A program made the position numbers and the translations under genes. This document shows positions 1 through 64,000 of a DNA stretch of 64,000 nt, one piece after another (position 1 is the stretch's first letter; each line of letters starts with the position of its first letter). Origin of the DNA: Entoloma clypeatum (lineage: Eukaryota; Basidiomycota; Agaricomycetes; Agaricales; Entolomataceae); assembly GCA_963565915.1 (NCBI GenBank), contig OY751486.1, positions 1,426,001-1,490,000 of the forward strand, read 5' to 3'. The notes under the pieces are model-generated. The model was not told the origin of the DNA. It saw only the letters and a list, made by a program, of their open reading frames with translations, and ran no database searches.

Positions 1-656
1 TGATATTGAAGTTGATAACATGGGGAAGCTGGTGAGAGCAGCAGAAAACCAGTACCAGCTGCTGCATTCTGGATATGACGAGTCCCTTGCCGACGGGGGT
101 TTTGCCGGTAACGACTCTGATGGCCCAGGAGATGCCCCCTTCTCAGACATGATTGGTTGCCATTCTGCTGCCTCGCCATCTATATTGATAGAGGTACACA
201 TCGCGAGACTTGTTCTGCTGGGTGTTGTATTTGGTGTCATTGTCCCTCTATCTTGTCATCAGTCAACTACTTCAAGTTGACCTCGTTCCATCAGGGTCAA
301 TGAGGAAGAGCTCGGACCAGAGTAGTATTTCAAAGTCCGGTCTGGTTTCATTTTTTAACCCTCAAAAATTCAGACACTGGGAAAAATGAGACCAAGACCA
401 AAACTGGTTGGGACCAGTTCCAATATGACCAGTCCCCAACTTCTTCAACTGGTGGAGAATGATTGCAGTGGTCAGTTTCCCGTTCGAACTAGAAAGCAGC
501 AGTCAACAGCAGATACAGAAATAAGACTTGGCTGCGGATGGTCTTTATGAGTGGGTGGAGTAACCAAATGGGTTATAAGTGATGATATGATTAAAGAGAG
601 GCCCAAACAATTTTCTTCAGATTTTTGGGAATTTCTTTGGAATTTATTATGGGTGT
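1..656. other. Unassigned left flank
   Basis: No recognisable gene. A small open frame on the plus strand (20-280, 86 codons) has no motif I can name and ends before any domain is evident, so I do not call it a gene. Bases 320-430 resemble the ACCGG-rich MITE seen twice elsewhere in the window and are listed separately. Bases 430-656 hold nothing I recognise. Confidence 0.4.
325..432. repeat. Degenerate copy A of ACCGG-rich MITE family
   Basis: Contains the family signature of a GTCCGGT-type stretch, then ACCCTCAAAA with a nearby GAGACCAAGACC block. The same order of motifs occurs at 35087-35262. This copy is diverged and its ends are unclear; the assignment rests on motif order rather than on clear termini. 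Confidence 0.45.
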
Positions 657-658
657 AG

Positions 659-1699
659 TTGACTCGCCTGAGGTCGCGTGGCCTGTACGGCTGGTATTTT
701 GAGAAACACTGTGGAATCATGGAGGATCCGTCCGTAGCCTTCTACGGACGGTACATCGATGATGTACTGGCTTTAGTATATGCCAATTCAGAAGCTGAAG
801 CGCTTCGTATTGTGCAAAAAGTCGCCATCGAAGATTGTGTTATTGAGTGGAATGTGTCTGGGTCTCATCAACCCTTCTTGGACATGATGTTGTATCGCGA
901 CGAAAGAGGCGCCTTGCAACACATGCCTTATCGCAAAGCACGTTCACACTTGGAACGAATTCCATACATTTCCCACCACCCGCTCGATGTAAAGAGAGGG
1001 ACTTTTATCGGTGAAATGTCGAGGCTCGCCACGCTGAGTAGTCTACAATCGACTTACCTCAGGGCACTGCAACAGTTGGTATTGTTGTATGTGAAGCGTG
1101 GGTACCCCGAAGAACTTGTTAAAGCATGGCTTAAGAAGTACAGTACTGACAGTTGGGCTAAACGTCTCAACGAAGTGAGAAAGGCACCTGCAGAGGTGTT
1201 GGTACTTAAGTCACATTTTAACGAGGCATGGAATTACTTCTCCGCAAAAGAACTTGGTGACACCATCATCGGATTCTGGCGCGACTATCTTAGTAACGCC
1301 GAGCAAGGGAAATTCTCCCTCTCGCACCCACGATTTTCCGCTGACCCCGGGGACTTGGCGTCTGTTATGGACGACGAGGACCTGACGGTCATGGTTCACA
1401 CCGCAGGGGGGGTAACCCCCATGCCGGATATCCGGGTGTTAGGATTTGATAAACGAAAATTCTTGGTATCGCGAAAGCGTACTCTGAATTTATTTGACTT
1501 AACTACTCTTTGGAAAAAGGTGGTGATCACAGGAATGGACAAGGAAGCTTCGCGCCAGTCCCCGGTTGTTCGGCTGTCTGCAGACGACCTCGAGGACTCC
1601 TCAGATTCAGAACTATCTGAAACCGAAGGAACCGCACTGGCGCACCTTGTAAATACTCGTCAGAGTCTCGGAGACGCTTGGTTGTCTCGTCACGACTGA
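659..1699 (+). pseudogene. Penelope-like retroelement reverse transcriptase, C-terminal part (Coprina-like)
   Basis: Encodes the last 346 residues of a reverse transcriptase. The catalytic block YGRYIDDVLALV is at about residues 28-39. It is followed by the arrangement typical of Penelope-like enzymes: a YRK block, then ISHHPLDVKRG, and a long helical thumb. No GIY-YIG endonuclease is seen after it; the protein ends with an acidic tail and a stop at 1697-1699. The N-terminal fingers and the first catalytic Asp are missing, so the copy is 5'-truncated just before GWYFE. Family knowledge: basidiomycete Coprina elements are endonuclease-deficient Penelope-like elements that attach to telomere ends. 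C-rich telomeric repeats start 340 bp downstream, which fits that biology. The exact subfamily is inferred. Confidence 0.8.
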
Positions 1700-2040
1700 G
1701 TGTCTTGGCGCTTCGCAGCGTCGAGGGGGATATGGGAGAACAGTTGGATGTACCGGCTAGACCTACCTGCGTTATGGCGTGTGTATCCCTTTTGTAGTCA
1801 GTAGTTTAAGTACGAACGCTGCGGAAGGAGCATATGGGAGAACAACGCTAGAGTACCATAATAGTGAGAATAAACTCCTTGCTACCACAGACTTACCTAC
1901 GAAAGTGAGTCCCCCTTCATTCTCTGACCATTCCGGTTCTTTAACGGTGGTGGAAACCCACCCTGTCGGTGTAGCTGACCAACGACTTACGGTATAGCGC
2001 CTTCGTGCGCAATGGAAAACCATAGGAATTAGCCTTGGAG
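1700..2040 (+). other. 3' untranslated region of the Penelope-like copy
   Basis: Noncoding stretch between the reverse transcriptase stop and the first telomeric repeats. It contains a short internal duplication (ATATGGGAGAACA near 1730 and again near 1833, each followed by a similar stretch). No hammerhead core was found here, unlike the separate element at 2405-2890. Confidence 0.5.
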
Positions 2041-2196
2041 CCTAACCCTAACCGTAAGCTCAGCTTATATTGAAAAGATATATGCCTGCCTATTGACACA
2101 CAATAGCCAACAGCTTAACCTAACCTTACCCCCTAACAGTAACCCCTTACTCCTAACCCCTAACCCCTAACCTAACCCTAACCGGTTAACGTTAGG
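2041..2196. repeat. Interstitial telomeric repeats, C-rich strand
   Basis: CCTAACCCTAACC occurs at 2041-2053. A longer degenerate tract of CCTAA, CCCCTAA and CCCTAA units runs from about 2115 to 2184, and then flips to GTTAGGGG at 2191-2198. These are the complement of TTAGGG/TTAGGGG telomere repeats. The C-rich strand is downstream of the plus-strand retroelement, the orientation expected if the RNA 3' end was copied onto a G-rich chromosome-end overhang. Confidence 0.8.
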
Positions 2197-2714
2197 GGCT
2201 GGGGGTGAGTCCGGCCCTTGCTAGACTCAACGACGGACGTGCGCCCAACCCTAGGGTTGGGTTGGGAATGTGGGTCATCTCGCTCAGCTGGTGTCGGTTC
2301 GAACAATCGACATGTCTAGCGATGAGATTGCCTGCTTGTTCGCCCTTGCTTACTCCAGCTCTGATGTCGACCATTGTGTCTGGCGTTTTTACGTACATTT
2401 CGTAAATAATGTACTTAGGTGGTTTCCCGTAACTGTTCTTACAGGTTACTGGGTATTGGTTAGTTTTCTTGTTGTGTGTCCTTCGGGATAACGGTCTTCG
2501 CCTTCAAAGATCTTCGGACTTTGATGTGGGAGCGATCCGTTATCTCGGTTCACTCGGATCTCACCCGGACCGCTGGTCCGTGATGGGGATTCCCCATAGC
2601 CTTACCTTTGCAGGGTCCTACTCGGGTCCTGTCTTGGCGAGCGCTATTGTGGCGTTTTTCTCTCACGACCTGTCAGGCGTGTGACGAAGTGGACAATAGG
2701 CGGAGTCAGCTGCC

Positions 2715-2742
2715 CAGAGAACAATAGTTCTATTGTTCTCTG
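2715..2742. repeat. Perfect 13-bp palindrome upstream of the ribozyme
   Basis: CAGAGAACAATAG is followed after two bases by its exact reverse complement. The second element copy keeps a 13-bp stem at 12742-12771 with a 4-base loop of different sequence. Conservation of the arms with a changed loop suggests that the RNA hairpin (or a DNA cruciform) matters. Confidence 0.75.
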
Positions 2743-2758
2743 AATGACTCAACCGATT

Positions 2759-2838
2759 GCCGTTTTCGGACCTGATGAGGCCTATAAAGGCCGAAATAGG
2801 ATCCCGGACTTATCCCAAGTCCTATTGTCCACATCGGC
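2759..2838 (+). ncRNA. Hammerhead ribozyme, copy 1
   Basis: All hammerhead elements can be placed. Inner stem I is GGAC (2768-2771) with GTCC (2827-2830), and an outer stem I pairs GCCG (2759-2762) with CGGC (2835-2838) across an internal loop. The core CTGATGA is at 2772-2778. Stem II is GGCC (2779-2782) with GGCC (2789-2792) around TATAAA. GAA is at 2793-2795. Stem III pairs ATAGGA (2796-2801) with TCCTAT (2820-2825). The cleavage triplet ATT predicts cutting after 2826. The topology is type I. Hammerheads are established in Penelope-like retroelements; activity of this one is inferred from intact core residues. Confidence 0.88.
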
Positions 2839-2890
2839 ACACAGGCCCCTCAGTCGCACTCCTCCTCGCTGCGCTCGTCGTAGTGCTCCT

Positions 2891-2920
2891 CCCCTAACCC
2901 CTAACCCCTAACCCCTCAAC
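2891..2920. repeat. CCCCTAA telomere-like tract, left boundary of cassette
   Basis: Three to four units of the 7-mer CCCCTAA directly follow the hammerhead element. The reverse complement is TTAGGGG, a variant of the TTAGGG fungal telomere unit. The tract at 12575-12592 is its mirror image. Confidence 0.85.
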
Positions 2921-2925
2921 CTGTA

Positions 2926-4946
2926 CCTTACGCAACGTACTCGACATCCTCTCGCGTCGAACAACTTGCCATTTTTGGTGTCTCAAACCTTTCTCTCCCA
3001 CCCGCGCAAGCTAACGATGCTTCTCTTTTTAACACCTCCGTCCTGAGTCTCTCCGCTGACAGCCCTTTCATAGGGTGGGATTTCCTCATCCGGAATATTC
3101 CTGTTTACAAGACTCATCAATGCTTGCTCGGCGAAGACATCGTCACGCTCGAGTTCACCACTTACAATCCTGCTTTCGCGCTCTCAACTTTCACAAAAAC
3201 CGACACTGGCGTCGATTGCAACATGCTAATTAAAGACTTCAACGTTGGTCACATCCGGTCGATGCATTTGACGTACTGCGCACTGCCAACGCATCGTTTC
3301 GGCGTCCTAGCGGACAATGGCCCTGCCTACTGGGCTGAACTCCATGACTATCTCGACAACCATCCATAGAGCCCACCCGACTAGTCACATCTGATGAACG
3401 CAAGAAGTTTATCAATCGATCAAAACAGTTTTTCCTAGAGAATGACCGAATTTGGAGAATCGACTCTCGTAAGTCACCTCGTCTAGTCATCACTGATTCT
3501 TCGCGTCGTCAGGAAATTATTTCTGAAGCACACATCGCCACTGGTCATCGAGGCCATGACGCCACATTCAAAGTGATCGCCGATCGTTATTATTGGCCAA
3601 ACCTCTACGACGATGTCAAGTGGTTTGTCCGTTCCTGCAACGCATGTCAGATTCACTCCAAAACGAAACCGATTGTCCCATATGTGTCAACGTGGACGTC
3701 CTCCGTCCTCCGCCGTTTTGACCTCGATACTGTCCACATGGAAAAAGGCGCCGGCAGCATGCGTTACCTTCTTCAAGCCACCGAACCGTTCATCGAGTGG
3801 GTAGAAGCTCGCGCCGTTCACAAGACGACTTCCGCGGCTTGGGCAAAATTTTTGTACGAAGACATATTCTGCCGCTTCGGAGTCATACCCGTTTTCAAGG
3901 TAGATGGCGGCTCAGAGTTCAAAGGTGTCGTAGATCTCTTATTCTGTCAATATGGGGTCGTCGCATTCCTTTCTACTCCTTATCATCCACAGGGAAACGG
4001 TATTTCAGAACACTCGCATCGAACACTCGTGAATTCAATCATCAAGGCTTGTGGGACACGTCCTCAAGACTGGCCTCACTACGTTCACCCGGGATTATCC
4101 GCATTTTGTGTCACGACTACCCGTTCAACTGGCTACAGCCCACACCATCTCCTTTACGGACAACGCCCGTTCTTTGCGTTCGAATATGCAGATCACACAT
4201 GGGATACATTGGATTGGCACACGGTCAAGACTTGTGTCGACCTTCTTGCCTTACGAATCAAACAACTTGCTCGTCGTGAGCACGACCTTTCCAATGCCCT
4301 CGAGACTCAGCGCGCCGTCGATGATTTCAACAAGAAATACGCTCACCTTTTGAACTTCAAGCCTCTCGATCCTGGGACGTGGATATTGAAGAGGGAGGCG
4401 TGGTTGGACGAACAAAAAGGACACAAGGGAGCCCCTCGTTGGACAGGGCCCTTCATCATTGCATCGGTAGTGGGTAATGCGGGTATGTCGTACAATTTGC
4501 TCAAGCTCGATGGAACTCCCTTGCCCGGCGTCATTGCCGCTGATCAGGTCAAGGTCTTCTTCTATCGCAAAGGCCATCAAACCCTCAAGTCCGTCTCAAA
4601 GAAAACTCACGCCATCTTCGCGGCTGCCCACTCGACCCTTGGCATCCCCAACGCGTCCACCATTCTCTCCTGCATCAACAATCACCCCGACCTGTCCATC
4701 CCCACCTATCCATTCACCGTCATCCCATGTGTCCGGACTGTATCGATTTTTAATTCCGAGCCTTGCATGCGGCCTTCCATCTATCCAGCTGCTTCTCTTC
4801 GAACGGCCGACGCTGACCTCCCGCTTCATAGGTACAATGGTTTAGTTTGGATGTTATGCCAGCGCCCCGATGGCTCCGCTTGCTGCTTGCAACACCGCCT
4901 CACAGGCCCTCATGGTGAATCACTCGTTCGTTCTACTCCTAAATGA
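2926..4946 (+). pseudogene. Ty3-type retroelement integrase, frameshifted fragment
   Basis: From 3366 the frame encodes a complete integrase-like protein. An HHCC zinc-binding region (HIATGHRGH then CNACQ) is followed by a DDE catalytic domain with Asp in DLDTVHM, Asp in FKVDGGSEF and Glu in GNGISEH, and a GPF-type C-terminal module (WTGPFIIA). The spacing between the second Asp and the Glu is 34 residues by my count. Upstream residues (about 2926-3369) are in another frame ending at TAG 3367-3369, so a one-base shift breaks the polyprotein there; the second frame continues openly to 4944. No reverse transcriptase or LTR accompanies it. After the GPF module come about 120 residues I do not recognise, and no chromodomain. 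It may be a captured piece of a Gypsy polyprotein inside the telomere-bounded cassette. Confidence 0.75.
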
Positions 4947-7900
4947 TCCGCTGAGTGCCCTTGTCCAATCTTTTCATTATTATTCTTTCTGTTTCTTTTC
5001 TTTTCTGTTGTTCCTTCTTGGTCGCAAATGACAGGGACGTCATTTTAAGTCCCGGGATTTGTAGGAGTGCTATGCACCCTACGGACGCTCACTCACTCTT
5101 TCCCTCTATTCACATCAGGTGATTGTCGTCGCGCGCGCGCATCCACTTCAACTCTCGTCAACATCGTCATTGCAGTCCCCGCGGACTCCCTTACTTACAA
5201 CGAAGCTTCTTTTTTTTTAACAGCTCCAAACTGCTTCCTTTTTTAATCTATCCTTACAGAAAACCTCTTATCTCATCTTTGGACGATCATCGACATCCCG
5301 TCACGCCGATAAAAGCAATTCACGCTACGTCGCTATGGGGACACATGCGTTTACGGACGATGAGGCTCGAGAATACTAGACGGTAGGGTTAGTGTCATGC
5401 GCCTCGAGGATAGACGTCAAACGAGCACCGTCTGGGGGAGCGGTATAGCTCTCCTCGAGTTGAAAGCCCCGCACCCGAGTCATACCTAGTAATTCAACGG
5501 TCGACAAGTTCCGCGGCGCCTGGTGATCTCAACACAACCGGACCGAAAAGCTGAAGGCAAAAATCCTTTTAATTCATCGCTTCCGTTACGAACAACTTGC
5601 ATTCCTTACAACCCTGCCTGTCATCTATATACAGACACTTCGTTACCAATTATCTCGACCCTTGAAACTTGATAGCAAATTCTCTTTGTACATGTTAGTA
5701 GGTACAAATCGTTTGTACTCGCATCGCGAAAATGTATCTTGGCCTTTCTGACTCCCACTTTTCGACTTCGTTTCTGAAAACTTTGCTTCACTAACGCTTC
5801 CTCTCTCACTCACTTGGGCGGACCCCACTTGAGTCTACCAAATCGACCATATATCTTTGTGTTTCATGTCCCTCGCAGTTTACGACTCGCCTCGCTGCTC
5901 TCCGGAGTGTTTAAGCTTACCATCCCTGCACCGTCCGTAGCCGGTTTGCGCCTCCACATCAACAACTGGACACCCCAGCACGTGATTTTTCCTATATTAT
6001 TTGTTCCAAAACTTGCGTTACCGTTAGGATTTGGCTGGCAAGGCCTGTAACCTGCTCAGAAACGGGAATTTCCTTGATCTGACATTTTTACCATGAAGGT
6101 GCACCTCCTGGGAGGAGACTCTCTCACCATCATTAGTCAGCCAGCCTCATATTCCCAGAGCAGGCAAATAAACAAGCCGGGGGTCATTTTGGGCTGGTTG
6201 GCGTCGGCTGGCTTCTTTATAACAAAGCAGGCTGTTATCGCCTGTGCTCAGTCCCACTGGTTCCTATAGCTTCTTGACACCCCCTCCACACTTCACATCA
6301 ACAGTCACACTGTCACTCCTATTCCTGGAAGGGGTTTTGTACTTTTAAACTACTTTGCAACAAATATGGTCCCACCAACTTCCACGCTGATTTGTCATCA
6401 ATCGAGTCATATGCCAGTCGAAAGAGAATAAAATTCTGGTCAGAACGCACCCTGAGTCATAATTTTCCGTCGAGAATTGACTCCACGCGAGGGGAAACGA
6501 CTTATATTGATTGTGAGCATGTCAGCCGGCGAATTGTCGGTATCTCGGTATATCCCGATTTTGATCAATCAATCAGCCATGTCAGCGCCAGACACAGCCT
6601 CCGATCTCTCGCTACAGCAACTGCCCAGCCACTCACGTTGGATTTGTCAGCAAGTCAGCAGGCTGATCGGGGCCCAGGCTGGTTCCGTCTGACGTGTCAG
6701 TCCGCCACAGCCACAGCCAAGACTGTCAGTGCCCAGCGCAGTCCGCTGATGTCAGCATGTCAGCCATCAGTGGAATAGCCAATTGGAATGTGTTCCACTG
6801 CACTGGCTGACATGTCAGGCCGCACATGGCTGTGTCTGGACAGCCGATTGTATCCGGTCCGGCTGCACAGCCTGGCTTGCCAGGCGAGGACTGTGGGAGT
6901 TTTCGCACAGTCCTTGATCAACAACGCTGCTCGTCGTCTACTCTCTGTCCTCCTCGCGGGTGAGGGACGTTCTGCCGAGGAGTAGTCCCTGGCATCCCGT
7001 CTCTCGTCCTTTGTCCTTTGTCGGTTGCCTCGAGTCCTCGGCACTTTGTCAACGACGACGCCTGAACGGGAACCGTCACGCTCTATCCGTTCGAACAGCG
7101 GCCTCCGATGGCTCTGAGCTCAAGACCTCGGTTCTTGAACGCACGGGATGTCTGCATGCAAGATTCTCGAGATTAAAAGCTCAGGGCGAAGGTATGTCAT
7201 TCACCAAAACATTAACGACAATGAAGGCGATCGATTCGTCGTCGTCTGTGCTGATAACATCATTATCTTCTGCCATAGGTCCACCATCTATATGACAACT
7301 TGGCACGCTCTTATCGCACCTGCTTCGATTCCGGAAAGACGTTTCCTCACTCATCAACAATTTCGTCAACAACAAAATGGCCGCGTTCGAGCGCTTCGCA
7401 CATAGAGACACGGGCGCATCAGGACAAGGTATGCACGCCCTTGCCTCCCAACATCGGCCACTGCTAAAGAAACACCACAGCCGACACACACTCCCTTCGC
7501 ACCTCCACTTCTACCATGAAATGAGCGTAGCAGGACGAGGTACGCACGCTGCACGTCCCACCATCGATGGCTGCTAACAAGTAGGCACCACAGCGGCAAT
7601 GCCGCGAACAACCGCGTCCCGATCTTAGAGCGATGCACGCAGTCACCTCCCTCACGCCGTCGACGGCAGCCCCTATCACTTCAGCCCACGCGAGAGTGTA
7701 CTCTCGCGTCGGACCTGGAGGTTGCAACGCGGGGGTTTACCCCCACGTCTGTATCAGATACCTTAAACCAGATGCCTCGCACGGCATCTAGGAAAAACGT
7801 CCAAAATCGCATGCTCCCGCTCCCGCTACTGCCCACTTCCTCTCAAGCAGATGCCAGGCCTGTAACCAGCGCACCACCGTCTCACTCCGCCAACGAAGGC

Positions 7901-9605
7901 CCGAGACGAACGTGTGAGGACGTTCAAGACAACCACGTTCGACAAAGAGATGAGACGCCCCTGCCACGCGACCCAGGTGCACTCTATCGACGAATTCGCG
8001 ATCAGACGGCTGGCCTAGGGCATTTCAGACCTCACACCAGCCAAGACGAGGCGAGGCGGCTAAACCACGCTTCGAAAGACGTGTGACGCACTCTATAGCC
8101 AAGTGGACGACTGGGCCGCAAGAGTACACCCACCTGTCCGATCTGTCGGTCAAAAATACAGCGCATCGACGCAGCAAGGATGCAGGACGCCCACCGCGTG
8201 GTAAGGACCTCGCGTCCCTCAGCTTTGATGCCCATTGACGGGCACACTACCACGTAGCAACGTCCCACATCCCTGTCACGGCCATCAGCACGTACCATGC
8301 CTCGTTTGACGGATCTTAACCCTGTTATACAACGGCTCACGACCTTCACTCCCACCTCACTGTCCCGCTGATGGGGTTCCATCAGTCGAGACAACTCCAT
8401 CCAGCACCACACCAGCTCGTCAGCGAAGGAGATGGCTTTACCGACCACCATCATCGACGACCCACCGCCGGGACGAGACATCCACACGACAAGACTTCGG
8501 AAGACGTAGGTGTGAGAGGGAATCACCAACAAAACGACGATGAAGAGGCGATCACGGCTGCATTGCGCTCTCACCCAATCTAGAATACAACACCGTCTAC
8601 GAGAACGCAGGGGTACACGCGTGTGCAGTAACCCCTGCACTACTACATTCCTCAATCAGTCAGGTCGACGACCAGGATGCACGGCTGACCCGACATGTCA
8701 GTCTGCCATTTGCTGATGTCAGTGTGTCAGCGGACAGCCACCGTCTGGACAGCCGCTCGTGGGCTGACGCCTGACGCGTAACCAATCAATAGAACAGTCA
8801 TGGACAGCCACAGGAGCTCGGTCCAGCTGCACAGATCGATCAGCCATTCGTGTCAGTCCGCCATTCTCGGTAAGTCAACACATGTATCACATGATTGGGA
8901 CTCACGAAAGGACCCCTTGCGAACCCAGCTGCGCGCCCTATTGTCAGCATGCGCAGCCTTAGGTTTGTCAAACGGCTGCGCCATCGCCAGCTCTCCTCAG
9001 CAGCGATTCCGACCCGTACAACTTTGAGTGAGTTCGACTTTTTTTTCTCGTACCAACTTAACTCAAATCTGTCGTAGCTTTTGTTTCAGCGTACAACCAG
9101 GTTCGCTTCTTCGATATCTCGCTGCTGTCTACGACGATGTCAGTTTCAATGGAATTTATGGATCATGCACGAGGTCTGGTGGCCGATGAATGCACTCACC
9201 CGAGGTCTGGTGGCCGATGAAGGGGTTTCAGATTCACGTTTCTTGTTACTTTTTCGTCTACGTTTTTGCTCTTAGCAGCGGATAAAAAGGATTTCCTTTT
9301 TCGGATGATCATATAAACTCATTTCGTGCCCACAATACTGGCGTCAAAATCATCACTACATAACCTCGTCATCACCAGTATCTCATACACGACTGGTACG
9401 AGTCCCGTTCGCAGTCCACGGTCTGTCCCATCCACGTCATCAAGCAAGATCTGTGATTTGATGGACTTCACTACCTGTCATCGCTGGGAAGATCGTCCCC
9501 CCAGTGGTTCGAATCTTGCCCTCTATGGAAGGAGGCTTCCTTTATCAGCATATGAGGCGGTTCTCGTGACACGACACTTTTTTTCATACTCACTTTCACC
9601 CACCC
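4947..9605. other. Long stretch without a supported gene
   Basis: Only short open frames are present, without recognisable motifs. Bases 6500-6900 and 8690-8880 are rich in scattered GTCAG, TGACATGTCAG and TGGACAGCC motifs, suggesting two related degenerate noncoding repeats. A 21-bp phrase around GGTCTGGTGGCCGATGAA is duplicated 34 bp apart near 9168-9222. An open frame at 8032-8655 on the minus strand (207 codons) lacks any domain signature and I treat it as chance. Confidence 0.5.
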
Positions 9606-12589
9606 ATGTCGTACCAGCCGCCGGCGGAGCGCCAAAGCTCGTGAGTTGTCCCATCGATAATTCGGCTGTCTTTTAATTATATCCTTAGTACCGACGACGA
9701 GCAAGACAATCCCGGTCAACAGACTGATCACCCATGTGGGAAATGCAGACAGAGATTCTTGTCGGCCAAGGACTTGCGCTTCCATACGCGGAAGATTCAC
9801 CAACTCACGACAAAGGTCAAATATTCGGATTGCGAAATTGAGGTATCGAGGAACCCGAGCACTCTCTGTTTCCATTGCGGGCGGTGCGCGGGACATTACA
9901 AGGACCCCACATCTCTGCAGGTGCGAATCTGCGCGGGTCTGATTGAACGATCAAACTCAGTTTGATGACTAGAAACACGCGAAAACATGCCATGCCATCG
10001 AAACTTTAGAATCGGGAGAGACTCCCGATGACCAAGACCTGCAACCGATCGGACCCTCCAACATAAACCGAATGCCACCTAGCAGTCCAAGTGCCCCACG
10101 TCGCTCCCCTTCTTTCATGCCATCTTCATCCCCGTCATCACCATGGCCCAGTATCAACTCTGACGCCACAACATACGACATGTTTGAAGAAGAAGAAAAC
10201 CCCATCCTTCCGGATGAAAGCACGGTCTTTCAGTGCAAAGAGATCAATCTCGCCGCTTACGGACTCATCATAAATACCAAATACCGACTTGTCATTTGCC
10301 TTGTATGCGCGACCGCTGTTTCCGTCTCTTCTCTTTATCGCCACGTCCACGCTCATTTTCCACGATGCAATTTTACGGGCGAGTATCCAGCTGAGCTCCA
10401 AGACCAATTCAAACTCGTCGATCTCTCTAGTATCCAATACTCAAAAGGCCTGACCAGACCCGTATTTGGACTCAAGGTTCAACCACTCCCTTACCACATA
10501 TGCAGGCGATGTTTGCGCGGTTACGAGAGCCCTGAAAGCCTGCTCGCCCACCAGGCCAACTTGCAAAGATGCCCCCTACGTACCGACGGCGTCGGAGGTC
10601 AACTAATTGCCTATGTTCAGATTTTCACGACAGGAAAGCACCGAAGAAATTTTCCTATTGACCACACAGTCTTGTCCAAATCCAGACGAATCGGTCCAAA
10701 CCCGCTCGACATTTACAAAACAAACCCGCCACCGAGGCGCGATTATGCTACGATGGCCATCCAGAACCCAGTCAACAACCTGGATCTAGATGTATTCCAA
10801 CACCGCGAGCACTGGATCGACCACCTAGTTGGTTATACACCCGAAGCCATCCAAGACGCGACACGCGTCCCCATACCAGATGATGGAGTGACTTACCAGA
10901 TTGTTGCATACTCGAAGCACTATCTTTTGACTGCTGAGGCGGCGATCGACGGCCATGCCTCGTTCGGGATCCCGAAGAAGATTGCTCAAATTCAACCAGA
11001 GTGCGTGTCACGAATTTTTTCAACGGCTACGATGTCTGACTTGTCGACCCTTTTAGGCAGCCCTCTCTCCATTCATTCAAACGGCTCCAGCCCAACAGTC
11101 TGGTTGAATATGCACGACTCTTATCGCGCCTCCTCTTCAATGTGATTCGATCAATGTCTACGTCTGAACCGATGGAGTACAGGTACTGTATCCCACGACT
11201 CCAAGCCAAACTGCAGCCCTACTCGCTCTCAAACAAGCCGCAGAAAGGAGTGAAACAGATGTCGATTCGTTTTCGTTTATGCAAAACGCGGTCCTTTCCC
11301 TATTCTCACATATCAAAAAGGATGCCAGTCAAGACAAGTACTTCTCATGTATCAATTGTTTCCTCGTTCTTGCCAGCATGCGTCCAGATGGGAGTATGAA
11401 AAAGGCCGGCGAAGTCACACAGATTATTGCCAAACTAGTTTTCGCAAACAGGTGCACCCAACTGCAAGAGATTCACACCGTCATGGCACGGGAGAATGTA
11501 TCAGTCGACGAGTAAGACTCCATATTCCTTTACAGCCTCTCGATTTTCTGACATTTGCAATCTCCTTTTATCAGAGCATATGAACGCAGGCGCATATATT
11601 TACAGGACATGCAAGAAACGCCGATGGCATATTTGTACAACATCCATTGTCTTCTCACCGTCCTTCGAGCAAACGAATACAACCTTGGAGACATCCAATT
11701 TAACGACCAACGGGGGCGGGAGCTCTCCTTTCACGGGAACATCATTTGTCTCAGCGCGTTCACAAAAATGTGGCAAGGACTACGTCTCTCATACTCGGAG
11801 ATCATCAAAGAAGAGATCTTTTTTGGTGAAAACCCCCTTCCGCTAGCGTACGATCTCCGAGAGCTCGTGGACAACCCCAATAACACGTCCAACGGCTACT
11901 CCTTCATTGACGATCCTCGAAACCCTTTTACAGATGCTCACCACCTTTACGTCGAGTGGCTCCTGTCAGACGATGCCCGAGCCTCCCGTTTTACCTATGT
12001 ACACAAAGGAGCGCTCATTTGGAAGGCCCAACCTTGTCGAAAGCTGATGCGGTCTTTTCAACGGGCGCGCAAAATTCTGTTGACTCTCACCATTGTAGAT
12101 GCAGGGCCTTCCAACCGCGCAACAGAAATTGCTCGTGAGACCTTTCGCAACATTCCCGCCGTTGCCGTTCGCAACCTTCTTATTCAATATCACTGTCTCA
12201 CCATTGTCGGAATACAAGATAAATCATCCCATCATCGAATGCAGGCTCGTTTCACGCCTCACGCTCTAACGACCGACACCAGCGAAGATTTAATATACAA
12301 CCTGGTTATCTTGCGCCCGTTTGAGGAAACTCTTGCGCAATTCTTTCATGGACAACAAGACGCCGATCGATTCCACCTCTATCTCTGGCCCGACTACCCC
12401 AAGAACATCAGCAGCGAAACCCTAACGAATAACCTAGGAGACGCAACATTGAAGTATCTCGGATCCACTGTCAAGATTCGGGATTATCGAGCCATTCATG
12501 CAGTTATTGGGCGGCGTCACGGTGACCCAAAGCTGTTTGAAATCTCCAAAGAGTTCTTCTACGATCAGCTCGAAGGGGTTAGGGGTTAG
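9606..12589 (+). CDS. C2H2/OrsD-like protein of the telomere-linked RecQ type, truncated at its 3' end
   Basis: I read a spliced gene: exons 9606-9640, 9689-9920, 9973-11000, 11057-about 11182, about 11217-11511 and 11575-12589, with introns of 48, 52, 56 and 63 nt and typical GT/AG ends. The 34-bp jump at 11183-11216 is too short for a safe intron and may be an indel. The first exons encode a classical zinc finger (CGKC, 12 residues, HTRKIH); the 52-nt intron, when removed, creates a second one (CFHC to KHAKTC). Exon 3 has two further C-x2-C and H motifs (CLVC with HVHAH; CRRC with LLAH), as in OrsD/DUF3505 domains. The last exon has the RATEIA, RNIP and RPFEETLA pattern that I recall from fungal subtelomeric helicase-linked proteins. 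The helicase core itself is absent: the frame runs into GGGGTTAGGGG, which supplies the last codons and the stop. Family placement is by recall of motif layout. Confidence 0.65.
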
Positions 12590-12592
12590 GGG
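12575..12592. repeat. TTAGGGG telomere-like tract, right boundary of cassette
   Basis: GGGGTTAGGGGTTAGGGG on the plus strand, the mirror image of the left tract at 2891-2920. It interrupts the preceding open frame and is followed at once by the inverted hammerhead element. Confidence 0.85.
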
Positions 12593-12647
12593 AGATAGTA
12601 GTTCCTTCACTAAGAAGGACTAAGGAAGGGGCGACTGTGGGGCCTGT

Positions 12648-12726
12648 GCCGAGTGGACAATAGGACTTGGGATAAGTCCGGGATCCTATTTCGGCCTTTA
12701 TAGGCCTCATCAGGTCCGAATACGGC
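12648..12726 (-). ncRNA. Hammerhead ribozyme, copy 2
   Basis: On the minus strand all elements of copy 1 recur: stem I GGAC (12717-12714) with GTCC (12658-12655), outer GCCG/CGGC pairing (12726-12723 with 12651-12648), core CTGATGA, stem II GGCC-TATAAA-GGCC, GAA and the same stem III. Sequence changes relative to copy 1 fall in the stem I internal loop and flanks, not in the catalytic core. Confidence 0.88.
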
Positions 12727-12741
12727 AATCGTTGAGTCATT

Positions 12742-12771
12742 CCAGAGAACAATAAGACTATTGTTCTCTGG
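12742..12771. repeat. Palindrome of copy 2
   Basis: CCAGAGAACAATA, loop AGAC, then TATTGTTCTCTGG. It is the counterpart of 2715-2742. Confidence 0.75.
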
Positions 12772-13142
12772 GTCAACTGACTCTGCCTATTGTTCACTTT
12801 GACAGCAGTCCGACAGCATCGCGACAGGGAAGACGCCACACAGCGCTCGCCAAGACAGGGTCCGACAGGACCCTGCCAGGGTAAGGCTATGGGGTTTCCC
12901 CATCACGTCACCTGGATGCAGAAGCATCCAAGTCACATGACTTCGCAGAAACTGACAGGACGGCGCACCACAGTGAACCGATATAGCGTATCGTTCCCAA
13001 ATCAGAGTCTGAAGAACTCTGAAGACGAAAAACACTATACCAAAGGATATACAACAAAAAACCAGACCGATACCGAAAACATGTACGAACAAGTACGGTA
13101 AACCACCTATACTTATTGCTGGTCGGAATGCTTGTATGATTC

Positions 13143-13240
13143 CAGGTGTCGACACCCAGGTGTTCCAGGTGTTGGCCCAGGTGTCTCAGGTGTTGGCTCA
13201 GGTGTCTCAGGTGTTGGCTCAGGTGTCACTTGTTTCACTC
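13143..13240 (+). repeat. CAGGTGT minisatellite
   Basis: Tandem variants of a roughly 20-bp phrase built from CAGGTGTT-GGCTCAGGTGTCT. Related words occur in both orientations near 13786-13890, so a larger diverged repeat may span 13143-13890. Confidence 0.65.
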
Positions 13241-13244
13241 AAGT

Positions 13245-13710
13245 CTAGTACTGTTCTGCTTGGAATTATACTGCGAATCCAATGCCCCTGGAATTTATAA
13301 ACAAAAACAAATATTCCGAGGTTAGTGTTTGGTGTTAGTGTTTGGTGTTGACTGGTTAGGCTGGGATCATTATTGCCTCGTATAGTATCATTCTGCTTGC
13401 AATTTTAGTGCTGTTTTGATGGCCCTGGAATTTGTAAACAAATCCAAACATTCTGCTGTTGTCACACGTATATAGTATCATTGTGCTCGCAATTGTAACA
13501 CGAGTTTGATGGCCCTGGAATTTGTAAACAAATCCAAACATTCTGCTGGTGTCACATGAGTTTGATGGAGCTTGAATTTGTCAACAATACCAAACAATCT
13601 GGTGTGTATTATATTATTCTTCTCGCAATTTTTGTGGGATAATAGTAACAAACAAACTCGAATTTATAAATCAATCCAAACATTCTGGTGTGTATTAAAT
13701 TGATTTGTGT
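13245..13710 (+). repeat. Degenerate tandem repeat with 90-bp period
   Basis: The phrase GATGGCCCTGGAATTTGTAA starts at 13418 and again at 13508, exactly 90 bp apart, with TATAGTATCATT at 13381 and 13471. Weaker units lie at about 13245 and 13605. No coding potential. Confidence 0.7.
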
Positions 13711-13944
13711 GGAAATGTCATGTGTCTTGGGTCTTGGCAAGTATAAAAATTTACTGAGTCCAAATTGCTTTATTTGGAAAAATGAACACCTGACACATGA
13801 ACAACACTTGGATGTCTTACAGTGTAATTAAGTATTATAGCTCAGGTGTCAACACCTACGTGGAGTTCATGTGTCAGGTGTTGGCCCATAATATATTCAA
13901 ACCAAACCACACTTACAGTGTGATTATATGAGCCATGGAGGATT

Positions 13945-14288
13945 GCAGGTTGGGAGTGTGTGCAATGTAGAGGTAAGGACTTGGCTTCAACTTGTGTGTT
14001 GTGCTCTTGCTTATACAATGCTGTATCTAAGTTGATATTCAAACTGAAGCTACTATATGATTCTACATAAGTTTATATACTATGTCAGAGGATTTGTGGC
14101 TTTGTCAGAGTCAGATATCAAGTGGTTATCAGAGATGATCACATAGATAGATGTCAGAATGTAGGTACTGTATATAGTGACAAAGATTAATATCAGTCAG
14201 TATGGTAATAATCAGAAATGGTCAAAAGTGGGAGAGGTCAGAGATGTCGGAATCGATCAGAGGCATCAGAGATGATCAGAATGTAACA
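13945..14288. repeat. Old, CpG-depleted LTR fragment related to Gypsy-1
   Basis: Matches the Gypsy-1 LTR from the AAGGACTTGGCTTCAACTTG block to the terminal GATCAGAATGTAACA. Where the young LTRs read TCGGAG, this copy mostly reads TCAGAG, and GACGTG has become GATTTG: systematic CpG loss. The LTR start is missing. Confidence 0.75.
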
Positions 14289-15042
14289 GTATTTCTCCCT
14301 TAGGGCTGAACCCATGAGGGCTCAAAGGGCTGAGGAGGAGCAGAAAGCGGAGAAAGAGAGGGTTGCGGAGGCAGCACGGTTGACAGAGAAGGCATGGATT
14401 GCAGAGGAAGTGCAGGTAGCGGAGGAGGTTTATTGGGCATCAGAGCTGGTGGGAAAGAAAAGAGCCACTGATGTGGCTGCTGGGCAGGCCACATTGGGGA
14501 ATAAGGGGTCAGGGGTACCACAGGTGGGGAAGAAGAAGAGAGAAACGAAGAAGAGGAAGGTGGAGGAAGTGACCATGAAGGTCGGAGAGGGGTCGGGTGT
14601 CAGGATCAGAGTCAAAGAGGAGAACAGCACCTGCAACAGGTGTATTATGAAGAAGATTGAGTACGTGCCTAACAAGTAAGTTTGTCTTTGGTTATACTTA
14701 TGTTTGACTTCTAACCACATTATAAAAATGCTTATTCATGTCAGGGCTGTGTTGGGGATTGCGAGAGGTGCAAAGTCAGAGAGTTGGGGGAAACAGCGGG
14801 GCTGGTGGAGGTGAAGACAGTGAAGATTAAGAGGAAGTGAAAGTGAAGAAAAGGCATCAAGAAAGAGGTCGGAGAGCGGGTTGGAGGACACCATTCTGGG
14901 TGTTCTCAAGATGATCTTGGCGGAGACGAGGCAGATGAGGTGACTGCTGACAGCAGTTGAGGACTTGGTCAACACCGAGTATCAGCCAAGGTCACTGGAC
15001 ATGTTGGAGGAGACAGAGTTGAAGATGGATATGACAGAGGAG
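14289..15042 (+). pseudogene. Decayed copy of the Gypsy-1 antisense accessory gene
   Basis: Follows the old LTR with the same GGGCTGAACCCATGAGG junction as Gypsy-1. The frame at 14314-14679 keeps the Glu/Ala-rich coiled coil, the NLS-like KKRKV, and the first half of the zinc cluster (CNRC; the third Cys is Tyr). A GTAAGT donor at the same position leads to an acceptor near 14754, with remnants of the second half (CVGDCERC). It is useful as an outgroup: it keeps the base that the Gypsy-1 copy has lost after KKRK. It is cut at 15042 by the LTR-B insertion. Confidence 0.65.
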
Positions 15043-15424
15043 TGTTACGGACTCTACGGTATGTGGACCACGTCATCTCTTTTACTTATCATCCTGACTC
15101 CGCGCCCTCTTACGAATACACTATGTCTAATACCTACTTTTGCTCCCTTAGATTCCCAGTATGACTCAGTCTGCAGTAGCCTTACTCAGCTCCACAGCAG
15201 TAATCTTACTCAGCTCCGCAGTAGTATTACTCAGTCCACAGTCGTCTTACTCATGTGCACTGCCTTCCGCAGTTACTGACTCATTCGCTACCACTCATAG
15301 TCAGTACTATATAAGCCTCATGTACCATAGCTACATTCCTTAGATTTAGCAATCACATTGCTCTTCGCCTTTCCACTTCCTGCATACTCTGCCCGAACCT
15401 TGGAATGGTTTATCAAGCATAACA
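15043..15424 (+). repeat. LTR of family B (5' LTR)
   Basis: A 382-bp sequence starting TGTTACGGACTCTACGG and ending AAGCATAACA. It is about the same length as, and clearly homologous to, the reverse complement of the solo LTR at 63127-63529. No matching 5-bp duplication flanks it. Confidence 0.8.
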
Positions 15425-15693
15425 AGTTGCTAAATCTCATTAGGTTCGCCCAGAGCAAAGAGAGCAACTACCAGATGAGTCAAGACGTTGTGCTTCTTTG
15501 AAGACTTCACCAGTAACCCATTCACCATGCCAGAAGCCCGACAGGAGGGCTAAGTCCTCGAGACAGTATTGATTTTACGCTCATCCAGCAGTACATCGAA
15601 TTGGAGATCCGTTGCATCCTACCAGCAGGTGCTTGACAAAGAACTAGACAACGATGAGCATCGCCCTCACGGCGAGATAGCAGAGAGCATCCA
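15425..15693 (+). other. Leader fragment of the LTR-B element
   Basis: Sequence between LTR-B and the left LTR of Gypsy-1. It may be leader and start of gag of the B element (a short frame begins MPEARQEG near 15528 but stops). It is truncated by Gypsy-1. Confidence 0.4.
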
Positions 15694-16161
15694 TGTTAAG
15701 AACTGATCGACAAAACGTCGGAGCTACGTCGGACGCGTCGGAAGGTCGGAGGGTCGGAGCGCGTGCAACGTAGGGGCAAGGACTTGGCTTCAACTTGTGT
15801 GTTGCGCCCTCGCTAATACGTTGGTGTCCTTATTTCGGAGGTCGGAGGTCGGACTCAAGTTAAGAGTCGGAAAGAGGATGGGAGGTATGATGTCAAATCT
15901 AAGTTGATATTCAAACTGAAGCTAATACACAATTCTACATAAGTTTAAATACTATGTCGGAGGACGTGTGGCTTCGTCGGAGTCGGATAACGAGTGGCTG
16001 TCGGAGATTCTTAACATAAGTAAAATGGTTGGATGTAAGTAATGTACGTAGTAACAAGATTCATAACAGTAAGTATGCATAATAAGTATTAGTCAAAATG
16101 TCGGAGGTGTCGGAGGTGTCGGGATTGGTCGGAAATCATCGGAATTGATCGGAATGTAACA
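15694..16161 (-). repeat. Gypsy-1 3' LTR
   Basis: 468 bp, TGTTAAGAAC to GGAATGTAACA on the plus strand. Relative to the other LTR it lacks 16 bp in the TCGGAGG-type internal repeat and shows several CG to CA/TG changes. Confidence 0.92.
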
Positions 16162-16174
16162 GTATTTCCCCCTT
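16162..16174 (-). other. Gypsy-1 polypurine tract
   Basis: On the minus strand AAGGGGGAAATAC immediately precedes the 3' LTR, the expected plus-strand primer of reverse transcription. Confidence 0.75.
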
Positions 16175-16327
16175 AGGGCTGAACCCATGAGGCCTAAGGA
16201 CCTAGGTGGTCGGTGCGCGTGAACTGCGTCATGTGATGCGTTGGTTGAAAATACCATCCAAGTGGTTCTTTCTTCTTGTTCCTCCCATTATCTTTCCGCT
16301 TCAAAACTCTTCTGAAGAAACTTCAAT

Positions 16328-17341
16328 ATGTCAGCATCCGATTTTCAAAAGGAGATGGAGGCGCTGCAGGCTAAGCTCGCGGAGGTGGAGGCGAAAAAGC
16401 GAGCAGCGGAGGAGGAGGCTGCGAGGAAGGCTGAGGAGGAGCGGAGAGCGGAGGAAGAGAGGGCTGCGGAGGCGACGCGGTTAGCGGAGGAGATGCGGGT
16501 AGCGGAGGAGATGCATCAGGCGTCGGAGCTGGCGGCTCAGAAGAGGGCCGATGAAGTGGCCGCTGCGCAAGGCGCATCGAGCAAGGGGTCGGGGGAGCCG
16601 CAGGCGGAGAAGAAGAAGAAGACGACGAAGAAGAGGAAGTGTCGGCGATGGTCGGAGAGGGGTCGGGAGTCGGGGTCGGGGTCGGCACCTGTGATAGGTG
16701 CATTGTGAAGGGCGTCGAATGCGAACGCGATGAGTAAGTTCCTCTTTGGTTCGTCTCTTCTGTTTTAACCTTGTGTTTTTAGGAATAAGTCGTCCTGCAA
16801 AGGTTGTATCAAAGACAAGAAGAAGTGCGAGGTCGGAGCGTCGGAGGTGAAGTCGGAGGTGAAGCGCACGGTGAAGGTGAAGGGAAAAGGGAAAGCGACA
16901 GAGGTCGGAGGGTCGGAGTCGGAGGTGAAGCGCACGGTGAAGGTGAAGGGAAAAGGGAAAGCGACAGAGGTCGGAGGGTCGGAGTCGGAGGTGACGCTGT
17001 TGAGCGTCTTGAAGGAGATCTTGGTGGAGACGAGGCAGATCCGAAGACTGCTCTCAGCAGTTGAAGGAACTGTCAACATTGCATACGTGCCAGAGGAAGT
17101 GGAGGAATCGGAGTCGGAGTCGGAGGGATCGGGGAAGTCGGATGTGAATGAGGAGATAGAGGAGTTGAGCCTGGAGCAGAGGCTGGCGAAGAAGATCAAG
17201 CAAGACATGTTGAATCGGAAGAGGTTGGATATGCCGGAGCAGTCCGACATGGACATATCGGACGAGTCGGAGAAGGCGGAGTCGGAGGGGGAGTCGGACA
17301 AGGAGGAGGGTCCGTCCAACAAGAAACAACGTACTAAGTAG
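16328..17341 (+). pseudogene. Gypsy-1 antisense accessory gene: coiled coil, NLS and Zn2Cys6 cluster
   Basis: Runs opposite to pol and converges on it (28 bp between stops). Exon 1 (16328-16733) encodes a Glu/Ala/Arg coiled coil of about 80 residues and a Lys-rich segment ending KKRK. Relative to the older copy at 14314 one base is missing after KKRK; in the next frame come V and then CDRCIVKGVEC. A 49-nt intron (16734-16782, GTAAGT to TTTAG) joins this to CKGCIKDKKKC. Together the spacing is C-x2-C-x6-C-x8-C-x2-C-x6-C, the fungal Zn2Cys6 pattern. Exon 2 (16783-17341) has two 22-residue repeats, a leucine-containing helix and a Ser/Glu-rich acidic tail. It looks like a nuclear DNA-binding regulator; its target is unknown. 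The one-base loss means this copy yields only the first 126 residues unless bypassed. Confidence 0.7.
16859..16990 (+). repeat. 66-bp tandem duplication in the accessory gene
   Basis: The phrase starting GTGAAGCGCACGG occurs at 16859 and 16925. Each unit is 66 bp and adds 22 residues in frame (Lys-rich, TVKVKGKGKATEV). Confidence 0.85.
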
Positions 17342-17368
17342 ATAGAATAGTACTTGTTTTTTCTTGTT

Positions 17369-19009
17369 TCAGAGCGATGTGAGCAGACCCGGTTTGTCGG
17401 GATAAGCGGAGTGAAAGTCGGAGACAAGCTCGGGGGCGTTTTCCAATTCATTGGCTGGTAGCCAAGAGAATTCTTCATCAGTGTTTTCATATCCTAACCA
17501 ACGGATGAAATATAGTAGCTTGCAGCTACGTCGTCGGTCGATTTTTGAGTCGACTATTTCAGCGATCTCGTACTCAAGTTCTCCGTCAATGTCAATCGGA
17601 GGAGGCGGAGGTTGGGTCCGATTCGGAATGGTGTTCGGAGTTGCGGGTTCAAGCATGGAGACGTGGTAGACGGGGTGAACACCGCGGAATGTGTCGGGGA
17701 GTCGGAGGGTAAAGGAGTGTGTGCCGGGTTGTGCAATGATCTCGTATGGTCCCAAGTACTTTTCTGAGAGTTTCTTGGATGGGCATGTTGTGCGGAAGAA
17801 CTGTGCTTTGACGAAAACCTGTTGTCCGACAGAAAATGTTGGAGGTGCGATCCGATTATTGTCGGAGGACTTCTGGTAACGTCGTTGAGCGTCGGAGATG
17901 GTGGCTTTCAGTTCTTGGTGAAGTTCGTCTAAGTCGGTCACGAAGGATCGGGCTCGGGAAGAGGTGAGGTCTCGTTCCGGGTGAACAGTAATGTTCGGAT
18001 GGTAACCCTTGTTAGCAAAGAAGGGAGATATGCCAGTGGTAGCACTAGGTGCGTTGTTGTACGCGAACTCCGCAATCGGAAGGAGAGCGGACCAGTTGTC
18101 CTGTTGGTAGTTGCAGAATATCCGCAAGTACTGTTCGAGGGTCTGGTTAGTGCATTCGGTTTGGCCATTGCCTTTGGGGTGGTAACCGGAGGTGAAGTGG
18201 AGGGTCATGTTCAGAGCCTTTCCGAGAGATCGGAAGAATTGGGAGACAAATTCGGGGCCACAGTCGGAGGTGACATGTTTGGGGATGCCGTGTTTAGAGA
18301 AGACATGTAATACGAAGAGTACGGCAAGGTCTTTGGAGGTGCAGTGAATGGTTGTCGGAATGAAGATACTTTGTTTCGTTAATCGGTCAACAATAACGAG
18401 GATTGAATCAAAGTTGTCGGAGGTCGGAAGGGTCTCGATGAAATCCATTGAGATAGAATTCCAAGGACGTTCGGGGATCGGAAGCTGTTTGAGTAGGCCG
18501 TAAGGCTTGTGTCTTTGTGGCTTCAATCGCATGCAAGTGGTACATGACTTGCAATAGTTTTTAATGAAATCTCGTATTCCGGGCCAGGTATAATCACGCT
18601 GAATGAGACTGAGTGTCTTGTTCTGACCTGGGTGTCCAGCAAGCATATGATCGTGCTTGTGCTGTAGGACTCGGAGTCGGAGGTCGTCGGAGTCGGGAAC
18701 GTATATCCGATCGTCATGTCGGAGGAAACCATCGGGGTCGAGAGACCAGCGGGGTTTAGGATCTTTAGAAAGAGTGCTGTAAAGAGTGTCGGAAGGGAGT
18801 GCTGTGAGTATGTCATGGTGAAGCTTTTCTGTGTCCATGATAATGGTTGCACGGAGGACGGGCTCAAGGAGTTGAGTCGCGCGAACTGAAGCGGAGAGCT
18901 GTTCTTGCGAAAAGACTGGTCGGAGGTTGGTCGGATTGATGTCGACGTAGTCGCTATTTCCCCCTTTAGGGTAGACATCCCAACGTCTAGTTAGAGAGTC
19001 AGGTTTAGT
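17369..19009 (-). CDS. pol: Gypsy-1 integrase with C-terminal chromodomain (3' half of pol)
   Basis: In frame with the upstream pol segment, separated from it only by the TGA at 19012-19010. The order is a linker with DVYPKGGN, an HHCC zinc region (HMLAGHPGQ then CTTCMRLK), the DDE core (Asp in MDFIETLP, Asp in TSDCGPEF, Glu in GQTECTNQ), a GPYEI module, and a chromodomain (YEIAEIVDSK, then FIRWLGYENTDEEFSW) near the C-terminus. The chromodomain would direct integration to modified histones, as known for chromoviruses. No other lesion is seen down to the stop at 17369. Confidence 0.9.
   Translation of the reverse strand, partial: TKPDSLTRRWDVYPKGGNSDYVDINPTNLRPVFSQEQLSASVRATQLLEPVLRATIIMDTEKLHHDILTALPSDTLYSTLSKDPKPRWSLDPDGFLRHDDRIYVPDSDDLRLRVLQHKHDHMLAGHPGQNKTLSLIQRDYTWPGIRDFIKNYCKSCTTCMRLKPQRHKPYGLLKQLPIPERPWNSISMDFIETLPTSDNFDSILVIVDRLTKQSIFIPTTIHCTSKDLAVLFVLHVFSKHGIPKHVTSDCGPEFVSQFFRSLGKALNMTLHFTSGYHPKGNGQTECTNQTLEQYLRIFCNYQQDNWSALLPIAEFAYNNAPSATTGISPFFANKGYHPNITVHPERDLTSSRARSFVTDLDELHQELKATISDAQRRYQKSSDNNRIAPPTFSVGQQVFVKAQFFRTTCPSKKLSEKYLGPYEIIAQPGTHSFTLRLPDTFRGVHPVYHVSMLEPATPNTIPNRTQPPPPPIDIDGELEYEIAEIVDSKIDRRRSCKLLYFIRWLGYENTDEEFSWLPANELENAPELVSDFHSAYPDKPGLLTSL
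18955..18972 (-). other. Candidate central polypurine tract of Gypsy-1
   Basis: Minus-strand CCTAAAGGGGGAAATAGC repeats the core AAGGGGGAAATA of the terminal polypurine tract. It lies close to the element's midpoint and also encodes PKGGN of the RNase H to integrase linker, so coding constraint may explain part of the match. Confidence 0.5.
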
Positions 19010-21010
19010 TCACAATCGGCCGGGGCGGAATCGGATGACGAGGTTGAACTGAGAAAGGTATTCCGACCATCGGACTTGTCGGCGTGAAAGAACTTTGGTG
19101 GTGGCAAAATACTCGAGATTTTTGTGGTCGGTGACGACGTCAATCGGAGTACCGGAGCCTTCGGGGTAATGGCGCCAAATTTTAAACGCTTCGTAGATGG
19201 CAAGAAGTTCCTTATCGTGAGTGTCATAGTTTACTTCGGGGGCCGTGAAGGTGCGGGAATGGAATGCGATGGGGTGGACTTCATTGTCGGAGGTGACTAT
19301 CGACAGAATAGCCGCTAGGGCATAGTCGGATGCGTCGGTTTCGACAATTATCGGAGAGTCGGGAATCCAGTGTGTCAGGATCGGAGCGGTGGTAAATGCC
19401 TTTTTCAGGTCATTAAAAGCGGTTCGAGCGTCGTCGGAGAACAGCCAAGTGGCATGTTTCCTGGTTAAACGAGTGAGTGGAATAGTGATGTTGGAATAGA
19501 ATGGAATGAAACGTCGGTAAAAGTTTGCAAAACCTAAAAAGGACTGGACGTCCTTCACTCTGCGCGGTTCAGGCCAATCCTGAATAATCTTGACTTTCGC
19601 TTCCGACATTTTGAGTCCGTCGGGAGAAAGGATAAATCCAAGATATTCTACAGTTTCGGCAGAGAAGTCGCACTTGTCGGCGCGGGCGTAAAGACCATGT
19701 TGTCGGAGTCGTCGGAGGACTTCTCGGACATGTTTTTTGTGTTCCTCGGGGTTGTCGGAGTAGATCAGGATGTCGTCGAGGTAAACGGTAACGCAGTTGT
19801 CCAGAAGGTCGGAGAAGATGTCGTTCATAAAACGTTGAAAGGCTGCAGGTGCGTTAGACAATCCGAATGGCATGACTAACCATTCAAATGATCCATAGCG
19901 AGTGCGGAATGCAGTTTTCCATTCGTCACCTTCAGCGATGCGGACTAGGTGGTATGCGTGTCGGAGGTCTATGGTGGTATAAACGCGTGCTTTTCCGGCA
20001 GTGGCTAAGAGGTCGGAGATGAGCGGAAGTGGGTATTGGTCCTTCTTCGTGATTTTGTTCAGGCCTCGGTAGTCAATGCATAGTCGGAGTGATCCATCTT
20101 TCTTTCGGACGAAGAGGATCGGAGCGCCGTGAGGTGAACTAGAAGGTTTGATAAAACCGATATTGAGGTGCTCGTCGATGAAGTCTCGGAGGGATCCAAG
20201 TTCGGATTGCGAGAGTGAGTACATCGGACCAATCGGAGGGGAAGTACCTTCCTCCAAATTGATCTTGAGGTCGTACGGTCGGTGGGGTGCAAGGGTGTCG
20301 GCTTTTTTCTTACTGAATACATCAGCAAAATCGTGGTATTCCTCGGGTATGCCAGAGAGGTCGGGAGCATCGTCGGAGACAGACACGGAATTGGCGGAGA
20401 TGTCGGAGAGGTGAACGCGGAAAGCGTATGCCCCAGGAGCTTTACATGCATGGAGATATGCGGCTGCATTGACCATGGTAATCTGTGGCAGGTCGGAGGT
20501 GTTCGGAGTGAGCGGATCGGAGGTGCCCATCGGAGAGGGCGGACACTGCAGAGGTGGCGGAGCTGCCTCAGCAGTCGACGTCGGAGTCGGACTCGGAGTG
20601 TCGGGTAACGTAGAACGGAATAAGATACTGCCCAATACCCAGTCAATCAACGGATTGTAGCGGGTGAGCCAGTTGTGTCCTAGAACCAAATTACAAGACG
20701 AATCGAGGGTTGTCACGTAAAATGCGACGGTCAGAAGTTCACCGGAAGGAAATCGGAGAGGAAGATCGATAGATTGTGTGATATACGTATTTGAAGAACC
20801 GTCAAAAAGTTTCAAAACCATAGGTGAAGGAATCGGAGTCGGAGATAAGTTTAAAGAAGAAATAAATCTGGTATCTGCGAAGCAATGTGTAGAACCAGAA
20901 TCAATAAGAGTCTTTATCGGAAGAGAATCGGAAAAGGTCGGAGATATCAAATCAATACATAGAGAGTTCGGATTTGAGAGAGCGGACGCATTGAGTCGGA
21001 GGGTTTCCAA
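19010..21010 (-). CDS. pol: Gypsy-1 protease, reverse transcriptase and RNase H (5' half of pol)
   Basis: The protease active site is LIDSGSTHC (Asp-Ser-Gly). The reverse transcriptase has TIDLRHAYH, VMPFGLSNAP and the catalytic YLDDILIYS. RNase H shows VETDASDYALAA, DKELLAI and VTDHKNLEYF. It ends at an in-frame TGA (19012-19010), one codon after PGRL, where related elements usually have Gly; the frame then continues into integrase. The nominal start is a non-ATG codon. The frame is open back to the AAAAAAA run at 21079-21073, so translation most likely enters by -1 frameshifting from gag-b. Confidence 0.9.
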   Translation of the reverse strand: METLRLNASALSNPNSLCIDLISPTFSDSLPIKTLIDSGSTHCFADTRFISSLNLSPTPIPSPMVLKLFDGSSNTYITQSIDLPLRFPSGELLTVAFYVTTLDSSCNLVLGHNWLTRYNPLIDWVLGSILFRSTLPDTPSPTPTSTAEAAPPPLQCPPSPMGTSDPLTPNTSDLPQITMVNAAAYLHACKAPGAYAFRVHLSDISANSVSVSDDAPDLSGIPEEYHDFADVFSKKKADTLAPHRPYDLKINLEEGTSPPIGPMYSLSQSELGSLRDFIDEHLNIGFIKPSSSPHGAPILFVRKKDGSLRLCIDYRGLNKITKKDQYPLPLISDLLATAGKARVYTTIDLRHAYHLVRIAEGDEWKTAFRTRYGSFEWLVMPFGLSNAPAAFQRFMNDIFSDLLDNCVTVYLDDILIYSDNPEEHKKHVREVLRRLRQHGLYARADKCDFSAETVEYLGFILSPDGLKMSEAKVKIIQDWPEPRRVKDVQSFLGFANFYRRFIPFYSNITIPLTRLTRKHATWLFSDDARTAFNDLKKAFTTAPILTHWIPDSPIIVETDASDYALAAILSIVTSDNEVHPIAFHSRTFTAPEVNYDTHDKELLAIYEAFKIWRHYPEGSGTPIDVVTDHKNLEYFATTKVLSRRQVRWSEYLSQFNLVIRFRPGRL

Positions 21011-21069
21011 AGGTGCACGAAAGGAGTCAACGCAATCCCCAGTACGTGCTGGAATCTGAGGACTGCTTA

Positions 21070-21079
21070 CTATTTTTTT
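21070..21079 (-). promoter_or_regulatory. Slippery heptamer for -1 frameshifting, Gypsy-1 gag to pol
   Basis: Minus strand reads TCA AAA AAA TAG in the gag frame. A AAA AAA is a canonical X XXY YYZ slippery site with the gag stop directly after it. A -1 slip continues into an open frame (KKIVSSPQ...) that leads to the protease without a stop. Confidence 0.7.
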
Positions 21080-21480
21080 GACTCAGTCGTCTTCTCCGAT
21101 TTGTCCTCAGCTTGGGCCGCGCGGGCCTTTGCTTTGGTGTTAGAAGACGATTTCTTCGAACAGTCGGAAGCCCGATGACCAACGTTGCCGCAAAACATGC
21201 ATAAATTATTGTCAAATCGTCGTTGGCGTTCTTGGGGAGTTAATTTCCCATCTTTGCCAAGTTTGTCGGAGAGGGCGGATTTTGGAGAGGTGGATGACGA
21301 TTTTTGTTGTTGTTGCGAGTTGGGTTTAGACGATGAGGAGTTGTTGTTGGAGGATGATGAAGCGGGGGTCTGTTTTTTGTCGGATTTGTCGGATTTGTCG
21401 GACTTTGGAGTAGATTTGTCGGAGGAGCGCGATTTCTCACGTTGACGTTCCCAGTAGCGAGCATCAATGTTATGGGCCAT
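21070..21480 (-). CDS. gag: Gypsy-1 gag-b: nucleocapsid with CCHC zinc knuckle
   Basis: 136 residues starting MAHNIDARYW, followed by a Ser/Asn/Gln/Lys-rich linker and a zinc knuckle CMFCGNVGHRASDC (C-x2-C-x4-H-x4-C), then a Lys/Ala/Glu tail. The ATG overlaps the gag-a stop as TAATG, with G at -3 and G at +4, a favourable start context. It is either a separately initiated product (stop-restart) or the second half of one gag split by a single-base deletion. Confidence 0.8.
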   Translation of the reverse strand: MAHNIDARYWERQREKSRSSDKSTPKSDKSDKSDKKQTPASSSSNNNSSSSKPNSQQQQKSSSTSPKSALSDKLGKDGKLTPQERQRRFDNNLCMFCGNVGHRASDCSKKSSSNTKAKARAAQAEDKSEKTTESKK

Positions 21481-22295
21481 TACTTCAACTCGGCGAGAGT
21501 CTTTGGTTTGGGAAAAGTCCCCAAAATGTCCTTGATGTGTTCCGCTAAACCGGTATAGTACCAATATCGGAGCGCGCCATCATCCCACTGCATGCGAGCG
21601 GAAAGACGTTTGAAGTCCACGTTGTAACGTAGGATCTTCTGATTGTCGCGCATCCGAAGGTGATCCAGGCTATCCTCTGCTTCTCCGGTCGGATCGATAG
21701 GTCCGAATTCGGATCGGAGGATGTGCACAAAGGCGGACCAGTCGTCCAACCAGACAGAGTCGTTGTCGGACTCTCCCAAGAGGGTGGGCTCAAACCATTC
21801 GAGCGCGGTTCCTCGGAGGTACGACAGAGCGAAACTGACTTTGTTATCATCATCGTCAAAGGCGGGGTTGTTTCGGAAATATAGTGTGCATTGTGCGAGG
21901 AAACTGGTGAGTTTCCGAGAGTCGGAACCGTCAAAAGTGTCGGGTTCCTTCGACTTCTTTTTCGGAGTTTTCGGAGTCTCTCTACGTCGGAGCTCCTGCG
22001 TCATAAGCATAATTGCTTCGGCGAGGTTTGGAGTTTGCTCGCGACGGAAAGGATTGTTATCATCAAAAGGAGAGGTCGGAGATTTAAAAGGACGGAATTC
22101 TTCAGGAATCGGAGGTCCTTGTGTCTGAGGTGTTCGGAGACGAGGTGTCGGAGATATGGGGTCAGGCTCGGGTGCAGATTCTTCTGCGGGAATATCTTGG
22201 AACGTATGTAGAAATGTCGCCCTGGTGTCCTGCAGGTTTGAAGCTTCCGCTGCAGCTGCTGCTGCGCGGGAGTTCTGTGTGTTGCGGGCTGCCAT
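21480..22295 (-). CDS. gag: Gypsy-1 gag-a: capsid
   Basis: 271 residues. An Ala-rich N-terminus and proline-rich segment precede the capsid region (KEPDTFDGSDSRKL, SYLRGTALEWFEP) typical of Ty3 gag, ending with FPKPKTLAELK and TAA. Normally MAHNIDARYW would follow in the same protein; here it is in the next frame. It starts 47 bases inside the 5' LTR boundary. Confidence 0.88.
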   Translation of the reverse strand: MAARNTQNSRAAAAAAEASNLQDTRATFLHTFQDIPAEESAPEPDPISPTPRLRTPQTQGPPIPEEFRPFKSPTSPFDDNNPFRREQTPNLAEAIMLMTQELRRRETPKTPKKKSKEPDTFDGSDSRKLTSFLAQCTLYFRNNPAFDDDDNKVSFALSYLRGTALEWFEPTLLGESDNDSVWLDDWSAFVHILRSEFGPIDPTGEAEDSLDHLRMRDNQKILRYNVDFKRLSARMQWDDGALRYWYYTGLAEHIKDILGTFPKPKTLAELK

Positions 22296-22341
22296 AACTG
22301 GAATTTGAAATACGGATAAGCGAGTGGCAGTTTGAATATAC

Positions 22342-22825
22342 TGTTAAGAACTGATCGACAAAACGTCGGAGCTACGTCGGACGCGTCGGAAGGTCGGAGG
22401 GTCGGAGCGCGTGCAACGTAGGGGCAAGGACTTGGCTTCAACTTGTGTGTTGCGCCCTCGCTAATACGTTGGTGTCCTTATTTCGGAGGATCGGAGGATC
22501 GGAGGTCGGAGGTCGGACTCAAGTTAAGAGTCGGAAAGAGGACGGGAGGTATGATGTCGAATCTAAGTTGATATTCAAACTGAAGCTAATACACGATTCT
22601 ACATAAGTTTAAATACTATGTCGGAGGACGTGTGGCTTCGTCGGAGTCGGATAACGAGTGGCTGTCGGAGATTCTTAACATAAGTAAAATGGTTGGATGT
22701 AAGTAATGTACGTAGTAACAAGATTCATAACAGTAAGTATGCATAATAAGTATTAGTCAAAATGTCGGAGGTGTCGGAGGTGTCGGGATTGGTCGGAAAT
22801 CGTCGGAATGGATCGGAATGTAACA
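22342..22825 (-). repeat. Gypsy-1 5' LTR
   Basis: 484 bp, TGTTAAGAAC to GGAATGTAACA on the plus strand. It retains CpGs that the other LTR has lost. No TGG-type primer binding site is obvious next to it on the element strand (GTATATTCAAACTGCC follows). Confidence 0.92.
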
Positions 22826-25800
22826 ACCGCAACCTATTCCAACTCAATTGTATGCACATGCGTGTCGAACAATCCTTCCTCGCCCGCCGCCTCCCTACTC
22901 TTGATACTTGGCACCACCGCCTTGGCCACGCTAACCTTCAATCGGTCTATGACATGGCTACCAAAGACCTCGTTGAAGGTATGCCCATTGATCTATCCAC
23001 TCAACCAGCCAAATGTGACACATGTATCCTTGGCAAACAGACTCGTACACCTGTTCCGACGGTTCACATTGGGGAGAGGTCAAAGAGGAGACTTGAGGTG
23101 GTGTGGGTTGACCTAATGGGCCCCATGCCCATTGAGTCACGGAGCCACAAGCGATACCTTATGAATATCGTAGACAACTGTACCGTGTATCCCTGGACAT
23201 TCCCCCTTCGCCTAAAATCCGACGTGTTACCCACTCTACAGGCTTGGACGAAGCGTATTGAGGCAGAGACTGGTTCTAAGGTTGGAAAGTTCCGTTTTGA
23301 TGGTGGTGAGCTTGAGTCGAAGGCAATGGAGACCTGGTGCGCTGAGAATGGCTATGGTTTTGAGTTGACGGCACCCTACACATCTGCCCACATAGGCGCA
23401 TGCACAGGACGATCATGAACAAGGGGCGGGCCATGCGTATCCAGACAGATTTGCCTCCCTCCCTCTGGGATGAATTTGCGTTAACATCCTCCTACCTGTC
23501 GTCGCGAACCTTCACCCGCTCCATCAAGATGACACCCTATGAAGCTTGGCACAACCGCAAGCCTGACCTTTCCCATCTCCAGGAGATTGGCTGTCGGGCG
23601 TTCGTCCTCATCCAAGACAAGCATAACCCGAAGATATATGCCCGCTCCTTTGAGTGCGTGCTCATTGGGTATGCTCAGAACGCCAAAGCCTACCGTCTAT
23701 ACCACAAGGGCACAGGACATGTCGTCCAGTCCTACCACATCGATTTTATTGAACGACATGACTCAGCTCCCTCCCGCCTCTTCCCTGGCTGCATTGCCGG
23801 ATTCCCCTCAACCTCTGCGGCTCCTGATACCACCTCACGTCGTGCCTCTGTTGAAGACGAGGACAACGCTGATGCACCCATAGTCCCTGATCCTATGGCT
23901 CCTCTCGGCCCCCTCCTTATGCTGGCTGATCCCCTACCAATGCCACTGCCCCTGGTCGACAACCCCGCTCCTGCCCCAGACCTTGTACCTCCCCCACCTG
24001 TCACTCCACCTCGACCCACTGGCCCTTTACCCGTTCTGGATGCTCCTGCCCCACCCCGTCAGTCTATGCATGCCCTAGCTCCTTCCATGTGGCGTGCGCT
24101 CACCGACAGCATCCAGTTTGAGTCTCAAACTGACCAGGCCGTTGCCGAATCTCGAGAAGCTGCCCGTCGTGTGCAGGAGCACCGTGCCACTGCCAAAGAC
24201 GAACGTCACCGTGCTGTTGTTGAGATGCGTCAGGCTCTTGCAGACCCCAACCCCGATTTAACTCCTCCGACATCGCCCACTATAAACCTAGATGCAACCC
24301 TCGCAAACCTCGCGACCATGGACAACGACGACCTCTGCCTGTTCAACCACGCCTTCGCAGCTGCTCTCGCATCCCCCGTCATCAACACCACTTATCCGGC
24401 TGACCCTACCTCCCTCTCGGAGGTCCTAAACTCCCCCGATGCCGCTGGCTGGCGCGAAAGCATCCTTGACGAGCTGAAGAGTCTTAAGGACATGGGAGTT
24501 TACAAGTTGGTCCCCCGCTCCGCCGTACCTGCCGGTCATAAGGTCTTGAAAGGAAAATGGGTCTTCCATGTCAAGCACAATGAACTTGGCCGTCCAGTCC
24601 GCCTCAAGTCGCGTCTTGTAGCAAAGGGGTTTGAACAGGTCTTCGGACAAGACTACGTCGAAACAACATCGCCTACACCGCGCATGGAGTCTCTCCACCT
24701 CATCCTACACATCGCCGCTGTCAATAATTGGGAGATCCAACAGATCGACGTCAAGATGGCGTACCTTTATGGCCTGCTTTCCGCCGACGAAGTCGTGTAT
24801 ATGGAGCAACCGGAGGGTTTCCCTGAGGTAGGCAAGGAAGATTGGGTGGCATGAAGCAGAGCGGCCGGATTTGGAACAAGCCGATGAACAAGGCTATGCT
24901 TTCTTGGGGGTTCAAGCGCCTCTCTGCAGACTCGTGCGTTTACTACCAGGTGACGAAAACAGGCATCATCCTCACCGCCGTCTATGTTGATGATTTTCTC
25001 ATTACTGGAAGCTCTGCCGCTGAATGCGAAGCTCCCAAGAAACAGCTGCGTTCTTTTTGGAACATCAGCGACCTTGGGAATGCTAGTTTCTGCCTCGGGA
25101 TCGCTATCTCCCGTGACCGCGAATTGCGTACAGTTTCCATTTCGCAAGCATCCCTCATCGACAAAATCACCTCATCCTTCAGTCTCGGCGGTTGTCACCC
25201 AGTCCATATGCCAATGCTGCCTGAACACACTAACCTCATGCGCCCTGACCCCTCCGTTATCTTGCCCACTGCTGAGAAGTCCTCTCTCGCTGCGTTGCCT
25301 TATAGATCGCTTGTTGGGACCCTCATGTATGTCGCCGTTGGCACTTGCCCTGACATCTCTTGGGCTGTTGCAAAACTCATGCAGTTCCTCGACTGCTACC
25401 GTCTGGAGCACTGGGAAGCTGCTGTCCGTGTCTCCCGCTACCTGCAAACTACCCGCGATCTTCACCTTGTCCTTGGCGGCAAGCAAGATATCAACCTCGT
25501 TGGTTTCCCTGACTCCTCCTACGCCGACGACCTCTGCAATCGTCAAACCTTCATGGGCTACTGCCACTCCCTCGGAGGAGCTGTTTTCTCATGGTCTGCG
25601 CGGAAGCAACGGAGTGTGGCTGTGTCCACTTGTGATGCTGAGTACATGGCGTTGAGCGAAGCCTGCCGGGAAATCACCTGGCTCCGCATCTTTTTACGGG
25701 AAATCGGCCTCCTGCGCCCTGGGCCCAGCACTCTCCTCTGCGACAACGATCCCGCCGTCTGCCTTGCCTTCAACCCCGGCCGACATTCGCGTAGCAAACA

Positions 25801-25960
25801 CATTGACGTCCGCTTTCACTACACCTGGCAATGTCTCGAAGACGGCATTGTCGACGTTGCACGTGTCCCCAGTGCCGATAACATTGCAGATATTCTCACC
25901 AAACCTCTCCCTCGCCCCAAATTTGAGCGTTTTCGACTCTTCCTCGGGCTGTGTGCGTGA
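22826..25960 (+). pseudogene. pol: Copia-1 pol: pre-integrase, integrase, reverse transcriptase, RNase H
   Basis: Three frames join end to end. 22826-23399 has the pre-integrase zinc region (WHHRLGHANL, CDTCILGKQ) and the first part of the integrase core. A small deletion at about 23392-23400 removes the segment holding the catalytic Glu, between YTSAHIG and MHRTIMNKGRAM. 23400-24854 continues the integrase C-terminus, a proline-rich linker and the start of RT (KGKWVFHVK, IQQIDVKMAYLYG). A second small deletion at about 24852 shifts to 24854-25960, which has the catalytic YVDDFLIT, then SLVGTLMYVA, and RNase H (SRSKHIDVRFHY). Both deletions make it inactive. Confidence 0.88.
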
Positions 25961-26086
25961 TTACGCCTCCCTACTGCGCCATGGTCATTTTTTTTTCTTC
26001 TTCCTTTTCCATTTCCGACTCCTTTTTTTTTTCTCTACTCTCATGGCATCTCTTGTCCAAACCTCCTTCTCTCCGCTTGTCGTGTT

Positions 26087-26358
26087 GAGGGGGGGTGTTG
26101 GGATTTCACCACGACGTGCATCCACACCTTCGGTCACATTATCATATTATATAATCATCCCGTTCCCTTATATACCTTCCTTGGGCGCGTCTACTTCCCT
26201 CAGTTGATTTTGTTCATCAGCTGAGGTATGTCCACGCGTCCTCCCCCACATTCCATATACTTACTTATCCCTTACTACAGCAGTTACGGTACAGGTTAGT
26301 ATACGGAATACAGTTGATTTTGTTCATCAGCTGAGCAGTTACGGTACAGATTCTTACA
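26087..26358 (+). repeat. Copia-1 polypurine tract and 3' LTR
   Basis: GAGGGGGGG precedes the LTR that starts TGTTGGGATTTC at 26096 and ends TTCTTACA at 26358 (263 bp). A phrase CAGTTGATTTTGTTCATCAG is repeated inside it. Confidence 0.8.
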
Positions 26359-28458
26359 ATGAGAAGTACGTCAGCATTGTCCACCCGGAACCTGATGTAT
26401 GTTTATTCTCTTTGAGTTGGGGTTTTCCTTTTGTTAACATCATTTTGCCGATAGCGATCTACTTGTGCTCATCTTCATGCTGCTCGTCAACAGAGCATGG
26501 TAAAATTCAAAAACGCGGTTGTAGCCGGCGTCGTCGCTGTTGTATGTGCACAACATGGATTCTTCCTCCCCCAGGGAGTTGTGGATCTCCAAAAGGGTGA
26601 AGCGTAGGCCTGTTCAATCAGTATTACATGGTGGCATGCTAATATTCCCCTAGATTTGACCTTGTTGACTATGCGCTGTGTTTCGCACTATCCGAAGCCA
26701 CTCTTCTATGATGGATTCGACTCAGCTATGACGTCTGGTGCCATTACTGGATCAACCTCTTGAAGCGGATCAAGCAATATTTCCCGGCCCTGGTGCCTAT
26801 CATTGAGTGGCTTGACGGTGCCATTCTGAGTCTCCATGTACACAATCATCTCACCGAATGTCAGTACAAATGGGCCTTTAAATACATGCCTCATTCTGGA
26901 GAAACCTACGGGGAACTCATTGAAACAACATGGGCGGAGCAAAATCAGTCGGCTGGTAGCACAAAGGAAATGAATAAGGGGCACAGGCATGAAAGTTTGG
27001 ATGCAGCTTTCAACTTCTGGAACTGGTCGAAGTATATTCGCATGAGTACGCTCCATTTTTCAAGGGACCAGGCAGAATCTTATGGTTCTCAGCTGCCACC
27101 CTATCATGCCAATTCAAAGCCGCGGTACCTCGCTTGGCGACTTGCGAGCAGGAATTCAATGATCTGACAGAATGGTTTGGCTCTACCCTCATTGCTCGGT
27201 GGAAAGCATCAGAGATGAATGGAAGTGGACAGAACGAGAAGGGAGAAAGTCTATACGAGGCTCGTATCACGAAAGGTATATACTGACCACAAAGAATTTA
27301 ATTGATACTTACCACATCTTCAGGGCCTCCAACGCAGGGCCGTGCTTACCAGCAGCTGGTGGAAGCTGAGATGGAAGCTGAACTGGCAGGACAGGCTTTG
27401 ACAGGGGATGCACAGATCATTAATATGGGGCTCAAGCTTGAGCAGCAGCACTGCGTATCCAGACATCATCTCTTTCACAATGTCTGAACCAAAACTACAG
27501 AGATCAAATCGTGCAGCTGGCTGCCAGCAAGGATACACCGTGGAAAGCTCTTGTCACTGCCCGCGTCAAGTTTCTTCGCGACCTTATCAAGTGGCGAGAA
27601 ATGCAGCTTGAACGCTGCCCCAAGCTCCGCAAGGAAGTTGTCATCGTTGACCCCTCTGAACCAGAAAAAGAAGAGCTGAAGCTCCCTTCCAACTTCAAGG
27701 ATCCACGCCGGCGGGAATCTCTTGGACTCTCAAAGCTCGCAAATACGGAGCACACCTTATGTGAAGGGAAAGCTCGCGATGCTCTCCACAGTCTTCATCT
27801 TGCCATCAAAACATTCAACTACAACTTTGACTTCAAGAAGGGCAATGTCCGTGGTCAGTCAGTGAATACCCGTGCACAGACATACCTTGCAATCTTGGGA
27901 AAGGATATTAAAAAGGCTGCCAACAAATATCGATGTGCTCGCGATGCACTGATATCCCTCGGGCTTTCAAAGGAAGACAGGAGCCTTCAGCCTCTCCTCA
28001 ATTCTGAGCTATGGGGGAAAGACGACAGCACCGCCCCTCTTCTTGGTGAGACCAAAAGACAGGAGCCGTGGTTCTGGACAGTAGGGCATCCCAGTGGACT
28101 CTCGCCAGTAGAGGAAAAGGAGTGGAGTGTGGAGAGTAAGCTCTATTATTCCTCCACAAAAACCATTTGGACTAAAGTCACTTGGGCAGTGGATCACGTG
28201 AAATGGTTCCGTGTGCGTGCACTTCAAGACCGCGCCCATGAAGAAGTGGAAATACTCACTGAAGAGTTCAAGCGCACCAAGATATCATTCAGAAAGATGG
28301 CTGATGTCTGGCGTGAATTAGCGGAGGGCCACGAGGCGGGGTATGCGGCATATGCATACAAGAAGTCTTCCATGTATGGCGACTTCGCGGCTGACTGTGA
28401 GACGGCCTACCAGAGCATTGTTCTTGGAAAGGCTCCATCGAAGGCTCCTTCAAGTTGA
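26359..28458 (+). pseudogene. KDZ-superfamily transposase, 5'-truncated and broken
   Basis: Exons about 26359-26399, 26492-26603, 26654-27267 and 27326-28458, with short GT/AG introns (one of exactly 50 nt). Conserved KDZ blocks: VAVVCAQHGFFLPQGVVDLQ, YDVWCHYW, then HVHNHLTECQYKWAF with GHRHESLDAAFNFWNW, and a C-terminal helical region with VKWFRVRALQDR and GYAAYAYKKSSMYGD. Lesions: in-frame TGA at 26709-26711 and frameshifts near 27140 and 27459. The N-terminal CxC zinc part is absent because Copia-1 lies there. KDZ elements are DNA transposons expanded in mushrooms and linked there with TET/JBP genes; none of those is visible here. Confidence 0.82.
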
Positions 28459-28750
28459 TGGACATTGTTATTGTCTGATTTGGCATGTCTCAGATTGGTG
28501 GACCAGTTTGGATTGGATTGGATAGGGGGCCATGTTTCCTGTAGACGAAGTCATTCTACTTAGATTTGATAGGAATGGTTTTTGGATAGAATAGGATTGG
28601 ATACACTAGGATGGACATTGGTATGTGAGTCTTGTGTACTTTCTCCCGGTGCGGATGAGCTGGGATAGGATAGGATGGGATAGATTCAATTATGGTACTA
28701 GTGTACTTATATGACACTGTAGCATATAAGGGGGAATGTAATTGGATAGG
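28459..28750. other. Spacer with GGATAGGATTGG-like simple repeats
   Basis: Short direct repetitions of GGATAG, GGATTGGAT and their neighbours. No coding region. Confidence 0.5.
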
Positions 28751-28751
28751 A

Positions 28752-30406
28752 TCAGATTGGTCTTCCAAAACTAAGGACAGATTATCTGACCAATGCCTGT
28801 CACTGCCTCTTTTGTCCCATCCCCGGTCGAAAGAAACCCAAGACTTGCCAATATTATCCTGCAATCCTGAAGCCAGTCAACTACGAGGAAACTGGGTGCG
28901 ATGACCCCGACATTGATATGACAAACTTGCACTCCACATCCGTTGACGATTACAACATATCCCTAATCCATGTGATGCAGTCGCCAAATGTTACCCAGTA
29001 CAAGAAACAATGGTTAGGAACTGGCGTTTGTAAACCAACGATTGTTCTTGGATTGGGTGATGAACATTGTTTCCCAATCCCCCGTGGCTTTGGGGCAGAC
29101 ATCATGCATCTCATTTCACTGAATATCCCTGACCTTATCCTTGGACTTTGGAGGGGTACTCTTGACTGCGACGCGAACGATTCACGTTCAACTTGGGATT
29201 GGGCAGTATTGAAGGGAGATTTATGGGAACAGCATGGTGCCAATGTTGTGGCTGCAACTCCCTACTTACCAGGGTCTTTTGACCGTGCCCCCCGTAATCC
29301 AGTGGAAAAAATCAACAGCAGCTTCAAGGCATGGGAATTCCTGCTTTATATGTTCGGGCTTGGACCTGGTGTCTTTTTGAATGTCCTGCCCGATGCCTAC
29401 TACGTCAACTTCTGCAAACTCGTATTTGGTGTGCGCATCATCTGTCAGCACAAGATTCCGTATGAAAAATTACAACAGGCCCACGACATGCTGTTGAAAT
29501 TTGTCCACGAGTTCGAACTTCTCTACTATCAGCGGAAGACGGTGCGCCTTCATTTTGCGCGTCCAAGTCTCCATGCAGTACTACACTTAGCTCCCGAAGT
29601 AACTCGCATTGGCCCTCCAATTATCACGTCACAATGGACCATGGAGCGAACAATCGGAAATCTAGGACAAGAAATACGACAACCATCCAACCCATATGTG
29701 AACCTGTCTTGTCGAGCGGTACTTCGTTGCCAAATCAATGCTCTGAAAGCCCTTATCCCCGACCTTGAAAAATCTCGTGAAGGTACAATCCCTCACGGCG
29801 GAAAGGATCTCGGTGACGGATCTGTACTTCTGAGAGCACTTGACCGTTGCTCGCGCCGTATTCTTCCCGAAGAGTCGCAGGCTTTGCAGCAATACCTTAT
29901 ACAGCGTGCTAACGTTGATCATCCGAGGGCAAGACTACGCCTGCCAAATGGGCAAATCACACGATCTGCTTGGAGAGAAAAGTTGAAGCCCCTCGAGAAA
30001 GTTCGTATGGCAAGAAATGTCAAGGTAGGTTGCGATCAAGGGCATAACAAAGGATCAATACTCACCATTGCATTAGATTAAAGGTCCTCCAGAAACGATA
30101 GCGGAAGTTCACTTCTACTTCCAGATTAAGATATACCGGGAGACAACACTTATGCTCGCGATGGTTTCGACATATTCCCCCCCTGATCGAGGACTGTTGC
30201 AGAAGTCCTGCAATACACTACACTTGTGCACTGCTGCATACTCCGTCAAGGTTATTGATGTAAAGGATATTCTATCTGTTGTCACAATGGTACCGCATTC
30301 TCCATTCCCCGACTTAGCTCAACGGTTTTTCCTTGTCGAAAAGCCTGGTCTCAGTGTACATAACCTGGATTTGTTTGAAGAAACCTACAAAGAGGATTTT
30401 GATTAG
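28752..30406 (+). pseudogene. CACTA/EnSpm-like transposase, C-terminal part (DUF4218-type)
   Basis: The frame is open from about 28755 and contains a zinc-binding start (CHCLFC), an ILKPVNYEETGCDDPDI block, then HCFPIPRGFGADIMHL, LPDAYYVNFCKLVFG, and the strongly conserved QWTMERTIGNLGQEIRQPSN with NPYVNLS. These are characteristic of DUF4218-bearing CACTA transposases expanded in basidiomycetes. A 52-nt intron (30025-30076, GTAGGT to TTAG) joins a last exon 30077-30406 ending VEKPGLSVHNL...FD. The N-terminal catalytic half is missing. No terminal repeats were found. Confidence 0.75.
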
Positions 30407-32300
30407 GAATCTGAGGTGAGCACGACATGCATTGATTCCATGAGATATTTGAAGCAGATGAAAATCGTCGCAATTGAATGATTTGAATGAGGGCCTTTAC
30501 AGCTTTAATGATGTCGAAGAGCCTGGGACGGTCGTAGAAGTGGATGAAGATGTCAAGATGCTGCCCTGATAAGTTAAAAGTATCGAATTGTATATTACTT
30601 ATTGCTTCCTTTACCAGTCGAATACAGTATTCGTACACACATATCTTTTGTTCAACCTGAGCGCTGAGCGCTGAGCTGCTACGGCTGTGTTAAATGCTGA
30701 TGCGTATTATCAAGCCCTTCGCGACAGGATATGTGTATCGACATCTGAACAGGTCGCATTGACCATCACGTTGGTTGGCGGGGTACAGCTTACTGCTAAC
30801 TGTCCATGGTTGGTGTAATCTGAAACTTGCGCTCCTGGCCACCCAAGTGAAATGCTGTTTGGCCTTTCCCAGCAAACTCTCTCTTTTTTTCTTTTTTTTT
30901 GGGGGGTAAAGGCGGGGACTCACGTTGCACTCCGTTACCTTGAAGTTTTGAACTCGGATTGCACCCTTCAGTACTTGCGATGGTTACAAGCATATGAAGA
31001 GGAACAGTTGTATTGGACCAAGGCAGACTTCAAACGCAGGCATGACTATGCGCGCGATGCATGCACATTGCAGGAGAGATTATACCAGATCATCAATCAC
31101 ATGACGAACATCTCTCTCCTCTCCCTTTCTCTCTTTTTGTTGTGCATTCCGAGATTGGCTCTCTGCGCCCGATCCAGTGAGTACTAGTGAGTGTCAATAC
31201 GCTCTCTCAAGCTGAAAGTACTTAATACATCGGGGTTAATGTTCAGTCTTCAATACAGGGACTCACCACAGCGAAAGTCGTCATTTGCCTTGGGACGCAC
31301 GGTCTGCATCTTCGGAACGTCGAAAATGGAAACATATACCTTTGGAGAGAGTTGAGGCAATACTATTCATCACATTGTGTCTCAGGTACGTGGAACTATG
31401 ATTGGGATGACCCATACATGCCAGACCCTCAAAGAATCTATCTCAGGCTCTCCTTCCCTCACTATCCCAACTCTGACACAGCCTTGCGGGCCGAAATTCT
31501 CATCTTCCACTTCCTTGGCTTCAAGATCTTGACCTTCCATAACTCTGAGGATAAATTCACGGACAGACACCATCATGCCACTGTTCAGACCCTCCGGATC
31601 TTCCACAATTTTGCCCTTGTGCAGTTATCAAACTCAGTCAATCGGTGTTGTCTCGATAACAAGCTCAATATTCTTAAGAGGACATTTGCCAACCTCAGCA
31701 GGGGACCTCTCCGTTCATCATCATTCGTCATGAAGAGTTGTATAGCGCGACCCGGTCAGGAACAACAGCAACCCATCAAAATATAAGTGTTTGGATGCCT
31801 GTTTGAGATTTGCTTTTCACATAATGATTTCTCCTCCAGGCCGTCGCTCATGACAATGGCCCCCTCCTTGTCGCTGAAACAATTGTCACCAGAGGAAAGA
31901 CTAGCCAAATATGTTTGTTATCTGACCTGGCACTGTACCCGTTCATTTTTGTTTTATTCACGTACACGGGGGTTTGCTCCATTTCGCAATGGGCCCTCCG
32001 TGCACACAGATGACAAATTCGCCTTCAGATGCTGGTATGATGGTTGACTGAATGTTGCAAATGGTATATTACATCTGGCGTCTCCGTCCTGTCCAGCGTG
32101 GGCGGTGGTAAGCGCTCCCTCACATAACGATCCCACCTGAGATGCCCATCACCTTGATGCGGGGACGCTCTGGCCTCTGGGAGGGTGTTGTTCTGCATCC
32201 CCGGTCCTGGTGTGTTTGAGAGCATCAATTCCACTTGTGGTGTACATGTATTCACTTCAATCTCAATCTCATATAGTGCCGTGAAAGCTCCTTTGCATAT
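30407..32300. other. Region with weak, unassigned open frames
   Basis: Two frames are of moderate length: 30852-31187 (111 codons, with an Arg/Glu-rich helical segment in the middle) and 31352-31786 (144 codons). Neither shows a motif I recognise and neither has clear splice partners. I see no support for an intact gene. Confidence 0.4.
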
Positions 32301-32324
32301 ATTAATCCGGTTTTTCCAGCGACC

Positions 32325-32910
32325 TACCGTCAGGTGGAGGAGCACGCTCTCGCCGCGAAAATCACTGGGGGTTCTGTGTGGAAGGAAAATGATGCCGAGG
32401 TTTGCCCCAGGTGTGGTGCGCTGGGCGCAACTTTAAGACGCGGCTGCAGTCGTGAATTTGCCCCCACTGTATCTGGAGCACCTAGACCTCCATCTTCGCC
32501 GGAACAGTTGGATCTGTCGGTGTATCCTTCTCCGTCGTCTCTAGAATCCCTGGCGTCATCGCCTGACATGGACATCAAGGAACTGTCAATGACAGCGTCT
32601 TCATACCCCACCCATTGTCGCTTCTGTCACGGTACTACAGGAGAGGGCCATGACGAGCATGGAAGACGATTTAGGTGGATTATGTATGACTAAAAAGAGT
32701 GCCACCACAAACGGGACATTGAACAACGATCCCTAAAAAGGTGCGTGACTTGTAAAACATTCTTCAACAACAAACCGCAACCACCAAAATACCAAGACTA
32801 CTACTTCTTCGATTCAGGTAAGTCAAACCATCTAAGCTGCTGAATTCTAACTGACGTTCATAGTCATGCCTTACAAGCTCCTCCTCGAACACCCTGACCA
32901 CCCATTTTGC
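32325..32910 (+). pseudogene. Cysteine-rich hypothetical protein, multi-exon, with in-frame stop
   Basis: The frame from about 32325 encodes CPRCGALG, a Ser/Pro-rich stretch, and CRFCHGTTGEGHDEH, then TAA at 32691-32693. Reading on in the same frame gives further Cys/His residues (ECHHKRD, CVTCKTFF) up to a GTAAGT donor at 32818. A 56-nt intron ends at 32873, and the next exon reads MPYKLLLEHPDHPFC before another donor (GTGAGT). The continuity of frame, zinc-type cysteines and splice sites argues for a former gene with one nonsense mutation. Function unknown. Confidence 0.45.
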
Positions 32911-33919
32911 GTGAGTACACCTGTATTGGAATACTCACGTATCTACTTACATTGAACGAAGGCAAACGACGAAGTCAGTGTTTGGATGGGCCAGTATTAT
33001 TGAACCGCCATTTTTTTAGGATACGAAAGGGGAAGGAGAATGATCTGCGGAAAGGTAAGTAGTCGCTACATCTCGTCAAAGAACTCATAGGCAATGTTTA
33101 TAGTGCCGGACTATTGTAATTGGGGGGCGGGTTCGGCTGCGTGGATATAGGGGCTGGCGCCCTAACAATCTCTCAGGAGTTATTTTGATTATTAAAAGTG
33201 GATTAGTTTATAAGTAGATGTTGGATTGTCGACGAGTGTTTTACTGATCCCTCAAATCTAAATGCAGGGAAGGAGGATGAATATGAGATGGCCGGGTTGG
33301 CGTCAAGCTTCGAAGTCCCATCATTTCTACTGACAGGGCGTGGGTTCTCGGTGGGTAATTTGATATAGAACTACTCTTTGTCGGGGCTAACAGTCCACCT
33401 TGCTACGCTGTAGTTGGTCTACCACACATTGACTCAAACCCCCTCAAGTGTGCTCAAAGGCAGCATGGTCGTGCCGGTGAGTCGTCGTTACTTCAGCATC
33501 AACGGACAGTATCAATAATTCTTTCGTGAGGTGGCAGGAGTGGTGTCTATGGGTCGGAAAAAGGCCTTTGGTACCATCATCTTCCAGCAAACGTCCCCTC
33601 GTTCGGTCTCAAAGTAGTATGTATCATCAGTTTGATCATTGATCACCATGTAAGTAAGGTTACAGAGTCAACAGAGAGTAGTTCACATCGAGATCTACGA
33701 TGTATTTAGTCTTCCTGAGTTTGAAGCTCGAGGTATGAGAGATTACTACAATTAGAATATTAGTGACTAAGAAGCAGCCCGAACATGTCAAATTTCCCAA
33801 GTCCAAATAATTCTCATTACAAAGAAAACATCGTGTTACCAAATTTTCCATTGTTTGTTACGTTGTTTGCATTCCAACCACTGCGAGATCCCTCTTTACT
33901 TCTCCAATATCTTCTCATA
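32911..33919. other. Noncoding stretch with intron-like signals
   Basis: Several GTAAG/GTGAG...AG pairs suggest further short exons of the upstream gene remnant, but I could not build a continuous frame. Nothing else is recognisable. Confidence 0.35.
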
Positions 33920-35022
33920 ATGTCATGCAGTCGACACGATGATTCGCTCTCACCAAGTCTCGACGGGTACCTCTCTGACAGATACGATTCCCGGTCTCGT
34001 TCTCCTTCACAATCTCTGCGTCGTTCATCTAGGTCCCCGGTAAGTGTTTCTCTGCAGTCCCGTTTCAACTTTAGTGTACTAGTGAATATGCTGTTTTCAA
34101 CAGAAGTCACACCCACGCTATTCCCATTCGTACAAGCGTGGAAGAAAGCGGTCTCCAAGTCCTATTATCAAACCCAGCCTGAGTATGATTCGAGTGGTTC
34201 CTCACTGCCCCAGGGAAAGGTTTGTCATTGCCAGAATCTACTAATTAGATAGTCCTAATCCTGCTTTCCAGAAGCGCTGGCGGACCTCTGAATTGGATCA
34301 AATTGCAGATCTATGACAGAAGATGCAAGCTCTCCAGGATGAGAATAAAGACTTGCGCATACGACTTGATACCGCGCAGTAAGTTATTTCTAAAGAGATG
34401 AACTACCGTATACATTTAACGAACTCATCATCTCAGAAATTGTTTCTCCCTGTTGGGTAATGGGTTTTCAACTCGTGCCGCATCCGTTGAACTCCCTTCG
34501 CTGAGTTTAGCTCCTCAGGGGAATTCAGCTCTGGGCTTGGTCCTTCAGGCTCCTTCCTTGATTGATGACGAAAGGGACTACGCCGCCGAACACCTTCCTC
34601 TCTCACAGGGGGACTACCTCAATGTCCCAAGCTGGATCAAGTCCAACACAGGCAATCCTGGAAAGCCCCAATCCAAGGGTGTCACCGATGTCTCTGACAG
34701 CACCACGGCCGTCTCCGATGGCACCACCGCCCCCGCCAGAAAGTACAAAACAATGTGCTACATTGAGGACGAACACGGACAGACCGTCAGTGACCAGCGA
34801 ATATCTGGGTTGCAAGACTACGCACGAGGAGTCTTTGACGACATTGCCAAACACCGAGGGGATGCCGCACCAAGCTGGACCAAGAATACGGCCCATGACA
34901 TGGATTACTTCCGGTACAGGATGTATTGTCGGTATCCAGAACTTCGACTCTGTCATGAGAATTGGAAGGTCAAACACATTGCTGTCGAGCTGTACCCTGA
35001 CTGGCACAGGGGATACCAATAA
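33920..35022 (+). pseudogene. Hypothetical SR-rich N-terminus with conserved YPELR...WK...Y..W C-terminal motif
   Basis: Exon 1 (33920-34039) encodes exactly 40 residues, rich in Arg-Ser pairs (RSRSPSQSLRRSSRSP). Exons at 34104-34219, 34272-34378 and 34437-35022 follow GT/AG introns. Exon 3 in the frame that fits exon 4 is a coiled-coil-like KMQALQDENKDLRIRLDTAQ but holds TGA, and exon 2 needs a one-base shift to join both sides, so it is probably a pseudogene. The last exon (about 195 residues) ends with RMYCRYPELRLCHENWKVKH and YPDW, a motif I recall from mushroom proteins of unknown function found among transposons. Confidence 0.45.
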
Positions 35023-35086
35023 CAGAAGCAGAAAGAGCCCGCGCAGCAGCCCCAGCCGCGACGGCGGCAGCAGCATGCTGGGTAGT

Positions 35087-35262
35087 GTTTAAAGGTCCGA
35101 TTCGGTCCGGTTTCTGACCCTCAAAATTTAGAGACTGAGACCGAGACCGATTTTTCGGTTCACATGATCTCGAAAAAACTGAACCGGACCGATGCAAGAC
35201 CGGTGCATCGGTTCCGTTTACCTCAAAGAAGTGAGACCGGACTGGTCTCAACCGGTTTAAAC
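35087..35262. mobile_element. MITE copy B, ACCGG-rich, with GTTTAAA ends
   Basis: 176 bp that begins GTTTAAAGGTCCG and ends CCGGTTTAAAC, with internal complementary ACCGG/CCGGT words that allow extensive folding. No coding capacity. Related copies are at 325-432 and 43995-44155. Confidence 0.65.
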
Positions 35263-35384
35263 CAATATATTACAAGTAAAATAAGACTAAGGACATGCGC
35301 GCACAGCCCGATGCTGCGCGCGCGTCATACTCCCTCAATTGGTCCTCCGTGGGCTCAGCCCGGCCCCATGTGCTCTGGGGCGTG

Positions 35385-36000
35385 ACTCGATGCTGTTGGG
35401 CGTGAAAGGGGGCCGTTGGGCACGTGTTGTGGCAGGTGCGCGGTGCCGTACGGCGCGAAGGGAGGCCGTTGCGCGCGAAGGAAGGGTGCTGGGTGTGAGT
35501 CGACAGCGTTGAGGACGCGAGGCGGCCGTTGGGCATTAGAGGGGCTGTGGGGCAATAGTTGGGGCAGTTGGGCAAGAGGGGCGGCCGTTGGGGACATGAG
35601 GCGGCCGTTGTGCGTGGGTTGATGGTGTTGAAGGCAAAGGGACGGTGTTGGGGGCAAAGGGACGGCATGGCGTGGGTCAATGGCGGTGGGCGCAAGTCGG
35701 GACCGTTGGGCATGAAAGGCGGCCATTGGGCATGGGTCGACAGTGTTGGGGGCGAAGGGATGGCGTTGGGGGTGAAAGGACAGTGTTGGGCGTGGGTTGA
35801 CGCATTGAGGGCGAAGGGATGCCGTTGGGCATGAGTTGGGACCGTTGGGCACAAAGGGATGCTGTTGGGCGCAAAGGGACGCCGTTGGGCGCAAAGGGAT
35901 GCCGTTGGGCATGAAAGGTGGCCCTTGGGCGGAAGAGAGGGCCGTTGGGCATGAGTGGTGGCCGTTATGCGCGAGTAGTGGCCCTTGGGCGGATGTGGTG
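35385..36000. repeat. GC-rich minisatellite, about 21-bp unit
   Basis: Degenerate tandem copies of GCCGTTGGGCGCAAAGGGA and variants. Because 21 is divisible by three, long frames are open on both strands (up to 255 codons on the minus strand at 35355-36122) and encode 7-residue repeats; I regard these as by-products. Confidence 0.85.
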
Positions 36001-37074
36001 GCTGGGTGGAGTGGTGGTGGGGGATTAAAAAAGGGTGGGAAGGTTTTGCTGGCAGTTATGGTTCGACTTTCGGCGATTGCCGAGCCATGCACGTCGTTGA
36101 AAATTGTGCCCTCAATGCCCAAACCGTGGCACCAAAACCCACAAAAATATTTCTTACCTTATGTAGACATATCTAGAAACTCATAGGAAGTATATATAGA
36201 GTTATATACATGAGCTATGGATGGTAGAAAGTTGGTGCTCCAAATTGATGCATCAAAACACAATGTAAATCGTGATGAACAGTGTGGCATGGTGTTTTCA
36301 AACACAAAAAACAACATTTTCTAGCTTCCTCCTTTGCACAACATTTGTACTCTAAATATACTATACATATGCTATTGAAACAGTGTATGTAAACCTATTC
36401 AGACCCTTCAAATAAAATTAAAGGACTCGATGAGGTGAATATGAGCAAAATAGGTCGAAAGTTTGACCAAACTTTTTTGTTTCAGCTTTGGATTCTCCTC
36501 ATTCAGGAGATCTCACAGCACATTTGTTTTTCAAATTTGGCTCATTCATTAGGGAGATATAACACTTTTACTGAAATCTGCACATTTCATTATTTCTATC
36601 TTATCTGGACTTCTAAAAATTATACAAAGTGCTTCAGAAGGTGAATACATATCTATTTATGAGTTCTATCACTTCCAACTATTATTAGACCATGAGGAAG
36701 GCACTGCGCGCGCCTGCGCGATGCATTTTGCGCATTGTTTACTATTATTTGGTGTAGAGCATGGCACCTCTATGACTTAAAATCCGTGGCATCATTCCAT
36801 AAAATCAACACATATTTATTGACATATGATACTCTGCTACATAATTGATATAGTCTGTAAGCTGACTTCCTCCTGTGTAGCCATATTAAGGAGAAATGCG
36901 ATGTTTTTTGAGTTTGTTTACATATATTTGACACATTTGATGCGCACGTGATGCGCGTCATCCAATGTCGAAACGACGCATCCACCCATTGCTGACTCTG
37001 CAATGAGGGGCACAGATGCTGAAAAGGCCAGAATATATTTATAGATTTTATTTATAATCTGTCTACTTGTGATC
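36001..37074. other. AT-rich stretch without recognisable features
   Basis: No open frame above about 80 codons. A short CG-alternating patch (GCGCGCGCCTGCGCG) is at about 36706. Nothing else is supported. Confidence 0.5.
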
Positions 37075-37089
37075 GAGGCAGGAGGGAGC
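37075..37089. repeat. Left target-site duplication of LINE-1
   Basis: GAGGCAGGAGGGAGC, identical to 43740-43754. It directly borders the poly(T) run. Confidence 0.93.
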
Positions 37090-37400
37090 TTTTTTTTTTT
37101 TTTTTTTTTTTTTAAAACCTCAATTTATATTCCGGCGCCCGATCGCAGTCCGGTCTTGTACACTAAGTTACAAATTTAACGAGAACTACATACGAAGAGT
37201 ATTGGAGAGTAATGCCCTGTGGTCACGGCACATGTGCGGAAAGATAGATATAAGTATCCGAGAGTGGGGTCCGCCCATGGAACAAGTCCACCAGAACAAA
37301 CCCCGTATATAAACTACATACGCCCGTAGGCAGAGACCGTAGTACCTAAAGAGACCGTGAAAAGAAAGGAAAAATCGTAACACTGAACGCACCCGATAAC

Positions 37401-40400
37401 TTAGGGTGGGGGAAAGGCGAATAACGCGGGATGGTTTGCGAGCATCCCCAGGAAATTGCCGATGTTGTACCTTTTGTTGGAGGCGTCGTCCCTATCAAAG
37501 AGAGGACATTTGTGGAGGAGGTGGTCAACCGTCTCAAGAGTGTCATCGTCGCAGGCGCAAGTAAATGGGCCAGGATGTTTGAAGCGTTGTCTGTAGGCAC
37601 CGATGGGGGCGTGGCCCAGGGTGGCGCGAGTGAGGCGGGCGAACAGTGCATTATTGTTGCCGGCCCAGGACTGGAGCCAGGGGCCACCTTTGACGTGGTC
37701 CGGTTGAAGTTTCTTCTCTTTGTCTCCAATATGGAGGGGGAGGAAGGAGCGGCCACGGAATTCGGGGGCGGAATGGAGTTTGCGCCAGCCGTCAACAGCG
37801 CTGGTGGCGGCGGCGGTGCGGGCAAAGTTGGGTGACAAGGGAGAGAGAGCTGTCCCGTGAAAGGTTTTAAGATCACGACTGGCGACGGGGAAGACGGAGC
37901 CCCATTTGGACGTGGGTGGAAGGTCGAGGTGGACGTGGATAGTGCCGGCTCCCTCCAGGTAAGGGCGGAGGAGACGTGAGATGGCGCAAGAGATAGAGTG
38001 GCCCGCATGAATGGAGCCGGTATCGAACGCGGTGCGTACAGCCTGAATGTTTCGGGTGAAGATGTGAATCTCCGAAACATAGGGCGCGGTGGTGATGACT
38101 CTGTTGAGTCCAAGAAGGGTGGCGACGATGAGAGTCTCAGGGGTGAGGCTTCTACCTGCGCTTGCTCGAGTGATCTGGGGTTCCTGGCGATCCGGGCCAA
38201 GGTAGGATGCAAAGCGAACCTCCGCGGCTGCTGACGACAAGGTCTTACCGACACAAGGCCGAGCTGCGATGGAAAAGGCTGCTTGATGGTTTTCGTCCTC
38301 TGCTGTGGTGAGGATGTCTTTGAGGAGGGTATAACGCTCTTTGGTGTCGTCGGCGTCTATCCGTGGTGAGTCCCAGACGATGGATTCGTGGTAGAGATCG
38401 AGGATACGGTGACCAGGGCGAGCTTCGTCGCTAAGGTAGTCGGACCTTTCGAGTTTGACGGTGGTCATAAGATTTTGGATGTCGACGACCGGACTAAGTG
38501 TCTTCACCTCTGCTTTGAGTATTAGCTCGCAGACGACGGGGTGGGTGGTGGGGAGTTGGGCCGCTCTAATACGTGAGCGTTGGACCAGCTTGATGACGTG
38601 CTGTCTAGCAGGCATGAGCCCCGCGATAGCGAGGACTCCTCCTGTGGGCGAGCGATTGAAAGCGCCGGTGATCCATCTGGCAGCTCTGTAGTGGACTGAG
38701 TTCATGAGATTGAAGGCAGTCTGGAGTCGGGGACCGTTGTAGTACCAGAGTTGGCACCCATACGTGAGAATTGGCATGACGCACGACACGTACAGGAGCC
38801 GTTTGAGGCGGGGAGGGAGACCGCGAGAGGAGTTGCCAAGGAGGAGGGGGATGGACGTGAGCGCCTTGGTGGTGTAGAAGCGTCTATGCTCATTGAAGGT
38901 AAGACGGCGATCAAAGAAGAATCCGAGGTAACGCCAAAAGGCTTTAACTTGGAGGGGGGGTTGGCCGGGTAAACGGACGATGGGGTACGATGGAGAGATG
39001 GTTCGGGTGAAGAACATGAGCTCGTCCTTCGTTGGTTCGGTGGCTAGCCCCATGTCAACAAGGATGCCGTCAATAGCTTTACGCCCAGTTCGAAGATGGG
39101 AACCGATGGCGTCAAGGTCAGATGATTGCGCGATGAGCATACCATCATCGACAAAGGAGAACAGGTCCAAGTACTTCGCGTGACCGCGCATGTAAAAGAG
39201 CTTGAGAGCCGGCGAGAGATAGATGCCGGAAAGGATGGGGGAGAGCGCCGAGCCTTGACCCACACCAAAAAGAATGTCGTAGAGGTCTGAGGTATTCTGT
39301 CCTGAGACAAAACGAGTAGACCGCCCACGAAGATATGATTCGAAGAACTTACTCAAGGCGGCTGAAAACCCCAGCCGCCGTAGTACTTCTAGCAAAAATT
39401 GATGGTCCAGAGAGGGGAAGAATTGCGCAACGTCGAAGGCCACGACCCCCGTGTCACGTTTCTTCGCCCATCCATTCCGGACTCTGTGTGTAATGATGAT
39501 ACCCGCATCAGTTGTAGACCTATAGCGAAGACCTCCAAATTGGTATTTGTGGACTAGGCTGTATTTGGCGCATTCAAATTGCATTCGATTGGCGACGACT
39601 TTCTCAATAATCTTGGCCACCGTGTTGAGGAGGACGATGGGTCTGAAAGACTTGGGACTATCATAGGATTCTTTGCCAGGCTTCGGGATGATGACCGTGA
39701 CGGAGACTTTGAAAGCTGCCGGCCAGCAAGAGTAATCTATGCAGGCGTTAGCTAAGGCGGTGACACGTTTCAACACTTCATCTTTGTGGAGGAGACGTTT
39801 GAGGATAGCCCATGAGACATGATCCGGACCAGGGGCAGACTTGGGGTTGCACTTGAGAATAAGGGCGATGATTTCAGGACCGGTGATAGGCAACCAGTCG
39901 CGTGTGGGTTCTTGAGGAATTTCGTCGAGGATTTCCATCTTGGGAGAGTTTGGAGGAGGCGTATGAAAGGCCTTATCAAAAGCGTCAAACATGTCATTGG
40001 AAGAGTTGAGGACGTCACCATTGGCCCCCTTCAAATTTGCAAGGGGGTCTGAGCGACGGGGCTTGTGCCAGTCCATAAGGGACCAGGGGTTTTTTTGTGA
40101 GAGGGCAATGGTTTCGATCTTCTCCTTGAAGAAGTCGCGTTTAGCCTCGCGGATTACCGACCGGAGATTCTTGTAGTCAACGGGGGATTTGGTATCAAGA
40201 TATACTTGCCGAGCCATGTCACAAGTCTCGCTCCACCACGAGTGGGAGTGCGATCCTGAACCTTTGACTGGGCGAGAGTGGGTGTTCCAGTTGACGGAGA
40301 GTGCCATCTGGAGATTGGTAGCAGCAGATTCGACATCCTGGGCCGAAGCGTAGGAGTCTGGGATCTGGCCAAAGGCGACTAGGAGGCCTGCAACATAGGC

Positions 40401-41213
40401 TTCGTAAGTTTTGAGGGGAACAATCTGTCTCACCAGCGGCTGATAAAGAGTCGAGGGGAGATAAACTGTCAAAGGGATGTGGTCGGAGCTGTCGCGCTCG
40501 AACGGGCAAAGAAATCTGTCACACGTCCTGGGCCTGTTGGCCGGGAGGAAGACTAGGTCAAGAGTGGAAGGCCGGTGGAGGGGGTTGTCCGGGATCCGCG
40601 TAGGAGGGTCAGTGTTTGTTCCGCTAAACGTAAGGTCGAGGGAAGAAGCCACTTGCATGAGGTCTGAAGAGAGACTAGAAGTATAGGTGACTGCGGCGTC
40701 CCAGAGAGCGGACGGGCAGTTGAAGTCGCCGCCAAGGAATATGACGGGGGATGGGAGCGTATGGGCGTTTCGAGTAAGCCATTTGATGGCCGACCCAGAA
40801 GCATCCGAGTAAACGTTGATGAGGTAGACCTGCCGAGATTTGGTGGGCCATAAAGAGAGGATTTGGATGTCGGTAGGGGCATTGAATTCGTGATGGAACG
40901 CAGGGCGCAGATGCGAGATGCGAGTATTGATATAGGCGACCGTGCGGGCTGAGGCGTCTGCAGTAGAAGCGTCGGAGCAAGTCCAGGATGGGTGTCGAGG
41001 ATAAGAATAGATAGGACTGCCCTCCCTAGAGGAGGTGGAGACCGTGTAGCGAGCAAGATACTTAACAGGTTCTTGTACGAAGTAGATATCGAGGTCTTCA
41101 CTGTGTCTAGCAAGGGAAGATTCAATGATTGCATTAGTTCTCCGAACATCATGAGTACGTAACTTAAGGGAGACCAGCTCGTCCACGTCAAGCGCTGCGG
41201 TTGTATCAACCAT
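37401..41213 (-). CDS. LINE-1 ORF2: endonuclease, reverse transcriptase, RNase H-like region
   Basis: I place the start at ATG 41213-41211, which overlaps the ORF1 stop (ATGGTTGA), giving 1270 residues; a longer frame reaches 41780 but there only mirrors ORF1. The apurinic-type endonuclease shows YFVQEP, FLGGDFNCPS and SSDHIPLTVY. The RT shows FRPIVLLNTVAKIIEK, VVAFDVAQFFPSLDH, GVGQGSALSPILSGIYLS and the catalytic FSFVDDGMLI. The C-terminal part resembles the RNase H region of Tad elements, but I cannot place all catalytic acids. It ends with a zinc motif (CACDD...HLLHKC). No stop or frameshift. Confidence 0.92.
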   Translation of the reverse strand: MVDTTAALDVDELVSLKLRTHDVRRTNAIIESSLARHSEDLDIYFVQEPVKYLARYTVSTSSREGSPIYSYPRHPSWTCSDASTADASARTVAYINTRISHLRPAFHHEFNAPTDIQILSLWPTKSRQVYLINVYSDASGSAIKWLTRNAHTLPSPVIFLGGDFNCPSALWDAAVTYTSSLSSDLMQVASSLDLTFSGTNTDPPTRIPDNPLHRPSTLDLVFLPANRPRTCDRFLCPFERDSSDHIPLTVYLPSTLYQPLVRQIVPLKTYEAYVAGLLVAFGQIPDSYASAQDVESAATNLQMALSVNWNTHSRPVKGSGSHSHSWWSETCDMARQVYLDTKSPVDYKNLRSVIREAKRDFFKEKIETIALSQKNPWSLMDWHKPRRSDPLANLKGANGDVLNSSNDMFDAFDKAFHTPPPNSPKMEILDEIPQEPTRDWLPITGPEIIALILKCNPKSAPGPDHVSWAILKRLLHKDEVLKRVTALANACIDYSCWPAAFKVSVTVIIPKPGKESYDSPKSFRPIVLLNTVAKIIEKVVANRMQFECAKYSLVHKYQFGGLRYRSTTDAGIIITHRVRNGWAKKRDTGVVAFDVAQFFPSLDHQFLLEVLRRLGFSAALSKFFESYLRGRSTRFVSGQNTSDLYDILFGVGQGSALSPILSGIYLSPALKLFYMRGHAKYLDLFSFVDDGMLIAQSSDLDAIGSHLRTGRKAIDGILVDMGLATEPTKDELMFFTRTISPSYPIVRLPGQPPLQVKAFWRYLGFFFDRRLTFNEHRRFYTTKALTSIPLLLGNSSRGLPPRLKRLLYVSCVMPILTYGCQLWYYNGPRLQTAFNLMNSVHYRAARWITGAFNRSPTGGVLAIAGLMPARQHVIKLVQRSRIRAAQLPTTHPVVCELILKAEVKTLSPVVDIQNLMTTVKLERSDYLSDEARPGHRILDLYHESIVWDSPRIDADDTKERYTLLKDILTTAEDENHQAAFSIAARPCVGKTLSSAAAEVRFASYLGPDRQEPQITRASAGRSLTPETLIVATLLGLNRVITTAPYVSEIHIFTRNIQAVRTAFDTGSIHAGHSISCAISRLLRPYLEGAGTIHVHLDLPPTSKWGSVFPVASRDLKTFHGTALSPLSPNFARTAAATSAVDGWRKLHSAPEFRGRSFLPLHIGDKEKKLQPDHVKGGPWLQSWAGNNNALFARLTRATLGHAPIGAYRQRFKHPGPFTCACDDDTLETVDHLLHKCPLFDRDDASNKRYNIGNFLGMLANHPALFAFPPP

Positions 41214-43647
41214 TAACAACGCCATCGGAGGGGCTGGTCCCACTAGTTGCGGGCAGTTGCGTGGATTCGGGATTGGTAGGCGCGACGTCCTCCATATCCT
41301 CAAGAACCTCAAAGCGATTACGATCGGTGGGGACAAGGGTTGCGACCTTGGCCGCCGTCGTGGTAGTGGGGCGGGCAGCCTTGGCTGCCTTGCGAGACGC
41401 ATCCTTCGTGGCGGCTTTATCATACGCCTTACGGTAGAACGAGGGGTCCAAGCGATTCTTCCAGAATTTGCAGATAGTGGAGTCGGAACGGTGATCGCTG
41501 CCACAGTTACGACATCTTGGAGCGTGATCGCACGGCTGCCCAGCAGGGGTGGGGGCGATGGGAGGGTTGGCTTTTGGCGCGCCCTTGCAACAAGGGGCGT
41601 GGAGCCTGTGGTTATCAACGTGGTGGGGTCCTCCACACGCCGAGCAAAGTTGGGGCCTAGATGGGCAGCCAGTTCCATTGTCACGGATCTGGTGTCCCCA
41701 TTGGAAGCAGTTGTTACAGAGGGGGACGCCGATGCGTTTATCCGCCTGTCTGATGGGAGATGGTCTGAAGTTCGCGTCAACGACCCAGCGGACTTTAGTC
41801 TTGATAAGGGCGTTCAGGTTCGCCCCACTCTGGGAGTCCTGAATGTCGAAATAAACTGTGCACGTATCCGCAGTCTTGGAGTACGTGACAATTCGGGCGG
41901 CAGACGTGAGGGCAACTCGTTTCCTCATGACAGCGAAGCAGTGTTTCATAATGATTTTGCCGATGGCTTCAGACGAAATGGGTTCATCGTTGAGGACGCG
42001 CGGGACGCCGGTCAACTTGAGGAAAGATTTGGATGTCGGCAGGTAGACGTTAATCTCCGCATCATCAGTTTCGAGCAAACGTTCGACGAATTTGCCAATG
42101 TTAGTGAGTTCTTGTTCGGTGGGGACGACCCGACCGTTGGAACTGATGGTTTTCATTCTCAAACCTTCGGGGCAGAGATCCGCCGCCTCCAGAGAGAGAG
42201 GAGAGTTGAGGTTCTTGAGCGCTTCGAGAGCAGCTTTGTGAACTTCGTCGCGTTTCTTGAAAAGAGCCCACTCGGAGCTCGCAATCATGACAAAGCGCCT
42301 GTTGGCACCCTTAGTGGTCGAAGACATCCTCGGTTTGGGAGCCGCAGGAGTCTTCGGAGCGGGAACATCGCCTCCAGTTTCTGCAGGCGCTTTGCCCGTA
42401 GGCGCGGCGCGTACTCCACTCTTGGCTTTGTTTGCGTAGGAAGGCCTAGGGCCCCTGTTGTATGCAGGGCCCTTGGGCGGTAAGGGTGGGAACGTCGACG
42501 TGTCATCGATCCTCGGAGGGCGTTTGGCTATTCCAGGGGGTGAACCCCCGGAATGCCGGGCTGCTGGGGTAGGCGCCAAGGGTGAACCCCTGACGCCACG
42601 AGAGTTCGGGGTCTTCCCAGAGCCGGAGGCCTGAGACCGAGGGGTGGGTTTGAGTGGCATGTGACAGCCAGCCATGGAGGCGTCCGCCATTTGTGACATG
42701 GTGGGGATCGGTTGAGGGACTCTCCAGGAGTCATCTGAGGATGAGCCCGCCGGTTGCGGAGCAGCCAGAGGGGAGGGGGGAGGGGGAGCCTTAGACTTAC
42801 CTTTCCCTTGGGAGGCAAGTGTGGGGGGCGGGGGAGGGGGAACATAGTCCTTGTGAATGAGGTTGCCGTCAGTGTTGAGGCTGAAGCCGAGTTTATCGCC
42901 CATGAGAGCGAAGAGCATGAAGAACTCCGTTTTGAGAGTTTCGTCGGTAGCAATGGCGTCACGTGTGATGCCTCGGATGATGATACGCTGGGCAAGAGAG
43001 ATGACAGCGGCGGAGAGGGTGGCTGTGTTGAGCCGAGTGAGAGTGCCGCCAGAGGCCAGGCCGAAGTCGATGGCCTCACCGACAGTTCGGAGAGCGGAGC
43101 ACATAGCGGCGAGGTTAGCCTCGCTTTCACCTGCCATATTTATTTGCAGCTCTTCGGAGAGGAGATTGTTGTCCGGATCATTAAGCACGTAATCAGGGAC
43201 ATCCTCGAAAGTCGCGAGGCCGGCGTTAGCGGGCAGCGAGATAGATGCGTGTCTCACCGCTTCGGCTTGCCCACTAAAGGGGGTGTCGCTGCGGTATACA
43301 GTCTGGGTTGGAGCCAAAGGCCCCACAGAAACGAGTTGGTCCACATCCGGAAGAGTGTCGACGTCGATGGGTTCCTCCGACCAGGCGCCCGTGGGAGTAC
43401 CATCCACGGGGCTGACAGACCCAAGGGCAGACTTACGAGCCTTCTGCCTGAGACGGATTTCTTCAGCCTTACCAGATGGTGCGGGAGAAGATGGCGATTG
43501 AGTGTGATCAGCTGGGGAATCCGGCCAATCGGTGAGAGCGGGGGGTTTTGCGACAGATTGAGTGTCGATCCTGGTCGATCTGCCGATGGTTGGAGGCTTT
43601 AAGGCCCGGCCACCAGCAGAGGAAGAAGGCTCGTCACGAAAAGACAT
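41206..43647 (-). CDS. LINE-1 ORF1: gag-like RNA-binding protein
   Basis: 813 residues. The N-terminus is low-complexity and proline/serine-rich, with RNA-binding-like mid region (residues about 450-600). Three zinc knuckle-type modules lie near the C-terminus: CNNCFQWGHQIRDNGTGC, CSACGGPHHVDNHRLHAPC and CRNCGSDHRSDSTIC, as in Tad/Jockey ORF1 proteins that package the RNA. The ATG at 43647 is the first in the transcript. It ends 8 bases inside ORF2. Confidence 0.9.
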   Translation of the reverse strand: MSFRDEPSSSAGGRALKPPTIGRSTRIDTQSVAKPPALTDWPDSPADHTQSPSSPAPSGKAEEIRLRQKARKSALGSVSPVDGTPTGAWSEEPIDVDTLPDVDQLVSVGPLAPTQTVYRSDTPFSGQAEAVRHASISLPANAGLATFEDVPDYVLNDPDNNLLSEELQINMAGESEANLAAMCSALRTVGEAIDFGLASGGTLTRLNTATLSAAVISLAQRIIIRGITRDAIATDETLKTEFFMLFALMGDKLGFSLNTDGNLIHKDYVPPPPPPTLASQGKGKSKAPPPPSPLAAPQPAGSSSDDSWRVPQPIPTMSQMADASMAGCHMPLKPTPRSQASGSGKTPNSRGVRGSPLAPTPAARHSGGSPPGIAKRPPRIDDTSTFPPLPPKGPAYNRGPRPSYANKAKSGVRAAPTGKAPAETGGDVPAPKTPAAPKPRMSSTTKGANRRFVMIASSEWALFKKRDEVHKAALEALKNLNSPLSLEAADLCPEGLRMKTISSNGRVVPTEQELTNIGKFVERLLETDDAEINVYLPTSKSFLKLTGVPRVLNDEPISSEAIGKIIMKHCFAVMRKRVALTSAARIVTYSKTADTCTVYFDIQDSQSGANLNALIKTKVRWVVDANFRPSPIRQADKRIGVPLCNNCFQWGHQIRDNGTGCPSRPQLCSACGGPHHVDNHRLHAPCCKGAPKANPPIAPTPAGQPCDHAPRCRNCGSDHRSDSTICKFWKNRLDPSFYRKAYDKAATKDASRKAAKAARPTTTTAAKVATLVPTDRNRFEVLEDMEDVAPTNPESTQLPATSGTSPSDGVVNG

Positions 43648-43739
43648 GTAGAGCTACGATCTACTACAACCAACAGCAATCGATGAAAAAGACGCGGGCG
43701 CCTAATCACGATGGTGGTGGTTAGAGGAAGAGGAAGGTG

Positions 43740-43754
43740 GAGGCAGGAGGGAGC
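43740..43754. repeat. Right target-site duplication of LINE-1
   Basis: GAGGCAGGAGGGAGC, borders the element's 5' end. Confidence 0.93.
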
Positions 43755-43848
43755 ACGCACACACACCTTTTGTGTTTTTGTTAGGTGTGCCTATTTGGGA
43801 AGTGGGAAAGTTGTGATGTAGAATGAGTGTGATGCACCAGATATAATG

Positions 43849-43935
43849 GACTGGTGGCTCAGTTGGTTAGATAGAGGACTGAAATAATATTCTATATTAT
43901 AGAGGTTGTGAGTTCAATTCTTGCAAATGGCACAA
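43849..43935 (+). pseudogene. tRNA-like sequence (decayed tRNA or tRNA-derived SINE)
   Basis: TGGCTCAGTTGG (43855-43866) is a perfect A box, and AGTTCAATTC (43911-43920) is a decayed B box within a foldable T arm (GTGAG...CTTGC). A palindromic AT-rich insert (AATATTCTATATT) sits where a tRNA intron would be. The 5' and 3' acceptor strands do not pair, so it is not a functional tRNA. Confidence 0.45.
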
Positions 43936-43994
43936 ATTTTGCACTTTGCCGTTTTGTGATCTTGATTTCCGTTCCTTGGATTGTTCCGTGGAAA

Positions 43995-44155
43995 ATACCG
44001 GTTTAAACCGATCCGAACCGGTCTTTGGCCGGTCTTTCAAATTCTAAAGTTTCGAGTGAACCAAAGACCGGCCGTGATCCAAAACCTTAAAAACCGAGAC
44101 CGGCGGTCTGGTCTCTCACCGGTTCGGTCCCGTCCGGTCTCGGTCTGAAATCAAC
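43995..44155. mobile_element. MITE copy C, ACCGG-rich
   Basis: Contains CCGGTTTAAACCG at its left end and many ACCGGTCT/GGTCTCGG words as in copy B, in inverted order. Its right end is unclear. Confidence 0.55.
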
Positions 44156-44163
44156 AAAGGTAA

Positions 44164-44281
44164 ACTGGACCTCGAAACACTAACACTGGGAAAGAAGTCG
44201 TCCTGTCGCCCCTGCTGCCAACCATTGAATTGGGTGATGTTCTGCCGACGCCTTTGCTCCCTCCGCTTGCCTTGGATGCTG
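44164..44281 (+). pseudogene. DIRS-like element, left piece of its first ORF
   Basis: Open frame (TGPRNTNTGKEVV...LALDA) that continues in the same frame at 58340 once Copia-2 and one duplicated TGCTG are removed. Its start lies left of the MITE or is lost. Confidence 0.55.
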
Positions 44282-44716
44282 TGTAAGAATACTATAATAA
44301 ATAGCTCAGTGTTTGCATGCGAGAGCAGGGTCAAACGACTATGTATTCACCTATAATAAATAGCTAGGCACTCAAACATAAGTAAGACTTTCAAAAGAGA
44401 AAGATAAGTAGAAGATCTCACCTCAGTGTTTGCACGTGAGAGCGGGGTCAAACAACTGAGGGGAGGCGATGAAAACTATGCCGTAATAAGTAAATAAGGT
44501 TTTGCAAATTTACCTTAACAAAAAACAAAGGGAAACAAGTGGAGAGTCTCGAAACATGTGGTACAATAAAGGTACAGCTAGAAAAGGTATGTAGAATGGA
44601 ATACATGATATGGCGAAATAGCACGAGGAGGAAAAAAGGATGGTGGCGTAAAAACTCAACACGGCTGCGCACCGTGTCCGGATATGGAAGGCTCGCGGCA
44701 GCTTGTCATTCCAACA
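44282..44716 (-). repeat. Copia-2 3' LTR and adjacent polypurine tract
   Basis: 435 bp, TGTAAGAATAC to CATTCCAACA on the plus strand. On the element strand GCTTGAGGGGGAG (44717-44729) directly precedes it. It is 34 bp longer than the 5' LTR because of a GTTTGCATGCGAG-type insertion near 44310 that duplicates a phrase found further inside. Confidence 0.9.
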
Positions 44717-44723
44717 CTCCCCC

Positions 44724-47700
44724 TCAAGCTGGCGAGAGGCCGAGTTGCGAAGCAAAGTGCTTCGCCTTCGTGGATGGGAGCACTTTGGTAAGTGTGTCGG
44801 CGACCATTTCGTCAGTAGGGCAGTAAACGAGGCGAATAGAGCCGCCCTCAACGATCCAACGAATAAAATGAAATCGAATGTCAATGTGTTTCGTACGCGC
44901 ATGGTACTGATGGTCTTTCATGAGTTCGATAGCGGATTTGTTGTCGGAAAATAATGTGGTGGTGTCGAGAGTGGTGTTGAAAAGTTGGGAGAGGAGGGAA
45001 CGAAGCCATAAAGCTTCTTTCAATGCATGTGTAATTGCCACGTATTTGGCTTCGGTGGTTGACAGAGCGATGATTTCCTGCCGTTTAGCACTCCACGAAA
45101 CGGCGCCGCCGCGAATCAGAAAGGCATACCCCGAAATGGCATGCCTGTCTTCCGCCATGCTGCCGTCTGCGTCTGCATATCCCGTTAAATCCATCCTCAA
45201 CATCCCATAGCTCAACCACAGATCCATCGTGCCCTTCAAATAGTGAAAAATGCGTTTTACGGCCTCCCAATGCATGAGACCGGGTTTTGTTGAGAAATGC
45301 GAGACGGTTTGAACGGCGAAGGCGATGTCGGGACGCGTTCTGAGAGCTGCGTACATCAAGGAACCGACAGATTCATGATACGGGACATCACGCATCTGGG
45401 CAAATTCGGCAGTTGTCGACGGGGACTGGGCGGTGGTGAGCCGAATGTTTGTGTCCATGGGGATAGAAACAGGCTTGAGGTCTTGCAAGCCATAACGACA
45501 GAGGATGGAGTCAATGTAAGATCATTGAGAGAGGTGGATAGTGTGGCGATTGCGATTGCATTTGATTTCAATGCCGAGCAACCAGTGGAGCTCGCCCAAA
45601 TCGGTAATTTCCACGTGTTTCGTGATCTGGATCTTGAAATCGACGATCAGGGTCATTGACGTGGCAGCGATCGTACAGTCATCAACATGGACTAAGACAA
45701 TGATCACAGTTCGACCTTGTCGACGGAAGAACACGGCCTGGTCGACATCGCAGTGCACAAATCCCAGGTGCTCCAGCATTATCTCAACAAGACGTTGATA
45801 CCATCGATGGCCCGATTGCTTTAGGCCATATAGGGTCTTTTGAAGTCGACACACGAGTTTTCAGGAGGAGATGGGAGCGTGATAGCCTGGGGGTTGTTGC
45901 ATGAAGATAACCTCATGATCGGTGAGTTCTCTGTTGAGGTATGCACCTTTGATGTCGATCTGATGCAGTTCCATGTCTTCATCAGCTGCCATCGCGAGAA
46001 TGGAACGGATGGCTGCCAGTTTCGCAACGGGCGCGAATGTGTTGAAATAATCGACACCTGATACTTGCAAAAAGCCCTGCGCAACAAGGCAGGCCTTGTA
46101 TCGGATGACGTTTCCGGCAGCGTCCTTCTTCACGCGGAAAACCCACTTCGATCCGACAATGTTCACGTCTTCAGGTGCCTCGGTGAGTTCCCATGTACCT
46201 GCAACACGGAGGGTCTCTAACTCCTCGTGTATAGCCTTTTCCCATAACGGCCAATCAGGCCGGCGTTTCGCCTCAGCCAAGGTGCGTGGCTCTAAAGCCT
46301 CCGCTTCGCTGATTTCGGCCGCCATCCCATATTCTTCCACAAAATCCGCCACCATCATCCAGTCTGCTTGTCCCTCCCCCTCAAGCTCAATCCTTGCTTC
46401 TTCGACGATGGGAGTGGGGACTTGGACACCACGGGTCAACTCAGGATCAGATGGGCGCGTTGACGCGACGCCACGGCCTTCAACAATGTCAATTATCCTC
46501 TGGCTTGGCTTTCTGACACGTCTCATGGTGGGAGGCTCTTCTTTGATTTCGGGAGCCGGAAATGGAGCTGGTGGAGGGGTAGGATCGTGAGGGGGTGTAG
46601 TAGGAGCAGGGGAATTTGCCAGGGGGACAGATGAGGAGGTAGAGGTCGACGTGCTGGACAATTTCGGTGCATTAGCCTTCGTTTCAACAATATCTTGTTC
46701 CTCCCCCTCGAGACGAGAGGCTGACACGACGGTTCTGTTAAAATAGATGTTCCGTTCAATGCTCACCGTCTTTTTGTCTGGCCAGTAAACCCTCACCCCC
46801 TTACTCTGCTCGTCAATACCGATCCAACGTCCCTCACGTACGCGCCCTCCAAGCTTGTTACCACCCTCGATTCGCACCCATACATTCTAGCACCACTCGC
46901 GCACATCCCTGAGGTCCGGCTTCTTTCCAAAAGCGGCCTCATACGGTGTTTTCCCATTGACTGCCTTAGTCGACGTGCAATTCATCAACCAAACGACATG
47001 ACACGCAGCCTCACCCCATAAATTTCTTGGGAGGCCACTGGCATGGAGGAGAGCTCGGATGTGCTCGACGATGGTGCGGTTTCGGCGTTCAGAGATGCCA
47101 TTTTGCGCAGGGGTATTGTGTACGGTGAGTTTCTGCTCTGTGCCTCTCGATTTCAGGTACAAGATGAATTCTTTGTCCATATATTCACCCCCACAGTCTG
47201 AATGGAGGATTTTGATTGACATGCTGAGCTGGGTTGTACACCAGGCCTTGTAGTGTTTGTATGATTCGAAAGCCTCAGATTTTGCACGCAAAAGGTAAAG
47301 GTGCATGAGACGGGACATGTCGTCTGTGAAGGTGATGTAATATTTTCTTCCTCCTTTCGTCTCGACAGGAGCAGGTCCCCACACGTCCGAATGGACTTCA
47401 TCGCTGAATTTGGTGGTGCACTCGCCCTTGCAAGCTTTCGGGACAGATTTGCGTGTGGCCTTGGCATAGACACACAACTCGCAAAAGTATGGTTCACCTG
47501 AAGATGATGGCTCCAGACAAACACCAGTGACAAAACCGTTTTCGACGAGACGCCGCCCAACGCCTGCCAAAATATGCCCCATATGTCGATGGAATTGATC
47601 CAGGGTGAGTACTTCTTCAGCTGTATTTGCCGTTTCGGGCTCATCGTGAGCCACGCGGTACAGACCCTTGGTCTTGGGAACGGCACCAATTTGCTCCCCA

Positions 47701-48463
47701 TCTGGACCTTTGATCGTGCATTTGCCACCCAAAAAGGTAATTTCGAAGCCCTTTTCATCTAGTCGACCAACTGACACGAGGGTGTAGCCAACTTCAGGGG
47801 AATATAAGACCTCAGTAAGTCTTAATTGCGAGATATTGGCTCCATTAGGTACGTCGATCATCATCTCGCCCATTCCAACCACTGACATGCTTTGTTTGTT
47901 TGCGGCCTGGAATGATTTGGGGGGAATCTCGACGAAGTTGTCGAGAGCATCGCGATATGGTGTGAGGTGCTTTGAACAGCCAGAATCATAGATTTCGGCA
48001 CGAGGTAAGTTAATATTGCCAACGCCAACTTGCGCGGCAAGGTCATCAGGCTCAGCAACAACCAAGTCCACGTCAATGTCGATGAACGAGCTGCACTCGC
48101 TCCCTTTGACCCTGGATAGCTCCTCGGTATCCCAGCCACTGTCAGCCCTGTCGCTTCCAACCTCAGAAAACCAGTCACCAGCACTGTCATAGCCCCCATC
48201 ATCCAATTCGTCTTCATCAGAATCAGACACAGCCTTGAGTTCGGGCATATCAGAATCGGATTTGCTACCAAATGCAGGCTCCATAAAAAAGGCCCCTTCG
48301 TCTTCCGAATCAGATCCAATCGCAGTGTTTGCAACTCCGCCCTTTGGTGAGTCATTCTTCTTTTCAGGTTTGGGACATTTGTCCTTGAAATGCCCCTTTT
48401 CCCCACAGTTCCAGCATACCCCTCGAGGTTTTTGCTTGAATTTCCCTTTGCCATTGGACTTCC
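44724..48463 (-). pseudogene. pol: Copia-2 pol with three in-frame stop codons
   Basis: One continuous frame. The gag zinc knuckle CWNCGEKGHFKDKC lies at its start. Protease active site YDSGCSKH. Integrase: FHRHMGHI...CELCVYAK, Asp in VHSDVWGP, Asp in ILHSDCGGEY, Glu in NGISERRNRT. RT: GSKWVFRVKKDAAG, HQIDIKGAYLN, VLVHVDDCTIA. RNase H: YADADGSMAE, TEAKYVAI, FSDNKSAIEL, HIDIRFHFIR. Stops: TAG at 46889-46887, TGA at 45863-45861 and TGA at 45524-45522. At least the last is likely CGA to TGA (LSQ-R-SYID expected). Otherwise well preserved. Confidence 0.9.
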
Positions 48464-48468
48464 CGGAG

Positions 48469-49024
48469 TGTTACGGCGATAGCCTACAACAACAAGTCCA
48501 AGGATCGGATCACATGGGTTCGAACTGGTTCCACAACAAGTCCCTCAATAGGTCGACTTGGTCAATCAGCGAGTTCCTCAGAAGGACAACTCGGTTCGGG
48601 TCAAGCAGAGCTAAGTCCTCGCAAGGCACTTAGTTGGAGAGCGTTCGAAGTGATAGACAAGTAAGTGTTGTTTGCCTAGGTCAAGCTAAGGACCTCTACT
48701 CTAAGGTTACAGGTCTTATATACGTTATCCTATAGCTATAAATAAGTAGGTGCTGCGCAGGAGCTAAATAAGCCATTGGTTAGATAGATGTTTCAAGGGG
48801 GCTGTGGCATAGGAGTCAGAGATAAGGCCTCAAGGCCATGAGTCAGAGATAACAAGTGAAAATATATCTAAAAGGAGAATAGTCCGAGTCATTGTGAGTC
48901 ATAGCGCTGATAGAGGGGATACGTGTCCCAGGGTCGTCGGAGTTAAGTGAAACGGAGTGTGATGGGGATCAAGGGTCGAAGGGTCATGTGAAGGCGCATA
49001 GGAAGAGGGTGAAAAAGTGTAACA
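48469..49024 (-). repeat. Gypsy-2 3' LTR
   Basis: 556 bp. A single clear difference from the other LTR is GGTCATG versus GGTCGTG (CpG loss). Confidence 0.93.
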
Positions 49025-49065
49025 TTACCCCCCTTCTATGCTTGAAGTCACCGGCTTCAATGTTT

Positions 49066-50013
49066 TCAAGTTGCCATGTTGTGTATGGCATCGTCGTCAA
49101 ACTCGTACTCGTCATCCTCCAGCGCTGCATAACCCGGGCCCAAGCACTCGTAGTCGTAGTGCCCGGGTGCTTTCTTCCAACACTTCTGACACACGTAGTG
49201 TCCGCATTGACACTCAATGTGTCCGTCGGCCCTAGCGCAAAGACCGCATTTGCGCCCTTTGTCGATATGCGGCCATCCAGCAGGACGGCGCCAAGGTCCG
49301 CTTGGGGAGTGAGCGCGTCCGTGCGTGTCAATGTCGAAGCCAACGCAGTCGGATTCATCAGTGAGGTCGATAGGGGTTTGAATCGAGGAACCCTGTGCGA
49401 GTTCGACGGGGATCTGATATGAAGAACCATGTCCGAGTGGGACAGACATGATCATGCGTACGGTTTTTCTTCTGGAGCGTTTAGGAACTCCATAGGACGG
49501 TTTCTTTCCTTTCACGTCAGTCTTGACACAGGAAAGGCTTCGGTCGCTGGTTACGGGCGACGTGGGTTCGGCGGGAGAAGGAGTACTCGGGGGTTCGGGG
49601 TTTCTGATGACGAGGGGAATTGGGTCGGGGACGGGGGTCGGTTCAGGGGTAGGTTCGGGGATTACAGGGGTGGGAGATCTGAGGGCGGGGTTTATAAGTG
49701 AGAGGTCGGGGTAGTTGGAGCGTGTGGGGAATGGTCTTTCAAAGCGTCGGTAGACTCCTCTGTCTACTAGGAGGTCGGCGTGGCTGTCAATGAGGCGGGC
49801 AATGGAGGCAGAAGTGTTGTAATGGTACTCCCGGATAGAGATGAGTCCATACAATGCATTGACCAGGAATTGGTCTGTTTCGTCTTCGAGTCGTCCAAGG
49901 ACGTTGTTTTCATCTTCGGGATTGGTGAACAGGTTTAAAAGTCGGGATCGTCTGGTGTGTCTATCGGTGTTGAAGCGAACTTCTTCGGGAGAGGTGATGC
50001 GGAGGTTGGACAT
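49066..50013 (-). CDS. Gypsy-2 ORF3: SIM-like motif plus RING-like zinc cluster
   Basis: 315 residues, intact, between the pol stop (50041) and the 3' LTR, in sense orientation. An alpha-helical N-terminus (1-100) is followed by a Pro/Glu-rich spacer (112-153), a basic patch KRSRRK (178-183), and PIDLTDESD (214-222), which resembles a SUMO-interacting motif. Then come C256-x2-C259-x10-C270-x1-H272-x2-C275-x2-C278, matching the first six ligands of a RING finger, and H285 with C290 as possible last ligands. An acidic tail closes it. The role is unknown; the layout recalls SUMO-targeted ubiquitin ligases. Known LTR elements may hold an env-like ORF at this place, but there is no signal peptide or membrane span here. 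Confidence 0.8.
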   Translation of the reverse strand: MSNLRITSPEEVRFNTDRHTRRSRLLNLFTNPEDENNVLGRLEDETDQFLVNALYGLISIREYHYNTSASIARLIDSHADLLVDRGVYRRFERPFPTRSNYPDLSLINPALRSPTPVIPEPTPEPTPVPDPIPLVIRNPEPPSTPSPAEPTSPVTSDRSLSCVKTDVKGKKPSYGVPKRSRRKTVRMIMSVPLGHGSSYQIPVELAQGSSIQTPIDLTDESDCVGFDIDTHGRAHSPSGPWRRPAGWPHIDKGRKCGLCARADGHIECQCGHYVCQKCWKKAPGHYDYECLGPGYAALEDDEYEFDDDAIHNMAT

Positions 50014-50040
50014 GATGTGAGAGGATATGGGTCGTTGGGT

Positions 50041-51570
50041 TCAAAGGTGGTGGGTTTGTTTGTAAAGACCCAGTGTTTCTTGAGCTCTTTTTAAGTTGGC
50101 TTCTGGTTCCCACGTGTTATCGCTTGATGGGTATCCCATCCACTTGACCAAATACTTGTACCCTCTGCCCTGTCGCTTGTGGGTAAGGATCGCTTCCACT
50201 TCGTACTCGTGCTCTCCTTCGATCAGATCAGGAGGGGGTTTGTGGAAGTTCGGTCCGTGTGTGTCATTTTCCCGATAAGGTGTTAACAAGGAGGCGTGGA
50301 AAACGGGGTGGATCTTCCATTGTTCTGGAAGCTTCAGTTTGTATGTCATGGGCCCGAGCACCTCGCAAATGGTGAAGGGTCCTTCTCTTTTGGGTGCCAG
50401 TTTTCTGGAAGGGTATCCGATTCGGAGGTTCTTCCCTTCTAGCCATACCTGTTCTCCTTTTCCAAACGGAGTGAAACCTCGTGTTGATCTTTCCGCCATC
50501 ATCTGACGGGCCAGTTCGTGCGCTGCCAGCGCTTCATCTCTTGCTTGTTTCAGCTCTTTGAGCCGTTCTTCTACGCTTGGCACATTTGTCTTGTCAAATG
50601 CCAATGGTATGTCTCTCGGTTCGTATCCCATCATTAGATAGAATGGGGATCGTTTCGTCGTGGAGTGGGTCCTCTGATTGTGACAGAACTCCATTGTCGA
50701 GTTGTGATCGTGCCATGTTTCAGGATTGTTCGAACAGAACATTCGGAAATAGATCTCAAGTTCCTGATTTGCACGTTCCGTTTCTCCATCAGTTTGAGGG
50801 TGATAAGCCGTGCTCATCATCAGTTTGATCCCTAGGAGTCGTCCTAGTTCTCTGAAGACCTGAGAGGCGAACTGCGGCCCTCTGTCTGACAGAATAGAGT
50901 CTGGGAGTCCGAATCTTCGGTACACGTGGTCCAAATAAAGTTTGGCGGTATGGGTCACGTCGGTGGTTTTCGTGCAAGGGATGGAAACTACCCCCTTTGT
51001 AGAACCATGGTCTACTACGACCATGATACTGTCAAACCCGTTGCTCTCGGGTAAGTCCGTGATGAAGTCGATCGTCGTCTGGGAGAATGGTCTAGCATCT
51101 TTTTGTGCTTTGATCGGCATTAGTCCAGGGTTCGTGGGGTGTGTGTTGACTTTCATTTGTTGGCAGGTTGCACATCCTCCAACGTAATTCTTGACAAACA
51201 CATACATTCCTGGCCACCAATAGTTTTGTCTGACCAATTCCAGGGTCTTTAGATGTCCCGGATGTCCACTTGGTAGGGAATCGTGGTATCGTTTCGTTAT
51301 TTCCCGACGCAGAGTCTCATCTGGCGGTACGTAACATCTGTCACGGAAGAATAATATTCCGTCTTCTGTTCTCCATTCTGATAAATGGGATTTAATTGGT
51401 GGCGTTCCCGATTCTTTTAGGGCGGTGATGGCTTTTGAGAAAAGCTCATCGTTCTCGGTTGCTTTTAGGATATCTCCTTGTAGCTCAAGGTCCACCGCTT
51501 TGACAAAAATGTCATTTGGCAAAACGATAACGTCTTCGTTATCCGTGTCTTCTTCGGGTATATGGTCCGG
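50041..51570 (-). CDS. pol: Gypsy-2 integrase with chromodomain
   Basis: Begins after the TGA at 51573-51571. HHCC zinc region (GHPGHLKTL, CATCQQMK), DDE core (Asp in TIDFITDLPE, Asp in ILSDRGPQFA, Glu in GETERANQ), GPFTICEV module and C-terminal chromodomain (YEVEAILTHKR, then YLVKWMGYPSSDNTWEP). The frame is uninterrupted to the stop at 50041. Confidence 0.9.
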   Translation of the reverse strand, partial: PDHIPEEDTDNEDVIVLPNDIFVKAVDLELQGDILKATENDELFSKAITALKESGTPPIKSHLSEWRTEDGILFFRDRCYVPPDETLRREITKRYHDSLPSGHPGHLKTLELVRQNYWWPGMYVFVKNYVGGCATCQQMKVNTHPTNPGLMPIKAQKDARPFSQTTIDFITDLPESNGFDSIMVVVDHGSTKGVVSIPCTKTTDVTHTAKLYLDHVYRRFGLPDSILSDRGPQFASQVFRELGRLLGIKLMMSTAYHPQTDGETERANQELEIYFRMFCSNNPETWHDHNSTMEFCHNQRTHSTTKRSPFYLMMGYEPRDIPLAFDKTNVPSVEERLKELKQARDEALAAHELARQMMAERSTRGFTPFGKGEQVWLEGKNLRIGYPSRKLAPKREGPFTICEVLGPMTYKLKLPEQWKIHPVFHASLLTPYRENDTHGPNFHKPPPDLIEGEHEYEVEAILTHKRQGRGYKYLVKWMGYPSSDNTWEPEANLKRAQETLGLYKQTHHL

Positions 51571-52758
51571 TCACCTTGACAAGGCATCAGACTGGATCAT
51601 CTTCGATCCTGGGGTGTGTACTAGTTTGAGTTCAAACTCGGAGAGATACAATCTCCACCGTGCCTGTCGTCTGTTCAATTTCTGGGGTTCCCAGTAATAC
51701 GTCAAATTCTTGTGATCTGATAGAACAACTGTTGGAAACGGTGATCCAAGGAGGTAATGCCTCCAGGTTTCCAGTGATCGGATAACTCCCAAAAGTTCCC
51801 GATCATAGATCTCATAGTTCCGTTCTGCCGCAGAGAACGAGTGCGATATATATCCGCAGGGGTGCCAGTCTTCATTTACATCTTGCTGGCGCAGTACTGC
51901 TCCTGTCGCCCATTTGGATGCATCAGATTCTATGATGAATGGCTTGCCAGTGTCTGGCATCAGCAATACCGGTGATTCCGCGAATTTGTCCTTTAATGTG
52001 TTGAATGCCGTCTGGCAGTCTTCATTCCATTCCCACTCTAGATCCTTTTTGGTTAGATCATTCAGAGGTTTGGCAATGTCCGAGTAGTGTCCGATAAATC
52101 TTCGATAGAAGTTTCCAAATCCGAGGAAGGATCTGACCTGTTTCACAGTCACGGGTTCCAGCCATTTCGCTATCCCCGATAGTTTAACGGGGTCCATCGC
52201 GATTTTGTTTTCTTTGATAATCAGTCCGAGGTACTCGCACTGCCTGACTCCAAATTCGCATTTTTCCAGGTTGAGATAGAGGTCATTCTCTATCATTTTT
52301 CTTAGTACGCGGAGCGTCCGTTTGGTGTCGATTTCGTCATTGACCGAGAAGATGAAAATGTCGTCCAAATAAATGAGCAACCATCCTTCTTCGAGTTCTT
52401 CCTTGAAGATTTCGTTCATCATCGCCTGAAACGTGGGTGGCATGCCTGCCAGTCCAAAGAAGGCAACCAAGGGTTCGTACAACCCTCGATTGGTTTTGAA
52501 TGCAGCCTTCCATTCATCGCCAGGTTTGATCCGTACATTGTTGTATCCCCAACGCATGTCTAGTTTGGTAAAGACCTTTGCTCCTTTCAGTTTGTCCAAT
52601 AAATCCCCAACCAGGGGCAACGGGTAGGCATTCTTCACTGTTCCCTCGTTCAATCGCCGATAGTCCTGACAGGGTCTGAGCTTATCCGAGTCCTTTTTAG
52701 CCACGAAGAAAAAAGGTGATGCCATTGGTGATTTCGAGGGTCTAATGTACCCCTTTCA
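51571..52758 (-). pseudogene. pol: Gypsy-2 reverse transcriptase and RNase H
   Basis: RT blocks [36 protein letters not shown] (an unusual AFFGL instead of MPFGL) and the catalytic YLDDIFIFS. RNase H has [24 protein letters not shown] and [10 protein letters not shown]. It is bounded by TGA at 52758-52756 (between DENL and [10 protein letters not shown]) and TGA at 51573-51571 (after DALSR). Both stops are in frame with the coding sequence on each side and both could derive from CGA. Confidence 0.88.
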
Positions 52759-53763
52759 AAGGTTCTCATCAAGGAATTTGTCCAATTTAGTTTGTTCTTC
52801 CGGTGACAAAGGATAAACTTTGCAGTCTTTCGGGGTGAAGTCCGGTTTTAAGTCAATTGCGTGGTCCCATGGTTTATGTTCCGGTAATCTCTCAGATGCC
52901 GTTTTCTCGAACACCTTCTGATACTGATCGTACCGTTCTGGTAGTTCTTTCTTCGGTTTGTCCGTGGTGTCCGTGTTGTGTGAGAGTTTCTGGGAGATCG
53001 AGGTTTTGGCTTGGATCCAAATATCCTCAATGGGTTCGTCCGTTGTGACATATGTCCTGAAGAGGTCTAGGTCATTGTCTGATTCTTTATCTATCCTTTT
53101 CAAGATAGGTCCATTTGCCGGTAGAGCCTCTTTTTTCGGTTTAAGGGTCTCTTATCATCAACTTCTTCTATTGTTGCGAAGATCCTCTGTTTAGGTTCTT
53201 CTTTCCATCCATGCTGCAATAGCAATGGGTTTCTTGTCCTTTGACGCCAAGAGCTCATCAAATTTTTTCCTCATGACCCCTGCCAGGGTCTTCTTGAACC
53301 TGATAGTTTCAATATCCAAGGTTCCTCTTTCCCAATCAATCTTCGGGTTGTATTGTTTCAACCATGGTAACCCTAAAATGGCGGTTTCCTTTCCAAGTCC
53401 GGTGACCAAGAACCTGATGTCGAGTTCTTTGTCATCAATCCAGATCTTCTTCCATGTACAATGGGTGATCGTCCCTTCTTTGTTCTTTGTTCCATCCACA
53501 TTGAACACACGAATGGGCTTTAGTAGCGGGATAAGCTCCATTCGGTTAGCTGTGGCGAACTTCTGGTCCAAGAAGGTTCCTCCTGCTCCTGAGTCTATCA
53601 GGACGTTTATCTTTAGTTTTTCATCGATGCTTTCTCCTTCTCCTGACATTGAAATGGGGATCGAAAAAGATTTGTCATTCATGTCGGCTACAATTACAGG
53701 TGATAGGGAGATTGAAAACTGAGCGGGGGCTGACATCGGTACAGGCCGCTTTATTGAAAACCC
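52756..53763 (-). pseudogene. pol: Gypsy-2 protease and linker, frameshifted
   Basis: 53736-53191 encodes an aspartic protease (VLIDSGAGGTF, then ILGLPWLKQYNPKIDWE). Homology continues through two single-base shifts (near 53190 and 53115) into 53103-52756, which ends KLDKFLDENL and TGA. In the -1 frame the protease is open back to the GGGTTTT heptamer at 53763-53757. Confidence 0.85.
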
Positions 53764-54308
53764 TGTTTCTCCATTTCAGAAATCAAGGCGTCTTGTTCCT
53801 CATTTGGTAAGTCCTTGAAAATGCCTCGGATATGGGCATATGCATCGGAAGCTTTTTTGAACGTATTGTTCGCAACCGGGGTCTTTCCTCCTTTGTGTGC
53901 ATCAGCACGATGTCCTGCCTGGTGGCAGACAAAACACAACCCTTTCTTGAAGTGGTCGTCTCTTTCTTCGGCGGTCAGCCGATCAATGTCCATGGCATTA
54001 GGGTCTGGGGCGTAATGCGCGTTTCGGGGTGCGGGGTTATAGTTCACTTTGAACTTCTTCTTTCCCCCATCGGGTCTAAGTCTTAGAGCCACTGCCTTGG
54101 CCCTCCTCCACTGGTTGTCCAATCTGGATGCCGTGGTGTACCATTCGTCAATCGTTCCTGGGACCTTATCAAGGCCCAAGATCTTGTCTCGGAGCGCGTG
54201 TGGTAACGCCTCCATGAAGTAGTCTTTGAGAGACCGATCATCCTTGATCAGACTCTCTGCAGCCCATAATTTGAACTTTTCGATGTATTCATCGGCTGTC
54301 ATGCCTTC
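53751..54308 (-). pseudogene. gag: Gypsy-2 gag, C-terminal part
   Basis: Continues the capsid from DEYIEKFKLW (left of the LINE-2 insertion) to a knuckle CFVCHQAGHRADAH, in which the usual fourth Cys is His, and ends QGFQ with TAA. The reading frame would be continuous with 55946-56584 if LINE-2 and one 15-bp duplication were absent. Confidence 0.88.
53757..53763 (-). promoter_or_regulatory. Slippery heptamer for -1 frameshifting, Gypsy-2 gag to pol
   Basis: Minus strand reads CAG GGT TTT CAA TAA in the gag frame. G GGT TTT fits the X XXY YYZ rule two codons before the gag stop. The -1 frame is open into the protease. Confidence 0.65.
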
Positions 54309-55930
54309 GTCCGCTTCTTGACTTGTTACCACGACGTGCACAGCCACATCCTGGTCGCAGTCTCTCTCGTTGTTGAGCCCCCCCGCTCCATCGTACTCTC
54401 CGATCCTCTTGCTATCGCACCTTTTAATAACTACAACGAACCAGGGAAACGCGTCCTCAACCGATTCCCTGACCGCGTAATCCACGACATCACCCTTATC
54501 CGCGGCAAGACCGCTAAGGACCGTGCCGAAGCCAGAAAGTCGCGCCTCATCTCCCTTAACAAGGTATTTGACGCCAACATCTGCTCCAACAAATCCGCCG
54601 TCATTGTCACTGACGCGGCAGTTCCCTCCCTCGCGTCGGGCCACCAAGCTGTTGCAGCTTGGGAAACCTGGCACATGGGGCATTCCATCAACAAATATTG
54701 GGCGGCCGGTGGCCTCGCAGTCTCTGACGACACTGAAACCTTAGCTATCGGACACGGGTTCTCGAACCTGGTCAGTCTGCTAGGGGGTCTCTCTCAACTG
54801 AAAGAAATTCACATCTTCACCGACTCTGTCAATGCCATTCGGCGCGCCACAGACCCGGACCTCCACTCCTCGCAGGCAACTGCGCTCGCTATCATCAGCA
54901 ACCTGATTCCTTGGTTTGAGGAACCCGGTCTGAAATCCAAGGTCTTCTTTCACCACGTCCCCGATTGCTCGGATCATGGCTTCGAACCCCACCGTGCAGT
55001 GCATGACTTCGCCTCCTCGATTCGCATTGAGTGTGGCGAGTCGGCCTCCAGATCCCTTGACTTCAACACAAAGCAGTTCACGGACGACATGCTCGGTGAC
55101 TGGAACAATCTGTACCAGTCCCCCAAGTATGTTGGCCAGCACTATCAATTCCCGAGATCGTGTGTCAGACGCCAAGACCACGCTCGGGCCAAACGTATGA
55201 AGCCGTCCCACCTCAAGGGCGGTACATGGCTTAAGGATGTGGGTCACTCCCAATCCCTTACGGCTCAAATGGTCCGCGGCCTCACAAGCCACGCCCCAAT
55301 TGGCCACTATAGACATAGGTTCAACATTGGTGACAAAGTTGAACAATGCGACTGTGGTGCGGGGTCCGTCGAGGACTTCGCCCACGTTTTCTACAAATGT
55401 CTGCACCACCCCACCAGGCCACCAGACATGCCCACCTTCTCGAGGAACACTCCCATCTGGGACGTCTTCGGGAAATTCATCATGGATAACCCAGGGGCAT
55501 TTGCCTTCCGGGATCGTCCAACGCCCAACACAACTGTTGGCGGTAGTCGCGTGGTAGCGCGCTGGGTTCAAAGGGGTGCAGCCCCCTCTGGCAAGCGAAC
55601 ACGATCGAAGGGTAAGAACCGCACAGGCGCTTCTTTGGTGGGTAGGGCGCAGACACCCCCCAGCGCCGTCAACGGCCAACCTCGCAAGGTTGGAGTGATC
55701 TTGTATCGCGCAACCGAGTACTCGGGTGCGCATACTAACGCGTTTGTGTATAACAGACCCCCCCGTCCTGGCGCAAGGACTCATCAGCTCGACGGAGCTT
55801 TGCGCCGCTTGTTCTTCACGCGTACGTAGATCCTCGGATTGATGTAGTTTACTCTACGTCAAGCGGACTGTACCCCTAGTATACCACTATATAAATTGCT
55901 GACAAAAAAAAAAAAAAAAAAAAAAAAAAA
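54309..55930 (+). mobile_element. LINE-2: 5'-truncated Tad-like element inside Gypsy-2 gag
   Basis: 1622 bp with a poly(A) tail (55904-55930), flanked by perfect duplications GGCTGTCATGCCTTC at 54294-54308 and 55931-55945. Different subfamily from LINE-1: the 3' region and protein sequence are only distantly alike. Confidence 0.93.
54318..55829 (+). CDS. LINE-2 ORF2, C-terminal RNase H and zinc region
   Basis: 503 codons open to the stop at 55827-55829. RNase H-type residues are visible: VTDAAVP, GHQAVAAWETW, IHIFTDSVNAIR. The Tad-type tail follows, with LKGGTWLKDVGHSQSL, LTSHAPIGHYRHRF and the zinc motif CDCGAGSVEDFAHVFYKC. The endonuclease and RT are missing through 5' truncation, so the first codons are probably not a real start. 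Confidence 0.85.
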   Translation: MTCYHDVHSHILVAVSLVVEPPRSIVLSDPLAIAPFNNYNEPGKRVLNRFPDRVIHDITLIRGKTAKDRAEARKSRLISLNKVFDANICSNKSAVIVTDAAVPSLASGHQAVAAWETWHMGHSINKYWAAGGLAVSDDTETLAIGHGFSNLVSLLGGLSQLKEIHIFTDSVNAIRRATDPDLHSSQATALAIISNLIPWFEEPGLKSKVFFHHVPDCSDHGFEPHRAVHDFASSIRIECGESASRSLDFNTKQFTDDMLGDWNNLYQSPKYVGQHYQFPRSCVRRQDHARAKRMKPSHLKGGTWLKDVGHSQSLTAQMVRGLTSHAPIGHYRHRFNIGDKVEQCDCGAGSVEDFAHVFYKCLHHPTRPPDMPTFSRNTPIWDVFGKFIMDNPGAFAFRDRPTPNTTVGGSRVVARWVQRGAAPSGKRTRSKGKNRTGASLVGRAQTPPSAVNGQPRKVGVILYRATEYSGAHTNAFVYNRPPRPGARTHQLDGALRRLFFTRT

Positions 55931-55945
55931 GGCTGTCATGCCTTC

Positions 55946-56584
55946 CATTTTCTGCGTTTTCATCATTGTCAACGCATCTCCTTCCTTGTCAACTGGGGAG
56001 AATGACTTCCTCAGTTTCTCGATGAAGTCCGCGTATTTCGGGTACATGGATACTCCGGTGGTGGAAATATCTCTGTGCCAGGACTCTTTCCAAGGTCCGG
56101 CCGTTCCTCCTTTCATGTATGAGACAGTGAAAAGGATCTTTTTCTTGTCGGAGTTGTAAACGTCATCGTTCATCTCCAGGTACAGGTTCGCGTCGAACAA
56201 AAATTCAGATAGTTTCCTTCTATCTCCATTGAAGATCGCCGGCGGGCTGATCTTGATCTCTTTTTCTGGGGTCCTTACTTGAGAAGCCATTTCTACAAGT
56301 GGTGTCTTTGGGGTGTCTGGGGTTGGTCTGGGTGCAGCAACAGCAGCAGCTGGCGGTGGTAGGTTTCGTCTTGGGGAGAGGTAAGAGGGTGATGTGGGGT
56401 TGACTGGTATGAAAGAGGAGGTTACTCTTCTGTACGGTGTCGGCGGTGGTCGTGGTGTGATAGGTGCGTCAACAAACTCCTGTTCGTCTTCTGAGTCGGA
56501 CGGGACTCCAAAGGTGGATCGTCGGGGAGGAATCTTTGCGTCTAAAACCACGGTGGGTTGACGACGTTGATCAGCTTGACCTTT
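55946..56584 (-). pseudogene. gag: Gypsy-2 gag, N-terminal part
   Basis: Pro-rich start (VLDAKIPPRRSTFGVP) and capsid region (PPAIFNGDRRKLSEFLFD, LFTVSYMKGGTAGPW) up to KMEGMTA, where LINE-2 interrupts. No ATG was found ahead of VLDAK, and the frame stays open back towards the LTR, so the initiation site is unclear. Confidence 0.85.
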
Positions 56585-57140
56585 TGTTACGGCGATAGCC
56601 TACAACAACAAGTCCAAGGATCGGATCACATGGGTTCGAACTGGTTCCACAACAAGTCCCTCAATAGGTCGACTTGGTCAATCAGCGAGTTCCTCAGAAG
56701 GACAACTCGGTTCGGGTCAAGCAGAGCTAAGTCCTCGCAAGGCACTTAGTTGGAGAGCGTTCGAAGTGATAGACAAGTAAGTGTTGTTTGCCTAGGTCAA
56801 GCTAAGGACCTCTACTCTAAGGTTACAGGTCTTATATACGTTATCCTATAGCTATAAATAAGTAGGTGCTGCGCAGGAGCTAAATAAGCCATTGGTTAGA
56901 TAGATGTTTCAAGGGGGCTGTGGCATAGGAGTCAGAGATAAGGCCTCAAGGCCATGAGTCAGAGATAACAAGTGAAAATATATCTAAAAGGAGAATAGTC
57001 CGAGTCATTGTGAGTCATAGCGCTGATAGAGGGGATACGTGTCCCAGGGTCGTCGGAGTTAAGTGAAACGGAGTGTGATGGGGATCAAGGGTCGAAGGGT
57101 CGTGTGAAGGCGCATAGGAAGAGGGTGAAAAAGTGTAACA
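56585..57140 (-). repeat. Gypsy-2 5' LTR
   Basis: 556 bp, near-identical to 48469-49024 and homologous to 60258-60802. Confidence 0.93.
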
Positions 57141-57882
57141 TGGAGGACGTGACACTGAGGGCCTCGTCTCAGTCTTGGTCCTTGGACTTCCCATTTCCAC
57201 CATTTCAACGCGCATGCTGGGTTTGTTGGCGTTCATATTCCTCCGAGATCAGGGAGATCAGGGCGTCGGGAGTGACGGTCTTGGTGGCAGAATATAGTTT
57301 CGTGGCTGCAAGTTGATTCAACGCGAAGTTGGCAAGGGAATAGGGAAGGGATGAGATAATGGTGGAACGGTAATCTTTCTCGTCAATGTCCACCCCTACA
57401 GTTGCTAACTCTTCCCGTTTGACATGCAGGTCATTGAGGAACTGTCGAACATTACCCTTTTCAGGGCACTTCGACTCCAGAAAACATGTCCGTAGGTCCG
57501 TTTGCGCGAATGCGCCCTTTTCCATGTACTCAGCAACAATCGCGTCCCATTGTTCCTTAATGACCTTCTTGTTTCGAATGCGCATCAGGGCAGAATCGGG
57601 GATCTTCTGGGTAAGTAACAATTTTGCCGACCTTTCATCCTTGTCCCACTGAAGCATGGCAGCAGCTTCATTGCCGCTAGGGGAGGCAACAACAGCAGGC
57701 ACAGGACGGGGTTCATTGCCATCAAAATGGCCCCAATAGCCTTTTGCTTCGACAGCATCCTGGAAACAGGGTGAGAAGATCGCCCAGTTCACGCCAGAGG
57801 CATCAAGCTTCGGGATAGACGACGGGAGTGTATCAGCAAGTGAGGTAGCAGTTACGGAGGTGATGGAAGACATGGTGAACAA
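57141..57882 (-). pseudogene. gag: Copia-2 gag, N-terminal part
   Basis: MSSITSVTATSLADTLPS (likely start at about 57873; an upstream ATG at 57882 is also in frame). Copia gag blocks follow (WAIFSPCFQDAVEAKGYWGH, TDLRTCFLESKCPEKGNVRQ). Stops TGA at 57207-57205 and TGA at 57171-57169 interrupt it before the Gypsy-2 junction at 57140; the zinc knuckle is on the other side at about 48430. The first of these stops fits CGA to TGA. Confidence 0.85.
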
Positions 57883-57916
57883 TGAGAGAGAATGCAGCGG
57901 GGTCGACGCAGAGGTA

Positions 57917-57933
57917 CGCGGGGCCCAATAACC
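57917..57933 (-). other. Copia-2 primer binding site, half-tRNA type
   Basis: The element strand after the 5' LTR reads GGTTATTGGGCCCCG. Drosophila copia is known to be primed by an internal fragment of initiator tRNA, with a very similar GGTTAT-GGGCCC site; this suggests the same strategy. Confidence 0.55.
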
Positions 57934-58334
57934 TGTAAGAATACTATAATAACTAGCTCAGTGTTCACCTATAATAAATAGCTAGGCACTCAAACATAAG
58001 TAAGACTTTCAAAAGAGAAAGATAAGTAGAAGATCTCACCTCAGTGTTTGCACGTGAGAGCGGGGTCAAACAACTGAGGGGAGGCGATGAAAACTATGCC
58101 GTAATAAGTAAATAAGGTTTTGCAAATTTACCTTAACAAAAAACAAAGGGAAACGAGAGGAGAGTCTCGAAACATGTGGTACAATAAAGGTACAGCTAAA
58201 AAAGGTATGTAGAATGGAATACATGATATGGCGAAATAGCACGAGGAGGAAAAAAGGATGGTGGTGTAAAAACTCAACGCGGCTGCGCACTGTGTCCGGA
58301 TATGGAAGGCTCGCAGCAGCTTGTCATTCCAACA
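57934..58334 (-). repeat. Copia-2 5' LTR
   Basis: 401 bp, TGTAAGAATAC to CATTCCAACA, lacking a 34-bp stretch present in the other LTR. Confidence 0.92.
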
Positions 58335-58339
58335 TGCTG

Positions 58340-58982
58340 ACGTTGAGATGCTACCCTCACATACACCGGATGCCACCAGTGACATGCCATCAGCTCCAGT
58401 AGTTGAGATTCCGAAATTCATACTCACTCCTGTTGATACAGATGATGATGGGATGGACATCGATGCAGCAGACCTGCCGACTCAGATCCGCCCACCCCCG
58501 CCATCAATTCCGGCACGGTCGCCATCCATTGGTGTTATGATTTCTCAACCAAAACCTGTCATCCGCATCTCGACGAAGTCCCTGAAGGGCGCACTTGGAC
58601 ATGTCTCGGCTCCTCCTATCCCAGATCCTGTGGGGGCGGAGTCCGCTGCGGCGCCTCAAGAGGTGCAGCCTCCCACGCCCTCTGTTGTGGTGACCCCAGA
58701 TCCTGTGGAAACGGAGCCCGCTGCGGCGCCTCAAGAGGTGCAGCCTCCCACACCCCTTGTTGTGGTGGTCCCGGCCCCACTGCACCCGGCCAGCACGGGG
58801 TCGTCGCAGTCAATGCTCTGCGTCCCCAACCACGCGTAGAGCTGATCGCTCCCGATCAGCTTCCCCCCAGCGTGGCAGGCGAGCCGGACTGGGAAGAATA
58901 CCGAGAAACCCTCAGGCGACATGCCCACAAGATTGCCGAATGCAACACGCCAACCACCTGGAATGGTAAGCGAGCCACACAG
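58340..58982 (+). pseudogene. DIRS-like element, first ORF (gag-like), right piece
   Basis: Continues from 44281 in frame: an acidic segment (TDDDGMDIDAADL), proline-rich sequence and a duplicated phrase APQEVQPPTP (two units about 72 bp apart). The frame stops at 58839, but the next frame carries on with PDWEEYRETLRRHAHKIAEC up to the foldback, so one frameshift lies around 58800. No known domain; assigned by position before a DIRS-type RT. Confidence 0.5.
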
Positions 58983-59780
58983 GACAAAATGCAAACTTTG
59001 GCCTCTGCAAATAATAATGAGAAAGAGTTTGTGAAGGAATATTTTGTAAAAAAGACTTTGGCTGCAGAGAAAGAAAGCCTTTCCTTGCATCCAAAGATAA
59101 TGCAATACTTTGAAGTTGGCTATAATATTCCAAAAGAATTTGTCATTTAAGTAATAAGATATTTTGCTGACAGGAAAAAACAAATTTCTCTGGACAAAAG
59201 TTGAAAGGGAAAGAAATGGAAATTTTTTTTATTTTTCACATTTCATTTGGGCATTGAGATTGTTTTGCTTTCGCATCTGTCATGTGTCCTGCCAAGTGAT
59301 TATTTTGTCAATTGCTTTCATAACACATTTTGCATGTGCCAAAACAAATGATTTCAAATTTCGCATGTGCCAAAGTTTTTTTAAACTTTAGCACATGTGA
59401 AATTTGAAATCTTTAAACTTTGGCAAATGCAAAATGCATTTTGAAAACAATTGACAAAATAATCATTTGGCAGAACACATGGCAAATGCAAAAGCAAAAC
59501 ATTTTTAATGCCCAAATGAAATGTGAAAAATAAAAATCTTCCATTACTTTCCCTTTCAACTTTTGTCCAGAGAAATTTGTTTTTTCCTGTCAGCAAAATA
59601 TCTTATTACTTAAATGACAAATTCTTTTGGAATATTATAGCCAACTTCAAAGTATTGCATTATTTTTGGGTGCAAGGAAAGGCTTTCTTTCTCTGCAGCC
59701 AAAGTCTTTTTTACAAAATATTCCTTCACAAACTCTTTCTCATTATCATTTGCAGAGGCCAAAGTTTGCATTTTGTCTTG
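58983..59780. mobile_element. Foldback element, two arms of about 400 bp
   Basis: The left arm starts GACAAAATGCAAACTTTGG and the right arm ends with its reverse complement. The arms meet near 59378 at GTTTTTTTAAACTTT with almost no spacer. They are similar but not identical, with many small substitutions increasing towards the centre, so this is an old palindrome. A short frame in each arm (KMQTLASAN...KEFVI) is the same sequence read in opposite directions. Confidence 0.85.
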
Positions 59781-59868
59781 TGCCAGATGCACCCGAGACC
59801 CAAAGGGGCAACTAATCAACCCCCTCAGCCAAGCCCTTTGCTTGGACTGGCAATGAGTCAGCGGCTGC
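59781..59868 (+). pseudogene. DIRS-like element fragment between foldback and Gypsy-3
   Basis: An open frame RPKGATNQPPQPSPLLGLAM is compatible with the continuation of the gag-like ORF. It is short, so this is by position only. Confidence 0.35.
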
Positions 59869-60802
59869 AGTCGAAATTCTGACAGTTTCCTTCTGTCTCC
59901 ATTGAAGATCGCCGGCGGGCTGATCTTGATCTCTTTCTCTGAGGTCCTTGCTTGGGAAGTCATTTCTACAAGTGTCGTCTTTGGGGTGTCTGGGGTCTTT
60001 GGTCTGGGTGCAGCAACAGCAACAGCTGGCGGCGGGTTTCGTTTCGGGGGGAGGTAGGAAGGTGATGTGGGGTTGACTGGTACGAAAGAGGAGGTTACTC
60101 TTCTGTACGGTGTCGGCGGTTGTCGTGGTGTGATGGGTGCGTCAACAAACTCCTGTTCGTCTTCTGAGTCGGACGGGACTCCAAAGGTAGATCGTCGGGG
60201 AGGAATCTTTGCATCTAAAACCGCGGTGGGTTGACGATGTAGATCAGCTTGACCTTTTGTTACGGCGATAGCCTACAATCAGTCCAAGTATCAAGTCATG
60301 TGGGTTCGTACTGGTTCCACAACAAGTCCCTCAATAGGTCGACTTGGTCAAGGTCAGCGAGTTCCTCAGAAGGACGACTCGGTTCGGGTTCGGCAGAGCT
60401 AAGTCCTTGCAAGGCACTTAGTTGGAGAGCGTTCGAAGGTAAGACAAGGTAAGCGTTGTTTGCCTAGGTCAAGCTAAGGACCTCTACTCTAAGGTTACAA
60501 GTCTTATATATGTTATCCTATGGCTATAAATATGTAAATGCTGCACAGGAGCTAAATAAGCCATTGGTTAGATAGATGTTTCAAGGGGGCTGTGGCATAG
60601 GAGTCAGAGATAAGGCCTCGAGGCCGTGAGTCAGAGATAACAAGTGAAAATGTATCTAAAATGAGAATAGTCCGAGTCATAGCGCTGATAGGGGGGACAC
60701 GTGTCCCAGGGTCGTTGGAGTCAAGTGAAACAGGGTAAGATGGGGACCAAGGGTCGAAGGGTCGTGTGAAGGTGCGTAGGAAGAGGGTGAAAAAGTGTAA
60801 CA
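59869..60802 (-). mobile_element. Gypsy-3: truncated relative of Gypsy-2 (5' LTR plus start of gag)
   Basis: The LTR at 60258-60802 (545 bp) and gag N-terminus (60257-59870) match Gypsy-2 in order and sequence with moderate divergence. The element stops inside gag after KLSEF. GTCG occurs at both edges (CAGTCG left, GTCGTG right), so an end deletion through microhomology is possible. Confidence 0.85.
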
Positions 60803-60805
60803 GTC

Positions 60806-62930
60806 GTGCTGACCACAGCAAATGACATGAATGCTCGGGATGCGGAGCCAGCACTCACGGTGCCCAAACCTGCCCTCTCACTGAGCCTGGCACTCCGCAG
60901 AAATGAGGCCACCACCCCGTACATACCACAGCATTGGTTGCAGACCCTTGTAGATAACGGACTCATAGCTAAGTACCCTACCATTCCCAGTAGTCTAATA
61001 TATGGCTTCGACACGGGCATCACACCCATCTATCACACCTACACCCCCCCCAACCACTCTTCCATCATTACTTATGCAGACTTTCTCCAGACAATAATCA
61101 ACACCGAATTTGACAAACAACGATACATAGGACCCTTCACAAGGGCCAAGCTCGAGGCTGAAATTGGCCCCTTTCAGACATCTCCCTTGTCAATTGCCCC
61201 CAAACCGGGTCAACCAGGAAAGTACAGGTTAATCCAGAACCTCTCGTTCCCACGTCACAATAACCCTGTCCCATCTGTCAATGCTTCGATCAGCGCCTCG
61301 CACTTCCCCTGCTCCTGGGGAACTTTCCACACCTTTTGCTCCCTCATTGCATCCCTCCCAGAGGGCACTGAAGCAGCTGTCCAAGACGTAGCCGAAGCTT
61401 ACCGAACTGTCCCCATCAGGCCAGATCAATGGCCAGGCCTTGTGGTCCGGTTATCCCAAGATGACCAGTTTGCAATTGACACATGCTGTTGCTTTGGGCT
61501 GTCATCATCAGCCGGAGTTCATGGACTTGTCGCAGATGCAGGAACGGAGGCCAGGAGATGATGATATGAGGCTGTCATATCCAATGTATCGCGGGCGTGT
61601 AAGTAAACCATCAGTAGCAGTATTGTCCTCGTTCGGATTTGAACTACCTTCAGAATCATCTAGGAGATCCGAGTTGATGGCCAGGTCGATGTCTTCCAAA
61701 AAATGCGACCTAATGCGAGCACGAGGCATCGGCCCCATTGCCAAATGGGTAGATGACCATGTCTTCTTCAGATTGAAACACGATCTAGTCACCGATTACA
61801 ACAAATACCAAGAAAACACACGACAAACTATCATTGACAAGGACATGCCATTCACATCAACCGTGGATTTTATTGGTCTACGATGGGACCTAAAGGAAAA
61901 AACGGTCACCCTGACGGAGAAGAAACTCATCAAGTATCGCAAAGCAGTTGAGGATTGGTTATCACAATGCACACATTGCTTGGACAAACTCAGGAAACTC
62001 TACGGCAAACCTTTACACGCCACCAATGTCATTCCAAAAGGCCGGGCCTTTCTTACCAGTTTAGAATCCATGTTCAACCTGTTTCACGGCAAACCCTTCA
62101 AGCCATGCACCCCACCATGCTTGAGCATCAGGGACCTCAATTGGTGGGCAGAACAGCTCCGAAAACCACCACCACCAAGACCCATTCCTTCACCAACAAC
62201 AGTACATGACGTCCAAGCCTTCTCAGATGCCAGCTCATCGACAGGGATCGGGATCACCATCAGACTCCAGTGGCGAGCGTGGACACTGGCAGAAGGCTGG
62301 AAGGCGGATAGCAGGGACATCACCTGGGCTGAGGCGATCAGCTTCGAATTTGTTGTACTTGGGGTCATCAAGCTCTTTCCTGACACCAAACATTTCTGGG
62401 TCTACAGCGACAACCGAGGGGTTGTCGAGGGATGGTGGCAAGGCCGCAGCTGGAATGCAGCCGCCAACGAGGTCTTTCAACAAATTCATGATCTGGAAGA
62501 AAAGTTGGGAATTACCATCTATACATGCTATGTCCCCTCAGCCCTCAACCCAGCTGACGGACCGTCAAGAGGACAATACCCTCCTCCTGAACATCTCCTA
62601 CCCCAACTCAACATCCACTCAGCCATCACCCTCATCCATGACCCCCCAGACATTCAGAGCGGCGTGGCTACCCAATGGCACAACCATGAACCCAAACTCA
62701 TCAACCACAGCGAGAGACTCCAGCATCACCAACTTCTCAACAAACTCAAACACGAAGCGTTCGAACTTCACCACATCATCAAAAATGACAGCAGCACTAG
62801 CCTCAGGGACGAAAACTACAGCAAACCTATCGAATCCAGTAACCATCCTGCGTCCCTCTTGCCTCGCCAAAGATCGACTCAGACTCTGGCAGCCAGTAAC
62901 GACACGTCTACCACTCAACAACAGAGGTGA
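60806..62930 (+). pseudogene. DIRS-like reverse transcriptase and RNase H
   Basis: 60806-61561 encodes the RT start: APKPGQPGKYRLIQNLSFPR, VQDVAEAYRTVPIRPDQWPG (first catalytic Asp) and CCCFGLSSSAGVHG. The catalytic pair WVDDHVFF and RNase H are in another frame (61440-62930): AFSDASSSTGIGI, WAEAISFEFVVL, VYSDNRGVVEGW and ALNPADGPSRG. Between them, about 61560-61700 holds roughly 140 bp absent from the expected motif spacing, an insertion or former intron. This arrangement, with RNase H followed by a tyrosine recombinase, defines the DIRS order. Confidence 0.82.
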
Positions 62931-63126
62931 ACCTCTTCCTCTCACACAGGCGATGATCAACCATGTTGAGGCGGTTCTGAAGGAAGCATGGGCACCAAGT
63001 ACGGAGGAAACCTACAGCTCAGGACTAGCAGCCTTTCACATATTTTGTGACCATGCCGAAATTCCAGAGAAAGACCGAGCACCAGCCCCACGCGAACTCA
63101 TCGAGGTTTTCGCATCAGCGCTAGCT
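62785..63126 (+). pseudogene. Tyrosine recombinase N-terminal domain (DIRS-like), left part
   Basis: ATG at 62785 overlaps the end of the RNase H frame by about 146 bases, as usual in DIRS elements. The SAM-like core-binding domain is visible (VLKEAWAPSTEETYSSGLAA, PRELIEVFASALACYA). The frame is interrupted by the solo LTR at 63127. Confidence 0.78.
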
Positions 63127-63529
63127 TGTTATGCTTAACAAACCGTTCCAAGGTTCGGGCAGAGTATGCAGGAAAGTGGAAAGGCGAAGAGCAATGTGAT
63201 TGCTAAATCTAAGGAATCTACTATAGTACAGGAGGTTTATATAGGTACTGACTATAGGCGGTAGCGGATGAGTCAGTACTGCGGAAGGCAGTGAACATGA
63301 GTAAGGCGACTGCGGAAGGCTATGTACAATAAGTAAGCTGACTGCGGAAAGCGAGTCAGCGCGGGAGCAAAGTATACTAAAGGGGCTGACGAAGTAAAGG
63401 TAGTGAGTCAGACTGGGAATCGAAGGTTGCAAAAGTAGACATTAGACATAGTAAGCTCGTAAGAGGGCGCCGAGCCGGGCCGATAAGTAAAAGTGATGAC
63501 GTCGTCCGCGTACCGTAGAGTCCGTAACA
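63127..63529 (-). repeat. Solo LTR of family B
   Basis: 403 bp, homologous in reverse complement to 15043-15424. Flanked by TAGCT on both sides (63122-63126 and 63530-63534), a perfect 5-bp duplication. Confidence 0.92.
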
Positions 63530-63650
63530 TAGCTGGAGTTTATTCAAAATCTACCATCACCAACTACGTTTCGGCAATTCGAGCATGGCACATCATCCAC
63601 GGACTTCCTCTCAACATACACAAGCCGACCATGGACACTCTTGTCATGTA
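63530..63650 (+). pseudogene. Tyrosine recombinase N-terminal domain, right part
   Basis: Resumes after the solo LTR: GVYSKSTITNYVSAIRAWH then GLPLNIHKPTMDTLVM. The catalytic domain (Arg...His-x2-Arg...Tyr) is missing because the next LTR begins here. Confidence 0.75.
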
Positions 63651-63765
63651 GCGTGTTTCTCAACGTCGGAAAACATCGGATGACATCGGATGAGTCGGAG
63701 CGGAGTAGCGGATGAGCGGATGCGACGAGTCCAACGTCTTGCAGAAAGGACCTGGCTTCAACTTA
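63647..63765 (+). repeat. LTR fragment related to Gypsy-1
   Basis: Begins TGTAGCGTGTTTC, is rich in ATCGGATGA and GTCGGAG words, and reaches the diagnostic GGACCTGGCTTCAACTT, like the Gypsy-1 LTR. It is interrupted by the TIR element. Confidence 0.65.
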
Positions 63766-64000
63766 CAGTGCCTCACAAAACTGATTCAATGTTTGTTGCT
63801 TTTTGAATACCTTCAAGATAACTCTGCAAAGAATACCAATTGAATTAAACCTTTGGTATATAATTGAAAGCCCTACTTCAGGGCTTTCAGAATATAAAGG
63901 AATCATATGATTTAGATCAGAATCCATGGAGATATGATTAAATTAAATCAGCAACTCATTGAATCAGTTTTGTGAGTACCTATGGCAATTATCAGAATCA
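63766..64000. mobile_element. TIR element, mariner-like MITE (may run past the window)
   Basis: Starts CAGTGCCTCACAAAAC after TA. CTCACAAAACTGATTCAATG (63772-63791) has its exact reverse complement at 63957-63976. A central hairpin TGAAAGCCCT/AGGGCTTTCA is at 63865-63889. The right terminus beyond GTGAG does not mirror the left, so the end may be mutated. Confidence 0.7.

What the first reader, a model, noticed from the sequence alone, without database searches (positions are those of the whole stretch)
2405..13115. A 9.7-kb cassette bounded by inward-facing telomeric tracts and mirrored hammerhead retroelements
On the left, a plus-strand hammerhead element ends exactly at CCCCTAA repeats; on the right, TTAGGGG repeats are followed exactly by the same element inverted. 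Each junction has the polarity expected when an RNA's 3' end is reverse transcribed onto a G-rich chromosome end. The interior therefore looks like DNA that once had a capped end on both sides, such as a small linear chromosome fragment, or two subtelomere pieces joined, now flanked by more sequence. It could also be a compound terminal element that mobilises with captured integrase and helicase-linked genes, like the rotifer terminons.
Basis: partly seen in the sequence, partly recalled or inferred. Interest (0 to 1): 0.88.

Follow-up and report, generated by a model that had tools for sequence, protein, structure and literature searches.

The report
Broken DNA capped by telomeric retroelements
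A 9.7-kb piece of fungal DNA is broken at both ends, and on each broken end sits a short telomere tract followed by a chromosome-end retroelement; it looks like two separate scars of breaks that the retroelement capped, rather than one moving cassette.

Summary
Window 684-2915 is the 3' part of an endonuclease-lacking Penelope-like element (PLE) ending in a hammerhead block and CCCCTAA repeats; 12575-13110 is TTAGGGG repeats plus an inverted ~520-bp hammerhead unit. The interior (about 2916-12574) is two truncated pieces: a Ty3/gypsy element missing its 5' part, and a gene with weak C2H2/OrsD matches cut off before the helicase domain its C14 relative has. Homologous copies elsewhere run through both breakpoints. 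Five further junctions with a comparable native copy look the same: non-telomeric DNA broken, GGGGTTAGGGG-type repeats plus PLE glued on, native continuation not found beyond. Breakpoints overlap the telomere register more than random joins (21 junctions, P 1.5e-4 or 1e-5 by background). So the PLE attaches to broken ends with 0-5 nt of microhomology. The two caps differ: over full length the left is 99.6% identical to its best relative, the right 84% (its 3' half up to 92%). The whole unit was found once. I read it as two independent capping events later internalised, not a compound mobile element; a single linear mini-fragment is possible but unneeded. The element is of a known kind; the sequence-resolved internal scars are the interesting part.

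The parts
1..647 (.). left outer flank; 1-181 is a dispersed repeat, 182-647 almost without matches elsewhere; no continuation of the interior's gypsy element found
648..683 (+). short divergent stretch resembling the PLE RT motif (MGVVDSPEVA vs MGVADSPDLA; tblastn E 4.2 on its own) at the 5' junction of the left PLE
684..2890 (+). 5'-truncated PLE: C-terminal part of the RT ORF (open frame 659-1699), 3' UTR with degenerate CCCCTAA tract 2119-2183, hammerhead block about 2405-2890 (ribozyme match 2755-2848)
   Evidence: collinear with copies at contig ends: C8, C10, C17 95-98%, C12 85%; hammerhead
2891..2915 (+). CCCCTAA tract; junction to the broken gypsy is ambiguous over 2912-2916 (AGGGG on the G strand is shared by native DNA and repeat)
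2916..5958 (+). 3' part of a Ty3/gypsy element (integrase ORF 3348-4946, 3' LTR 5060-5958), 5' part missing
   Evidence: 94% to C11:3261685 and C11:3269619, which continue upstream; PF17921 E 6.5e-18; LTR pairs
5991..12574 (+). element or gene E: starts TATATTATTTGT; coding 9645-12574 with weak C2H2 and OrsD matches (below Pfam cut-offs); truncated before the helicase domain
   Evidence: homologues C14:405-427k, C10:236-242k, C8:5151.2k; weak domains; C14 copy has Helicase_C PF00271 E 2.5e-13 beyond the breakpoint
12575..12592 (+). GGGGTTAGGGGTTAGGGG tract on the broken E gene
12593..13110 (-). solo hammerhead unit (ribozyme match 12638-12730); best full-length relatives 84% at C2:399803 and C2:907121
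13122..13658 (+). right outer flank: dispersed repeat; 13321-13564 is 93-96% identical to a repeat near the ends of C2, C5, C6, C10, C14; longest matches are internal (C9, C14)

Best explanation
The structure is two independent scars of broken DNA ends capped by an endonuclease-lacking, hammerhead-bearing, telomere-attached PLE, now buried inside a chromosome. Steps: (1) a break in non-telomeric DNA exposes a 3' end that shares 0-5 nt with the TTAGGGG register (shown by sequence); (2) the PLE RNA, whose 3' end carries CCCCUAA repeats next to the hammerhead, is reverse transcribed onto that end, directly or after telomerase has added a repeat or two (inferred; the choice is open); (3) the capped end serves for some time as a chromosome end, or at least as a protected end (inferred); (4) the distal, 5' side of the PLE is later joined to unrelated DNA, leaving the scar inside a chromosome (unrelated distal sides shown within the stretches searched; route inferred). 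By sequence divergence this happened earlier at the right side of E and recently at the gypsy element on the left.
For: Of 74 hammerhead rows, 60 lie within 100 kb of a contig end (6 of them on the 55-kb contig C17); the 54 near ends of chromosome-sized contigs all point their 3' end inward (recount; rows are pieces, about 25 places on 13 contig ends). RT ORF of 1158 aa at the C8 end; homologues 47-61% identical in the 120 of 326 listed; 6 of 9 homologues scanned match RVT_1, 1 above the curated cut-off; no GIY-YIG match. Both interior ends are truncated where homologues continue. Same anatomy at C2:184k, 400k, 767k, 907k and C8:5151k. The immediate native continuation was not found on the distal side in 7 of 7 junctions with a native copy (distal stretches 250 nt to 81 kb). 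Overlap with the repeat register exceeds random: 21 junctions P 1.5e-4, 1e-5 with another background; 7 internal ones P 0.002. Caps differ: 99.6% versus 84% best full-length identity. The right outer flank carries a repeat common near contig ends, in the order seen at the C10 end.
Against: No sister genome was available to show an unbroken ancestral locus. Four of seven distal stretches were short (250-1165 nt), and for C2:184k only 79 nt of native continuation was in hand. The C2:400k native copy is only 82% identical. The flank repeat also has internal copies, its longest matches are internal (C9, C14:411k), and at the C5 end it lies on the other side of the hammerhead unit. The left flank to 30 kb was not shown to be subtelomeric. 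The right unit's 3' half reaches 87-92% to terminal copies, so its age gap is smaller than 84% suggests, and a lost sub-lineage would look alike. Several of the 21 junctions are PLE-on-PLE joins and may share history.
Confidence: 0.6

Rival explanations
1. One linear 9.7-kb fragment (or a product of chromosome shattering) was capped at both ends and then ligated into the chromosome.
For: Both ends are truncations with outward caps; by orientation alone, C2:468.5-766.7k is also bounded by outward-facing copies.
Against: The caps differ in sequence age or lineage; inward pairs at this spacing are expected in 10-12% of random layouts. Centromere or origin were not looked for.
Confidence: 0.13
2. 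The PLE patched internal double-strand breaks directly, without any stage as a chromosome end; the partner end was a different broken DNA, giving a translocation.
For: Very short repeat tracts (several only GGGGTTAGGGG) look RNA-templated rather than telomerase-extended; junctions occur deep inside C2; telomere repeats inserted at mammalian breaks are a precedent (PMC2246262, passages).
Against: The original partner end was not found beyond the patch in 7 of 7 cases, and a repeat common near contig ends adjoins the right cap, which favours a stage as an end but weakly.
Confidence: 0.18
3. Assembly chimera of two contig ends.
For: C2 has 200-N joins next to telomere arrays at 1994617 and 5578140, one near a hammerhead copy at 183301, and one 14 kb left of the window.
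Against: No N in the window; similar junctions with diverged PLE copies occur at several other places. Reads were not available.
Confidence: 0.06
4. Compound terminal element (terminon-like) that mobilises the interior.
For: Hammerhead plus telomeric 3' end is the terminon layout (PMC6431247, passages).
Against: No second copy of the unit seen; interior parts are broken pieces of other elements; mirrored caps cannot be one transcript.
Confidence: 0.02

Closest known systems
Telomere-attached endonuclease-deficient PLEs of rotifers, fungi, protists and plants (Athena; the fungal name Coprina is recalled) and terminons
   Same: RT without GIY-YIG, hammerhead immediately upstream of reverse-complement telomere repeats, 5'-truncated head-to-tail arrays at chromosome ends, short telomere stretches between copies (PMC6431247 and PMC3846280, passages)
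   Different: here copies are also joined to broken LTR elements and coding sequence deep inside a contig; no giant multi-gene unit seen
MoTeR telomeric retrotransposons of the blast fungus
   Same: internalised telomere tracts, breakage, healing and rearrangement at chromosome ends (PMC7367193, passages)
   Different: MoTeRs insert in telomere repeats; that they are not PLEs is recalled
TERC-ITS and interstitial telomeres inserted at mammalian double-strand breaks
   Same: telomere repeats added at breaks with a few matching nucleotides (PMC2246262, passages, some from the abstract)
   Different: there the break is rejoined around the insert; here the original partner end was not found, and a retroelement rather than telomerase RNA is attached
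Subtelomeric RecQ-type helicase genes of basidiomycetes
   Same: E's C14 copy has a Helicase_C domain; RecQ-type genes are subtelomeric in Agaricus (PMC7473861, passages)
   Different: the window copy lacks the helicase part; that E is RecQ-type was not tested

Membership tests
Telomere-attached endonuclease-deficient PLE | PLE-type reverse transcriptase | tested here: inconclusive
   own ORF has no Pfam hit but a YIDD motif; 6 of 9 homologues scanned match RVT_1, best E 6e-7, one above the cut-off; no tree against PLE and telomerase RTs was built
Telomere-attached endonuclease-deficient PLE | no GIY-YIG endonuclease | tested here: met
   no Pfam family at E<=1 in the 1158-aa ORF, no GIY or YIG letters
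Telomere-attached endonuclease-deficient PLE | hammerhead next to reverse-complement telomere repeats at the 3' end | tested here: met
   hammerhead match below Rfam gathering score
Telomere-attached endonuclease-deficient PLE | location at chromosome ends, 3' end inward | tested here: met
   60 of 74 rows within 100 kb of a contig end; 54 of 54 near chromosome-sized ends point inward
Hammerhead ribozyme | conserved core and three stems above Rfam gathering score | tested here: inconclusive
   core intact, E 2.7e-4 and 3e-3, but 25.2 and 22.0 bits against 52
Hammerhead ribozyme | self-cleavage | not testable with these tools
   needs bench assay
Terminon (giant telomeric PLE with captured genes) | RT and accessory genes co-mobilised as one unit in several copies | tested here: not met
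   whole unit found once (40 of 90 candidates scored)
Interstitial telomere inserted at a repaired break | native sequence resumes on the other side | tested here: not met
   not found in 7 of 7 junctions tested, four with short distal stretches

The most novel reading that the evidence does not exclude
The PLE reverse transcriptase primes directly on broken, non-telomeric DNA ends with 0-5 nt of match to its CCCCUAA 3' end, so that a retroelement, not telomerase, caps broken chromosomes; the scars, datable by sequence identity, record a history of breakage and fusion that built the first 2 Mb of this contig, and the 9.7-kb piece is its smallest doubly capped fragment.
Probability: 0.3. Interest if true: 0.75.

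Novelty: new variant of a known kind. Interest (0 to 1): 0.47.

Why it matters
If a telomerase-related retroelement routinely caps broken chromosome ends, retroelement capping and telomerase healing can be compared in one living fungus, and the scars give a record of chromosome breaks and fusions. It bears on how telomerase may have arisen from, or been backed up by, retroelements.

Tried and rejected
Rejected: compound mobile cassette (no second copy seen); simple insertion of a PLE into an intact site (native continuation not found); meaning in the mirror symmetry itself (10-12% by chance). Rfam at gathering scores listed nothing. Pfam did not recognise the RT ORF; the PDB search gave one weak hit, a Drt3a reverse transcriptase (E 0.082). 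Pfam found no family in the broken ORFs at C8:5151k and C2:184k. Empty-site search with the left flank led nowhere because 182-647 has almost no matches elsewhere; the right-flank search was swamped by a dispersed repeat and repeated on a shorter piece. Junctions L030 and L052 had no native copy among held loci, and L054 was not tested for one. In one search, 29 of 30 junctions got an automatic native match; I dropped 9 of the 29 because the 'native' was telomere-like, the element's own internal repeat tract, the locus itself or a pattern artefact, kept 20 and added one, giving 21. The window-right junction was scored as no overlap because its native copy is only 88-89% identical; its printed values (-2, and -1 for L008) enter the mean of 1.71, while both P values use 0 for negatives. 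Own-genome DNA searches score at most 40 candidates, so copy counts are lower bounds. The primary papers on fungal telomeric PLEs (Gladyshev and Arkhipova 2007; Arkhipova et al. 2017) were seen only as citations and not read. Six literature searches showed capped lists (12-20 titles each) with no title on PLE-capped internal breaks in mushrooms; that is a statement about those lists only.

Full report
Setting. The window is C2:1426001-1490000 of a 60.1-Mb genome in 20 contigs, 12 of them 3.7-5.9 Mb long. Where homologues of its RT carry a name in the listed 120 they are from Armillaria and Lentinula, so I take it as a mushroom-forming basidiomycete (inference). Several, not all, of the large contigs begin or end in CCCCTAA/TTAGGGG arrays. 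Of 10 ORFs scanned among 34 listed in the rest of the window, 6 are retroelement proteins.

Observation. The left unit is the 3' end of a longer element: 684-2916 aligns collinearly at about 95.8% with copies at the ends of C10 and C17, parts of it at about 99% with C5, C8 and C15 copies, and at 85% with a C12 copy. The intact relative at the C8 end has one 1158-aa ORF with a YIDD motif and no GIY-YIG. In one search, 74 rows match the left unit; 60 lie within 100 kb of a contig end (6 on the 55-kb contig C17), and the 54 near ends of chromosome-sized contigs all have the 3' end facing inward (recounted; rows are pieces, about 25 places on 13 ends).

Interior. 2916-5958 is the 3' part of a Ty3/gypsy element ending in its LTR. 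C11 and C9 copies run on through the breakpoint (GCCCCCCTCAACC), the window does not. 5991-12574 is E, with homologues on C14 and C10; its own domain matches are weak (OrsD E 0.012, C2H2 E 3e-5, below cut-offs), but the C14 copy continues past 12574 into a helicase domain (PF00271, E 2.5e-13). Searching 30 kb to the left and 51 kb to the right for the lost continuations, the C11 gypsy native gave no hit; the C9 native gave hits 5-6 kb past its break to stretches of the right flank, of which the main one is a dispersed repeat; the C14 native of E gave two hits, 4.4 and 7.8 kb past its break, to places 28-30 kb to the left, in reversed order and of untested nature. None is the sequence next to the break.

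Generality. At C2:767k an integrase-like frame (rve E 4e-6, below cut-off), at C2:184k and C8:5151k open frames without a known family (the C8 stretch is 98% identical to C11 pieces), and at C2:400k and C2:907k other DNA are each cut and followed by GGGGTTAGGGG-type repeats and a PLE 3' end. In 7 of 7 junctions with a native copy, window included, the native continuation was not found beyond the PLE, with the limits given under evidence against. In 21 junctions the native end overlaps the repeat register by 1.7-1.9 nt on average against 0.68-0.76 for random joins (P 1.5e-4; 1e-5); the 7 internal ones alone give 2.0 (P 0.002).

Age. Among full-length matches the left unit's best relative is 99.6% identical, the right unit's 84.0% (held loci; genome search best 84%). 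Partial matches to the right unit's 3' half reach 87-92% over 162-309 nt, some of them in terminal copies. So the caps are unlikely to have been made together from one RNA; I read the right one as older, though a lost lineage would look alike.

Mechanism and alternatives. The common feature is attachment of the PLE 3' end to a broken 3' DNA end with a few matching bases. Tracts of only 11 nt at several junctions suggest the repeats are copied from the PLE RNA; telomerase-first healing is not excluded. Whether the ends were ever chromosome ends is inferred from the usual location of the element and the repeat next to the right cap, which is common near contig ends but also has internal copies, its longest ones included.

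Known context. Passages seen: PLE 3' ends with a hammerhead exposing telomere-complementary repeats, and arrays cut by short telomere stretches (PMC6431247); EN-deficient telomere-associated PLEs in fungi (PMC3846280); Penelope elements at Agaricus chromosome ends and subtelomeric RecQ genes (PMC7473861); MoTeR-driven breakage and healing (PMC7367193); telomere repeats at mammalian breaks (PMC2246262); rotifer telomeres with Athena chains and microhomology joining (PMC2861651). The element is thus a known kind; the broken-DNA junctions with native comparisons are what this adds.

Counts were recounted; claims about ORFs at other junctions were tested.

Noticed in passing
C2:36-151, C2:1994441-1994616 (L014:8441-8616), C2:5578340 on (L016): C2 holds telomere arrays beside 200-N joins; its first 1.99 Mb has telomere arrays at both ends and may be a separate chromosome. 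Ten of the hammerhead copies listed far from ends lie there; other far ones are on C11 and at C2:5577-5581k (listings are lower bounds).
   Followed up: partly
L046 (C16:1-300): A 13-kb contig starts with 6-base CCCTAA repeats, unlike the 7-base CCCCTAA seen at other ends; possibly a contaminant.
   Followed up: no
window:648-683: Stretch at the 5' junction of the left PLE resembles the same RT motif but is diverged; may mark a homology-guided join to another RT gene, or chance.
   Followed up: partly
L055:1490-1600 (C8 right end): Cut open frame, 11-nt telomere tract, 5'-truncated hammerhead, then the start of element E (TATATTATTTGTCC), the same start as window 5991.
   Followed up: partly
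L051:758-858: Hammerhead stem II carries a paired change (GGCC/GGCC to AGCC/GGCT) in one copy, hinting at selection on the fold.
   Followed up: no
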